Part shown: in pieces, positions 1 through 46,333 of the stretch
How the letters are laid out: the number at the start of each line of letters is the position of its first letter
Numbering within the stretch: the first letter of the stretch is position 1
Origin: Bacteroidaceae bacterium
GTDB taxonomy: Bacteria > Bacteroidota > Bacteroidia > Bacteroidales > Bacteroidaceae
Reading direction: 5' to 3'
DNA: 46,333 nucleotides
Assembly (NCBI GenBank): GCA_017470425.1
Contig: JAFUYT010000030.1
Location: forward strand, 1 to 46,333
The notes under the pieces: generated by a model
The model's database searches: none
Seen by the model: only the letters and a program-made list of their open reading frames with translations
Told to the model about the DNA's origin: nothing
Position numbers and translations under genes: made by a program

Positions 1-204
1 ACTAACGGAAACTTGTCTGTAAGTAAAAGACACCTTTGATAAGAGTGACCTGTATCGGATCAGAAATGACGGTTGCAATTTCTTGCTTCCTTGTACTACT
101 TTGTCTTATTAGCTAATCTTTCAAAGATCGATTTCCCTCCTACGAGGGCCGAGCGTAAGAGAGAGCCCCTGAAACTCAGGGGTACCCCTTTCTCGTTTGC
201 GGGT
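1..204 (-). other. Transcribed leader, possibly of an rRNA operon off the left edge
   Basis: This stretch lies just downstream of a good leftward promoter and has no credible reading frame on the minus strand. Read leftward it contains GATCTTTGAAAGATT, similar to the boxA-like element (TCTTTGAAA) in leaders of Bacteroidetes rRNA operons, and then a long stretch without genes. I infer that a 16S gene may start beyond position 1, but no rRNA sequence is inside the window. It could equally be the leader of an ordinary gene. Confidence 0.35.
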
Positions 205-237
205 GCAAAGGTACGGCGAATCTTTCATTCCTGCAAA
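205..237 (-). promoter_or_regulatory. Bacteroidetes-type promoter, leftward
   Basis: On the minus strand TTTG (237-234) is followed after 20 bp by TACCTTTG (213-206), matching the Bacteroidetes sigma-ABfr consensus TTTG-N19-21-TAnnTTTG. It points off the left end of the window. Confidence 0.6.
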
Positions 238-249
238 TATTTTCAAGGA

Positions 250-297
250 AAAATTAAAAAAAATTGCCCTTTGGGTGTTCTTGGGACACCCAAAGGG
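250..297 (-). terminator. Intrinsic terminator of the GlsB/YeaQ gene
   Basis: A perfect 12-bp stem (267-278 with 286-297) and a 7-nt loop are followed in minus-strand reading by CAATTTTTTTTAATTTTT, a classic hairpin plus U-tract. It lies 40 bp past the stop codon of the gene at 338-571. Confidence 0.85.
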
Positions 298-337
298 TTT
301 GCTACGCGCGCGTACCTATATGTAATATATAATAGAC

Positions 338-571
338 TCAGCCGCGGATCTTACGAGCGATCCAGATGAGGGCGACGGCGCCGACCACAGCGGTGCCTAT
401 CTCGCCGACGAGACCGCCCCACTGGATATTCAGGAGGCTGAAGATCCAGCCGCCCACGCATCCGCCAAAGATGCCAAGGATAAGATTCTTGATGAAGCCG
501 TAGCCCTCGCCGCGCATGATCCACCCGGCAATGGCGCCTGCGATGACGCCCACGATAATTCCTGCAATCAT
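338..571 (-). CDS. GlsB/YeaQ/YmgE family stress-response membrane protein
   Basis: This is a 77-residue protein made almost entirely of three glycine-rich hydrophobic segments (about residues 2-17, 25-47 and 52-71). It has the family pattern GxIAGWIMRGEGYGFIKN followed by GxxGGxxGGWIF. The family (transglycosylase-associated protein, PF04226) consists of small inner-membrane proteins of unknown biochemical role that are often induced by stress. Length and segment spacing are normal. The ATG at 571 gives a hydrophobic first helix and no alternative start is needed. It stands alone between the tRNA cluster terminator and its own strong terminator. No clear promoter is visible upstream. Confidence 0.85.
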   Translation of the reverse strand: MIAGIIVGVIAGAIAGWIMRGEGYGFIKNLILGIFGGCVGGWIFSLLNIQWGGLVGEIGTAVVGAVALIWIARKIRG

Positions 572-632
572 AACTCAGAAAAATATTTAGTTAAACAAAT
601 AGAAACGTCCCTTCACACATATCTTAGTAGCA

Positions 633-661
633 AAGAAGCCTCCCGGAGAGGGAGGCTTCTT
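633..661 (-). terminator. Terminator of the tRNA cluster
   Basis: A perfect 12-bp stem (633-644 with 650-661) with a 5-nt loop begins directly after the 3' end of tRNA-Asp on the minus strand. The stem ends in CTTCTT and only a short T-rich tail follows, so termination is likely but the U-tract is weak. Confidence 0.65.
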
Positions 662-662
662 G

Positions 663-737
663 CGGTGCGTACGGGGCTCGAACCCGTGACCCCATGCGTG
701 ACAGGCATGTATTCTAACCAGACTGAACTAACGCACC
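663..737 (-). tRNA. tRNA-Asp(GTC)
   Basis: Cloverleaf with acceptor GGTGCGT/ACGCACC, anticodon loop CTGTCAC (anticodon GTC) and T-loop GGTTCGAGCCC. CCA is not encoded. It is the last gene of the five-tRNA transcript. Confidence 0.95.
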
Positions 738-746
738 GTGTTTGAG

Positions 747-819
<73 letters not shown>

Positions 820-833
820 AGGCATTGCTGCTG

Positions 834-916
834 TGGGCGGAGATGGATTCGAACCACCGAAGGTAACAACCAGCAGATTTACAGTCTGCCCCATTTGGCC
901 ACTCTGGTATCCGCCC
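834..916 (-). tRNA. tRNA-Tyr(GTA)
   Basis: A class II tRNA of 83 nt with a long variable arm. The acceptor is GGGCGGA/TCCGCCC, and the anticodon stem GCAGA/TCTGC encloses CTGTAAA (anticodon GTA). CCA is not encoded. Confidence 0.95.
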
Positions 917-937
917 AGACACAACGTGTCAAAGAAG

Positions 938-1011
938 TGACTCCTGCGGGATTCAAACCCACAACCTTCTGATCCGTAGTCAGATGCTCTATTCAGTTGA
1001 GCTAAGGAGCC
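938..1011 (-). tRNA. tRNA-Arg(ACG)
   Basis: Acceptor GGCTCCT/AGGAGTC with one G-U pair, and anticodon stem TCTGA/TCAGA around CTACGGA (anticodon ACG, read as ICG after A-to-I editing). CCA is not encoded. Confidence 0.93.
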
Positions 1012-1017
1012 ATTTTG

Positions 1018-1092
1018 TGGACGCTGACGGATTCGAACCGCCGACCCTCTGCTTGTAAGGCAGACGCTCTGAACCAGCTGAGCTAAGCGTCC
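1018..1092 (-). tRNA. tRNA-Val(TAC)
   Basis: Acceptor GGACGCT/AGCGTCC, anticodon stem TCTGC/GCAGA around CTTACAA (anticodon TAC) and a standard T-loop. It is the first gene of the cluster, about 50 nt after the promoter. Confidence 0.95.
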
Positions 1093-1151
1093 TTCGAGTT
1101 CCCGGCACCTTGGTTGACCCTTCAACCGCCGTTGTTTCTCGAAAGCGGGTG

Positions 1152-1183
1152 CAAAGATAGAGTGTTTTTGTGAAACAGCCAAA
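1152..1183 (-). promoter_or_regulatory. Promoter of the tRNA cluster
   Basis: TTTG (1183-1180), exactly 20 bp, then TATCTTTG (1159-1152) on the minus strand. This is a full match to the Bacteroidetes consensus, about 60 bp upstream of tRNA-Val. Confidence 0.8.
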
Positions 1184-1199
1184 CGTTTCGACAACTTTT

Positions 1200-1231
1200 T
1201 TTGCAAAAACCGCAAAAAAGGCCTATCTTTG
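1200..1231 (+). promoter_or_regulatory. Promoter of the DUF5020 gene
   Basis: TTTG (1200-1203), 20 bp, TATCTTTG (1224-1231), about 70 bp before the ATG at 1301. It is divergent from the tRNA promoter, with only 16 bp between the two -33 boxes. Confidence 0.8.
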
Positions 1232-1300
1232 CACCGCCTTTCGCAAGAAAAGGCCGCGTTCTACATCTTTTTTATTCATTTTAGCTATCAAACAAAAGTA

Positions 1301-2026
1301 ATGAAAAGAAGTTTTCTTCTTGTGGCTGCCACCTTCCTGGCGACGGCCACGTTTGCACAGCTCAACGTCCAGTTGCATTACGACCTGGGTCACGACATCT
1401 ACGGCAGGGAGCTCTCCGAGCGTCCGCGCGTGACAGCGACCGTTGAGAATTTCACCCCCGACCGCTGGGGGAGTACGTATTTCTTCATCGATGCCGACTT
1501 CGGCGGCCATGTCGTGAAGAGCGGCTACGGCGAGATCTCCCGCGAACTGCAGTTCTGGAAGGCGCCCGTAGCGATTCACGTGGAGTACAATGGCGGTCTG
1601 AGCGGCACGGGCAGCTACGACGATGCCTACCTCATCGGCCCGGCATGGAACTGGCACAGCAAGGACTTCACGAAGACGTTCTCGGTGCAGCTGATGTACA
1701 AGTATCTGGCGCACCCCTCGCACCACGGCGACTGCAGCCACAGCGTGCAGCTCACGGAGGTGTGGGGGCTGGACTTTGCCCGGGGGCTGCTGCGTTTCTC
1801 GGGCTACTGCGACCTGTGGTACGACCGCGGCGCGAGCGGGCATCTTATCCTGGGGAGCGAGCCGCAGTTCTGGGTGAACCTGTGGCGGCTGCCGCGCATC
1901 AACGATGCCGCCAAATGGAGCGTCGGCACGGAGGTGGAGATCACGAAGAACCTGCTCTGGAACGCAGATGGCAGGAATGACGGTTTCTACGTCATCCCCA
2001 CCATCGCTATGAAGTGGACGTTCTGA
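1301..2026 (+). CDS. DUF5020 family outer-membrane-type protein
   Basis: This 241-residue protein starts at the ATG at 1301, which gives a clean signal peptide (MKRSFLLVAATFLATATFAQ) and lies downstream of the promoter; an earlier in-frame start at 1229 falls inside the -7 box. The mature part has alternating hydrophobic and polar residues, many aromatics and a C-terminal aromatic (WTF), as expected for an outer-membrane beta-barrel. The pattern LNVQLHYDLGHDIY near the start and the YFFIDADF and SEPQFWVNL blocks are those of DUF5020, a Bacteroidetes family related to nucleoside-specific (Tsx-like) channels. The substrate is unknown. It is monocistronic and convergent with the next gene. Confidence 0.75.
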   Translation: MKRSFLLVAATFLATATFAQLNVQLHYDLGHDIYGRELSERPRVTATVENFTPDRWGSTYFFIDADFGGHVVKSGYGEISRELQFWKAPVAIHVEYNGGLSGTGSYDDAYLIGPAWNWHSKDFTKTFSVQLMYKYLAHPSHHGDCSHSVQLTEVWGLDFARGLLRFSGYCDLWYDRGASGHLILGSEPQFWVNLWRLPRINDAAKWSVGTEVEITKNLLWNADGRNDGFYVIPTIAMKWTF

Positions 2027-2056
2027 GGCTGTCTATCAGCCTCCGGACTGTGTCCG
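2025..2056. terminator. Possible bidirectional terminator between convergent genes
   Basis: Two short hairpins, GAGGCTG/CAGCCTC (2025-2043) and CGGAC/GTCCG (2044-2056), fill the 34-bp gap between two convergent stop codons. Neither has a U-tract, so this is tentative. Confidence 0.35.
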
Positions 2057-2060
2057 CGGA

Positions 2061-4916
2061 CTACTCAAAAGTGATATCATCCACGTGCTCGCCGACGAAG
2101 AAGCCGGCGAAGTCGGCCGTCTTGTACCATTTCGGCTTCTCGGGCATCGCATCATAGATGCGGTGGCCGTTGAGACGGAAGTCCTTGAAGTGGACGCCGC
2201 TGACGCGGTGGTCGGCATCGTAGCCGTAGATGAGGGAGAGAATGGGCTGCTCGCCATAGTAGCGGATCGTGCGGAAGGTGATGTTCTCGACGCCGAGGCC
2301 GGGAGCCTTGCAGTACTTCTGGTTCCAACCGACCTTGACATGCAGCAGGCTGCCCTGATGGATGTTCTCGATGCGGATGTTGTCGAACGTCACATTGCGG
2401 ACCAGGTTGTTGTCGCCGCAGTTGATGGCCATGCAGCCCTGGTAATCCACCTGCGCCTCAGCCTGGCAGAGGATGTCGATGTTCTCATAGAGGAGGTTCT
2501 CGATGGTGTCGCGCCGTTCGGGATGCGGACCTGCGGCAGCGCCGTGGAGGCCTATGAAGATGGGGTGGGCCACGTCGGCCCAAAGCGTTGAGTTGCGCAT
2601 GTGGATATTCCGCGTGGAGCCCGAAAAGTCCTTACGCGTGGCGTAGGCTGTGGTGCAGTCGTCGCTGTTGCGGCAGAATACGCGGTCGAAGAGTATGTCG
2701 CTCGAGCCACCGAACACGTTCAGACCGTCGCCCCATCCTGGATGCGAGATGCTGCGCACGTCGTGCAGCGTCACGTTACGTGCTGCGCCTATTGGGCATG
2801 TGTTCACCACGAGACCATCGATGAGTACGTTCTGCGAGCGGTGGACGTGGGCGCCCTCGTAGCCGCGTGGCGGGCGGGCTATGCCGCGCCCGAGTATGCT
2901 TACGTTCCGCGTATCCTCGATGGCGAAGGTGCTGGTGAAGTAGGCGCCGGGGGCAAGGTAGAGGGTGGTGTTAGATGGCACGAGGATGTTGCCATCTGAG
3001 ATGAGAGATGAGAGACGAGAGACGAGAGATGGCTGAGCCTGGCTGTCTTTAATCTCTAATCTTTTATCTTTTATCTCATAGAATCCGGCTGGGATGTAGA
3101 TGAACTGCCGTCCTTCCTTCTTCGCCTGCGCCTCGGCCTCCTCCTTGCTCACGGGTGGCTTGGAGGTGAACACGAGCAGGTTATCTGTGATATTCCCGTC
3201 GAACTCCACGCTGACGTTCTCGGGCTGGAAGAGCAGGAACTGCACGGTGCTGTCGTTCTGCACGTTGGCGATGGTGCCGCGATAGTCGGGGCGTATGCGG
3301 GCCGACTTAAATTTCTTGTTCTTGGTGACGACGCGCACAAATACATCGCCCGTGAAGTCGAAGAAGCAATAGGAGATTTCGGAGATTTTATGGCGGGCCC
3401 CTCTCCCCGCTCCCCCCGAAGCCCCTCTCCCCGCTCCCCCCGTGGGGGGGAGGGCTGCGTTTCCGCTTGAATCATCTCCTGAGGATTTGAAGTCCTCCCC
3501 CCCACGGGGGGAGTTAGAGAGGGGCCTGTCCTCCCCCCCACGGGGGGAGTTAGAGAGGGGCCTCACATTCACCTTCGCCATATAGGTATCTATTTTCGTC
3601 CACTCCTGCGAGCCGCGGGGACAGACATAGACATCGTAGTCGTGCTTCAACGGTGCACCTTCGGGAGCGGGATAGGTGAAGACCTGATGGAGCGGGCCTC
3701 TCCCCCCGCCCTCCCCATTAGGGAGGGAGCCGGTGACGCCCGGCACGGTGAACTCATTCGACTCGAGGCCCGTCTTCACCTTGTTCTGACGCTCCGCCTT
3801 CCGCTGTAGGGCGAGCAGCTTCTTCGTGTAAGGCATCTTCAGGCCACGGCGGCCGACGTAGTGGTTGTACGGTTGGTCGTAAATATTCTGTATGCGCCCG
3901 CGTGCCATGGCTCCGGGTTCCGTCCAGTCGTTGTAGAGTCCGGTGCAGTCGGTCCATGTCTCGAAGGGTACGTCGTAGCCCAGGTTGTAGCGGGCGGTGT
4001 ATTCTATGCCTTTCATCAGTCGGTTGTCGAGGGCTCCCCAGAGGTCGTCGCCCTGCTGCCATGCCATCTCGCAGATATCGCACAAGGCACCCAGTCCCAG
4101 CTGTGCGTGAGCCTGGTCGCGCCCCGTCTCCTGGCACTGCCCCGTCTGGCCGACGTAGTTGGGCAGCGCACTGTTGTCGTTGGCGTGGAGGAAGTGCTCG
4201 ATGGCGGCGCGGTACATCACGGTGTCGCCCATCGCCAGTGCCGCTGCCATGCGGAAGCGGTTGACGATGGCGCCCCAGTTGCCATTGGCGTATGGGCTGT
4301 CGGCCTCGAACTTATTCATGGTAGGGAGGAAGGCGCGGCGGAGCATGGTGGACCATGAAGGCACGGCCCCTCTCCCCGCTCCCCCCGTGGGGGGGAGGGC
4401 AAGCCCCTCTCCGGCTCCCCCCGTGGGGGGGAGAGCTGCGTTTCCGCTTGAAAGTTCCCCAGAGGATATGGAGTCCTCCCCCCCACGGGGGGAGTTAGAG
4501 AGGGGCCTGTCCTCCCCCCCACGGGGGGAGTTAGAGAGGGGCTTTTCCTCCATCATCGCCCTGCACAGCCAGTAGCCCTGGATGAGGCAGAGGGGTGCGT
4601 CGTGGCCGTCGAGGCGCTGGAGCTTGTCGGCGTAGGCGTTGATGATCTCGCAGGCTTTCTCGTGGTGCCCAGCCTTCGCCAGCTCCCACGCAGCCCGCAT
4701 ATCACGCTCGCTGCCGCCCTTGGAAGCACGGAACTCGCCGTCGCGCGCCACCACTTCGTAGGGGCCGGCCATTTTGTAGTCGGCATCGAAGGTCTGGGCG
4801 CGGAGTGTTGAGAATTGACAATTGACAATTGACAATTGACAATTGGGAAGTGAGAAATGGGCTGCGCAGAACAGCAGGAACAGGACAGTGATTTTCTGTT
4901 TCATCGTATCGGTCAT
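2061..4916 (-). CDS. Secreted alginate-lyase-like plus GH28-like two-domain protein
   Basis: This 951-residue exported protein has two catalytic-type domains. Residues about 75-380 are alginate-lyase-like (alpha/alpha toroid; CQETGRDQAHAQLG, NRLMKGIEYTARYNLG, YNHYVGRRGLKMPY). Residues about 510-951 are a GH28-like right-handed beta-helix with the beta-strand domain in front, GDGLNVFGGSS and NSDDC carrying the expected acidic residues. Together they suggest cleavage of a uronic-acid polymer such as pectin or glucuronan; the substrate is inferred. The ATG at 4916 overlaps the GH43 stop by 4 nt (ATGA), so the genes are coupled, and the ATG at 4904 is an alternative. Residues about 24-38 come from a 7-bp repeat, and about 125-184 and 452-507 are repeat-derived insertions. 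A further repeat insert interrupts the helix at about 616-641. Confidence 0.8.
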   Translation of the reverse strand: MTDTMKQKITVLFLLFCAAHFSLPNCQLSIVNCQFSTLRAQTFDADYKMAGPYEVVARDGEFRASKGGSERDMRAAWELAKAGHHEKACEIINAYADKLQRLDGHDAPLCLIQGYWLCRAMMEEKPLSNSPRGGEDRPLSNSPRGGEDSISSGELSSGNAALPPTGGAGEGLALPPTGGAGRGAVPSWSTMLRRAFLPTMNKFEADSPYANGNWGAIVNRFRMAAALAMGDTVMYRAAIEHFLHANDNSALPNYVGQTGQCQETGRDQAHAQLGLGALCDICEMAWQQGDDLWGALDNRLMKGIEYTARYNLGYDVPFETWTDCTGLYNDWTEPGAMARGRIQNIYDQPYNHYVGRRGLKMPYTKKLLALQRKAERQNKVKTGLESNEFTVPGVTGSLPNGEGGGRGPLHQVFTYPAPEGAPLKHDYDVYVCPRGSQEWTKIDTYMAKVNVRPLSNSPRGGEDRPLSNSPRGGEDFKSSGDDSSGNAALPPTGGAGRGASGGAGRGARHKISEISYCFFDFTGDVFVRVVTKNKKFKSARIRPDYRGTIANVQNDSTVQFLLFQPENVSVEFDGNITDNLLVFTSKPPVSKEEAEAQAKKEGRQFIYIPAGFYEIKDKRLEIKDSQAQPSLVSRLSSLISDGNILVPSNTTLYLAPGAYFTSTFAIEDTRNVSILGRGIARPPRGYEGAHVHRSQNVLIDGLVVNTCPIGAARNVTLHDVRSISHPGWGDGLNVFGGSSDILFDRVFCRNSDDCTTAYATRKDFSGSTRNIHMRNSTLWADVAHPIFIGLHGAAAGPHPERRDTIENLLYENIDILCQAEAQVDYQGCMAINCGDNNLVRNVTFDNIRIENIHQGSLLHVKVGWNQKYCKAPGLGVENITFRTIRYYGEQPILSLIYGYDADHRVSGVHFKDFRLNGHRIYDAMPEKPKWYKTADFAGFFVGEHVDDITFE
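3001..3077. repeat. Two in-frame heptamer arrays inside the GH28-like domain
   Basis: Four 7-bp units of A(T/C)GAGAG (3001-3028) and four of T(A/T)ATCT(C/T) (3050-3077) encode the linker KDKRLEIKD to RLSSLISD. They split what would otherwise be a continuous strand (GFYEIK to GNILVPSNTTLYL) typical of this beta-helix family. Confidence 0.75.
3398..3563. repeat. Composite GC-rich palindromic element, in-frame copy 2
   Basis: Two copies of a palindrome (core CCCCCCACGGGGGG plus GTTAGAGAGGGG) in one orientation face two degenerate copies in the other, around a short spacer containing TGCGTTTCCGCTTGAA. The host gene reads through it as a Pro/Gly/Ser-rich stretch (PLSNSPRGGED twice, then ALPPTGGAGRGA). 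It closely matches the element at 4366-4543. Confidence 0.9.
4366..4543. repeat. Composite GC-rich palindromic element, in-frame copy 1
   Basis: Same structure as the element at 3398-3563: two palindromes, the TGCGTTTCCGCTTGAA spacer, then two inverted palindromes. It is translated in frame as about 60 residues of low-complexity sequence inside the alginate-lyase-like domain region (residues about 125-184). Confidence 0.9.
4814..4841. repeat. Heptamer repeat in a signal peptide, 4 units, in frame
   Basis: Four perfect ATTGACA units (TGTCAAT on the coding strand) sit between the hydrophobic core of the signal peptide and the RAQ cleavage-like site. The translated product is NCQLSIVNCQFS. With four units the downstream protein is in frame. 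Confidence 0.9.
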
Positions 4917-6454
4917 TTAGTGATTTTAATCCAGTCAATATCGAGCCAACCGCGGTTCGTGTCTGCGGCGTCGCTCTCGGCCACAAAGCCATACTTGGCG
5001 CCTATCCACTTGCCCTCGCGCATGGCGAAGGGCTCGCCTGCGGCCTTGAAGCGGCGGCCGTCGGTGCTGTAGGCGTAGCTACACTGCCCGTCCTCCACTG
5101 CGATGCGTAGGTAGATGTCGAGATAGATGGCAGGGGCGTAGGGGATGGTGTCGGCGGCCGTGGGCTTGAGCACTACGATGTCCTCGGCGCTCTCGGGCTT
5201 TCCGTTGTCGGCATCGATGCATGTGCGGCGCTGCAGCACGAAGACGTCGCCGCGGCGCAAGACCACGAGCGCCGAATAGGAGCGCCCCATCATGACGAGG
5301 CCGCCCCACTGCCCTTCCGCCTTGGCTGCCATGCGCACCTTGGCCGTAGCCGTGAATCGTGGTGCCGTGGGCTTCTGCAACAGCAGGTTGGGCGCGGCCC
5401 AGAGGGAGCTCGCCCCCATTCCCTCCTCAAGGGAGGGGAGATAACATGTGTAGAGACGCATACAGCCGTCGGCCGTAAGCATACCGTAAGTCTGGTCGTA
5501 GTTGGCGTGCCACTGCCATTGCAGGCCGAGCTGGCCACTGTCGAAGTCGTCGGACTCCTGCGGGGTCACACGCTCAGTGGCACCCGATTTAGGTTTGCGG
5601 TATTTAGCATAGGGTTCGCCGCAGCCGTCGCCGTCGGGGTCGTTGCCGATGACAGGCCAGCCGTTCTTCCACGTCATCGGTTGCAGATAGACGACGCGGC
5701 CGTAGGCCCCTTTGTCGTTGAAGTGCAGGAACCAGTCCTCGCCCTGCTGCGTATGCACCCATGCGCCCTGGTGCGGGCCGTTGATGTCGGTCGTTCCCTG
5801 TGCCATCACGCGCCGCCATTCGTAGGGGCCGTAGGGCGAGCGGCTGCGCATAGCCAGCTGCCAGCCCATCGCCACGCCGCCTGCCGGACACAGGATCCAA
5901 TAGTAGCCGTCGCGCTTGTAGAACTTCGGCCCTTCGGTGGTGTGGTTCACCTGTCCGCCGTCGAATACGATGCGGGGGAGGCCGATGACACGTGTGCCGT
6001 CGGCCGAGAGCTCGCGCACGGTCAGCACCGAGTTGAAGCCAGCCCGCGATGCTGCCCAGGCGTTGACGAGGTAGCAGCGACCGTCCTCATCCCAGAGCGG
6101 ACACGGGTCGATCATCCCGCGCCCCTCGATGACGCACACAGGCTCCTCCCACGGCCCTTCAGCCCGCTCGGCCCGCACCATGAAGATGCCGCGGTCGGGG
6201 TCGCCCCAGTAGATGTAGAAACGGCCGTCGTGGTGACGGATGGCGGGAGCCCAGACTCCCTTGCCGTGCTGCGGGAGCTTGAAGTCAGCCGCGGGCATCA
6301 GCGTAGGCAGCGCATGGCCTATGATGCGCCAGTTCACCAGGTCGCGCGAGTGCAGGATCGGCAGCCCCGGCACGCACTGGAACGACGAGGCCGTGAGGTA
6401 ATAGTCCTCGCCCACGGCGCAGGCGTCGGGGTCGGAGTAGTCGGCGTAGAGCAC
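4913..6454 (-). CDS. GH43 family glycosidase (xylosidase/arabinofuranosidase type), out of phase with its signal peptide
   Basis: This is a GH43 five-bladed propeller enzyme. Counting from the GTG at 6454, the catalytic triad fits D8 (DYSDPD, base), D116 (GMIDPCP, modulator) and E174 (HTTEGPKF, acid). A C-terminal beta-sandwich (about 300-513) is typical of GH43 beta-xylosidases. The GTG is not a natural start: the same frame continues upstream through SAQSVWQPDCGDGTYKNP, the usual N-terminus of the family, with no ATG. A clear signal peptide lies just upstream (ATG at 6579) but in another frame, separated by three 7-bp repeats. Adding one unit would join them. The stop overlaps the start of the next gene (ATGA). 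It probably removes xylose or arabinose side chains, and is expressed as exported enzyme only if the frame is restored. Confidence 0.8.
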   Translation of the reverse strand: MLYADYSDPDACAVGEDYYLTASSFQCVPGLPILHSRDLVNWRIIGHALPTLMPAADFKLPQHGKGVWAPAIRHHDGRFYIYWGDPDRGIFMVRAERAEGPWEEPVCVIEGRGMIDPCPLWDEDGRCYLVNAWAASRAGFNSVLTVRELSADGTRVIGLPRIVFDGGQVNHTTEGPKFYKRDGYYWILCPAGGVAMGWQLAMRSRSPYGPYEWRRVMAQGTTDINGPHQGAWVHTQQGEDWFLHFNDKGAYGRVVYLQPMTWKNGWPVIGNDPDGDGCGEPYAKYRKPKSGATERVTPQESDDFDSGQLGLQWQWHANYDQTYGMLTADGCMRLYTCYLPSLEEGMGASSLWAAPNLLLQKPTAPRFTATAKVRMAAKAEGQWGGLVMMGRSYSALVVLRRGDVFVLQRRTCIDADNGKPESAEDIVVLKPTAADTIPYAPAIYLDIYLRIAVEDGQCSYAYSTDGRRFKAAGEPFAMREGKWIGAKYGFVAESDAADTNRGWLDIDWIKITK

Positions 6455-6489
6455 GGGGTTCTTGTACGTCCCGTCGCCGCAGTCAGGCT

Positions 6490-6588
6490 GCCAGACGGAC
6501 TGAGCCGAGACAGTTGACAGTTGACAGTTGACAGCTGGGCTGCGCAGAGCAAATAAAGAGTAAATAATATTCGTTTCATCTTTATCAT
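6490..6588 (-). other. Detached signal-peptide segment of the GH43 gene
   Basis: ATG at 6579 (or 6588) starts MKRILFTLYLLCAAQ, a normal lipid-free signal peptide, then reads STVNCQLSRL through the heptamer repeat and continues in a non-homologous frame to a stop at 6334. The GH43 frame starts one base earlier in each codon. It belongs to the GH43 gene in its current unjoined state. Confidence 0.8.
6513..6533. repeat. Heptamer repeat, 3 units, causing the GH43 frame break
   Basis: Three perfect GTTGACA units (TGTCAAC on the coding strand) between the signal-peptide core and the predicted cleavage site SAQ. The position matches the four-unit array in the next gene at 4814-4841. Confidence 0.9.
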
Positions 6589-6687
6589 GGATAAATGTCG
6601 CTTTTTATTAATACGTATTTGCGTGCGTGATTACCTAATCCCTTCACTGGATGCCCGGTTCATCTTCCAATTAAGTGGTTTGCGGTG

Positions 6688-6695
6688 CAAAGATA
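6688..6695 (-). promoter_or_regulatory. Probable -7 box of the GH43 operon promoter
   Basis: TATCTTTG followed by CACC on the minus strand, about 110 bp upstream of the ATG at 6579. No good TTTG -33 box is visible at the right distance. Confidence 0.5.
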
Positions 6696-6801
6696 CAACT
6701 TTTTCTGTACATTCTGCGGTTTCAAGGCGTTAATCCAGTAAAATACAACTTTTGCAAAAGGATTTGAGCGGAAACTGCAAGGTGAAGAACGGTGAAAGTT
6801 G

Positions 6802-6809
6802 TATCTTTG
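6802..6809 (+). promoter_or_regulatory. Probable -7 box of the GH10 gene
   Basis: TATCTTTG 28 bp before the ATG at 6838. The preceding AAGTTG also precedes the divergent box at 6695, so both promoters share AAGTTGTATCTTTGCA. The -33 box is poor, which may mean an activator is needed. Confidence 0.55.
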
Positions 6810-6837
6810 CAGCAAGAAAACAAAAATATACTGCTTT

Positions 6838-7935
6838 ATGATCCGAAACTTTCTCCTCTCTCTCCTCTGTGCCGCCACAGCGACGGCCAGCGCTCAGCAC
6901 CTGCGCGACGTGCTGGGCGGGGATGTCCTCATGGGTGTGGCCCTGAACCAATGGCAAACGAGCGGCCAAGATGCCCGCACAACGGCCATCGTGCGCGAAC
7001 ATTTTAATTGTCTGACGCCCGAGAACGTGATGAAGAGCGGCCCGCTGCAACCCGCCGAGGGTGTCTTTGACTTCCAGGCTGCCGATGACGTGGTGGCGTA
7101 TGCCGAGGCCAACGGACTGCAGGTCATCGGGCACTGTCTGGTCTGGCATTCGCAGGCGCCGTCGTGGTTCTTCACGGACGGCACTGGGAAGCCCGTGAGC
7201 GCCGAGGTGCTGCGGGAACGTATCCAGAAGCACATCAGCACCGTCGTGGGCCGCTACCGCGGGCGCATCCACGGGTGGGATGTCGTGAACGAAGCCATCG
7301 AGGACGATGGCAGTTTCCGGCGCTCACCGCTTTATAACATCCTGGGCGAGGACTTCATCGAACTGGCGTTCAGGGCCGCCCACGAGGCAGACCCCGATGC
7401 GGAACTCTACTACAACGACTACAGCATGGCACTGCCCCGCAAGCGCGAGGCTGTCTGCCGGTTGGTGCGGCGGCTGAAGGAACGGGGCGTGCGCATCGAC
7501 GCCGTGGGGATGCAGAGCCACCTGAGCCTCACGCACCCCGACCTACACGAGTACGAGACCACGATGGACTCGCTGGCCGCCACGGGCGTGAAGGTGATGG
7601 TCACGGAGCTGGACGTGAGCGTGCTGCCCTCGCCGTGGGGCTTCAACGGCGCAGAGGTGTCGCAGAGCTTCGAGTACAAGAAAGCCATGAACCCTTATAC
7701 AGAAGGGCTCCCCGACAGCGTGCAAGCACGCTTCGAGGAGCGCTATCTGGATTTGTTCCGCATCTACGCACGGCATCGCCAAGACCTATCCCGCATCACC
7801 TTCTGGGGGCTCACGGACGAACAGTCATGGCTCAATGGATTCCCCATCAAGGGCCGCACCGACTACCCGCTGCTATGGAACCGCGACTACCGCGCGAAGC
7901 CTGTCGTGGGACGCATCATCGAAAGCTTCCGATGA
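6838..7935 (+). CDS. GH10 endo-1,4-beta-xylanase
   Basis: This 365-residue secreted enzyme hydrolyses internal beta-1,4 bonds of xylan. The ATG at 6838 gives a signal peptide ending ASAQ; an ATG at 6799 would overlap the -7 box. A single GH10 TIM barrel follows: ENVMKSGPLQP (about 62-72), GHCLVWHSQAPSW (98-110), WDVVNEAI with acid/base E152, and TELDVS with nucleophile E257, ending in FWGLTDEQSW. Length is normal for a single-domain GH10 and no carbohydrate-binding module or C-terminal sorting tail is present, so it may be periplasmic. It is divergent from the GH43 operon, which would act on the same arabinoxylan. Confidence 0.93.
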   Translation: MIRNFLLSLLCAATATASAQHLRDVLGGDVLMGVALNQWQTSGQDARTTAIVREHFNCLTPENVMKSGPLQPAEGVFDFQAADDVVAYAEANGLQVIGHCLVWHSQAPSWFFTDGTGKPVSAEVLRERIQKHISTVVGRYRGRIHGWDVVNEAIEDDGSFRRSPLYNILGEDFIELAFRAAHEADPDAELYYNDYSMALPRKREAVCRLVRRLKERGVRIDAVGMQSHLSLTHPDLHEYETTMDSLAATGVKVMVTELDVSVLPSPWGFNGAEVSQSFEYKKAMNPYTEGLPDSVQARFEERYLDLFRIYARHRQDLSRITFWGLTDEQSWLNGFPIKGRTDYPLLWNRDYRAKPVVGRIIESFR

Positions 7936-7938
7936 GCC

Positions 7939-8346
7939 TTAATAGGTGACGACGGGTTCGAGAGCCTTGGCCTCCTCGACCATCTTCTCGACCTCCTTCA
8001 GGGAGGGCACGCGGCGGACGAGGTGCTTCTCGTTGTTGGTCTCCTCCAGCTTCGGCTGCAGGTTGGCGGGCACGCGGTGGCGGAATTCCTTCACGGTATC
8101 TACGCCAGCAGCCTCGAGCAGTTCAGCGAACTGAGGTCCTACGCCGTTGATACGGAAGAGGTCAGCGTGGTTGGTCCAGCGCAGGATGAGCTTGTCGCTG
8201 ATGCCAGTCTCCTCGGCGAGCTGCTGGCGGCCCTTGGGCGCAGCACACTTTGCGAGCAGATCCTCTACTTTGACGATGCCGGCGGCAGTCAGTTTCTCGG
8301 CATAGACCTCGCCTACGCCTTCGATGTCAATCACTTTGTAAGCCAT
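7939..8346 (-). CDS. DUF4332 helix-hairpin-helix protein
   Basis: This 135-residue soluble protein has two helix-hairpin-helix motifs, IEGVGEVYAEKL (about 8-19) and INGVGPQFAELL (about 66-77), the arrangement of DUF4332. HhH motifs bind DNA backbones non-specifically, so a nucleic-acid role is plausible but not proven. The start is the ATG at 8346, about 68 bp after an excellent promoter, and length fits the family. It converges on the xylanase gene with only 3 bp between stop codons. No neighbour suggests a specific pathway. Confidence 0.8.
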   Translation of the reverse strand: MAYKVIDIEGVGEVYAEKLTAAGIVKVEDLLAKCAAPKGRQQLAEETGISDKLILRWTNHADLFRINGVGPQFAELLEAAGVDTVKEFRHRVPANLQPKLEETNNEKHLVRRVPSLKEVEKMVEEAKALEPVVTY

Positions 8347-8413
8347 AGTTTCATCAATGGGTTTTAGGTAAATAATAAGGTACGCGATGAAGAATCATCT
8401 TCATTTTGCACGG

Positions 8414-8445
8414 CAAATATACGAACTCTTTCCGAACCGGCCAAA
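8414..8445 (-). promoter_or_regulatory. Promoter of the DUF4332 gene
   Basis: TTTG (8445-8442), 20 bp, TATATTTG (8421-8414): a full consensus match. The -33 box lies directly beyond the terminator of the kinase gene. Confidence 0.75.
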
Positions 8446-8482
8446 GAAAACCGGAACTTTTCACATGACTGAAGTTCCGGTT
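8445..8482 (-). terminator. Terminator of the histidine kinase gene
   Basis: An 11-bp perfect stem AACCGGAACTT/AAGTTCCGGTT (8449-8459 with 8472-8482). On the minus strand the stem tail runs into TTTTCTTTGG, and on the plus strand into TTCCTTTTTTT, so it can work both ways. Confidence 0.75.
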
Positions 8483-8489
8483 CCTTTTT

Positions 8490-10001
8490 TTATATTACCA
8501 AGTCGAGGATGAAGCGGGTGCCTTTCGTGAAGGTGGGGTCGATGGTGAGGTCGCCGTTCATCTTCTGTGCCATCTGCCGGCAGATGGGCAGGCCGAGGCC
8601 GTCACCCTGCGTGAGGTCGCGGATCTCGAGGAAAGGCTTGAAGACATCCTCACGGCGCTCCTCGGGGATGGTGCTGCCGGTGTTGGAGACGAGGAACTGG
8701 TGCTTATGGGCACTGCGCTTCTTGAACTCCAGGGCGATGTGCGCATCGGCGGGCGCGTACTTGACAGCGTTGCGGAGGAGATGGCGCAGGATGTGACCCG
8801 TATATTCGGGGTTGATCATGGCATTCATCTTGGGGGCATCCACACGCAGGACGACGCTGCTGGGGACGGTGCTGCGGATCTCGTCCATGAGAGCCTCGCA
8901 GAAGGGTGCCACGGGCGTATCCTCCAGCGCCACCTGTTCACCAGCCGTACTCTCGAGGCCGGAGAGCGTCTGGATATGTTCGGCGAAGCGGCGCAGGGCC
9001 TGCACATCGGGCGCCGCACTGTCGAGACGTGCGAGCGAGGGCTCCAGCTGCGCGGAGATATTGCTGATGAACTTGGCTTTTAAGGCATTGTTCTCGCGGG
9101 CCTCGCGGATGGTCTTCTTCTGCTTGCGCGTCAGGTAGATGAAGCGCATGAGCAGCGCGGCACCCAGCACGAGCACGACGGCCAGCGCAGCCGCCAGGAT
9201 GCTCAGCCCCACGATGACGGCGCTGCGGGCGGCGAGGGAGCTGTCGCGTTCGGCGATGACGGCCTCGCCCTCGGCAATCTGCTGACGGAGGGCGCTGACC
9301 TCGTCGGCACGCTTCATCTCGGCCACGGAGTCCTTCCAGGCGATGTAGCGGCCGTAGGACTGCGCCACGAGGTTGGCACTGCCGGTGCGGCGTCCGTTGG
9401 CGATGAGTTGCTGATAGACTTCATCGACCTTGTCGTACTCCTTGTCGGCGGTGAGCTTGTCGGCCATCTCGCGGAAGGCGGCATTGCCCTTGTCGTTCTG
9501 CCCGAAAGTATAATAGTAGATGGTCTTGTTGTAGAGGTAGTCGTTACGCACGGCGTCGTCGGCCGAGGCCAGGGCGTGGCGCTCCATGTTGGTGAGCTGG
9601 TCCATGGCGCTGGCAGCGCGGCGCATCTTCATGTACATCTGGAAACGTTCGCGCGAAGTCTGGTAGTGCTGCGCGGCCTTGTCGCCGCCGCTGGTCTGCG
9701 TGGCGGCCTCGATACTCTGATCGACGCGGCGGAGCAGATCGAAGGCTTCGTTGTAGAGGTTCTCGCCGTAGTAGAGGGCGGTGGCCTTCGTGGCGCACTC
9801 CACGGCGTCCGTCATCTGTCCTTGCCGCACCAGGTCCTCATAGGCGCGGATGTAGAGGGAACGGGCATTGGCGACGTGGCCCTCGGCGGCCTCCGTCTGG
9901 GCGCGCTGGCGCAGGGTCGGCTGCTGCTGGGACTGTGCCGCGAGCAGGGTGCAACAGAGCAGAGCCAGCGTGAAGGCTGATATCTTTCTGTAAGTCATCA
10001 T
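8490..10001 (-). CDS. TPR-containing membrane histidine kinase lacking the phospho-acceptor His
   Basis: This 503-residue protein has a signal peptide (about 1-22), a periplasmic helical TPR-like region (about 28-225), one transmembrane helix (about 262-290), a short DHp-like segment and a HATPase domain (about 380-503). The N box HLLRNAVKYAP contains N411 and the G box is GDGLGLPICRQ (about 467-477). The H-box reads FISNISAQLEPSL, so Ala317 stands where the phosphorylated His is expected. Either phosphorylation uses another residue (for example His342 in FAEHIQ) or the protein acts as a pseudokinase or phosphatase. No response regulator is adjacent. The second ATG (9998) is an alternative start. 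It is divergent from the GH27 gene. Confidence 0.8.
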   Translation of the reverse strand: MMTYRKISAFTLALLCCTLLAAQSQQQPTLRQRAQTEAAEGHVANARSLYIRAYEDLVRQGQMTDAVECATKATALYYGENLYNEAFDLLRRVDQSIEAATQTSGGDKAAQHYQTSRERFQMYMKMRRAASAMDQLTNMERHALASADDAVRNDYLYNKTIYYYTFGQNDKGNAAFREMADKLTADKEYDKVDEVYQQLIANGRRTGSANLVAQSYGRYIAWKDSVAEMKRADEVSALRQQIAEGEAVIAERDSSLAARSAVIVGLSILAAALAVVLVLGAALLMRFIYLTRKQKKTIREARENNALKAKFISNISAQLEPSLARLDSAAPDVQALRRFAEHIQTLSGLESTAGEQVALEDTPVAPFCEALMDEIRSTVPSSVVLRVDAPKMNAMINPEYTGHILRHLLRNAVKYAPADAHIALEFKKRSAHKHQFLVSNTGSTIPEERREDVFKPFLEIRDLTQGDGLGLPICRQMAQKMNGDLTIDPTFTKGTRFILDLVI

Positions 10002-10043
10002 AGAAGGATGTTTTTTCGGTGGTTATTGTCTCTCTTTTCGCTG

Positions 10044-10051
10044 CAAAGGTA
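10044..10051 (-). promoter_or_regulatory. -7 box of the kinase gene
   Basis: TACCTTTG followed by CAGCG on the minus strand, 43 bp upstream of the kinase ATG. No clear -33 TTTG at the usual distance. Confidence 0.5.
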
Positions 10052-10124
10052 CAACATTTCCCGAAAAACAGCATCATTTGTGCAAAAGTTTTTTGCTTCA
10101 TGCACGGAGATTCTGAAATTATTG

Positions 10125-10132
10125 TACCTTTG
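10125..10132 (+). promoter_or_regulatory. -7 box of the GH27 gene
   Basis: TACCTTTG 42 bp before the ATG at 10175. A TTTG lies at 10092-10095 but the 29-bp spacing is too long for a standard -33 box. Confidence 0.5.
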
Positions 10133-10174
10133 CGCTGAAATTATCAACGAACTAAGCACAAACTCACTACCTTC

Positions 10175-12703
10175 ATGAAGAAACATCTCTGCACTGCAAT
10201 GGCACTGCTCCTCAGCGCCGTCAGCCTCTCCGCACAGGAAGACATGGCCACGTTCCGCACGTGGGCACAGACACCCCCTATGGGCTGGAACTCATGGGAT
10301 TGCTACTACTCCTCCGTCACCGAGAAGGAGGTACTGCAGAATGCGCAGTACCTCGTCGATCACGACCTCGTCAAGTACGGATGGGAGTACGTCGTCGTAG
10401 ATATCCGCTGGTACTGCAACCACCCCTCCCTCGGCGGCGGCAACTACAACCAGCGCGGCGACCAGGACTACGTCCTCGACGAGTACGGCCGCTACCTGCC
10501 CTCCCCCACCCGCTTCCCCTCCGCCATGGTCGAGGGTCGCAACGAGGGTTTCAAGGCACTCGCTGACCGATTGCATGCCATGGGGCTGAAGTTCGGAATC
10601 CATATCATGCGTGGCGTGCCCAAGAGCGTGCAGAACTCCACCTACAAGCTCAAGGGCAGCGAGACGACGCCCTGGAGCAAGGTCTATAAGAGTACTGCCC
10701 TAGAGTGCACCTGGCTCAAGGACAACTTCACCGTGCAGAACAACGAGGCTGGACAGCTCTACTACAACAGCATCATGGACCTCTATGCCGAATGGGGCGT
10801 GGATTTCCTGAAGATCGACGACCTCTCGCGCCCCTTCTACACCGACGAGATCCACATGATCCGCCGCGCCATCGACCAGACGGGACGACCCATCGTGCTC
10901 TCCCTCAGCCCCGGCAAGACGCAATACACCTACGCCGAGGAGTGTCTCCAGAACGCCAATATGTGGCGCATGATGGACGACCTCTGGGACAACTGGAGCC
11001 ACGTGGATGCTGTCTTCAACGAGGCTCACGCCTGGGAGACCGTCACGCGGACGGGTAACTACGCCGACTGCGATATGCTGCCACTCGGACAAATCGCCAT
11101 GACCATCGGCGACGCAGGCTACACCAATGCACAGAGCGGCCGCTGGACGAACCTCACCGAGAACGAGCAGCTCACGATGATGACCCTCTGGGGTATCTGC
11201 CACTCACCCCTCTTCTTCGGCGGCGAGATGACCAAGAACAACGACTTCACCCTCTCGCTCCTCAACAACGAAGAGTACCACCAGATGCACAAGTACGGCC
11301 GCGATGCCCACCAGCTCTTCAACGACGAAGACCTCGGCCGCGTCGCCTGGACAAGCACCGATCCCGCCACCGGCAACCGCTACCTCGCCCTCTTCCAGCG
11401 CGACAACGACCGCTGGATCGTAGGCAGCAAGGCGCTCTACCGCTCCGAGACCGTGGCCTACACCACCGACGGCCACGCCGTCAGCGTCGATATCCCCTGG
11501 CCCGAAGGCGAGAAGACCCTCGTACTCGTCATCGACGACGGAGGCGACAACTACAACTACGACCACGGCGACTGGATCAACCCCACCCTCATCCTGCGCG
11601 ACGGCACCGAGGTGCCCCTCACCGGCACCTACAAGACCCGCCAGTACACCGCTTCCTATTTTAATCGCGTGCGCGAGAACTCCAATGTCGATCACGGCGG
11701 TAAGATGAAGGTCATGGGCACCACCTACGACCGCGGTTTCTCCGCCGATGCCAACACCGCCATCTTCTTCCAGATTCCCGATGACATGGATGTCGTACGC
11801 TTCACGGCCCTCGCCGCCGCCGATGACTCCGGCATCGGACAGACAGGCGCCACAACGAGCATCCGTTTCATGGTCTTCGACCAGAACCCGCTCACGGCCG
11901 AGCAGAACGACTACGCCGCCACCTCTGGCCTCATCTCCCGCACCGGCACACGCTCCAAGACCCTCGAGTGCGACATCACCGATGCCACACAGCTGAAGAT
12001 TGTCGTCTCCAATGCCGGCGACGGCTTCGCCTACGACCGCGCAGACCTCATCAACCCCGTCCTCATCAGTGCCGACGGCACGGAGACCTCCCTGACCACC
12101 CTCACACCCACCTCCTACACCAGCGAGTGGGGATCGCTCCACACCAACCGCAACGTCGAGAACGGCACCCTCCGCGTCGAAGGAACCTCCTACGCCACCG
12201 GCCTGGGCATGAACGCACAGTGCACCCTCATCTACGACCTTCCCAAGGGCCACTCGTTCAAGACCTTCCGTACCCTCTGCGGCTACGACTCCAGCTGCGA
12301 CACCGACAACACTTCCTCCTCCGGTACCACGATGGAGTTCCTTATCTACGTCACCCAGTCCGCCGCCTTCACCTTCGACCTGACACAGCTCGGCTATGGC
12401 GCCAATGAGGCCGTGCCGGTGCATGACATCTGGGCTCGCGAGGATCTTCCCGCCGCCACCGGCACCCTCTCCCTCGAAGTCCCCAGCCACGGCACCCGTC
12501 TCCTCCGGCTCGGTGACAACGAACCTATCGTCGATGCCATCACCGACCTCGAGGCTCCCCAAATTTCCACTTTCAACTCTCACCTGTCAACTCTCAACTC
12601 TCAACTGTCAACTGTCAACTTCTATGACCTCCAGGGACGCCCCTCCTCAGCCACCCAGCCCGGCATATACGTCCACAAAGGCCAGAAGGTAGTCGTGCGA
12701 TAA
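10175..12703 (+). CDS. GH27 alpha-galactosidase-like enzyme with two C-terminal NPCBM-like domains
   Basis: This 842-residue secreted enzyme has a signal peptide ending SLSAQ, then a GH27 TIM barrel (about 28-400): PPMGWNSWDCYY, WEYVVVDIRWY, FLKIDDLS with nucleophile D215, and WRMMDDLWDNW with the acid/base at D268 or D269. The family removes alpha-linked galactose, or beta-linked arabinopyranose, from the non-reducing end. A beta-sandwich follows, then two similar NPCBM-like domains (LVIDDGGDNYNYDHGDW and IVVSNAGDGFAYDRADL mark them) that probably bind sugar. The last residues FYDLQGR...PGIYVHKGQKVVVR form the C-terminal tail seen in secreted Prevotella proteins. A heptamer array lies just before this tail, so its unit number controls the tail reading frame. 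Longer than a minimal GH27 because of the added domains. Confidence 0.85.
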   Translation: MKKHLCTAMALLLSAVSLSAQEDMATFRTWAQTPPMGWNSWDCYYSSVTEKEVLQNAQYLVDHDLVKYGWEYVVVDIRWYCNHPSLGGGNYNQRGDQDYVLDEYGRYLPSPTRFPSAMVEGRNEGFKALADRLHAMGLKFGIHIMRGVPKSVQNSTYKLKGSETTPWSKVYKSTALECTWLKDNFTVQNNEAGQLYYNSIMDLYAEWGVDFLKIDDLSRPFYTDEIHMIRRAIDQTGRPIVLSLSPGKTQYTYAEECLQNANMWRMMDDLWDNWSHVDAVFNEAHAWETVTRTGNYADCDMLPLGQIAMTIGDAGYTNAQSGRWTNLTENEQLTMMTLWGICHSPLFFGGEMTKNNDFTLSLLNNEEYHQMHKYGRDAHQLFNDEDLGRVAWTSTDPATGNRYLALFQRDNDRWIVGSKALYRSETVAYTTDGHAVSVDIPWPEGEKTLVLVIDDGGDNYNYDHGDWINPTLILRDGTEVPLTGTYKTRQYTASYFNRVRENSNVDHGGKMKVMGTTYDRGFSADANTAIFFQIPDDMDVVRFTALAAADDSGIGQTGATTSIRFMVFDQNPLTAEQNDYAATSGLISRTGTRSKTLECDITDATQLKIVVSNAGDGFAYDRADLINPVLISADGTETSLTTLTPTSYTSEWGSLHTNRNVENGTLRVEGTSYATGLGMNAQCTLIYDLPKGHSFKTFRTLCGYDSSCDTDNTSSSGTTMEFLIYVTQSAAFTFDLTQLGYGANEAVPVHDIWAREDLPAATGTLSLEVPSHGTRLLRLGDNEPIVDAITDLEAPQISTFNSHLSTLNSQLSTVNFYDLQGRPSSATQPGIYVHKGQKVVVR
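12573..12620. repeat. Heptamer array before the GH27 C-terminal tail
   Basis: Six consecutive TCAACT(C/G)-type units (one variant) plus a partial unit, translated as NSHLSTLNSQLSTLNSQLSTV. It joins the last binding domain to the FYDLQGR tail, which is currently in frame. Confidence 0.9.
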
Positions 12704-12743
12704 AACGTTTTCGAAAGGTTTCTTTAAGTTTTTTAGCATTTCT

Positions 12744-12775
12744 CTTGGCGGTTAAACAACTTTTTACTATCTTTG
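12744..12775 (+). promoter_or_regulatory. Promoter of the GldB-like gene
   Basis: CTTG (one mismatch to TTTG, 12744-12747), 20 bp, TATCTTTG (12768-12775), 27 bp before the GTG start at 12803. Confidence 0.65.
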
Positions 12776-12802
12776 CCGCGGATTTTAACAAAGATAAAGA
12801 TA

Positions 12803-13432
12803 GTGAAGCACCGCCTGACCCTTTTCATCCTGCTTCTGATGCTGTGCGCCATCGGCATCGGAAGCTGGTTTCTTACCCCTTGGGAATCATGGGGAAAGGG
12901 CGGTGATGCGAAGGGGAAGGAAGTGGTCATAGACCGCTACGACCGCGTGCTCGACGAATACGTCTCGCTCAACAGCTACACGGCGCTCGGGCGCATGAAC
13001 ACGCAGTACCCGATGGAGACGAAGCTGCTCATCGAGGACGTGCTAAAGCTGGGCGTCGTCAACGAACCGGACGTGGAACAGCGCCTGCGCTACTACTATC
13101 TGGACTCCACCGTGCAGGTGCTCCTGGACGAAGTGCACCGCCAGTATGCCGACATGAGCGACATCGAGGCGGACTTCAACCGCGCCTTCGAGGAACTACG
13201 GAAACAGGATCCTGACTTCCGCACGCCCCACGTATATACGCAGATTTCGTGCCTCAACCAGAGCATCGTGGTGGGCGACACGCTCATCGGCATCAGCCTC
13301 GACAAGTACCTCGGCGCAGACTTCCCGCTCTACGCCGAATACTACTCGCCCGAGCAGCGGACCCAGATGACGCGCGATGCCATCGTCCGCGATGCCATCA
13401 ATGCCTATCTTGCGCGAGAAAACAGAAAATGA
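12803..13432 (+). CDS. GldB-like membrane-anchored or exported protein
   Basis: This protein of about 209 residues has an N-terminal hydrophobic segment (LTLFILLLMLCAIGIGSWFL) and then a soluble helical domain. The block GDTLIGISLDKYLGADFPLY near residue 170 resembles GldB-type gliding/secretion-associated lipoproteins of Bacteroidetes, although the classic lipobox is not obvious. The only ATG-like start upstream (TTG at 12773) sits in the -7 box, so GTG at 12803 is chosen. Its stop overlaps the start of the methyltransferase gene (ATGA), so the two are co-translated. The role is uncertain; a part in the cell envelope is inferred. Confidence 0.55.
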   Translation: MKHRLTLFILLLMLCAIGIGSWFLTPWESWGKGGDAKGKEVVIDRYDRVLDEYVSLNSYTALGRMNTQYPMETKLLIEDVLKLGVVNEPDVEQRLRYYYLDSTVQVLLDEVHRQYADMSDIEADFNRAFEELRKQDPDFRTPHVYTQISCLNQSIVVGDTLIGISLDKYLGADFPLYAEYYSPEQRTQMTRDAIVRDAINAYLARENRK

Positions 13433-14139
13433 CAGAAGCGGCTCTCTATCTCATACCCGTAGAACTGGGCGACACGCCGCAGGAGCGCGTGCTGCCCGCC
13501 TATAACCGTGATGTCATCCTCGGCATCCGCCATTTCATTGTCGAGGAGGTTCGGTCGGCACGCCGGTTCCTGAAGCGCGTCGATCGCGACATCGACATCG
13601 ACTCCCTCTCGTTCTACCCGATGGGCAAGCACGCCGATGCGGCGCGCTTTGCGCAGTACCTGAAGCCGTTGGAAGCAGGCGAGAGCATGGGTGTCATCTC
13701 CGAGGCGGGCTGTCCTGCCGTCGCTGATCCGGGCGCCGACGTCGTAGCCATCGCGCAGCGCAAGGGGCTGAAGGTGGTGCCGTTGGTAGGCCCCTCGTCG
13801 ATGATCATGGCAGTGATGGGCTCGGGGCTGAACGGCCAGAGCTTCGCTTTCAACGGCTACCTGCCCATCGACCCCGCCGACCGCGTGAAGCGCCTGAAGC
13901 AGCTCGAGCTGCGCGCCGTGCAGGAACATCAGACGCAGCTGTTCATCGAGACGCCCTACCGCAACGCGAAGCTTTTCGAGACGCTCTGCCAGACGCTGCG
14001 TCCGCAGACACGCCTCTGCATCGCCGCCGGCATCACGACGGAAGCGGAATGGATCCGTACGCACACCATTGCCAACTGGCGCCGCCATCCCCTCCCCGAC
14101 CTCTCCAAGACACCCGCCATCTTCCTGTTCGGGAACTAA
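13429..14139 (+). CDS. RsmI/YraL-like SAM-dependent methyltransferase (tetrapyrrole methylase fold)
   Basis: This 236-residue cytoplasmic protein begins with LYLIPVELGD, the family's first beta-strand motif, and contains GVISEAGCPAVADPGADVV (about 86-104) and VPLVGPSSMIMAVMGSGLNGQ (about 117-137), the SAM-binding hallmarks of the tetrapyrrole methylase superfamily. Canonical RsmI 2'-O-methylates C1402 of 16S rRNA; this is the shorter divergent version found in Bacteroidetes, so the exact target is uncertain. The ATG at 13429 overlaps the upstream stop. The final strand TPAIFLFGN is complete. Confidence 0.8.
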   Translation: MTEAALYLIPVELGDTPQERVLPAYNRDVILGIRHFIVEEVRSARRFLKRVDRDIDIDSLSFYPMGKHADAARFAQYLKPLEAGESMGVISEAGCPAVADPGADVVAIAQRKGLKVVPLVGPSSMIMAVMGSGLNGQSFAFNGYLPIDPADRVKRLKQLELRAVQEHQTQLFIETPYRNAKLFETLCQTLRPQTRLCIAAGITTEAEWIRTHTIANWRRHPLPDLSKTPAIFLFGN

Positions 14140-14144
14140 GACCC

Positions 14145-14371
14145 AATCACTCCGTCCATCCTGTCAAGAACTACCTCCAAATCTACGTAGAGATAGACGG
14201 CAAACAATACCTGGTGAAGGAGCAGGAAGGCAAATTGAGAGTGCCTACATTCAAAGACAACCCCTTCTTCGACTACAGATTAATAGCCCCCCCAACTCCG
14301 ACTATACAGGAGAAGACAACAGCGATGATGATATAGAAAAGGAGCTTTTCGATCCTAATGCACAAGCCTGA
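14145..14371 (+). pseudogene. Remnant of a small unknown gene with a frameshift
   Basis: One frame reads VKNYLQIYVEIDGKQYLV through NPFFDYRL and then becomes unlikely, while another frame continues plausibly as INSPPNSDYTGEDNSDDD to a stop at 14371. This looks like one reading frame broken near 14280. No start codon is near its beginning. Just downstream (14402-14421) the bases encode RKVLVK and a stop, like the tail of the BspA-like gene, so the area seems to be gene debris. The original function is not recognised. Confidence 0.45.
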
Positions 14372-14445
14372 CGCAATAGCATCGTCAAGTAGCCGCCATC
14401 ACGGAAAGTGCTGGTGAAGTAGCCTTCCTCATCCCCCACACCCAC

Positions 14446-14483
14446 CTGCCGCCAATGCTCCATCACGAGGGCATTGGCGGCAG
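14446..14483 (+). terminator. Hairpin terminator candidate
   Basis: Perfect 13-bp stem CTGCCGCCAATGC/GCATTGGCGGCAG with a 12-nt loop followed by TGTTTGTTG. Probably ends the GldB-like/methyltransferase transcript. Confidence 0.6.
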
Positions 14484-14541
14484 TGTTTGTTGAAGAAAAA
14501 TCAAAAGTAACGTCCCTTCAACCTCTCCGCTCCTTCTCTTC

Positions 14542-14573
14542 AGCCTCTCCGTCACCCTCGAAGAGGCTTTTTT
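14542..14573 (+). terminator. Second terminator-like hairpin
   Basis: AGCCTCT (14542-14548) pairs with AGAGGCT (14562-14568) and is followed by TTTTT. It is just upstream of the promoter at 14606. Confidence 0.55.
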
Positions 14574-14605
14574 CTGCCCCGCGGCAAAATAAATCTCCCT
14601 TTCCC

Positions 14606-14636
14606 TTTGCCAACTTCCCAAACTTCCCTATCTTTG
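14606..14636 (+). promoter_or_regulatory. Promoter for the structured leader and BspA-like gene
   Basis: TTTG (14606-14609), 19 bp, TATCTTTG (14629-14636). It is about 350 bp from the BspA-like start, implying a long leader or a separate RNA. Confidence 0.75.
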
Positions 14637-14642
14637 TCCCCA

Positions 14643-14945
14643 ACTTCAAGAACCCGCCACGGGTTTGAGAGTCAAATCTTATTGAAAAAGGACGTTTACT
14701 AAACGTTATCTTCGACAGTCTCAACTTCGCAACTTGAACTCTCTTCGAAGAGGCGCAACCGAAACGTTCATGTTGTGTGTATTGTGCCTTTTACAGCTGC
14801 CAACAAACAGCTGTGAAATGTTTTCAATACTTCACGGCGTGGGCTATCTCGAGTTGCTTATCCTAAGAGAGTGGCAATGCGAAGGCCGAGACTGTGGGAT
14901 AAGCGATAGTTTGAGCTACCCACGTCTTTCCGTTTTAATCTGTCT
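14643..14945 (+). ncRNA. Long structured RNA: 5' leader or independent non-coding RNA
   Basis: About 300 nt with no credible gene are rich in inverted repeats. CGTGGG (14838-14843) pairs with CCCACG (14919-14924), and GCTTATCC (14856-14863) with GGATAAGC (14897-14904). Between them TATCTCGA pairs with TTTGAGCTA apart from one bulge. Further hairpins are CAGCTG/CAGCTG near 14800, AACGTT/AACGTT near 14700 and a CTTCGA/TCTTCGAAG pair near 14710-14750. The long stem with internal bubble recalls 6S RNA architecture but I cannot identify it. It could be a riboswitch-like control element of the BspA-like gene. Confidence 0.45.
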
Positions 14946-14989
14946 AATCGCTGAATCGGGGTGGCTATAGGCGCTGAAAAGATAAAAGT

Positions 14990-17900
14990 ATGAAAAGGAT
15001 CCACTTATTTCTCTCCATGTTGTTCTGCATGACGACGTCGTCCTTATTTGCTTATGACTTCGAAATCAGTTATTCTGATGATGGAGGCTATACGCTACAA
15101 TTCAACTTTATTCAAGATAAGACAGCTGTTGAAATCGCACAATTAAAATCCAGAGATTCTAATGTGCGCATTATGATTCCTGCGAGCGTTCAATACCGAA
15201 ATCAAGAATATCCCGTGAGACGCATAGGGGCAAGTGCTTTTCAAAAGTGCCAGCGGCTGATAGCTGTATCTATGCCCGAGGGGATAGAAAGCATAGGGAG
15301 GCAGGCATTTAGTGGCTGCCTACACCTCACAGAGATGACAATTCCAGAAAGCGTGACAGAAATCGATGAGTATGCTTTTTGGGAGTGTTCAGGACTCCGC
15401 GCAATCGTGATTCCGCCCCATTTAACAACCATCAGAAAGAGCTCTTTTTGCAAATGTTTTGGCTTAGAGAGTGTGATGATACCCGAAGGTGTTACAACAA
15501 TTGAAGGTAGTGCATTTGAAAATTGTTTTCATCTACGAAGCGTTTCTCTACCTTCTTCATTGACAACTATTGGCATGGACGCCTTTAAAAACACACCGTG
15601 GCAAGAGAGCCAGTCTGATGGCGTAATTTACTTAGGAACAAAAGTGGTTGGTTACAGCGGCACTATGCCCCCCAATACTGAAATTATCATCAAGCCTGGA
15701 ACAACAGCGATTAATGCATCAGCTTTTTATAGAATGAAGAACTTATCTTCTGTCATCTTGCCAGAAAGTTTGACCGAAATAGGACATCATGCATTCTCAG
15801 GCTGCGAGAATCTACGTTCCATACATATTCCCGCAAATGTGGATGTCATTGAACACGATGCATTCTATGGCTGCACAAATCTTCATAAAATCACTCTTCC
15901 AGCCAAACTTAAGACCTTAGAATCGAATGTTTTCAACGGATGTAGTAGTTTGCAATCAATCGAGATTCCCGAAAATGTTTCTGAAATTGCAGAAAACAGT
16001 TTCCTTCAATGTAAGAGCCTAACATCCGTTACATTACCATCAAATTTGGCTTCCATCGGAGCAAACGCATTTGCCAGCTGCACCAGTCTTAAATCCTTGA
16101 CATTGCCTAATACGACCCAAGCTATTGGAAGAAGCGCTTTTTCAAGTTGTATCGCGCTTGAATCTATTGTTTTGCCTAAGCAGCTAACAATGATAGAAGA
16201 CGGTACATTTAATGGCTGTAGATCCCTCACCTCTATAGTGCTTCCTGCCAGTCTTACTTCGATTGGGAACAACTCTTTTAACGGATGTAACAGCCTGACC
16301 TCATTATCCTTACCTAATCATGTCACATCCATTGGGTATGGAGCTTTCTACAACTGTAAGGAACTTAGAAGCTTCGTACTTCCGACGGATCTGGAAACTA
16401 TTGAAGATTATGCTTTTGGATTTTGCGATGGTCTTACATCCATCATCATACCTGAAAAAGTTTCTTCCATAGCTGCTATGGCATATCTTGGATGTAAGAA
16501 CCTGAAAACCATAAGAGTTGAGCAAGGGAATAGTGTTTATGACTCCCGGGAAAACTGTAATGCAATTATCGAGACCTTATCTAATACTTTAATTGCAGGA
16601 TGCCAAGGTTCACTCATCCCCCATTCAGTAACAACCATCGGTCCATATGCTCTATATGGGTGTTCAACCCTTAGCTCTATCGCATTTCATGAAGGGTTGG
16701 TATCAATTGGTAATTATGCAGTTGGTGGGTGTCCAAGTCTTACATCCATCTTAATCCCCAAAAGCCTAACAGACATTGCTCCAGGCGCTTTCGCAGGATG
16801 TACCAACATACAAACGATAAAGGTCACAGACGGCAATCCTATGTACGATTCTCGTAATGATTGTAATGCCATTATCAAAACTGAAACAAACTTACTAGTT
16901 GCAGGTTGTTCTGCAACAAAAATACCCAATGAAGTTAAGACAATCGGTGCGTCTGCCTTTTTGGGATGTCGTGGAGCCATTACTCTACCGCCCAGTATCA
17001 ACTCTATAGAATCTGGAGCCTTTAGAAATATGCTCTTGCTATGTGAAAGTGCTACTCCTCCAACAGCGCATTATTCCGCATTTTCAGATTTATTAAGTAT
17101 AAGCTGTTTTGCAATTGTGCCAGAAGACGCGATACAGGCATACCAAGAGGCTGTTGGATGGAATAAGGTTGCCATCAATAGTCCCTTCTATTGCGATGGA
17201 AACTTTGCGACAAAAGTCAGACTGATTACATCACCCGCCTTTTCCAATTCCACAGCGATATTGAATGGAGTTACCTATATGCCACAAAATGACACTATCA
17301 TCATAGATAATTTATCACCCGGGGAAACTTATGAGATAGAGACACAAGCCTATTATGGGGATCGTTTACTGCATGGGAATCTACAGGTCACAACGAAGAA
17401 TATAGATTTGTATGTGTCAGCACAGGATATAACAAATGAAACAGTTACTCTAAAAGGCACATATAATATTCCATCTACTGACTACTTCCAAGTAGCTTCT
17501 TGTGGGGTCGAAAATTACGGAAAAGGCGAGGAAGTGACTATCACAGGGCTCACGCCTGGAAAACAATACTCCTTTACATATTATGTAGAGGGTATTGATG
17601 GAAGCCGCTACACTAAAGAAGTAAGCATAGAGACAAAGCCCGTATATCTATATAGCTATGGTGTACCACATGCCACATCCTGCCATTTATGTGGAGGCTA
17701 TTATAATGTGATTGATGCGCAAATCGTTGAGGCTGGCTTCAAAGGATATAAGCAATCTGACGTTGTGGCGAAAGACCTGTTAGCGAACACAAAATATACC
17801 TTTACATATGAAGTTAAGTTTGCCAATGGCGATTCACAGACACAAGATGTCGTGGTTTACACGGACTATCTTACTCTTAAGACCCTGCAACCTAGAATCA

Positions 17901-18655
17901 TTAGTTCAGGAAATGTCATTGTTGCTGCTACAAGTAATTTTGGTGATGAGGAAACTAATGTTGGCTTCGAATGGAGACGCACGGACTGGACGGATGATTT
18001 CGCCTCAAACACCGGTAATGCATATCTCTACGGAGGAAGGATGGAAGGTTATATTCGTAACTTGAATACTAACTACCTCTGGAAATGCCGTCCTTATTAT
18101 GAGTCGGCAACAGGCTCTCGTTACTATGGCGATTGGGTGGGTATTGACCCGTCAAACACCAGTTACTTTGAACCCACAGTTCACACCTATGCCACTTATT
18201 CTGTCGATGGCAATCAGGCGAAGGTCAAGGGCTATGCTCTCACAGGTACAGATAAGGTTACGAGTCAGGGCTTCGTCTATTGGCCAGTCAGCACAAGGGT
18301 TAAGGCTGAGGCGAACAGTGCACCTGCGAAGGTTGCATCGGTGCCAGACGATGCCAAGACCGTTACGGCAAAAGGCGTGGTCATGGAAGCAAGTCTGACA
18401 GGGCTGGAATACAACACGACCTACTGCTACGCAGCCTTCGTCACGACCTCTGAGGGCGAAACGTTCTATGGCGAGATGCAGACCTTCACAACGGGCGAAG
18501 ACCTCACGCCCGTGGAGTCCGTAGAGGTGACACCGCAGGCAGTCAGCATAGAAGCCATCTATGACGCTTCAGGCCGTAGGCAGCCGAGAATGCAGCGCGG
18601 CCTTAACATCATCCGCATGAGTGATGGCACGACGCGGAAAGTGCTGGTGAAATAG
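14990..18655 (+). CDS. BspA-like leucine-rich-repeat surface protein
   Basis: This 1221-residue secreted protein has a signal peptide (about 1-21, ending SLFA) and then more than twenty 23-residue LRR_5 repeats (roughly 60-690) of the form AFxxCxxLxSIxIPxxVTxIG, the BspA/TpLRR type that mediates adhesion in oral and gut Bacteroidetes and in Treponema. Beta-sandwich fibronectin-like modules follow (about 720-1160), then the tail YDASGRRQPRMQRGLNIIR...RKVLVK. The ligand is unknown. The DNA is visibly AT-richer than its neighbours up to about 18180, after which composition returns to the local style, so the gene looks like a mosaic. A 14-bp hairpin terminator follows. Confidence 0.85.
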   Translation: MKRIHLFLSMLFCMTTSSLFAYDFEISYSDDGGYTLQFNFIQDKTAVEIAQLKSRDSNVRIMIPASVQYRNQEYPVRRIGASAFQKCQRLIAVSMPEGIESIGRQAFSGCLHLTEMTIPESVTEIDEYAFWECSGLRAIVIPPHLTTIRKSSFCKCFGLESVMIPEGVTTIEGSAFENCFHLRSVSLPSSLTTIGMDAFKNTPWQESQSDGVIYLGTKVVGYSGTMPPNTEIIIKPGTTAINASAFYRMKNLSSVILPESLTEIGHHAFSGCENLRSIHIPANVDVIEHDAFYGCTNLHKITLPAKLKTLESNVFNGCSSLQSIEIPENVSEIAENSFLQCKSLTSVTLPSNLASIGANAFASCTSLKSLTLPNTTQAIGRSAFSSCIALESIVLPKQLTMIEDGTFNGCRSLTSIVLPASLTSIGNNSFNGCNSLTSLSLPNHVTSIGYGAFYNCKELRSFVLPTDLETIEDYAFGFCDGLTSIIIPEKVSSIAAMAYLGCKNLKTIRVEQGNSVYDSRENCNAIIETLSNTLIAGCQGSLIPHSVTTIGPYALYGCSTLSSIAFHEGLVSIGNYAVGGCPSLTSILIPKSLTDIAPGAFAGCTNIQTIKVTDGNPMYDSRNDCNAIIKTETNLLVAGCSATKIPNEVKTIGASAFLGCRGAITLPPSINSIESGAFRNMLLLCESATPPTAHYSAFSDLLSISCFAIVPEDAIQAYQEAVGWNKVAINSPFYCDGNFATKVRLITSPAFSNSTAILNGVTYMPQNDTIIIDNLSPGETYEIETQAYYGDRLLHGNLQVTTKNIDLYVSAQDITNETVTLKGTYNIPSTDYFQVASCGVENYGKGEEVTITGLTPGKQYSFTYYVEGIDGSRYTKEVSIETKPVYLYSYGVPHATSCHLCGGYYNVIDAQIVEAGFKGYKQSDVVAKDLLANTKYTFTYEVKFANGDSQTQDVVVYTDYLTLKTLQPRIISSGNVIVAATSNFGDEETNVGFEWRRTDWTDDFASNTGNAYLYGGRMEGYIRNLNTNYLWKCRPYYESATGSRYYGDWVGIDPSNTSYFEPTVHTYATYSVDGNQAKVKGYALTGTDKVTSQGFVYWPVSTRVKAEANSAPAKVASVPDDAKTVTAKGVVMEASLTGLEYNTTYCYAAFVTTSEGETFYGEMQTFTTGEDLTPVESVEVTPQAVSIEAIYDASGRRQPRMQRGLNIIRMSDGTTRKVLVK

Positions 18656-18676
18656 AGCCCTACAAGGGGCTGTCTG

Positions 18677-18714
18677 AAGGGTGCAGGGTTTGAGCCAGAA
18701 CCCTGCACCCTTTT
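18677..18714 (+). terminator. Terminator of the BspA-like gene
   Basis: Perfect 14-bp stem AAGGGTGCAGGGTT/AACCCTGCACCCTT with an 8-nt loop; the stem ends in TTTT. Confidence 0.85.
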
Positions 18715-18990
18715 CACAAATATCAGTGAACGCTTGGGTACCAAGAATGGCTATAACGGCTATGCACGAGCAGACTTCATCAAGGCGATGTTTCCCGATA
18801 TCATTATGAGATGGAATACACTCATCTACATTTATTAAAGTGCTGATAACAATGAGCTGTCCAAGAAGGACGACGAGGACGCGCTCGACCTCTGGTCGCT
18901 TGCAAGGCAAGAACTAGCTTTTGCCAAGCGATGCCATCAAGTGGGCAAGGCCATGTTCGCTCCGAAATACAGTCTAAGGAGGGGGGTGAG
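18713..18990 (+). pseudogene. Remnant of an unknown gene with an internal stop
   Basis: One frame reads ISERLGTKNGYNGYARADF, then KAMFPDIIMRWNTLIYIY, a TAA stop at about 18837, and then in the same frame SADNNELSKKDDEDALDLW and ARQELAFAKRCHQVGKAMF. Composition on both sides is protein-like and the frame has no start codon. It appears to be the middle part of a larger gene that was lost when the AbiE module or its neighbours arrived. The family is not recognised. Confidence 0.4.
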
Positions 18991-19002
18991 TCCTACTCTC
19001 CT

Positions 19003-20034
19003 TTACAGACTATTGTGGAAACGTTGTTCCAATTCATGCATGCGCCGTATGATGTCACTGAACGACAGGGCTGTTCCATCATAAATCATGTGCTCCATCA
19101 TATAGTCATAATCTTCTTCCCAAAGCGATAAAACATCATCGGGTGGAGTTAGGCGAATTTCCTTTCGTAAGTCCTTGGTGTAATCAACGCCGTGGATGGA
19201 GGAAAAACGAGCACGATGATGGTTGATGCTGTTCCATAGTTCATCATCCTTGACGGCGCGCAACGCAAAGTCTTTGTCCATCATCTTTTCAATGTCATAA
19301 AGGTGGCGCGATTTACGCTCTGCTCTTTGGCATCGAGTAGTCACAAACATCTCATGCAGCAGGAAGACCTTTTCAAGGAAAGTCTTTTCCGGCAGAGCGG
19401 TACGGATGCCAGAATCTGCTACATCAGTATCTATCGTGTTGAACTCACGGGCTATCATGCTCTTTACCTTCGCTTTACCAGTTGGTTCTATGAGTGAACG
19501 TGAACTGACCTCCAGCATAACAATAGGCTTTACATAGGCATTCCCTATATCTGTTAGAGCATTCTCGAACAATGACTTATACGATATATATAGCTGGCGC
19601 GGTTCTGGATACGTCTGGTCACCTATCCCATTGGGCTGGGCTTCAACAGAGCACCAGTCGTTAAGTCCGGCCTCAGTAATAGCGGTTTTCAGGGCTTCGC
19701 AAAACTCGTTCTGTACAAACAGGGAAGACTGTTTCCTCAGTTTCTTTATCTGCTTGATAGTAGGCTCGTCGCCTTCAAAGATACCGAAGTTGCTGTCGTA
19801 TGCAAGGTCAATGTCCTCAGACATACGACCAATCAATTCCCAGACTTTGGAAAGACTGGAACCACCCTTGAAAATAACCTTGTCTGCAAATGGCAGCTGA
19901 AAAACCAACTGTAGTACCACAGTCACCCATAAGTCTTTTTCTACCACGACAGCTGGCAAACCAGTTTTCAACGCAGTCTGTGTGATGAAGAGTTTCTTAC
20001 CCTCATCGTCTATTTCAAAATACTTGTTGCTCAT
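19003..20034 (-). CDS. abiEii: AbiEii-type nucleotidyltransferase toxin
   Basis: This 343-residue protein has the signature of the AbiEii/type IV toxin family: FKGGSSLSKVWELIGRMSED, where GGS (57-59) and the D74-x-D76 pair form the nucleotidyltransferase active site, after a helical N-terminus (VEKDLWVTVVLQ). The family blocks growth, in part by modifying tRNA, and can abort phage infection. Its ATG lies inside the last codons of the upstream antitoxin gene (20-nt overlap), which is normal for co-translated toxin-antitoxin pairs. The C-terminal helical part (HLYDIEKMMD) is complete, so the toxin looks intact. Low GC supports recent acquisition. Confidence 0.88.
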   Translation of the reverse strand: MSNKYFEIDDEGKKLFITQTALKTGLPAVVVEKDLWVTVVLQLVFQLPFADKVIFKGGSSLSKVWELIGRMSEDIDLAYDSNFGIFEGDEPTIKQIKKLRKQSSLFVQNEFCEALKTAITEAGLNDWCSVEAQPNGIGDQTYPEPRQLYISYKSLFENALTDIGNAYVKPIVMLEVSSRSLIEPTGKAKVKSMIAREFNTIDTDVADSGIRTALPEKTFLEKVFLLHEMFVTTRCQRAERKSRHLYDIEKMMDKDFALRAVKDDELWNSINHHRARFSSIHGVDYTKDLRKEIRLTPPDDVLSLWEEDYDYMMEHMIYDGTALSFSDIIRRMHELEQRFHNSL

Positions 20035-20629
20035 ATTGTTCTAAAATGAAGTCCTTAATCCATGCGGGCATCAACCCCAAGTCGTCTTTTATCTGTTCCA
20101 GAGGAATATTCTGTAGGAGTTCACTTGTCCTCTGGGTCTGCTCGTCGGTGATATTCTCCTTACCAATGTCCTTTAGCGCGAACACCAGCATTTGCAGGAG
20201 CCTGTTTTGATAAGCCAAATTCTTTTGAGTGGTATGTACGAACTTTATGGTATAGCCATTGAGCATTTTGATGGTCTTAGATGCGCCATCAGTCAAGTAA
20301 ACCAGATTCATGGGAACCTGTGTTGAGAATCCCAGTTTATTCTGAGCGTATGCACCTGTTGGAACTATGGTCACCTTGTCTCTCTCCGCAATCCTTTCAG
20401 CCACTTCCTCGTAACTGGGATAAATAATTCCGAGACCATATTTCTCGTCCGTCTTCGGATAATAATAGACGCCCTGGGCCAGCCTCAGTATGATGCCAGT
20501 CTTCGTTGCCCTCTCAAGTACTTTCAGCACATGAGAAGTCTTTGTCCCCACCTTCGCTAAGTCCGAAGGAAAGAACACCTGTCCTGGCTCCATTCCAGCA
20601 ATTTCAGTCGATACTTTATTCGGCATCAT
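20015..20629 (-). CDS. abiEi: AbiEi-type antitoxin (DUF6088)
   Basis: This 204-residue protein has an N-terminal winged-helix (about 10-60: GQVFFPSDLAKVGTKTSHV and GIILRLAQGVYYYP) and a C-terminal antitoxin domain, as in DUF6088/AbiEi. In type IV systems AbiEi neutralises AbiEii and represses its own operon. The start is the ATG at 20629 (20626 is possible). A -7-like TAAATTTG (20672-20665) lies 36 bp upstream on the minus strand, without a convincing -33 box. It precedes and overlaps the toxin gene. Confidence 0.85.
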   Translation of the reverse strand: MMPNKVSTEIAGMEPGQVFFPSDLAKVGTKTSHVLKVLERATKTGIILRLAQGVYYYPKTDEKYGLGIIYPSYEEVAERIAERDKVTIVPTGAYAQNKLGFSTQVPMNLVYLTDGASKTIKMLNGYTIKFVHTTQKNLAYQNRLLQMLVFALKDIGKENITDEQTQRTSELLQNIPLEQIKDDLGLMPAWIKDFILEQYEQQVF

Positions 20630-20740
20630 ACGGTCAAAACGTTAAATCTGTCGCAAAAATGCAACAAATTTATGACACCTGCAAACTTATTGGAACTTTT
20701 TATTCGTTTTGAGTCCTTATGATTGCTTTTAAGTGCTTTT

Positions 20741-20966
20741 TCAAGAGGTTTTAGGGACGAGGAAACAGGAAAAACGAGCGTTTTTTATGGCGTTATATTC
20801 GATTTTATAAAGCAGTCCGTTGTCTATGAAGTAGTATTTCTTCTGCATCTCCTTCTCTGTTTCCGTTTTCTTCAAAGACTACGGGGCGGTTCACAATGAT
20901 CGCCTCATCCACTTCACGCTGCTTGCTGATAAGACACTGCTTTATGACATCTTTACTAATACTCAT
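20741..20966 (-). pseudogene. Internally deleted AAA ATPase (DUF4143-type) remnant
   Basis: The start MSISKDVIKQCLISKQREVD matches the usual first residues of Bacteroidetes DUF4143 ATPases. After about 40 codons the sequence jumps frame to KKYYFIDNGLLYKIEYN, which resembles the C-terminal end of the same family (KYYFIDNGLL). The roughly 300 residues with Walker motifs are missing, so a large internal deletion with frame loss is inferred. The lost protein family is common near toxin-antitoxin modules. Confidence 0.6.
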
Positions 20967-21149
20967 ATAAATTGTATTTAATAAGAATCAAATGATTTTA
21001 TTAAGTTCGGTGCCCTGCACCCTTCGGAGAGAGGGTAAAAAGCGAACAAATCATCCATCGCACCTGAGATTGCATGATGCCGCTATGGGCGTTGTGTCTT
21101 GCGAAACGTTGAAAAAAGTGGAGGGGGGAGGTGATGAGGGGGCTTTTTT

Positions 21150-21181
21150 CTTGCTTGAGTGGAGTAAAGTCACTATCTTTG
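21150..21181 (+). promoter_or_regulatory. Promoter of the SpoU methyltransferase gene
   Basis: CTTG (21150-21153, one mismatch), 20 bp, TATCTTTG (21174-21181), 28 bp before the first ATG of the repeat. Confidence 0.7.
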
Positions 21182-21208
21182 CACCGGAATCAGAGAATAC
21201 GCTCTTCC

Positions 21209-21271
21209 ATGTCTGTTTCTTCTATGTCGATTTCTTCTATGTCGATTTCTTCTATGTCGATTTCTTCTATG
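21209..21271. repeat. 15-bp in-frame repeat carrying five start codons
   Basis: Units of ATGTCGATTTCTTCT (encoding MSISS) are repeated, giving ATGs at 21209, 21224, 21239, 21254 and 21269 in one frame. Unit length keeps the frame, so copy number changes only the number of start codons and the leader length. Confidence 0.9.
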
Positions 21272-22081
21272 TCTGTCATCGAGGTCACATCACTCAAGCA
21301 TCCCGGCATGGAAATCTTCGCTACGCTCACAGAGGCACAGCTGCGCAACAGGCTGGAGCCGGAGAAGGGCGTGTTCATCGTGGAGAGCCCCAAGGTGATC
21401 CGCGTGGCGCTGGATGCGGGCTACGAACCGCTGTCGCTGCTCTGCGAACGCCGCCATCTCGACGGCGACGCCGCTGACATCATCGCGCGCGTGGGCGAGA
21501 TACCTATCTATACCGGCGACCGCGAGCTGCTGGCGGCGCTGACGGGCTACACGCTGACGCGCGGAGTGCTCTGCGCGATGCGCCGTCCGCAGCCCCGGAG
21601 CCTGGAGGAGGTCTGTCGCGAGGCACGCCGCATCGCGGTCATCGAGGGCGTGGTGGATACGACCAACATCGGCGCCATCTTCCGCTCGGCAGCCGCTCTG
21701 GGCATGGATGCGGTCCTGCTGACGACCAACTCCTGCGACCCGCTGAACCGGCGGTCGGTGCGCGTGTCGATGGGTTCTGTCTTCCTGGTTCCCTGGACGT
21801 GGGTGGAGCCTACGGCCTACCCTGCCCTACTCCACCGCCTCGGCTTCAAGACGGCTGCGATGGCATTGCGCGATGACTCCGTAGCGCTCGATGACCCGCG
21901 CCTGGCTGCCGAGGAACGCCTCGCCGTCATCATGGGCACCGAGGGCGACGGCCTCCCCGCCGCCTCCATCGCTGCCGCAGACTATGTCGTCCGCATCCCG
22001 ATGGCCCACGGCGTGGATAGCCTCAATGTCGCCGCCGCTTCCGCCATAGCGTTCTGGGAACTAAGATTCCCATACGTTTGA
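21209..22081 (+). CDS. SpoU/TrmH-family RNA 2'-O-methyltransferase
   Basis: A cytoplasmic RNA ribose methyltransferase. The N-terminal substrate-binding domain (RLEPEKGVFIVESPKVI) is followed by the SPOUT domain with NIGAIFRSAAALGMDAVLL, IMGTEGDGLP and IPMAHGVDSLNVAAASAIA, the three knot motifs that bind SAM. The exact rRNA or tRNA site is unknown. Any of five repeated ATGs could start translation; the last (21269, MSVIEVTSLKHP) is most like ordinary family N-termini, giving about 270 residues. A still earlier ATG at 21131 lies upstream of the promoter and is rejected. It converges with the GH53 gene. Confidence 0.85.
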   Translation: MSVSSMSISSMSISSMSISSMSVIEVTSLKHPGMEIFATLTEAQLRNRLEPEKGVFIVESPKVIRVALDAGYEPLSLLCERRHLDGDAADIIARVGEIPIYTGDRELLAALTGYTLTRGVLCAMRRPQPRSLEEVCREARRIAVIEGVVDTTNIGAIFRSAAALGMDAVLLTTNSCDPLNRRSVRVSMGSVFLVPWTWVEPTAYPALLHRLGFKTAAMALRDDSVALDDPRLAAEERLAVIMGTEGDGLPAASIAAADYVVRIPMAHGVDSLNVAAASAIAFWELRFPYV

Positions 22082-22091
22082 GACACTTTTC

Positions 22092-23345
22092 CTATTCCTT
22101 CAGTACCACCTTGCGGCTCCCGTGGATATACACCCCTTGTCGGGCGGGCTCCACATCGAGGCGCGTGCCCTGCACCGTGAACCATTCGTCCTCTGCAGCG
22201 GCTCGTACCTGGGGTGCCTCCACGGCATCGTCCGGGCGCTCCACGAACGCCTTGAGCTCCAGGAGCGCGGGCAGGGCGCGGTGCGACGTGTTGTCCCAGA
22301 GTCCGCGGTTGATCCATCCTCCGAGGACGCTGTTGTTCGGTCCGGTGCCGTTCTCCTCGGGGAACCACCAGAAGAGGCCCTTCACGTTGTCGTGACGTTT
22401 GAGTTCTGTGATCAGGTCGGCCGTGAAGCGTGCCTGTCCTTCGGGCGAGACGGGCCACACGGCGGAGTAGTCGTAGTCGATTCCCCTGCCAATGGCGGGC
22501 TGCGACTGGTAGTAGTAAGCCGTCTCCACGATGTGCACGTCCTTCGCGGGGAAGTTCGCCCGCAGCTGGTCGAGGGTGGCGCCGAGGGTGGCGAGGTCCT
22601 TATGCCAGAAGGGATAGTAGCTCAGGCCGATGATGTCGAAATCGACACCGTAGGTGGTGAGCTTCTTGTAGTTATCCACCGTGTAGGCAGCATCCTGGAT
22701 GTGCTCGAAATGGATGATGATCTTCGCGTCGGGGCACACCTCGCGGCACGCCTTGATGCCCTGGTTGAGGAATCGGCGGAAGGCATTCCAGTTGTTGAAG
22801 CCAGTGGCGTTGACGCGCCCGAGATCCCACAGCATCCCGCAGGTAATCTCGTTGCCGACCTGGATGAAGTCTGGCGTAGCCCCGGCCTCCACGAGGCGCT
22901 CCAGCGAAGCCTTGGTATATTCATAGAGGCGCGTGGCCATCTGGGTGGCGGTGAGCCCCTGCCATGCGGCGGGAATGGTCTGATGGGCGGGGTCGGCCCA
23001 CGTGTCGCTGTAGTGGAAGTCGAGCATGAAGGCGAAGCCGGCTTCCTTGATACGCTTGCCGAGGGCGGTGACGTAGTCCAGGTCCTGGCAGACGGCCGGG
23101 TCGGGATCGTCCGCCGGATCCACGAAGAGGCGCACGCGCTGGGCGTTCCAGCCCACGGCCGAGGACTTCAGGTAAGAGAGCATATCGGGGATGCGGAGGC
23201 CGTTGCTGCGGTAGTAGGCCTGCCCCACCTGTTCGTAGCGCGGCAGCAGGGAGATGTCGCCGCCCACAAACCATTCTTGCGCACCGGCCTGCGCCGCTGC
23301 CAGAAGCAGGACGCAGGCCGGGAGGAGTTGTCGGAGTCTCATCAC
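22092..23345 (-). CDS. GH53 endo-beta-1,4-galactanase
   Basis: This 417-residue secreted enzyme cleaves beta-1,4-galactan side chains of pectin (type I arabinogalactan). After the signal peptide (ending AGAQ) comes a GH53 TIM barrel: GGDISLLPRYEQ (28-39), DFHYSDTWADPAHQ (109-122), QVGNEITCG with acid/base E166, and IVETAYYY with nucleophile E274, then LFWWFPEE and the usual metal-site loop region. The tail ends VYIHGSRKVVLKE, the local C-terminal motif. The start ATG overlaps the stop of the upstream binding-protein gene by 4 nt, so the two are co-translated and probably act together on galactan at the cell surface. Confidence 0.93.
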   Translation of the reverse strand: MMRLRQLLPACVLLLAAAQAGAQEWFVGGDISLLPRYEQVGQAYYRSNGLRIPDMLSYLKSSAVGWNAQRVRLFVDPADDPDPAVCQDLDYVTALGKRIKEAGFAFMLDFHYSDTWADPAHQTIPAAWQGLTATQMATRLYEYTKASLERLVEAGATPDFIQVGNEITCGMLWDLGRVNATGFNNWNAFRRFLNQGIKACREVCPDAKIIIHFEHIQDAAYTVDNYKKLTTYGVDFDIIGLSYYPFWHKDLATLGATLDQLRANFPAKDVHIVETAYYYQSQPAIGRGIDYDYSAVWPVSPEGQARFTADLITELKRHDNVKGLFWWFPEENGTGPNNSVLGGWINRGLWDNTSHRALPALLELKAFVERPDDAVEAPQVRAAAEDEWFTVQGTRLDVEPARQGVYIHGSRKVVLKE

Positions 23346-25909
23346 TTCACATAGACTTTACGGCTGCCAACGATGTAGATGCCCTTGCGGAGCGTCTGCA
23401 CGCGCTGGCCGGCGAGGTTATAGATGACGGTGTCGGATGTAGCGGCAGCGCGCGGTGCAGCGATGGCATCGGGCGCAAACTCGGCGAAGGCGTCGCCCGT
23501 GACCTCACGCACGCTGTTGGGGCCATAGGCCGTCAGCGTGAAGTCATCGAAGGTGGCCCATATCTCGCCGTCGGGACGATGCAGGATGATGCCGATGGTC
23601 AGCGTGCCGTCGGTCACCTTCGTGGTGACCTCGTAGCGCTGGGCATTGCCGGGCAGTGCATCGGCCGCCTCCACGATCACGCTGCTGCCGTTCGCAAAGA
23701 CGAAGGCGGCATTCGCGGCGTTGGCGTAGGCCGTCACAGCCATCGTGTACGTGCCGTTGGGCAGATCGGTGAGGGTCTGCAGGACGCGGTAGCCGTTGGG
23801 GGCGCCATCCCAGAGGTTGAGGTAGTAGTACGATGCCTTCTCGGTATGATCCAGGAAGCGGGCCATCTCATAGACACCGTCCGACCAGCTGCCAGCCGTC
23901 TCGAAGGTGGCGATGGCGCCGTCCTTGGTCCAGCCGGTGAGGCCGTCCTCGAAGTCGGGGTTGGTGATATATACGGTGTAGTCCATCGGGTTGTCGTCCG
24001 AAGCCTCGCCGACAGGGATGCGGAGGGCATAGACGGCCTCCTCGATGCGCTGCTTGAGCGTGCGGATCTGGTCGTTGTTCTCGATGGCGGTCTCGGCGTT
24101 CGTGATGACATCGCTGACCTCGGCATAGAGCGCCTTGGCGGTGGCCACGGCCTCCTCGGCAGCCGATGTCTCGTACTCCGTGATGCACTTGCCGAGATAG
24201 TCGTTCAGCGTCATCAGCTCTTCAAAGAGCGCGAGCGACTGCTGGCCTTCCCAGATGATGGCGCCCAGGGCCTCGCGGATGGCCACCACCTCGTCGGTGC
24301 TGAGTTGATGTGCCTCCAGGGCGGGCTGTGCCACCTCGTCGATGTAGTTCTGCGCCTGCGTCTGATAGACCTGGAAGGTGAGCGTCGGGATCAGCTCGGC
24401 GTCGTTCGCAATCTCTGCTTCCAGCTCATTGTATGCCTTGATGTTGGCGTTCACGGCATTGAGTGCTTCGAGATAGGCATTGACGAAGGTCATCAGATGC
24501 TCGTCGAGGTCGGCCTCTTCGAGGGCCTTCAGTGCCGCGTTATAGGCCTCTATGAGTGCGGGCTGACAGCGGGCGCCGTCGAAGCTGGGAGCCTGCTCGA
24601 CGCTCTTCTCCACCCATGCCTGGTAGGCATCCTCGCCGGCGCCGTAGTACATCAGGCGCGCGTTGTCCATCGTGCTCCAGAACTGACCGTCGTGCTCGCT
24701 GTGGTAGCCGAGCTCGAGGGTGCCGTCGGTGACGAGCGTCACGACGGAGTAGTCCTGACCATATTTCCCTGCAGCCTGATCCACATAGCCCTTGACGACA
24801 GCCGTCTGCACGCCACCGGCGAAGATGTAGCCGCCCTCGGCATCGCTGTGCGCAGCGATGGTGACGCCATAGACGCCGTTGGGCAGGCCTTCTACCGTCT
24901 GCGAGATGTTGCCCTGTACGCCGGAGGCGTTCCAGATGTTCAGGTAGTTCGTGCCCGTGTAGGCCGTGCCATCGATCATGTCAGTCCATGTGCCGAGCTC
25001 AAACGTGGCGGCGCCCACGCCGTTCGTCCATCCCTCCAGGGAAGCGTCGAAGCCGGGGTTCTGGAGATAGCGGGTCATGTCGATGGGCGAGTCGGGGGTG
25101 ACGTTCTCCTCGTAGAACTTCGTGAAGAGCTGCATCAGGTCGGCGATGGCGGCCTCCAGCTCCTCGGTGGTGAGGGCGAGATTGGCGTAGGCCGCCTCGG
25201 CAGCCTCCAGATCGTCGATGCCCAGCTCACGTGCCTCCTCGATGAGGGCCTGCAGCTGCTGGGCGGTCTGATAGACCTCGCGCGCCTGAACGTAGGCGGC
25301 GTAGTCTTCCTCCGCGACGGCGGCCCACACGTTCTGCGGCAGCTTGCTGGCAGAGGCATAGACGACGCCCGTGCCAGTCTGCTCCAGGTTCTTGCCGTCG
25401 TAGTACTCGGGGTCGAACGTCAGGTAGTAGTCCGCGAAGTCACCTGAGTGAGAGACCTCGGCATTGGTCTCGGAGGCATAAAGGCGGAAGCTGTTGCCCT
25501 CCACCGGCTCCAGACAGAAGAAGTGGTCGGGCTTATCGACGGAGCCGTCGGTGTACCAGTGGTAGGCCGTTGCATCGGCAGCGTCGTAGTCGTTGGTGGT
25601 CAGGAAGGAGTAGTACCACGCGTTCTTCGAGGGCAGGAAGTTGCGGAGCTCATAGACCTCGCGGCCGTCGTCGTTCGTCTCGCCCGTAGTCTGGAAGATG
25701 ACGGGGATGCCCTCGGCGCCGAGCGTGGCGTGGGTGCCCCAGTCGTTGCCGTAGGTGTAGAAGAGGTTGGCCGACGTGTTCAGCAAATAGCATGTCTCGC
25801 CGTCCGCGACGGGAGCGGTGCCGCCCGTGTAGCGGGGTTCTTCGCGCTGGCTCATGGCAGCCGTGCTCGCCAGGAGCGTCAACGCGGTCAGGAAGATGGA
25901 TTTCTTCAT
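23342..25909 (-). CDS. Large secreted protein with two carbohydrate-binding-type domains, partner of GH53
   Basis: This 855-residue exported protein (signal peptide ending AMSQ) has an N-terminal beta-domain (about 28-195), a helical FIVAR-like linker (about 200-265), a jelly-roll domain opening IDMTRYLQNPGFDASLEGW, a long helical linker rich in Ala and Glu (about 440-640), and a second jelly-roll opening MDYTVYITNPDFEDGLTGW. The tail is IYNLAGQRV...RKGIYIVGSRKVYVK. Paired NPxFxxxxxGW jelly-rolls are typical of sugar-binding modules. No catalytic motif is visible. It overlaps the GH53 start, so a galactan-binding role is inferred rather than shown. Confidence 0.75.
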   Translation of the reverse strand: MKKSIFLTALTLLASTAAMSQREEPRYTGGTAPVADGETCYLLNTSANLFYTYGNDWGTHATLGAEGIPVIFQTTGETNDDGREVYELRNFLPSKNAWYYSFLTTNDYDAADATAYHWYTDGSVDKPDHFFCLEPVEGNSFRLYASETNAEVSHSGDFADYYLTFDPEYYDGKNLEQTGTGVVYASASKLPQNVWAAVAEEDYAAYVQAREVYQTAQQLQALIEEARELGIDDLEAAEAAYANLALTTEELEAAIADLMQLFTKFYEENVTPDSPIDMTRYLQNPGFDASLEGWTNGVGAATFELGTWTDMIDGTAYTGTNYLNIWNASGVQGNISQTVEGLPNGVYGVTIAAHSDAEGGYIFAGGVQTAVVKGYVDQAAGKYGQDYSVVTLVTDGTLELGYHSEHDGQFWSTMDNARLMYYGAGEDAYQAWVEKSVEQAPSFDGARCQPALIEAYNAALKALEEADLDEHLMTFVNAYLEALNAVNANIKAYNELEAEIANDAELIPTLTFQVYQTQAQNYIDEVAQPALEAHQLSTDEVVAIREALGAIIWEGQQSLALFEELMTLNDYLGKCITEYETSAAEEAVATAKALYAEVSDVITNAETAIENNDQIRTLKQRIEEAVYALRIPVGEASDDNPMDYTVYITNPDFEDGLTGWTKDGAIATFETAGSWSDGVYEMARFLDHTEKASYYYLNLWDGAPNGYRVLQTLTDLPNGTYTMAVTAYANAANAAFVFANGSSVIVEAADALPGNAQRYEVTTKVTDGTLTIGIILHRPDGEIWATFDDFTLTAYGPNSVREVTGDAFAEFAPDAIAAPRAAATSDTVIYNLAGQRVQTLRKGIYIVGSRKVYVK

Positions 25910-25973
25910 AGAATAGATAGAATATGATATGTAGTTAGTTGTTTACGCGCATGAGATGCGTCCGTTTGCGCTG

Positions 25974-25981
25974 CAAAGGTA
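25974..25981 (-). promoter_or_regulatory. -7 box of the galactan operon
   Basis: TACCTTTG followed by CAGCG on the minus strand, 65 bp upstream of the ATG at 25909. The same CAGCG follows the kinase box at 10044. No clear -33 box. Confidence 0.55.
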
Positions 25982-26077
25982 CGAAATTTCTCGGACAAGA
26001 AGCCATCGTGGCGGCTCTTTTTTCGGCCTGCGGAAAGAAAAAAAGCTTACAGGAAGCAATATTTGAGAAGATTTTGC

Positions 26078-26085
26078 TATCTTTG
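26078..26085 (+). promoter_or_regulatory. -7 box of the GNAT-like gene
   Basis: TATCTTTG followed by CGCC, 40 bp before the ATG at 26125. A TTTG at 26062-26065 is too close to be a standard -33 box. Confidence 0.5.
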
Positions 26086-26124
26086 CGCCAAATATCTTAA
26101 GAACTGACTACACAAGAGACTTCA

Positions 26125-27252
26125 ATGAGCTGTATCGTACGCCCCATCACCACGGAACGGGAGATGCTGGACTTCATCCATGTCACGGACACCATCTACG
26201 AGGGCTGTCCGCAGTATGTCCCCGACCTGCAGGCCGACATCCGGGAGTTCTTCGACCCGAAGGCCAACGCCGGTCTGGCCTTCTCCGAGGTCAAGGGCTT
26301 CGTGGCCTATCGCGACGGCGAACCCGTGGGCCGCATCGCGGGCATCATCAACCACCGCGCCAACGAGAAATGGCAGACGGCTGCCGCACGCTTCTCCTGG
26401 ATCGAGTTCATCGACGACATCGACGTGGCCCGCGCGCTGCTCGACGCCGTGGCGGAGTGGGGCCGCGAGAAGGGGATGCAGATGCTGCAGGGGCCGATGG
26501 GCATCACCGACTTCGACAAGGAGGGGATGCTCGTGGAGGACTTCCACCTCACCGGCACGATGAACACGATCTACAACCACGAGTACTACCCCCGCCATCT
26601 GGAGGCCCTGGGGTTCACGAAGGAGGCGGACTGGGTGCAGATCCGCGTGCAGATTCCCAAGACGGTGCCTGAGCGCTATGCCCGCGTGGCGCAGTACATC
26701 AGCCGGCACAAGAAGCTGCGCGTCGTCAAGCTGACCGATGCCGACATCAAGCATGGCTACGGCCACAAGATCTTCGACCTGCTGAACCAGGCCTACGCGC
26801 CGCTCTTCGGTTTCTCGGAGCTCTCGCCGGAGCAGGTGGATGCGTTCATCACGAAGTATCTCGGACTGATCGACAAGCAGCTCATCCCCGTCATCCTCAA
26901 CGAACAGGACGAGGTGGTGGCCGTCGCCATCACGATGGGCTGTATGTCGCGCGCCATGCAAAAGGCGAAGGGCCGTCTGTGGCCCTTCGGATGGTGGCAC
27001 CTGCTGAAGGCGCTGCGCTGGCGGCACGAGCCGAGCGTGGAGATGCTCCTCATCGGCGTGCGCCCCGACTACCAGGGCATGGGCGTGAACGCCCTCATCT
27101 TCAACGACCTCATCCCCATCTACAACCGCTATGGCTTCGTGTGGGGCGAGACGGGTCCGCAGCTCGAGTACAACTCGAAGGAGCTCACGCAGTGGAACCC
27201 CATAAACCCGGAGTTCGTGAAGCGGCGCCGCTGCTACATGAAGGCTCTGTAA
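26125..27252 (+). CDS. GNAT-like N-acetyltransferase family protein
   Basis: This 375-residue cytoplasmic protein begins CIVRPITTEREMLDFI and contains VGRIAGIINHRAN (about 71-83), LQGPMGITDFDKEGMLVE (about 118-135), and near the end LIGVRPDYQGMGVNALIF, which matches the acetyl-CoA binding motif A (R/Q-x-x-G-x-G/A) of GNAT folds. Bacteroidetes encode one such protein of this length widely, but the acceptor is unknown. It is transcribed alone and ends in a strong hairpin. The start follows the -7 box by 40 bp and no upstream ATG is better. Confidence 0.7.
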   Translation: MSCIVRPITTEREMLDFIHVTDTIYEGCPQYVPDLQADIREFFDPKANAGLAFSEVKGFVAYRDGEPVGRIAGIINHRANEKWQTAAARFSWIEFIDDIDVARALLDAVAEWGREKGMQMLQGPMGITDFDKEGMLVEDFHLTGTMNTIYNHEYYPRHLEALGFTKEADWVQIRVQIPKTVPERYARVAQYISRHKKLRVVKLTDADIKHGYGHKIFDLLNQAYAPLFGFSELSPEQVDAFITKYLGLIDKQLIPVILNEQDEVVAVAITMGCMSRAMQKAKGRLWPFGWWHLLKALRWRHEPSVEMLLIGVRPDYQGMGVNALIFNDLIPIYNRYGFVWGETGPQLEYNSKELTQWNPINPEFVKRRRCYMKAL

Positions 27253-27270
27253 GCAAGCTCCCCCCTATAC

Positions 27271-27323
27271 ACACTTCACCCCAGTGCCACGGGTCCATAG
27301 CCCGCCACACTGGGGTGAAGTGT
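27271..27323. terminator. Strong bidirectional terminator between convergent genes
   Basis: A perfect 16-bp stem ACACTTCACCCCAGTG/CACTGGGGTGAAGTGT (27271-27286 with 27308-27323) carries a smaller GGG/CCC hairpin in its loop. It serves the convergent acetyltransferase and GH51 genes. Confidence 0.8.
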
Positions 27324-27336
27324 TTCTTGAGGATGC

Positions 27337-29346
27337 TTACAGTGCGTACTCCAGCATCACGAAGCTGTAGGGCTCCACGGTCATCGTGAAGCGCTTCTGC
27401 GCCGCGATGGTCTCGGTCTTCGGGGCGATGGGCTGCGCCTCGAAGTTGTTCTCCGCATCGGGAGCACCGGCGAGGACGGTCTTCGTGGCCTGCTTCTTCA
27501 CGCCGAAGCGGCTGAGGTCGATGGTGGCTTTCTTCGCCTGGTCACCGGCGTTGCAGAGCTTCACGTAGAGACGGCGCGTCTTCGCGTTGAGGACCACCGA
27601 CTGGCCGTAGTGGCTGTCGGCCACGGGCTGCACCGTGCCGGCGGCATCACCCTGGAAGCGGACGCAGTCGCCGTAGTAGTACTGTCCGGCGGACTGGCCG
27701 AACAGCTGCTGGATGTAGTAGCTGCACGTCAGGATGGGACGCTCATTGTCGAAGTAGATCAGGTCGGGGTTCCAGTTCGTGGCTCCCTTTCGGGCGAAGA
27801 GGGGTGCGTAGCTGGTCATGCTGACGACGTCGCCGTTGCGCTCCACATGCAGCAGATAGAGTCCCTCGGCCAGCGCATCGATGAGCTTCTTGTCCTTGGC
27901 GGCGTACTCGCCGAGATAGACCTTTGTCTTGCGGTCGCGCGGGTAGTTGTCGTACTGGCGGCTGCTGAGGAAGTAGCGGTTGGGCTCGTAGTAGTGCTCG
28001 TCGATGATGGGCAGCCCGATCTTCTCGGCCACCTTCCAGCCGTTCTCGTAGTCGGGGTTACCGGCGTGGGAGCCGGGGCCGGCGGTGCCCACGATGATGA
28101 TCTCGGGGTGTGCCTTCATCACGCGCTCGTACATATACTGGAAACGCTCCTCGAACTCGGGCGAGATGCGCTCCTCGTTGCCGATGCCGAGGTACTTCAG
28201 GTTGAAGGGCTTGGGGTGTCCCTGTGCGGCGCGCAGGCGGGCCCACTCCGAGGTGGCGGGGTCTCCGTTGGCCCACTCGATCAGGTCGATGGCGTCGGCC
28301 ACCCACTCATCCATCTCGCTCATCGGCACGGCATCCTGCGCCTGGTCCTTCATGCCCCAGCCGCCGTTGGCTCCCTGGCAGCTGACGCCGCAGGGCAGGA
28401 TGGGCAGGGGTTCCATGCCGAGGTCCTCGCAGAACTGGAAGTACTCATAGTAGCCGAGGCCCATCGACTGGTGGTAGCCCCAGGCGTTCTTCAGCTGACG
28501 GCGCTGCTCCTTCGGACCGATGGTGGTCTTCCAGCGGTAGGTGTTCCAGAAGCCGTCGCCACCGCCGTGCACGACGCAGCCGCCGGGGAAGCGCATGAAC
28601 TTCGGGTGCAGGCCCTCGAGCGCCTCGGCCAGATCCTTGCGCAGGCCGTGACCCTTATAGGTGTCGGCGGGCATGAGGGAGACCATATCCACGTCCAGCT
28701 CGCCCTTCGTCAGCACGAGCAGCTGCAGCTGTGCGCGCTCGGCATCCTCAGAGGGCGTGAGCGCGATCTGGTACTTCTGCCAGTCGGCAGTGCCCACGGC
28801 CACGGTGCCTTCAGCCAGCACCTTGGCGGCCTTGCCGCGGCCCTGCGGCACGCTCAGCACCACGCGCACGGCCTTGGCATCGCCGCCGGCGTTGCGCAGG
28901 AAGGCGGAGAAGTGGTACTGTGCGCCGCCCTTCACGCGGATGCCGTCGAAGCCGTCGTTGGAGAGGCCTACGCCCGTCCAGCCGTCGAAGTCATAGTAGT
29001 GTCCCACGCGCTCTACGTGCAGGCGCATGTATGTCGGGTTGTTCTCGTGGATGGAAGCGTCCATGCGCGGCTCCATATAGCCCAGCGAATGGCCGGGGCG
29101 CACGAAGCGCCATGCCGTGGCGGGGCCCCAGCCGTCGCGCTCTGTGGGGTTGAACTCGAAGGAACCGTTCTGCACCAGCTCCGCATAGAGGCCGCCGTCG
29201 GCAGCGCTACTGATGTCCTCGAAGAAGATGCCGAGGAGTTCGTCACTAATCGCCTTGCCGCCCTTGGGCGCTTTCATAGGCTTCTGGGCGCTCACGCCCA
29301 GGGAGACTGCCAACAGGGCAGTACCGAGGATTGCTCGTGTGTTCAT
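27337..29346 (-). CDS. GH51 alpha-L-arabinofuranosidase
   Basis: This 669-residue secreted enzyme releases arabinose from arabinan and arabinoxylan. The signal peptide ends GVSAQ. A CBM4-like beta-sandwich (about 110-230) precedes the GH51 TIM barrel: KFMRFPGGCVVHGG, YLGIGNEE with acid/base E391, DEHYYEPNRYF, and VYLGEYAA with nucleophile E480. A C-terminal beta-sandwich ends TMTVEPYSFVMLEYAL, and no sorting tail is present. Length is normal for the extended Bacteroidetes form. It shares the leftward strand with the DUF4831 gene, 16 bp upstream, and may be co-transcribed. Confidence 0.93.
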   Translation of the reverse strand: MNTRAILGTALLAVSLGVSAQKPMKAPKGGKAISDELLGIFFEDISSAADGGLYAELVQNGSFEFNPTERDGWGPATAWRFVRPGHSLGYMEPRMDASIHENNPTYMRLHVERVGHYYDFDGWTGVGLSNDGFDGIRVKGGAQYHFSAFLRNAGGDAKAVRVVLSVPQGRGKAAKVLAEGTVAVGTADWQKYQIALTPSEDAERAQLQLLVLTKGELDVDMVSLMPADTYKGHGLRKDLAEALEGLHPKFMRFPGGCVVHGGGDGFWNTYRWKTTIGPKEQRRQLKNAWGYHQSMGLGYYEYFQFCEDLGMEPLPILPCGVSCQGANGGWGMKDQAQDAVPMSEMDEWVADAIDLIEWANGDPATSEWARLRAAQGHPKPFNLKYLGIGNEERISPEFEERFQYMYERVMKAHPEIIIVGTAGPGSHAGNPDYENGWKVAEKIGLPIIDEHYYEPNRYFLSSRQYDNYPRDRKTKVYLGEYAAKDKKLIDALAEGLYLLHVERNGDVVSMTSYAPLFARKGATNWNPDLIYFDNERPILTCSYYIQQLFGQSAGQYYYGDCVRFQGDAAGTVQPVADSHYGQSVVLNAKTRRLYVKLCNAGDQAKKATIDLSRFGVKKQATKTVLAGAPDAENNFEAQPIAPKTETIAAQKRFTMTVEPYSFVMLEYAL

Positions 29347-29362
29347 ATCTGCTTGTGGTTGA

Positions 29363-30439
29363 TTATTCGATGGTCTTCACGCTGCCCGTGTGCTGGTACA
29401 GGGCGACACGCGTTTCGAGTTTCTTGTTGAAGAGGGCATCCGAGAGGACCTCCGTGGTGCCGAGCTGTGCGATGGGCAGTTCGGTGGTGAGGAGGGTCTG
29501 CGAGGCGGTGCTGATGGTCACCTGCGCGCGCCGCGGCTGGTTGACATAGACGCCCTGCTCCAGCTTCGCCTTCTTCTTGGCGACGTCGGGGTCGTTGACG
29601 GCCGGGGGCAGGCTGCCCAGCGGCTTCACGGTGATCCAGATGGGTTCGCCGCTGAGGTCGTCGATGGCCACGAGACCGAGGCGACGGGAGAAGCGGCAGA
29701 GGAGCTGCCGCGTGCCGCCCTCCTCGATGGTGGCCGAGGGCTCGTAGTCGAAGCTCACCACCTCCGTGCTCGTCAGCGTCTGCCCCTTGAAGAGGGACTC
29801 CAGGGCGGCGGACTGCTGGTCGAGGTTGTCGAGCATCAGCTTGAGCTGTGCGCCGTCCTTCGGCGTGTTGTCGGCCTCGCCGCGGACGAGGGCGTTGCGG
29901 CTGTCGCGGATGTCATAGATCTCCTCGGCCGTGAGCTGTGCCATCTTGGCCGTGCTGCCCGCCGAGAGGATGTCGTGGGTCATGTAGTCGCGGCCGTTCA
30001 GGGCCTTCGGCGCCGGCACGCGCTGCGGCAGCGCCGGAGCAGGCTCGGGCGAGACCTCGGCGTTGATGCCGATGAGCAGGCCGTCGTCGGTGAGGCTCAC
30101 CAGAGGGGCCGATGTCTTGGCGCGCAGCTTGATGGAATAGGCCTTGGTGGAGTCGGGAACGCCGTAGGGCATCAGCGACAGGCTCTTCAGCGTCCACTGC
30201 GTAGATTCTACGGTGGGAACATCCTTCAGGCGCAGGTAGCGGTCGGCATAGGCGGCGAACTCGCCGGGCTTCGTGACCGCCTTCTCCGCCGTGAGCACCA
30301 CCTCGAAGACGGTCTTCGGGAGGAAGTAGTTGACGCCCTCGAGCGTCACACCCGGCTGGAAGCGCTCAATCTCCGTCTGCGCGGCCACGGGTAGTGCCGC
30401 CAGCGCGAGAGCGCAAGTATATAATAGCTTTCGTTTCAT
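29363..30439 (-). CDS. DUF4831 family secreted protein
   Basis: This 358-residue protein has a signal peptide (MKRKLLYTCALALAALPVAAQ) and a mature part with alternating beta-strands. The patterns GVNYFLPKTVFEVVL (about 37-51), ISL-free YAADRYL-like block YADRYLRL and the helix-rich TAEEIYDIRDSRNALVRGEA are those of DUF4831, an uncharacterised Bacteroidetes periplasmic family. The ATG at 30439 is chosen because the upstream ATG at 30457 lies within a heptamer array. It lies directly downstream of adk, and the repeat fills its translation-initiation region. The function is unknown. Confidence 0.75.
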   Translation of the reverse strand: MKRKLLYTCALALAALPVAAQTEIERFQPGVTLEGVNYFLPKTVFEVVLTAEKAVTKPGEFAAYADRYLRLKDVPTVESTQWTLKSLSLMPYGVPDSTKAYSIKLRAKTSAPLVSLTDDGLLIGINAEVSPEPAPALPQRVPAPKALNGRDYMTHDILSAGSTAKMAQLTAEEIYDIRDSRNALVRGEADNTPKDGAQLKLMLDNLDQQSAALESLFKGQTLTSTEVVSFDYEPSATIEEGGTRQLLCRFSRRLGLVAIDDLSGEPIWITVKPLGSLPPAVNDPDVAKKKAKLEQGVYVNQPRRAQVTISTASQTLLTTELPIAQLGTTEVLSDALFNKKLETRVALYQHTGSVKTIE

Positions 30440-30446
30440 ATTACTG

Positions 30447-30474
30447 TCAACTATCAACTGTCAACTATCAACTC
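30447..30474. repeat. Heptamer array at the adk stop and DUF4831 leader
   Basis: Four TCAACT(A/G/C) units. On the minus strand they begin in the adk stop codon (TGA at 30470-30468) and end 7 bp before the DUF4831 ATG, so unit number would change the spacing in the ribosome-loading region. Confidence 0.9.
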
Positions 30475-31061
30475 TCTACTCCCCCATTCTCCTTCTCTAT
30501 CTCCTGGAAGATGGCTTCGAGCATCCCTTCCTTCGTCTTGCAGACACCCCAGTCGAAGGTGTGGCGGATGCCCTCGGCGGCGAACCACTTGGAGAGGGGC
30601 TCCGTCTGGCTGTGATAGACGGCGAAGCGCTTGCGGATGGTCTCTTCGTTGTCGTCGGCGCGCCCCTCGATCTGCGCACGGCGCAGCAGACGCTCCATGA
30701 GCACGTCCTCGCCCACGATGAGCTCAATCATCATGCCCAGGTCGTGGCCGCGCTCGGCCAGCATACGCTTCAGCGCCTCGGCCTGCGCGATGGTGCGGGG
30801 GAAGCCGTCGAAGATGACGCCCTTGCCCGTGGGGTGGCTGTCGTACTGCAGCGCCAGGATGTCGATCATCAGCTGGTCGGGGATGAGCTGTCCGTTGTCG
30901 ATGTACCCCTGCGCAATCTTGCCCAGTTCGGTTCCATTCTTGATTTCCGCACGAAGCACATCGCCCGTGGAGATGTGGCCCATGCCATAGCGGTTCTTGA
31001 TCTCTTCGCTATACGTGCCTTTGCCGGAGCCCGGCGCACCAAAGATAATAATATTCTTCAT
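30468..31061 (-). CDS. adk: Adenylate kinase
   Basis: This 197-residue cytoplasmic enzyme interconverts ATP + AMP and 2 ADP. Starting from the ATG at 31061 it begins IIIFGAPGSGKGTYSE (Walker A), then ISTGDVLRAEIKNG (AMP binding), GVIFDGFPRT and RADDNEETIRKRF. It has the short LID without zinc cysteines, as in other Bacteroidetes adenylate kinases. The ATG at 31103 would add 14 poorly conserved residues and is not preferred. The final codons run into the heptamer array and the stop TGA is formed by it. It follows hpt in the same operon, which fits a shared role in purine nucleotide supply. Confidence 0.95.
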   Translation of the reverse strand: MKNIIIFGAPGSGKGTYSEEIKNRYGMGHISTGDVLRAEIKNGTELGKIAQGYIDNGQLIPDQLMIDILALQYDSHPTGKGVIFDGFPRTIAQAEALKRMLAERGHDLGMMIELIVGEDVLMERLLRRAQIEGRADDNEETIRKRFAVYHSQTEPLSKWFAAEGIRHTFDWGVCKTKEGMLEAIFQEIEKENGGVES

Positions 31062-31112
31062 TGATTTATAGTTTTTTCGATATTTCGACATTTCGGCGCT
31101 CATTGTCCATTG

Positions 31113-31652
31113 TCAATTTTCCACTAACGTATAAATATCCCTCGTATTCCGCCCGAAGCCGTCATAGTCGAGGCCGTAGCCGACGATGAAGTCGTTGGGG
31201 ATCTCCATGCAGCAGTAGTCGATGGGCACCTTCACCTTCAGCGCATCGGGCTTCACGAGCAGCGCGCACACACGGATGCTCGCGGGGTTGTGCTTCTCGA
31301 GCGTCTCGATCATGTGGGCCATCGTGAGCCCCGAGTCGATGATGTCCTCCACGATGACCACATGGCGGCCGGTGATGTCCTTCGCCAGACCGATGACCTC
31401 GCGGATGGTGCCCGTCGTCTGCGTCCCCTGGTAGCTGGCGAGCTTGATGAAGCTCACCTCGCAGGGCAGCGTCACCTCGCGCAGCAGGTCGGCGGCAAAC
31501 ATGAAAGCGCCATTCAGCACCGGCAGGAACAGCGGTTCCTCACCGGCCAGGTCGCGGTTGATTTCTGCGGCCACGCGCCGCACCTCTTCTTGCAGCTTCG
31601 CCTCAGGGATGCTGACGGCAAAGGTCTTGTCTTTCACTTGCAGGAGACTCAT
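31113..31652 (-). CDS. hpt: Hypoxanthine phosphoribosyltransferase
   Basis: This 179-residue cytoplasmic purine-salvage enzyme converts hypoxanthine or guanine with PRPP to IMP or GMP. The PRPP motif HVVIVEDIIDSGLTM (about 97-111) and the flexible-loop segment SYQGTQTTG (about 73-81) are complete, as is the C-terminal YGLDYDGFGRN. The start ATG at 31652 has a -7 box TACTTTTG (31702-31695) about 45 bp upstream. A short pair of 7-bp repeats (TGACAAT/GGACAAT, about 31103-31125) lies between it and adk. The two genes form a nucleotide-metabolism operon. Confidence 0.95.
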   Translation of the reverse strand: MSLLQVKDKTFAVSIPEAKLQEEVRRVAAEINRDLAGEEPLFLPVLNGAFMFAADLLREVTLPCEVSFIKLASYQGTQTTGTIREVIGLAKDITGRHVVIVEDIIDSGLTMAHMIETLEKHNPASIRVCALLVKPDALKVKVPIDYCCMEIPNDFIVGYGLDYDGFGRNTRDIYTLVEN

Positions 31653-31694
31653 AGTCAGAGAACGTTTTTAAGGGAACTTACAACATTTCAGCCG

Positions 31695-31702
31695 CAAAAG
31701 TA
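31695..31702 (-). promoter_or_regulatory. -7 box of the hpt-adk operon
   Basis: TACTTTTG, a TAnnTTTG match, on the minus strand followed by CGGC. No clear TTTG at the -33 distance. Confidence 0.5.
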
Positions 31703-31712
31703 GTCAAATTAT

Positions 31713-31743
31713 TTTGTTTTTCATCTTCCTTGCCGTATTTTTG
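31713..31743 (+). promoter_or_regulatory. Promoter of nnrDE
   Basis: TTTG (31713-31716), 19 bp, TATTTTTG (31736-31743), 28 bp before the ATG at 31771. Divergent from hpt. Confidence 0.75.
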
Positions 31744-31770
31744 CAGCAAAATTCGAAAAAAAGTCATCCT

Positions 31771-33285
31771 ATGAAGATTCTCACAGGCGGACAATTCCGT
31801 GAGTTGGACCTCTACACCATTGAACATGAGCCCATAGCGTCCATCGACCTGATGGAGCGCGCCAGCCGCGCCATCACCGACGTGTTGCTCCAGCGCTACG
31901 CCGCGCAGCATCCCCGCATCATCGTCTTCGCGGGACCGGGCGGCAACGGCGGCGACGGACTCGCCGTGGCGCGTATGCTCACCGAGGCCGGCCACGCCAC
32001 CGAGGCCTTCCTCTTCAACGTCACCGGCCACCTCAACCCCGACTGCGCCACCAACCGCGACCGCCTGCAGGCCCTCGAGGGGGCGCACCTCACGGAGGTC
32101 ACCAGCGAGCTCGTCTTCCCCGAGCTGCGCCCCGGAGACCTCGTCATCGATGCCCTCTTCGGCACGGGCCTCAGCAAGCCCCTCAGCGGGGGCTTCGCGA
32201 TGGTCACCAAGCGCATCAACCAGAGCCAGGCCACCGTCGTGAGCATCGACGTGCCCTCGGGGCTGATGTGCGAGGACAACACCTACAACGACACCTCTTC
32301 TATTATACGCGCGCACGAGACGCTCTCCATCGGCGGCCCCAAGCTGGCCTTCCTCTTCGCTGAGAACCAGCGCTACGTGGGCTCCTTCACGACCCTCGAC
32401 ATCGGCCTCAGCCGCGAGGGCCTCGACGCCATCAAGGGCTATCTCTGGATGACCGAGACCGACGAGGTGCGACAGCTCCTGCGCCAGCGACCCCACTTCG
32501 CGCATAAGGGTACGATGGGACATGCCCTCCTCGTGGCCGGCCACCGCGGCATGATGGGCGCCGCCATCCTCGGAGCCCGCGCCGCCCTACGCACCGGCCT
32601 CGGCAAACTCACGATGCATCTCCCCTACGCCTGCTTAGACATCATCCAGACGGCCGTCCCCGAGGCCATCGTGCAGATGGACGTCGATGCCGACCTCATC
32701 ACCTCCGCCCTCGACGCCAGTAACTTCCAGGCTCTCGGCATAGGCCCCGGCATCGGCACTGACCGCTACACCGCCACCGCCCTCCACAACTACCTGCGCC
32801 AGCAGCCCTGCCCGATGGTCATCGATGCCGACGCGCTGAACATCCTGAGCGAGAACCCCGAGTGGCTGCGCGAGATCCCCGCCGACAGCATCCTCACACC
32901 CCACCCCGCCGAGCTCGACCGCCTCGTGGGACACTGCACCAGCTCCTTCGAGCGCATGAACCGCGCCCGTAACTTCGCCCTGAACTTCGCCATCTTCCTC
33001 GTCGTGAAGGGTCACTACACCCAGATCTGCACCCCCACGGGCGATGTCCTCTTCAACCCCACCGGCAACCCCGGCATGGCCACCGCCGGCAGCGGCGACG
33101 TCCTCACCGGCATCCTCACCAGCCTCCTCGCGCAGGGCTACCTGCCCGCCGAGGCCGCCCAGCTCGGCGTCTTCCTCCACGGCCTCGCCGGAGACCTCGC
33201 CGCCGACGCCCTCACCGAGGAGTCCCTCATCGCCAGCGACATCATCAACCATCTCCCGGCAGCGTTTAGGAAATTGAAAAATTAA
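31771..33285 (+). CDS. nnrDE: Bifunctional NAD(P)H-hydrate epimerase/dehydratase
   Basis: This 504-residue cytoplasmic enzyme repairs hydrated NADH and NADPH. The N-terminal YjeF epimerase domain (about 1-215) has FAGPGGNGGDGLAVARML and DALFGTGLSKPL. The C-terminal ribokinase-like dehydratase (about 225-500) has HKGTMGHALLVAG, VIDADALNIL, LTPHPAELDRL and AGSGDVLTGIL. The ATG at 31771 fits the promoter; an upstream ATG at 31714 lies inside it. The last codons (RKLKN) are already inside an 8-bp repeat that continues to obgE. No known key residue is missing. Confidence 0.92.
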   Translation: MKILTGGQFRELDLYTIEHEPIASIDLMERASRAITDVLLQRYAAQHPRIIVFAGPGGNGGDGLAVARMLTEAGHATEAFLFNVTGHLNPDCATNRDRLQALEGAHLTEVTSELVFPELRPGDLVIDALFGTGLSKPLSGGFAMVTKRINQSQATVVSIDVPSGLMCEDNTYNDTSSIIRAHETLSIGGPKLAFLFAENQRYVGSFTTLDIGLSREGLDAIKGYLWMTETDEVRQLLRQRPHFAHKGTMGHALLVAGHRGMMGAAILGARAALRTGLGKLTMHLPYACLDIIQTAVPEAIVQMDVDADLITSALDASNFQALGIGPGIGTDRYTATALHNYLRQQPCPMVIDADALNILSENPEWLREIPADSILTPHPAELDRLVGHCTSSFERMNRARNFALNFAIFLVVKGHYTQICTPTGDVLFNPTGNPGMATAGSGDVLTGILTSLLAQGYLPAEAAQLGVFLHGLAGDLAADALTEESLIASDIINHLPAAFRKLKN

Positions 33286-33366
33286 AAAATTAGAAAATTA
33301 GAAGATTAGAAGATTGAAAGATTATAAGATTAGAAGATTGAAAGATTATAAGATTAAAAGATTGAA
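33271..33366. repeat. Twelve-unit octamer array filling the nnrDE-obgE junction
   Basis: Twelve consecutive 8-bp units of A(A/G)ATT(A/G)(A/T/G)A start inside the last five codons of nnrDE, provide its TAA stop, and end with the A of the obgE ATG. There is no other intergenic sequence. Confidence 0.95.
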
Positions 33367-34532
33367 TGGAAACCAATTTCATTGACTACGTCAAGATAGT
33401 ATGCCGCTCCGGCAAAGGCGGACGCGGCTCCATGCACATGCACCGCGCCAAGTACGTCCCCAAAGGCGGCCCCGACGGCGGCGACGGCGGGCGCGGCGGC
33501 CACGTCTATCTGCGCGGCAACCGCAACTACTGGACCCTCCTCCACCTGCGCTACGAGCGCCACATCTTCGCCGGACACGGCGGCGCCGGCGGCGCGGCAG
33601 GCTCCCACGGCGCCGACGGCGAGGACCGCTACATCGACGTGCCCTGCGGCACCGTCGTCTATGACGCCGAGACAGGGCAGTTCATCTGCGATGTCACCCA
33701 GGACGGACAGGTCGTGCAGCTCCTGCGCGGCGGCCGCGGCGGACTCGGCAACAAGCACTTCGCCACATCCACCAACCAGGCTCCCCGCTACGCACAACCC
33801 GGAGAGCCCATGCAGGAGAAGACTGTCATCATGGAGCTGAAGATGCTCGCCGACGTGGGCCTCGTGGGCTTCCCCAACGCCGGCAAGAGCACCCTCGTCA
33901 GCGCCATCAGCTCCGCACATCCCAAGATCGCCGGCTACCCCTTCACGACGCTGGAGCCCTCCGTGGGCGTCGTCAGCTACCGCGACAGCCGCTCCTTCGT
34001 CATCGCCGACATCCCCGGCATCATCGAGGGCGCCAGCGAGGGCAAGGGCCTCGGCCTGCGCTTCCTCCGCCACATCGAGCGCAACGCCCTCCTGCTCTTC
34101 ATGATCCCCGGCGACACCGATGACATACGCCGCGACTACGAGGTGCTCCTGCGCGAGCTCACCACCTACAACCCCGAGCTCCTCCACAAGCAGCGCCTCC
34201 TGGCCATCACCAAGGCCGACCTCCTCGACGACGAGCTGATGCAGATGCTCAGCGCCGACCTGCCCGAGGATCTCCCCCACCTCTTCATCTCCGCCGTCAC
34301 CGGCTACCACATCACCGAGCTCAAGGACCTCCTCTGGCAGCACCTCGACACCGACGAGCGCCTCGAGGCCCACGCCGCCGCCATCGTCCACCGCGACAAG
34401 GACCTCTCCCGCCTCCACGACGAGCTCTCCGCCGAAGGCGAAGACCTGGATCTCCTCGAGGAGGACACCCCCGAAGACGACCTCGACACCCTCGACGACC
34501 TCGAAGACTTCGAGATCGTGGAGATCGAGTGA
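33366..34532 (+). CDS. obgE: GTPase ObgE
   Basis: This 388-residue essential GTPase is involved in 50S ribosome assembly. The glycine-rich Obg fold (about 1-158) is followed by the G domain: GFPNAGKST (G1, 168-176), [10 protein letters not shown] (G2), [16 protein letters not shown] (G3), ITKADLL (G4) and SAVTGY (G5). The tail (about 345-388) is acidic and Asp/Glu-Leu-rich, as in other Bacteroidetes Obg proteins. The ATG is formed by the last base of the octamer array, so its whole upstream context is repeat. It is probably translated from the nnrDE transcript. A hairpin terminator follows. Confidence 0.95.
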
Positions 34533-34573
34533 CGGAGCATCCCGCCACCAATACCGCCACGAACGCCCCATAG

Positions 34574-34612
34574 CGCCAGCAGCTGCGACCACACCGGTTG
34601 CAGCTGCTGGCG
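34574..34612 (+). terminator. REP-like hairpin terminator of obgE
   Basis: A 17-bp stem with one G-U pair (34574-34590 with 34596-34612) and a 5-nt loop, core GCAGCTGC. The same core forms the terminator at 43231-43275. Confidence 0.75.
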
Positions 34613-34623
34613 TTTCCGCGCCG

Positions 34624-34671
34624 AGGTGGGAATAAAACGGAATAAATGCAACGTCCGTTTTATTCCCACCT
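34624..34671. other. Perfect 18-bp hairpin of unknown role
   Basis: AGGTGGGAATAAAACGGA (34624-34641) pairs with TCCGTTTTATTCCCACCT (34654-34671) around a 12-nt loop. It lies between the obgE terminator and a promoter-like site. Confidence 0.7.
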
Positions 34672-34676
34672 TGTCG

Positions 34677-34709
34677 CTTGGAGCATACCACAAAACCTCC
34701 GTAACTTTG
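34677..34709 (+). promoter_or_regulatory. Promoter-like site before the 22-bp array
   Basis: CTTG (34677-34680), 21 bp, TAACTTTG (34702-34709). It would direct transcription through the 22-bp array toward the DUF5675 gene. Confidence 0.5.
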
Positions 34710-34790
34710 CCGCCGGAACGCCGACACCTGCCGGACCGCGAGCCATCAGCTGGCCAGCTCCGGTTCCTCACCCCGCAGCGCACGTGGCAG

Positions 34791-34893
34791 AAGCTCGCGA
34801 GGTTACGGCGATAAGCTCGCGTGCTTCATGCCACAAGCTCGCGAGGTTACAGCGATAAGCTCGCGTGCTTCCGTGCACAAGGCCGCGAGCCTC
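34791..34893. repeat. 22-bp tandem array (four units plus a degenerate fifth)
   Basis: AAGCTCGCG begins at 34791, 34813, 34835 and 34857, exactly every 22 bp, and AAGGCCGCG at 34879. Units alternate between two types (AAGCTCGCGAGGTTAC and AAGCTCGCGTGCTTC), so the larger period is 44 bp. CTCGCGAG and AAGC...GCTT make each unit locally palindromic. The period is not a multiple of three and no good reading frame crosses it. The rest of 34893-35090, purine-rich, shows no gene. Confidence 0.9.
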
Positions 34894-35090
34894 CCCCGAA
34901 AAGCAGGTGTCCCGTACCCCGAAAAAACAGCTGTTCAGATACCCCGGTTTTAAAGAGAAAAAAGAAAAAAGAAGCAAAAAAGAAATGAAAGAGAAAAGAC
35001 AGACAGACCGTCCGACACTAACGCGCGACGATCATCAACAAGACATCAGCTGGTTTATCCACTTCTAAATGGCTGCCCGGCTGAAAGCGA

Positions 35091-35178
35091 AAATTAAAAA
35101 TTATAAGATTATAAAATTATAAAATTATCCTCCCGACAGCAAAGAGTCCTCCCCCTCGGGGGAGTTAGAGGGGGGTCT
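35091..35178. repeat. Octamer array and GC-rich palindrome before DUF5675
   Basis: About four units of (A/G)ATTATAA (35091-35131) are followed by a single copy of the GC-rich palindrome (CCCCCTCGGGGG and GTTAGAGGGGGG, 35145-35178), the same family that is inserted in frame at 3398 and 4366. Confidence 0.8.
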
Positions 35179-35193
35179 TAACTTCACTTAACT

Positions 35194-35601
35194 ATGGAAC
35201 TCATCCTTCAACGCATCGCCCAGAAGAGAGACTACACGATCGGGCGTCTCTCCATCGCCAACGAAATCGGCCTCGCACGCTTCTGCGACACCCTCGAACC
35301 GCCCGTGGTCGCCAACAACCGCAACCAGCCCAAGGCCGTCCCCGCCGGACGCTACGCCGTGGCCGTCACCTGGTCGCCCCACTTCCGCCGCTGGCTGCCG
35401 CTCCTGCTCCACGTGCCCTACCGCGAGGGCATCCGCATCCACGCCGGCAACACCGTCCACGACACCGCAGGCTGCATCCTCGTGGGGCAGAACCTCGTCG
35501 TGGGCAAGGTCCTCAACAGCGCCTCCACCCTCGACCGCCTCATGCAGCGCATCCGCGGCCGCGCCGACGGCGAACCCCTCTACATCACCATTCAGGGATG
35601 A
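35194..35601 (+). CDS. DUF5675 family protein
   Basis: This 135-residue protein begins with LILQRIAQKRDYTIGRLSI and contains FCDTLEPP, VPAGRYAVAVTWSPHF and HVPYREGIRIHAGNTVHDTAGCILVG, the pattern of DUF5675, a family found in phage-derived regions and possibly cell-wall related. No signal peptide is visible. It stands directly before an HU-like protein and a smalltalk gene. In many Bacteroidales this position is taken by an N-acetylmuramoyl-L-alanine amidase, which suggests a shared, perhaps lytic, function. Its stop overlaps nothing important; the HU promoter begins 15 bp later. Confidence 0.8.
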   Translation: MELILQRIAQKRDYTIGRLSIANEIGLARFCDTLEPPVVANNRNQPKAVPAGRYAVAVTWSPHFRRWLPLLLHVPYREGIRIHAGNTVHDTAGCILVGQNLVVGKVLNSASTLDRLMQRIRGRADGEPLYITIQG

Positions 35602-35616
35602 CCTCTGCACGAAACT

Positions 35617-35648
35617 ATTGCATCGTATCAGATTTCGCCGTACCTTTG
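35617..35648 (+). promoter_or_regulatory. Promoter of the HU-like gene
   Basis: ATTG (one mismatch, 35617-35620), 20 bp, TACCTTTG (35641-35648), 78 bp before the ATG at 35727. Confidence 0.7.
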
Positions 35649-35726
35649 CACCAGAAAAAGAAAGACAAGCGCGCAACGTCCTTCTCCAACCAACCAATTA
35701 TTAACCCTAAAAAAACTCTTACCACT

Positions 35727-36353
35727 ATGAAAGCAATGCGCAACACCATCAAGTACTCCATCTCCCTGCGCTCCAACATGGCGCACCCCGATGAGCCCCT
35801 GAAGGCCTACGCCAACCTCCAGCTCAACAAGATCCTGGACCTCGACGGCCTCGCCGCCCACATCCGCGAGCACGGGTCGCTCTTCTCCAAGGGCACCATC
35901 AAGGGCATCCTCGAGGACATGTGCGACTGCATGAAGGAGGCCCTCGAGCAGGGCTTCGGCATCGAGCTCGGCCCCCTCGGACGCTTCGAGCCCAGCATCA
36001 CCTGCAACGGCGCCTCGGCCACCGAGACCGAGTACAACGCCGACGGCACCATCAAGCGCCCCGCCCGCACCGCAGCCGAGAACTTCACCGCCGACAACAT
36101 CACCGGCCTCAACGTGAACTTCCAGAGCGGCAACGGCCTCAACTTCGACCGCAACAACATGGAGTTCGAGTACGTCACCACACGCAAGGTGCAGAACCTC
36201 ACCAAGAAAGCCCAGAAGGAAGGCAAGACCACGGCCGACTGGACCGACGCCACCGACGACGGCACCTCAACGCCCTCAACGCCCTCAACGCCCTCGCCCT
36301 CAACGCCCTCGCCCTCTGACAGCAACGACAACGAGGAAGGAGGTGAAGGATGA
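35727..36353 (+). CDS. HU-family DNA-binding protein with low-complexity tail
   Basis: This 208-residue protein has an HU-like DNA-binding fold (about 1-140) of the long Bacteroidetes type: SISLRSNMAHPDEPLKAYAN, LDGLAAHIREHG, GTIKGILEDMCDCMKEAL and GFGIELGPLGRFEPSI, then NFTADNITGLNVNF. The C-terminal tail (about 180-208) is a Ser-Thr-Pro run coded by a 9-bp repeat. The ATG at 35727 fits the promoter, and the longer frame to 35598 overlaps it. It is the middle gene of the DUF5675-HU-smalltalk cassette, whose stop overlaps the smalltalk start. The role of the cassette is unknown. Confidence 0.85.
   Translation: MKAMRNTIKYSISLRSNMAHPDEPLKAYANLQLNKILDLDGLAAHIREHGSLFSKGTIKGILEDMCDCMKEALEQGFGIELGPLGRFEPSITCNGASATETEYNADGTIKRPARTAAENFTADNITGLNVNFQSGNGLNFDRNNMEFEYVTTRKVQNLTKKAQKEGKTTADWTDATDDGTSTPSTPSTPSPSTPSPSDSNDNEEGGEG
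36264..36316. repeat. 9-bp minisatellite, plus-strand copy
   Basis: Units of CCCTCAACG and CCCTCGCCC, translated as STPSTPSPSTPSPS in the HU-like tail. The same 9-mer occurs at 36784-36857 in a gene on the opposite strand. Confidence 0.9.
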
Positions 36354-36454
36354 AACCCTCCACCCGCCGCACGCTCAAGCGCGTCATTGACATCGTCATC
36401 ACCGTCCTGACCGCCCTCGTCACCGCACTCACCACCCAGAGCTGCATCGCCTGA
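36350..36454 (+). CDS. Smalltalk protein
   Basis: A 34-residue protein, MKPSTRRTLKRVIDIVITVL then TALVTALTTQSCIA, with a basic N-terminus and one hydrophobic helix ending in an SC motif, as in the smalltalk family of very small Bacteroidetes proteins found beside HU and amidase genes. The ATG overlaps the HU stop (ATGA). The preceding GGAAGGAGGTGAAGG is an unusually strong Shine-Dalgarno match for this group, 0 to 6 bp before the start. Function is unknown; membrane insertion is likely. Confidence 0.85.
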   Translation: MKPSTRRTLKRVIDIVITVLTALVTALTTQSCIA

Positions 36455-36472
36455 CGACCGCCCACTCCCCCA

Positions 36473-36967
36473 TCACTCCCCCAGGAGCGCCATGACAGCA
36501 TGGCGCTCCTGCTGTGTTTGCTGGTCGGCGAGCGACAGCTGGCGGTAGTAGGAACTCGCGGCGCAGTCGATGTGGAAGGCCTGCCGCATCTGCTCGAAGG
36601 ACGGACGCTCCGCCAGCCACCCGCGCTCCAGCGCGCACGCCACCACCAGCGCCACGCGCCGCGCCTGCTGCCCCTCTAAGAGCGGGCGCAGCCGTGCCAG
36701 GCGCGCCGCCCGCACCGCCTCGTCGCCGCACATCACCTCCGCCATCTCCCCCTTCCGCGGCCGACCGACGCGACCGGCAGCATCCTCAACGCCCTCAACG
36801 CCCTCGATGTCCTCAACGCCCTCGACGCCCTCAACGCCCTCAACGTCCTCAACGTCCATCGTAGCCCTCGCCACATTCACTCGCCCCGCCTTGTCGATCG
36901 ACAGGTTCACCACCTTGTTATCATGGACATCCACGTAGGAGCCCTGCACATACACCTTATTTCCCAT
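36473..36967 (-). CDS. Hypothetical protein with an acidic repeat
   Basis: This 164-residue protein is not recognised. It begins VYVQGSYVDVHDNKVVNLSI (about 5-24), has a repeat-coded run of GVEGVEGVEDIEGVE (about 40-62), a basic AT-hook-like patch AGRVGRPRKGE (about 64-74), and a helical C-terminal part with cysteines (FHIDCAASSYYRQLS). The patch suggests DNA binding, which is inference. It lies 6 bp after the gene at 36974 in the same direction, and its first residues repeat the last residues of that gene. Both oppose the HU cassette. Confidence 0.6.
   Translation of the reverse strand: MGNKVYVQGSYVDVHDNKVVNLSIDKAGRVNVARATMDVEDVEGVEGVEGVEDIEGVEGVEDAAGRVGRPRKGEMAEVMCGDEAVRAARLARLRPLLEGQQARRVALVVACALERGWLAERPSFEQMRQAFHIDCAASSYYRQLSLADQQTQQERHAVMALLGE
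36784..36857. repeat. 9-bp minisatellite, minus-strand-coding copy
   Basis: About eight CTCAACGCC-type units in the gene at 36473-36967, read on the minus strand as GVE and DVE repeats. The unit matches the array at 36264-36316 on the same strand. Confidence 0.9.
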
Positions 36968-36973
36968 AATCTA

Positions 36974-37435
36974 TTATCTATTATCGTGTATATCCACGTA
37001 GTTACCCTGCACCGTGATCACTCGGTCGTCCTCCGCCTCCGGCAGCTGCATCACCTCGTGGGCGTAGGCGATCTGCTCCGGCGTAGCCGTCGGCGGCATC
37101 ATGTCCAGCACGAACGCCTTGACGGCCGACATCAGCTTGTAGTCCCGCATGTGGGCGAAGAAGTTGCGTACGCGCTCCACCGACAGCAGGATAAACTGCC
37201 GCATCCAGTGGTTCTCGAAGCGCACGTTCTCGAAATCCACCTCCAACAGCTTCACCCGCTCCTGCAGCCGCTGCGTCTCCGCCCACAGCGCGTCGCGCTC
37301 GCGCATCAGCGCCGCCTCCGCTTCTTGGTGCCGTACCTGTTCCGTCATCAGTTCACTCTCTAACTGCGCAATGCGCACATCGCGGCGGCTCCGCTCGTCC
37401 GCCATGCGATTGAAATCTTCTAATGTAATGTTCAT
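36974..37435 (-). CDS. Coiled-coil hypothetical protein
   Basis: This 153-residue protein begins with a charged coiled coil (about 10-70: ARIAQLESELMTEQ-like region, EAEAALMRERDALWAETQRL), then a helical part (MRQFILLSVERVRNFFAHM) and ends VITVQGNYVDIHDNR. That last segment matches QGSYVDVHDNK near the start of the next gene, so the boundary between the two looks duplicated. The family is not recognised. It is the first gene of a two-gene minus-strand unit opposite the HU cassette, a position that often holds accessory regulators, but no function can be assigned. Confidence 0.65.
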   Translation of the reverse strand: MNITLEDFNRMADERSRRDVRIAQLESELMTEQVRHQEAEAALMRERDALWAETQRLQERVKLLEVDFENVRFENHWMRQFILLSVERVRNFFAHMRDYKLMSAVKAFVLDMMPPTATPEQIAYAHEVMQLPEAEDDRVITVQGNYVDIHDNR

Positions 37436-37574
37436 CGTAACCCGTATCTTTAGTGTCCGTTGCTATGCCCGTTGATAGATGCCACCGCGCCCCGCCGACT
37501 CTCTCAGAGGGGAAGTGGGCGGGGCGCTGGCCTTAGTGACGATGGTGAATCTTCAGTCCATCCATTCTCTCTTT

Positions 37575-37745
37575 TCACTCGTTCCAGATGTCCCAGTCCT
37601 GCTGCTCCTTGGTACCAAAGCTTCCGGGAGCGATACCGCCATCAGTTTTGTCTATGTTGGCCTGCGGGTCGCTTCCCGAGAGGAGGACACCTGTAGTTTC
37701 CACTTTGAGGATTGCCGTCTGCGGCTGCATATATATCTTTTTCAT
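37575..37745 (-). CDS. Small peptide gene of module 1 (MKKIYMQPQT...DWDIWNE)
   Basis: A 56-residue protein starting at the ATG at 37745, which follows the pattern MKKxYxxPQTxI and ends DWDIWNE. The gene at 43301-43459 has MKKLYSTPQTKI and ends DWGDIWSE. The start is fixed by that similarity; the ATGs at 37757 and 37826 lie in the intergenic repeat. It lies 152 bp after a large surface-protein gene in the same direction. It has no signal peptide or cysteine pattern. A precursor-type peptide, a regulator or a small stabilising partner of the surface protein are possible; none is shown. Confidence 0.65.
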   Translation of the reverse strand: MKKIYMQPQTAILKVETTGVLLSGSDPQANIDKTDGGIAPGSFGTKEQQDWDIWNE

Positions 37746-37897
37746 TTTCAAATACATTATATAATTTATGATTAATTCGTGGATATAATTTATGATTAAT
37801 TCATGTAAAATAAAGCTACACGTCATTAGTGGTTGTCATGTTCTTTCTTACATGAATTAACCATAAATTATATCATAAATTTTTCACGAATTCTTTA
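37746..37897. repeat. Duplicated intergenic element, copy 1
   Basis: 152 bp between the large and the small gene, nearly the same as 43460-43612. AATTTATGATTAATTCATG and ACATGAATTAACCATAAATT form a 22-bp stem (one mismatch) around a 40-nt loop, and the 20-bp GAATTAATCATAAATTATAT is tandemly repeated. Confidence 0.9.
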
Positions 37898-40800
37898 TTA
37901 CTTCACGAGCACCTTCTTGCCGTTCACGATATTCACGCCCTTCTGCATCTTCTGCAGGCGCTGACCAGCGAGGTTGAAGATAGCCTCGACCTCTTCGCGG
38001 GTTGCCTGACGTGTCTCGATGATGCCCGTAGCGTTATCCTCGAACACGAAGGTGAAGGACTTCACACTGGCGGGGATGCTCCCAGCTTCGATGTATGCCT
38101 TGCCTGCGGGAATGTTGCCTGCGCCGTTGTTAATCACGAACTTGTTGCCGGAAAGGCCATAGACGGTGCCACCTGCAACATTCGTAGCAGCCGTAGTGCC
38201 GACGAGCTTGTTCTCGCTCGCCGTGAACTCCTTAGTTCCGTCTGCGAAGTGAATCGTCACATTGCTGGTGTTCTCGCCGTCGGCATCCTTGTTGTACAAC
38301 AGCACACCCTGCCCCCCCTTGATGGCTTCCGTGATCTTCGTGAAGGTGATAGTGCCATCGGCGGCAATATCGCTCACGCGCCATGCAGTGTAACCCGTCG
38401 TGGAGCTGAAGTCGATGGGGTTCACGGAACAGTAGGTAGCATAGCCGTACTTGTTGAGGGTCACGGTGGCGGTGGGGTCAACAGTCTTGGTCACTTTCAC
38501 ATCGTCAAGGAAGAAACGCCTGTCAGAGCAACTGAATGCAAGAGTAAGACTTGTAGAACTGGCAACAATATCAAATTCATATTCATTCCATTGTTGCTTT
38601 GTCATTCCCGAGGTCGTTGCTTCATTTTTGCTACTGATGGTTCCTCCAGTTACTGTAACAGTAATCGTTTTAGAGTCACTTGTACTCCATGGTGCGGCCT
38701 TGAAAGATAATGTATATGTTTCTCCGTTTTCAACTGTAATACCTGGTGTGGTAGCAGAACCCGAAACAGAGCTAGTACCGAATTTTGCACAACCACCAGC
38801 ACCTGATCCTGATGTTACTGTCCAACCATCAACATCTGTCGACAAAGTACCATTGGCTTCTGAACCACCCCATGTGGAAAGCGGACCACCCGTACTTTTT
38901 GCGAATGTCTCCTCAAATACCGTCTGTTCCGAGCTCGGAGCCTCCGTACTACCTGCGGGCTTCGTGAACTCTACAGCGCACTCTTCCTGAGCCGTAGCCA
39001 GATAATAAGTACCCGTGCCTGCAGTGACGGTGATAGTGGCGGTGCCGACAGCCACGGGAGTCACGGTGACGGTCGTGCCATCCACACTGACAGTGGCTAC
39101 CGCCTCGTTGCTGGATTCTGCGCTGACAGCACCATTGTAGTTGTCCGTGGGCACAGTAGCCTCAATGTCGAAGGTGTTTGCCGAGAAAGCTATGCTCTTC
39201 GATGTCACATCGAGGCTGATGCTGTTCGTGCCGTTCACGGTAACAGCCACCTCCTGCGATGCAGGCTTGTAGTTGGCAGCATTGCCGCCAGTCGGGGTGG
39301 CAGTGACGGTGACGGTGGTAGCGCCTACGCCTGCACCCAAGTAGTCCCCATCAAGGATAAAGAAGATATCGCCATCGGCGGATTCGTAGGTATAAGTGAT
39401 GGAACCCGTAAAGCCATCGGCGGCCGTGCTGGTAGCAGACAGTGAGCCCTCGGCATCCTTCAGAATGCTCTTCGCAGATGTCAAGTCAATACCTGTAGCA
39501 CAGGCCGAGCGGTTATCTGTCACATTGACGGTAACCGTCTTTTCACTACTTGCCTTGTAATCGTCGTCAGCAGCCTGCGTAATGGTAATTGTTGCAGTGC
39601 CCTCACCTACAGCGGTAATCACGCCTGCGGCTGAAACCGTAGCAACGCCAGTATTGCTGGATTCGAGGCTCATTGCTCCAGTAGAACTCGTTGTCCAGGT
39701 AATGGTGCTTGCTGGAGAAGGAGCTGCGCTCGTCCTCTCCAAAGCAACTGGAGTTGAGGAGGTGATGGTCAGGTCGGAATCGGCCTTACGCTTGAACGAG
39801 GTAAGGTAATTATCCTTAGAGAACTCATATGTAGTACCATATAACGTTATGTTACCATATACAGTAACGATATCACCTACTTCCAAATCCGACTTGGCGC
39901 TGAAACTGCCGTCTTCATTATTCGCGCTCTTCAGTCCGCCATAGACCTCAAACTGATTAGTGGTCGTGCCATCGTCAGAAATCCAATACGTAATGGATTT
40001 ATACGTGCTATTATAGCTGTCAACCTGTGAGATAATGCCATGAACGTAAACGCCAGTTACGCCTGTACCTGCATCAATAGCAGCTTTAGCTTGAACAATA
40101 TTATATGGATTACCCGCTGAGCCAGGAGCAGCTGTTACGGTAAGGCCTGTGACATTAATGGTCTCGCCCATGTAGGTGCCAGTGACGGAGGTTGTTCCTG
40201 CGGTCAGCGGGTCTGGCGTCCAAGTTACCAGTGCAGTGACATCCTCTTCTGAAGAGTCATCGAATGTCGCGGTAACCGTCAAACCTGTCGGATCGAAACT
40301 CTGGCCGCCAACGTATGTTGTCTTGGTGGGCGTGCCAGTATAGGTGAGGCTGGTAATAGTTTTTGCATTCCACTTTGCATAGAGTGTAGTGTTGGATGAT
40401 ATACTAAAATTGCTTCCAACAGCTCTGTCCGTTCCACTACCGTCTGCTGCGGTATTCCATCCACCGAAGATATAACCAGCCTTTGCCAAGCTACCAGTGT
40501 TGCCAGCTACGGTAACGGTTGCGCCAGATGAATATGCCGTAGCATCTGTGGGAACGGTTCCAGATGTAGCACCATTGGCATTGTAGGTGACGGTGAAGGT
40601 AGAAGCAGCTTCATAAAAATCTATAGAAGCTACATCCAATCCATAATTCTTGCTTGACGCTGTTGATGACAAATTAAATGTAAATTTATAATAACTGTTT
40701 TTAGCCCAGGAATCAGCCGTCGGGGTAAAATCCAATGTGCCTGAAGTGGAAACAGATATCGATGGAGAACTAATTGTCTTGGTCTCAATAACATTAGAGA

Positions 40801-41185
40801 ATTCAGCATCACTCGCAATTGTGACACTGATACTATTCACTGTTAGAGCTTTATTACTCGTGCCATTGTGCCTCAATGTAATTTTGCTAATGGAAGAACT
40901 AAGACTTCCTTTTCCCGTAATATAACGATCCGTAGCAGAAGAGAGTTTTCCACCGATTCTTGCATAATTACCTAATGCCTGATTACCAGGAATACTCCAT
41001 GTGATTCCAGAGACTATTACATCATAATATGTTGCATAAGCAGAGTTCGAGTTGTTTTGTGTAATTGAAAGTGTGTACACTGGAGTCTCATCATCCGCCC
41101 ACGCCGTCCCGGAGAACGCCGCGCACATGATTGCCACGAGCAGCGTGGCCCGTAGCTTGAAGTTGTGAAGTAGTTTTTGTTTCAT
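37898..41185 (-). CDS. Large secreted multi-domain surface protein of module 1
   Basis: This 1095-residue protein has a signal peptide (about 1-30, ending SGTAWA), an N-terminal beta-domain, an InlB-type Listeria-Bacteroides repeat (about 196-272: VTYNANGATSGTVPTD, GYIFGGWNTAADG), a bacterial Ig-like domain (about 278-352), a DUF6359-like OB-fold domain (about 355-470: ITYWISDDG), BIG2-type Ig domains (about 490-550 and 690-760), a jelly-roll (about 770-890) and the tail IFNLAGQRLQKMQKGVNIV...KKVLVK. Adhesion or polysaccharide binding is likely; no catalytic motif is visible. An almost identical signal-peptide sequence lies at 41957-42058. The small peptide gene follows after a conserved spacer. 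No strong promoter was found between 41186 and 41340. Confidence 0.8.
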   Translation of the reverse strand: MKQKLLHNFKLRATLLVAIMCAAFSGTAWADDETPVYTLSITQNNSNSAYATYYDVIVSGITWSIPGNQALGNYARIGGKLSSATDRYITGKGSLSSSISKITLRHNGTSNKALTVNSISVTIASDAEFSNVIETKTISSPSISVSTSGTLDFTPTADSWAKNSYYKFTFNLSSTASSKNYGLDVASIDFYEAASTFTVTYNANGATSGTVPTDATAYSSGATVTVAGNTGSLAKAGYIFGGWNTAADGSGTDRAVGSNFSISSNTTLYAKWNAKTITSLTYTGTPTKTTYVGGQSFDPTGLTVTATFDDSSEEDVTALVTWTPDPLTAGTTSVTGTYMGETINVTGLTVTAAPGSAGNPYNIVQAKAAIDAGTGVTGVYVHGIISQVDSYNSTYKSITYWISDDGTTTNQFEVYGGLKSANNEDGSFSAKSDLEVGDIVTVYGNITLYGTTYEFSKDNYLTSFKRKADSDLTITSSTPVALERTSAAPSPASTITWTTSSTGAMSLESSNTGVATVSAAGVITAVGEGTATITITQAADDDYKASSEKTVTVNVTDNRSACATGIDLTSAKSILKDAEGSLSATSTAADGFTGSITYTYESADGDIFFILDGDYLGAGVGATTVTVTATPTGGNAANYKPASQEVAVTVNGTNSISLDVTSKSIAFSANTFDIEATVPTDNYNGAVSAESSNEAVATVSVDGTTVTVTPVAVGTATITVTAGTGTYYLATAQEECAVEFTKPAGSTEAPSSEQTVFEETFAKSTGGPLSTWGGSEANGTLSTDVDGWTVTSGSGAGGCAKFGTSSVSGSATTPGITVENGETYTLSFKAAPWSTSDSKTITVTVTGGTISSKNEATTSGMTKQQWNEYEFDIVASSTSLTLAFSCSDRRFFLDDVKVTKTVDPTATVTLNKYGYATYCSVNPIDFSSTTGYTAWRVSDIAADGTITFTKITEAIKGGQGVLLYNKDADGENTSNVTIHFADGTKEFTASENKLVGTTAATNVAGGTVYGLSGNKFVINNGAGNIPAGKAYIEAGSIPASVKSFTFVFEDNATGIIETRQATREEVEAIFNLAGQRLQKMQKGVNIVNGKKVLVK

Positions 41186-41247
41186 AAGAGTAAGAGTTTT
41201 TAGTTATTGTTTGGGTATTTAGTGAATTGTTGCGTATTTATGAAGTC

Positions 41248-41290
41248 ATATTTATGCGTATTCGTGTATAATATTTATGCGTATTCGTGT
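41248..41290. repeat. 23-bp direct repeat upstream of the surface-protein gene
   Basis: ATATTTATGCGTATTCGTGT occurs at 41248 and again at 41271. It lies about 65 bp upstream of the surface-protein ATG, on its leader side, and may be a regulator binding site. Confidence 0.8.
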
Positions 41291-41304
41291 AAAAAAAGCT
41301 GCCA

Positions 41305-41339
41305 TTTGCATCGAGGTTCGCGAAAAGTGTGTACCTTTG
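41305..41339 (+). promoter_or_regulatory. Promoter of the YoeB-like toxin-antitoxin genes
   Basis: TTTG (41305-41308), 23 bp (long), TACCTTTG (41332-41339), 29 bp before the ATG at 41369. Confidence 0.6.
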
Positions 41340-41368
41340 CGGCGTTGAACCAACATATATGATGCGTT

Positions 41369-41638
41369 ATGTCCACCGTAGCATTGAATAATCTCTGGAG
41401 TTATATCCGTGGTCTGTCTCTCTCGCAGAGCGATCGCGAATGGCTGGCGAACAGATTGCTGGAGCCATCTTATCAGATTGACCCATATACCTACAGTCCG
41501 TCGGGTGACACCTTCTTTGCAGATGCTCGTAATGTGAAGGCCGTTGAACAGGACATTGCCGAGGCGCATCGTCCGGAGGCGTCGTTTACTCGTCTGGAGA
41601 CCGCCGAGGACATCACCGCCATGTTGAGCGCCCTCTAA
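41369..41638 (+). CDS. Antitoxin of a YoeB/RelE-type pair
   Basis: An 89-residue protein, ALNNLWSYIRGLSLSQSDRE then WLANRLLE, a helical N-terminal region followed by a polar, likely unfolded C-terminal part that would wrap the toxin. It lies 3 bp before a clear RelE/YoeB-family toxin and has its own promoter, so the assignment rests mainly on gene order and size. The DNA-binding fold type is not certain. Such antitoxins repress their own operon. Confidence 0.7.
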   Translation: MSTVALNNLWSYIRGLSLSQSDREWLANRLLEPSYQIDPYTYSPSGDTFFADARNVKAVEQDIAEAHRPEASFTRLETAEDITAMLSAL

Positions 41639-41641
41639 GCT

Positions 41642-41923
41642 ATGCCCTACACAGTTCTTCTCTCGGAAGCCGCCAGGACAGAGCTTTCCATGATCAAGAA
41701 AAGCGGCGATAAGGCTACCATCAAGAAGGTGGCCAACCTGTTGCTTGAGCTGCAGGAGCACCCTCGCACGGGTACGGGGCAGGTAGAGCATCTGAAGCAC
41801 TTTGCTTTCGAGGAAACGTGGTCGCGGCGCATTAACAAGCACTATCGCATGATTTATGAGATTCACGACGTCGAAGTCATCGTGACCGTTGTCTCCCTGC
41901 GTTCCCACTACGGCGACAAGTGA
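41642..41923 (+). CDS. YoeB/Txe-type RelE-superfamily toxin
   Basis: This 93-residue mRNA interferase, which would cut mRNA in the ribosome A site, shows the Txe/YoeB layout: VLLSEAARTELSMIKKSGDK at the start, then GTGQVEHLKHFAFEETWSRRINKHYRMIYEI and SLRSHYGDK at the end, with the Arg and His positions expected in the active site. Length is normal. The toxin follows its antitoxin by 3 bp. Together they sit between two copies of one surface-protein signal sequence, which suggests insertion there. Confidence 0.88.
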   Translation: MPYTVLLSEAARTELSMIKKSGDKATIKKVANLLLELQEHPRTGTGQVEHLKHFAFEETWSRRINKHYRMIYEIHDVEVIVTVVSLRSHYGDK

Positions 41924-41956
41924 CGCAGCCTCTCTTGCCATCTCCAAACTACTTCT

Positions 41957-42058
41957 TACTTCCTGTGCCGCCCACGCCGTCCCCGTGAACGCCGCGCACA
42001 TGAGTGCCACGAGCATGACAGCCCGTAGCCTGAAGTTGTGAAGTAGTTTTTGTTTCAT
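41957..42058 (-). pseudogene. Orphan signal-peptide copy of a surface-protein gene
   Basis: ATG at 42058 reads MKQKLLHNFRLRAVMLVALM then CAAFTGTAWA, matching residues 1-30 of the intact gene at 41185 (MKQKLLHNFKLRATLLVAIM). The 12 bases before the ATG also match. After the signal peptide the homology stops and the frame runs antisense through the toxin gene. It has its own promoter at 42181-42212, so it could still be transcribed. Confidence 0.8.
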
Positions 42059-42180
42059 AAGAGTAAGTTCTCAGCGAACGTTTTCTATCTTTTGTTAACC
42101 CGGTGGCCAATGCCGCTCCGGCTCAGGCACTTACGTGTACCGAGCGAAGCGAGGCGACACTTTGCACCCGAATTCGGGCG

Positions 42181-42212
42181 CAAAGTTACCTCGCTTTGCT
42201 CGGAATTGCAAA
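42181..42212 (-). promoter_or_regulatory. Promoter for the orphan signal-peptide copy
   Basis: TTTG (42212-42209), 20 bp, TAACTTTG (42188-42181): full consensus on the minus strand, about 120 bp upstream of the ATG at 42058. Confidence 0.75.
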
Positions 42213-42225
42213 TTTATGTTGTTTT

Positions 42226-42257
42226 TTTTTACGATAAACTAATTATTTGTATCTTTG
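42226..42257 (+). promoter_or_regulatory. Promoter of a possible small RNA
   Basis: TTTT (one mismatch, 42226-42229), 20 bp, TATCTTTG (42250-42257), divergent from the promoter at 42181. Confidence 0.6.
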
Positions 42258-42263
42258 CCCCCG

Positions 42264-42370
42264 AAATCAAATTGTGAGCCTGCCGGTTCCCCATTCCGGA
42301 CCGCTCGCATCATGAATTTGGTTATATTTGAGTAAGAAGATGCGGCCCGTCGGGAGACGGGCCGCATCCA
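42264..42370 (+). ncRNA. Candidate small RNA with terminal hairpin
   Basis: Between a good promoter and a perfect 13-bp hairpin GATGCGGCCCGTC/GACGGGCCGCATC (42339-42351 with 42356-42368, GGGA loop) lie about 75 nt without a sizeable gene. GTGAGC/GCTCGC and CCGG/CCGG pairings are visible near 42270-42305. A tiny frame ATG AAT TTG GTT ATA TTT GAG TAA precedes the hairpin, so a leader peptide is an alternative. There is no long U-tract. Confidence 0.45.
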
Positions 42371-42412
42371 TTCCTTGGCGCAACGATTATTTTTGTAAGT
42401 CCAGCGACAATG

Positions 42413-42820
42413 TCATTCTACCTGACGCAATGCCAAAGCAGATATCTTCTCTATAAAAGCTTCTGTTGGCTCTATATAGGGAAGTACATCTGTCTCCGTG
42501 AGTCCAAAACGGTCACTATAATCCCCTTTCAATCTCATACTGAGTAAATGGCTCAGTAATTTCCCGTCTTCACGATCTACCTTACCCGTCTTGACGAAAT
42601 GCAATCCGAACTGCGTGACATTCCCTTCATGCGAATGTGCAGGAATTTTGTTCGCTATCAGCAACGCAGAAACAACATAGTAGGCAGCATAGTACAGACG
42701 GTTCGCCGTGACCTCCAAACAATTCATCTCGAAATTCAGCTTTGCCTGCTTCAATGCCGTGTAGGATCTTTCTATCCTATATTTCACAACATCCTTTCTA
42801 TTGTCCTCTGCCAAACTCAT
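42413..42820 (-). CDS. HEPN-domain protein (toxin side of a HEPN-MNT pair)
   Basis: This 135-residue helical protein has the UPF0332-type HEPN pattern: RSYTALKQAKLNFEMNCLEV, TANRLYYAAYYVVSALLIAN and AHSHEGNVTQFGLHFVKTG. Its start overlaps the stop of the nucleotidyltransferase gene by 4 nt, the usual order of HEPN-MNT systems. The classic RNase motif R-x4-6-H is not obvious, so the mode of toxicity is uncertain. In known systems the MNT partner adenylylates the HEPN toxin. Confidence 0.82.
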   Translation of the reverse strand: MSLAEDNRKDVVKYRIERSYTALKQAKLNFEMNCLEVTANRLYYAAYYVVSALLIANKIPAHSHEGNVTQFGLHFVKTGKVDREDGKLLSHLLSMRLKGDYSDRFGLTETDVLPYIEPTEAFIEKISALALRQVE

Positions 42821-43140
42821 AGCCGTACACCTTCCCTTGTTACGTTCTCGTAAAACGGACTGGCGATGTCATGGTTCCATTCGTCCTTTGTATAGAGAAT
42901 GGTATTGATGGTCTCGCCAAAATCCCACCCCAATTCCCGCAAAGGATAGGCCACCTCGTCAATATCTGTCGGCATTACTCTAGGTTTGTTGAGCAACACA
43001 AGAATATCCCAATCAGAGTCCTTGCGCGCATCGCCACGAGCCTGAGACCCGAACAGAATGATTTCCGAGTCGGCAGGGACAATCGCCCTGGCCTTATCCG
43101 AAATAGCCTGAATGATATGTCGTCGTCTGGCTGATGTCAT
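42817..43140 (-). CDS. MNT-type minimal nucleotidyltransferase (antitoxin side)
   Basis: This 107-residue protein contains IILFGSQARGDARKDSDWDI, with GS at 31-32 and the D43-x-D45 pair of minimal nucleotidyltransferases (MNT). The ATG at 43140 is chosen because the longer frame from 43188 runs into the promoter. Known MNT partners modify and inactivate the HEPN toxin with AMP. The overlap with the HEPN gene (ATGA) means coupled translation. Confidence 0.87.
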   Translation of the reverse strand: MTSARRRHIIQAISDKARAIVPADSEIILFGSQARGDARKDSDWDILVLLNKPRVMPTDIDEVAYPLRELGWDFGETINTILYTKDEWNHDIASPFYENVTREGVRL

Positions 43141-43165
43141 GGTTGTTCTTGTAGAAACTGTGCTG

Positions 43166-43196
43166 CAAAGGTAGCCATTATTCCTCAACCTTCAAA
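43166..43196 (-). promoter_or_regulatory. Promoter of the HEPN-MNT pair
   Basis: TTTG (43196-43193), 19 bp, TACCTTTG (43173-43166) on the minus strand, about 25 bp before the ATG at 43140. Confidence 0.75.
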
Positions 43197-43230
43197 AGTT
43201 TCCCGCCAAATTCTGCATGGCGGACAAAAA

Positions 43231-43275
43231 AAAAAGAGCGACAGCAGCTGCAACCATTCTGGTTGCAGCTGCTGT
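43231..43275 (-). terminator. Terminator of module 2, REP-like core
   Basis: A perfect 16-bp stem with a 3-nt loop (43241-43256 with 43260-43275, core GCAGCTGC) is followed on the minus strand by CGCTCTTTTTTTTTTG. It ends the small peptide gene and shares its core with the obgE hairpin at 34574-34612. Confidence 0.85.
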
Positions 43276-43300
43276 GCTGTTGTGGAGCTTAGGGGGTCAA

Positions 43301-43459
43301 TTACTCGCTCCAGATGTCGCCCCAGTCGGAATTGGATTCTTTGGAGAGGCCTGCGTGCTCTCCACTGATTTCCTTTTCACTCATTGATACCTGCATCAAA
43401 GCATTCTGGATTTGAACATGAAAGATTTTAGTCTGTGGTGTGCTATATAGCTTTTTCAT
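43301..43459 (-). CDS. Small peptide gene of module 2 (MKKLYSTPQT...DWGDIWSE)
   Basis: A 52-residue protein too short for ordinary gene calls. It follows MKKxYxxPQTxI (MKKLYSTPQTKIFHVQ) and ends KESNSDWGDIWSE, like the peptide at 37575-37745. The middle part is not conserved. It lies 153 bp after the large gene of module 2, in the same direction, and before a strong terminator, so it is probably the last cistron of the transcript. No signal peptide. Function unknown. Confidence 0.65.
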   Translation of the reverse strand: MKKLYSTPQTKIFHVQIQNALMQVSMSEKEISGEHAGLSKESNSDWGDIWSE

Positions 43460-43612
43460 AGTCAGATACATTTAATAATTTATGATTAATTCGTGATTTA
43501 ATTTATGATTAATTCATGTAAAATAAAACTACACGTTATAAAGTGGTTGTCATGTTTCTTTCTTACATGAATTAACCATAAATTATATCATAAATTTTTC
43601 ACGAATTCTTTT
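43460..43612. repeat. Duplicated intergenic element, copy 2
   Basis: 153 bp closely matching 37746-37897, including the stem AATTTATGATTAATTCATG with ACATGAATTAACCATAAATT. In both places it lies between the large and the small gene, on the same strand. Confidence 0.9.
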
Positions 43613-45892
43613 TTACTTTACCAATACCTTCTTACCATTCACGATGTAGATTCCACGTTTCAATTGTGAATTATGAATTGTGAATTGTGAATTGTCTACA
43701 CGCTGACCGGCGAGATTGTAGATTTCTTTGCTATCAACTGTCAACTCTGAACTGTCAACTGCCTCGATGCCATCCGCCAGATCCCAGTTGATGGCAAAGC
43801 CCTTGACGCTGCCACCACCAGCCGTGCTCAGATACGCGCGGTTGGCTTTCAGCGCAAAGGAAGCATCGTTCACATGGTAGAAGCCGATGCGGTTGTCGTT
43901 CTCAGAATCGAAACCAAGAACGTAGTTCGTGCCCGTGTCTGCCGTGCAGTCGATGGTCGTACCCGTGAAGGTTCCCGTCAGCACATTCGATGTTGCAGGC
44001 GAAGTAGCATAGCCGCTGCCAATGGTAGCGGTCACGCTCGTAGCGCCCTCCTCACCGATCAGCATCACCGGCGCGCCCTCCGTAATGGTCGCAGCGCCCG
44101 TACCCGGCACGATATAGCTGCCGCTCTTCGTGGGCGCATACGCCTTCACCTCCTTGCTGTCAGCACCTACCAGCTTCGTCACTTCGAACGGCACGCACAG
44201 CGTAGCATACGTGTGCGCCGCACTCGTGTTGTCCTTGGCAGCGGTGAGGGGGATGTCCACTGTTGTCACATCTTCTACCGTCCATTGAGAAGCACCGGCA
44301 TCAACAGTCCAGCCTACCACCCGATACTCCTGACTTGATGAGGTATGCAAAGAGGCATAACTGGAAGCGCCGGCATTAAAGGCAACCTTACCAATAGTAC
44401 CTGTAGTCGTTACAGCCTCGAAGGTAGCACCTTCTGCGACAAGTGGCACGTCATTACCTTGCGTGGGAGTACCCAAATAAGAGCCCTGGATAGCAATCTT
44501 GTAATTCTTTATACCCTGACGTTCCAATCGAACAATGGTTGACACTTCCGCTTCCGTCTTCTTGGCTTTAACGACACCCGTCTCGTTGAACATATAATCA
44601 TTATAATAGCTCTTCAGTAGATAGAATCCTGTAGCTGGACGACGGATATATCCATCCAGAGCTTCTAACAATGCCTCATATTCTTCACTACTGATCTTTC
44701 CATCTGAGTTTGCATCTGTAATCATTGATGTCAGGGTCGAAGCGTTCGCCGTACTCACCTTGAAATACCCGTCGCCAGCGTTGTCGATGAAAGGCTGGAT
44801 GTTTGCCACCACGCGGGTATAATAGTTCTCCATATTTTCCAGGTCTTCGTCTGTTAGCGCATCAACCCACCAAGCTGAGCCTATTTCCGTAGATCTATAA
44901 GGAGCTATGTATTGTCCTCCATTGGATTCATTGTTCCATCCATAGCTATTATTATCCCATATAGTGGCATTGCTATTGATAGCAATAGATGGTGTTCCCG
45001 TATAAACATTAGCTTTCAGATACCAGATGATACCGTCGTCGGTGAATGAGTTGGTGGCAGCCACACACTTATCTGCGGCGACATTATGAATCTTCACCGA
45101 CAACACATCATCCGCTACATCTGCATCAACAGCCTCAAACCAGAATGCATTGGCCTTGGATTCTAAGCGATTCGTTTCAAGTGCCATCTTCTCTGCATCA
45201 CCTACATACTTCGCATATTTGCCACATCGCGTATTCTTGATGGTATAACATTTGGGAGAGCCTGCTGTGGAGGTCTCAGGCCAGTAGCCCTGTTCCACCA
45301 TTCGATCGTTCATGGTAGTCTCTTCAATAACCCATTTGATGTTAAGCTTACTAGAAGTTTGATTCGTATATAGATATTGGTCAGCTGCGGGAGTGTCATT
45401 GTTATTGCCTAAAAACTCAGATCCTGCATACGTAGGATTTGCACTCTTTATATAATAAGTACCGTCCTCTCCATCAACAGGTTCTATGTACCATGTAGAG
45501 TTTGCGGTGTCTGCACCATGTCCAGAATTCCAATAATAACTTCCTTTGGTTTTCATATATTCGTTGCGCCACATCAACGTATATCCCTCCTCATTGGTTC
45601 CTATCTTGAAAACAGAACCTTCCGAAGAAAGAATAGTAGCATTTACAGCTGCATCTTCTGAATAGTCTGAAATACGGAACTTCACATACAAGTCTGTTCC
45701 TTTCATCTTCAGCTTGTAGCCCTTGTTAGCTGAAGGCAGAAGCACCTCTTCATAAGTAACCTTGGCCACAACATCCGCACCATTTACCGTCACATTCGGA
45801 TTCGCCTTAACCTTATATCCACCAATCCTCGGGGCTGTGGTGAAATTAGTGCCATCCTGTACTTCGTAGGTTTCAGGAATTTTGTAATCCAT
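43613..45892 (-). CDS. Large surface-type protein of module 2, no signal peptide at its start
   Basis: This 759-residue protein begins MDYKIPETYEVQDG without a signal peptide, and a TGA stop precedes the ATG in frame, so it cannot be extended upstream. Several beta-domains follow (about 50-190, 200-360), an EF-hand-like DANSDGKISSEEYEALL (about 395-411), more beta-domains, and the tail IYNLAGQRV...KRGIYIVNGKKVLVK, normally found on exported proteins. A missing signal with an exported-type tail suggests N-terminal loss or another export route. Two heptamer arrays interrupt the tail (43667-43761). No catalytic motif was recognised. It is otherwise the parallel of the gene at 37898. Confidence 0.7.
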   Translation of the reverse strand: MDYKIPETYEVQDGTNFTTAPRIGGYKVKANPNVTVNGADVVAKVTYEEVLLPSANKGYKLKMKGTDLYVKFRISDYSEDAAVNATILSSEGSVFKIGTNEEGYTLMWRNEYMKTKGSYYWNSGHGADTANSTWYIEPVDGEDGTYYIKSANPTYAGSEFLGNNNDTPAADQYLYTNQTSSKLNIKWVIEETTMNDRMVEQGYWPETSTAGSPKCYTIKNTRCGKYAKYVGDAEKMALETNRLESKANAFWFEAVDADVADDVLSVKIHNVAADKCVAATNSFTDDGIIWYLKANVYTGTPSIAINSNATIWDNNSYGWNNESNGGQYIAPYRSTEIGSAWWVDALTDEDLENMENYYTRVVANIQPFIDNAGDGYFKVSTANASTLTSMITDANSDGKISSEEYEALLEALDGYIRRPATGFYLLKSYYNDYMFNETGVVKAKKTEAEVSTIVRLERQGIKNYKIAIQGSYLGTPTQGNDVPLVAEGATFEAVTTTGTIGKVAFNAGASSYASLHTSSSQEYRVVGWTVDAGASQWTVEDVTTVDIPLTAAKDNTSAAHTYATLCVPFEVTKLVGADSKEVKAYAPTKSGSYIVPGTGAATITEGAPVMLIGEEGATSVTATIGSGYATSPATSNVLTGTFTGTTIDCTADTGTNYVLGFDSENDNRIGFYHVNDASFALKANRAYLSTAGGGSVKGFAINWDLADGIEAVDSSELTVDSKEIYNLAGQRVDNSQFTIHNSQLKRGIYIVNGKKVLVK
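43667..43761. repeat. Two heptamer arrays in the C-terminal tail of module 2
   Basis: Four TGAATT(A/G) units (43667-43694) and four TCAACT(G/C)/TGAACTG units (43734-43761) flank the IYNLAGQR core of the tail. Each array is 28 bp, and the frame is currently open. Confidence 0.9.
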
Positions 45893-45895
45893 TGT

Positions 45896-46001
45896 GTTTC
45901 AGTGGTTCCAAAATTTGTTTTTCTCAAACGTAACAAACATGCACCAAAATTGTGTTAAATAAATCCAAGCAAACGAAACGTGGTGCATATGCCACTGAAA
46001 C
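45896..46001 (-). promoter_or_regulatory. Structured 5' leader of module 2
   Basis: The predicted mRNA starts near 46001 with GTTTCAGTGG, which pairs with CCACTGAAAC three bases before the start codon (plus-strand 45992-46001 with 45896-45905). An inner stem joins TGGTGCAT (45981-45988) and ATGCACCA (45939-45946). The start codon sits at the foot of the outer stem. Confidence 0.55.
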
Positions 46002-46007
46002 ATGGTG

Positions 46008-46015
46008 CAAAGTTA
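46008..46015 (-). promoter_or_regulatory. -7 box of module 2
   Basis: TAACTTTG followed by CACC on the minus strand, about 115 bp before the ATG at 45892. No clear -33 box. Confidence 0.55.
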
Positions 46016-46333
46016 CGAAAAAAATCTGAGACTAATGCGATTTTCTATGATTATCTTTTTCACTGATGCAACTTGTCGGATTTGGCATCTGGAAGTGGCA
46101 CAAAAAGGAGCCGATTGCACTCCCTTTTCGGATGGTAATAAATCGAAGGCAAAAGAGCATATCAAACAAATTAAGAGTATGGAAAACGCCGAAAAATCAT
46201 ACTCGGAAGTTAACTCTTCCAAAATTCCGACGGTTTCTTTCCTCATTTTTCTTCTGCCTTGCTCATTACATGTAACTTCGCATCGTCGCATTTCTCTTTT
46301 GACTGACAAAAGCTCTGACTTATCTGGTCATTG
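46016..46333. other. Right-end region without a recognised gene
   Basis: The longest frame (46013-46309, minus strand) has an irregular composition. A start at about 46250 (MRKETVGILEELTSEYDFSA) with a hydrophobic stretch LLICLICSFAFDLL might be a small membrane protein, but no family is recognised and there is no promoter. Nothing else is supported. Confidence 0.3.

Follow-up and report, generated by a model that had tools for sequence, protein, structure and literature searches.

A heptanucleotide array in the predicted signal-peptide code of a GH43 gene: a probable and rare OFF allele among leaders mostly held in frame

Introduction

A close described counterpart of the locus analyzed here is the opa gene system of Neisseria, in which CTCTT repeats in the leader peptide control phase variation at ~1e-3 per generation (accessible part of PMC3960869). 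Heptanucleotide arrays are described from two further settings: TAACTGA arrays occur in Beggiatoaceae and in some Bacteroidetes, where they are mostly intergenic and lie just upstream of start codons (PMC4679880, in the portion available), and G-rich heptamers of Xanthomonas and Nostoc exhibit a preference for four units, are tied to G-quadruplexes, and occupy non-coding sites (PMC4692102, likewise in part). Among genes for enzymes and nutrient use, a Gardnerella sialidase exhibits repeat-mediated phase variation, and Bacteroides glycan-use genes exhibit invertase-based phase variation (PMC11868660, partial text). The available part of the last-named source, which treats phase-variable enzymes and glycan genes, makes no mention of heptamer leader arrays, and a literature search confined largely to papers outside subscription listed no study in which Bacteroidota signal peptides are built from heptamers.

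Here we analyze a window of 46,333 nucleotides, that is, the whole stretch of DNA constituting contig 30 of an assembly (2.4 Mb, 36 contigs, 72% complete) of an uncultured gut bacterium with kinship to Prevotella. A sequence-only reading of this window had proposed that a 7-bp repeat places a GH43 enzyme out of frame with its signal peptide, and that the repeat is a slipped-strand on/off switch for enzyme export.

Results

The GH43 leader and the GH43 frame are one base out of register. The leader reading frame (6334–6588, minus strand) contains ATGs at 6588 and 6579, encodes the signal-peptide-like sequence MKRILFTLYLLCAAQLSTVNCQLS, and then proceeds in the wrong frame to a stop; the peptide read from ATG 6588 is MIKMKRILFTLYLLCAAQLSTVNCQLS, followed by a switch to another frame, and the ORF from ATG 6579 extends for 81 codons before the stop. 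Between the leader ATGs and the array lies MKRILFTLYLLCAAQ. The array (6509–6534, minus strand) comprises 3.7 copies of TGTCAAC, three of them full, with a period of 7 and a 100% match; it lies within coding sequence, and its unit length is not divisible by three. Its position and hydrophobic composition place it inside the code of a predicted signal peptide. The intact frame for GH43 and GH43_C2 (4913–6520, minus strand) is offset by one base from that of the leader; read from 6520, where it begins LSTVSAQSVWQPDCGDGTYKNP, it contains 535 open codons. No Met is present in the 28 open codons of this frame upstream of 6520, and GTG and TTG, read by eye, are likewise absent from those codons; on the basis of this Met-less stretch, we rejected an additional start codon for GH43. 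The interval from 6588 to 6520 is 68 bases, that is, 2 mod 3, and addition of one 7-base unit (or removal of two) would therefore restore the register. The structural part of the sequence-only reading, namely that the leader from ATG 6579 enters three TGTCAAC units, that the GH43 frame is open one base off without an ATG of its own, and that one unit more or two fewer would join the frames, is borne out in full. We conclude that the assembly does contain the broken frame, with the unit arithmetic as described.

The downstream frame encodes full-length domains above the Pfam cut-offs, which places the protein in the GH43 family: Glyco_hydro_43 (PF04616) matches at 3.8e-70 with 236.9 bits (cut-off 32.2) over profile positions 1–288 of 288, and GH43_C2 (PF17851) at 7.9e-28 with 98 bits (cut-off 22.7) over positions 1–202 of 203. 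The earliest listed ORF start in this frame is GTG 6454, which lies within the conserved N-terminus and gives a 513-codon ORF. Upstream of the leader, at 6687–6695 (minus strand), is TATCTTTGC, which we take to be a promoter-like motif of the Bacteroidota −7 type; TANNTTTGC has 26 matches in the window vs. 3.9 expected. A sigma-70-type promoter near the leader was rejected, no site of that type being found in 6500–6850. A divergent GH10 gene follows (6799–7935, plus strand; Glyco_hydro_10, 2.9e-98 for 6826–7935).

The next gene on the strand (2061–4904, minus strand), which has a weak Alginate_lyase match at residues 201–306, also carries a heptamer array in its leader (4808–4845, minus strand; 5.4 copies). 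The leader is in frame, and the frame runs through the array unbroken, as the sequence-only reading had held; the four units given there apply to the identical TGTCAAT copies, in addition to which the array contains the variant TCTCAAC.

Further repeats occur in the window. Within the frame of gene 2061–4904 are two more heptamer arrays, at 2998–3031 and 3046–3076 (units GAGATGA and TCTTTAA), and, at 3397–3563 and 4377–4551, G/C-rich near-palindromic repeats with a AACTCCCCCCGTGGGGGG core and a 36-base period. At two or fewer mismatches this core has 102 matches in the source genome, whereas the sister assembly G139 (described below) contains none, and its version of the gene is much shorter at the G/C-rich repeat region; the repeats have the look of an element that spread recently and that genes tolerate. 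A plus-strand array at 12569–12620, near the 3' end of gene 10175–12703, is coded through as ISTFNSHLSTLNSQLSTVN and directly precedes a C-terminal tail, FYDLQGRP...GIYVHKGQKVVVR. Similar letters, 'YDLSGRK' plus an array, occur in other genomes among the matches listed, and heptamer arrays may be present at C-terminal secretion or anchoring tags as well.

Array-built leaders form a class in the genus, and those sampled are overwhelmingly in frame. The unit, generalized as [TNTCAAY]n, is stop-free on the coding strand and encodes the heptapeptide xQLSTVN and variants. Because 7 is 1 mod 3, the identical repeating heptapeptide is encoded in all three frames, and unit number alters only the exit frame. 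The pattern behind ATGA occurs in at least 74 of 139 genomes of the genus, many of these occurrences not being leaders. The source genome contains 175 overlapping pattern matches (70+105) vs. 2 for a permuted unit, and the sister genome contains 4 vs. 3, which puts the sister at background; a reversed-pattern control, high in the source genome (60+84 vs. 70+105), was set aside in favor of the permuted unit because the arrays themselves contain the reversed pattern. At a GH43 dS of 0.43, the 175 vs. 4 matches amount to very fast gain or loss of arrays.

Loci were picked by eye, among the matches listed, from the letters between start and array, before the downstream letters were examined. Of 107 loci analyzed, 82 pass the leader rule and 80 of these have one clear downstream frame; one of the 80 (L296), which passed the rule as out of frame, was dropped by eye as no real leader. 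In the resulting sample of 79 leader arrays, which is not a census, covering as it does a part of the listed matches and including genomes chosen for many matches, 76 are in frame (25 genomes, 47 gene families; 76 of 80 if L296 is kept), vs. one third by chance (p = 1e-32), and 3 are out of frame (interval 0.8–10.7%). The 25 loci that fail the leader rule include 15 with a clear downstream frame, 8 in and 7 out. Counts in and out of frame by number of full units are 1 and 0 for two units, 12 and 3 for three, 56 and 0 for four, 6 and 0 for five, and 1 and 0 for six. Three full units alone do not mean OFF: of the 15 arrays with this number, 12 are in frame, some with a degenerate neighboring unit. 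Other leaders with the same flank (LLCAAQ, LLCATQ, or LLCTAQ; L238, L240, and L268) each carry four units, in frame. With 76 of 79 in frame, ON and OFF are not both common among alleles of the class, and the possibility that the class consists of balanced phase switches was rejected on these counts.

The out-of-frame arrays, those of GH43, L244, and L307, all have three full units followed by an open downstream gene. L244 (genome G081) precedes 425 open codons, and its ortholog L287 matches Porin_O_P at 3.6e-6; the two leaders are identical but for one extra TTTTCAA unit in L287, and L287 is in frame whereas L244 is OFF. L307 (genome G014) precedes 508 open codons, and its homolog L237 matches Peptidase_C69 at 1.4e-96; the six C69 homologs of L307 that were compared have four units and are in frame, whereas L307, with three, is OFF. 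The one-unit difference between L244 and L287, together with the frame arithmetic at GH43, indicates that unit number would set ON or OFF in natural alleles, at the level of sequence.

Most of the GH43 orthologs compared lack the array. The closest GH43 ortholog found in named genomes (L061; 90% identity) is from the roe-deer omasum MAG RGIG4457 (assembly G139, the sister), and many others belong to MAGs of rumen, omasum, or abomasum origin that carry the names Prevotella, Prevotellaceae, or Bacteroidaceae. A Met is present in the open frame upstream, within the leader, in 79 of 80 orthologs, the remaining one being cut by a contig edge; most have, by eye, ordinary short leaders ending in AQ. 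A period-7 leader is present in only 3 of the 80 in named genomes (L070, L081, and L116), all in frame, and it is because of this count that we do not regard the array as conserved. The GH43 leaders of L037 and L081 contain another heptamer (TNTTCAC type, peptide SLFTIHFSLFT), in frame, and more than one heptamer type seems to serve in building leaders.

Comparison with the sister defines where homology ends. In the sister, GH43 lacks an array, and the second gene has a shorter, degenerate one, in frame. GH43 dN/dS between the window and the sister is 0.133 at a dS of 0.43, which leaves the GH43 frame without sign of decay. By blastn, the window matches the sister at 87.2% from 6496 down to 4551; above 6496 there is no blastn match in the 3 kb upstream of L061, so that 13 bases past the array (6496–6508, minus strand) separate it from the start of homology. 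A search of the sister assembly with region 6500–8000, comprising leader and GH10, gave no match at E 0.001 (40 of 45 candidates scored). For the GH43 leader region that assembly contains only short repeat-like and motif-like matches, and a counterpart of the GH43 leader or its promoter was not found there. With no array at GH43 in the sister for comparison, the leader may already have been out of frame with the gene when it arrived.

Units within arrays are homogenized. Adjacent units are identical in 64% of 228 pairs vs. 38% after units have been exchanged at random between arrays within a genome; 0 of 5000 shuffles reach the observed value. Unit-type overlap is 0.42 on average between different genes of one genome (174 pairs), 0.25 between orthologous arrays of different genomes (55 pairs), and 0.24 between unrelated arrays (2852 pairs). 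The results indicate that unit sequence changes fast while number and frame stay. Homogenization within arrays and genomes suggests repeated turnover of units; if turnover proceeds by single-unit steps, lineages would have passed through out-of-frame states, an implication avoided if gene conversion, which could account for the homogenization in place of slippage, is the cause.

Sequence identity shifts sharply at the array in four close pairs among 68 homologous array-leader gene pairs, the four having been chosen after viewing all 68 and the comparison having covered array leaders only. In L256/L287 and L284/L285, identity is 96–99% behind the array and 71–80% before it; in L244/L287 and L246/L286, identity is 89–100% before the array and 80–90% behind it. 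L307 and L237, at C69, are 93–94% identical behind the array and 74% identical in the leader. At the C69 locus of G081 and G051, leader windows reach 0.98, the top of 650 windows (mean 0.82), and single windows outside the leader reach 0.97. Upstream synteny differs between several mosaic pairs, and, given those differences, the breaks near gene starts may be ordinary rearrangement. As a lead only, the pattern suggests recombination breaks at leader arrays. We raise tentatively, as a possibility that we think less likely than not, that stop-free arrays serve as frame-neutral seams, at which recombination swaps promoters and signal peptides onto mature exported proteins and unit gain or loss then tunes the frame. 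If so, any junction would read through, and OFF alleles such as that of GH43 would be both a by-product of leader shuffling and raw material for it.

Discussion

We propose that the GH43 gene is probably present as an OFF allele, rare among leaders that are otherwise held ON; the allele would be reversible in principle and would involve no dedicated rapid switch. According to this proposal, the GH43 signal peptide is of a type common in the genus, with a core encoded by a few tandem copies of a stop-free heptamer (TNTCAAY). The peptide encoded by the array is mildly hydrophobic and equal in every frame, so that unit number alone would fix the frame in which the ribosome exits. Leaders of the class, mostly with four full units, would be held in frame by selection. 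In the assembled allele, the GH43 leader, with three full units, would direct exit in the wrong frame and a stop after 81 codons, leaving the enzyme OFF. The present GH43 leader may have been gained by rearrangement ending at the array, and a unit may have been lost through slippage or unequal exchange, probably recently and in a state able to revert.

The principal alternative is a contingency locus, that is, frequent slippage between three and four units that switches GH43 export within the population. The frame arithmetic, the intact GH43 gene, the natural one-unit ON/OFF pair in another gene (L244/L287), the homogenized units, and the precedent of opa, with its repeats in the leader, all fit a contingency locus. 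Slippage rates increase with repeat number, however (titles saying as much are listed in a table of PMC11868660), and about four units make a short array for a high rate; moreover, just 3 of 79 arrays are OFF, and the array is missing from most GH43 orthologs. We therefore consider a contingency locus unlikely. Of the on/off switch put forward in the sequence-only reading, what survives is that unit number sets the exit frame, with an intact gene (dN/dS 0.133) and a one-unit allele pair; frequent switching is not supported, given the count of 76 of 79 in frame, which includes all 56 four-unit arrays. It is also quite improbable that the strain has four units and that one was dropped in a consensus or assembly error: the MAG is fragmented and incomplete (36 contigs, 72%) and four is the commonest unit number in the class, but an array of 26 bases is far shorter than a usual sequencing read, and OFF cases occur independently in two other genomes.

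The leader exchange or unit loss could be fixed and the gene heading to decay, as the OFF state and the existence of further genes of this kind in the source genome (G000; 4 GH43-like matches) might allow; 535 open codons and a dN/dS of 0.133 argue against plain loss of function, which, if it occurred, would have to be very recent, and we give it little credence. Finally, the enzyme could be expressed in spite of the break, either as a cytoplasmic protein from GTG 6454, from which the 513-codon ORF extends, or by ribosomal frameshifting at the array, a process named, for gonococcal P.II genes, in the title of a reference in the accessible part of PMC3960869. GTG 6454, however, lies within the conserved NPVLYADYSDPD, and orthologs have their Met further upstream in the open frame (79 of 80, the other being cut). 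We regard such expression as very improbable.

If the class is as it looks, a single short repeat supplies signal-peptide code to dozens of exported proteins that are not related to one another. In that case, the leaders would be conserved in frame and in unit number, not in sequence, and a change of one unit could silence a gene. Such arrays would let gut fiber degraders produce secretion variants at low cost, and perhaps exchange leaders, and enzymes that look leaderless in metagenome-derived genomes may be OFF alleles, a caution for annotation.

The GH43 locus resembles opa in having, in its predicted signal-peptide code, a tandem repeat with a unit that is not a multiple of three and with a unit number that sets the frame of the exported protein (accessible part of PMC3960869). 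With TGTCAAC as the unit and GH43 as the protein, it is not a homolog of Opa or of the CTCTT pentamer. Unlike the opa pentamer, leaders of the GH43 class contain a heptamer in few units, mostly four, and are in frame in 76 of 79 cases; also unlike opa, the array leaders belong, in a gut commensal, to enzymes acting on carbohydrates and to envelope genes of various kinds, and are described at the level of sequence. Like TAACTGA arrays, the arrays are short, many, genome-wide, and patchy among relatives, whereas TAACTGA arrays, in forward orientation, contain stops, cannot be coded through, and have a different unit (PMC4679880, available portion). Like the heptamers of Xanthomonas and Nostoc, they are genome-wide and prefer four units (PMC4692102, in part); unlike those heptamers, TNTCAAY is not rich in G and is located in leaders. 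In the kind of gene affected, the locus resembles the cases of Gardnerella and Bacteroides, in which genes for nutrient use or enzymes are phase-variable, those of Bacteroides by DNA inversion (PMC11868660, partial text).
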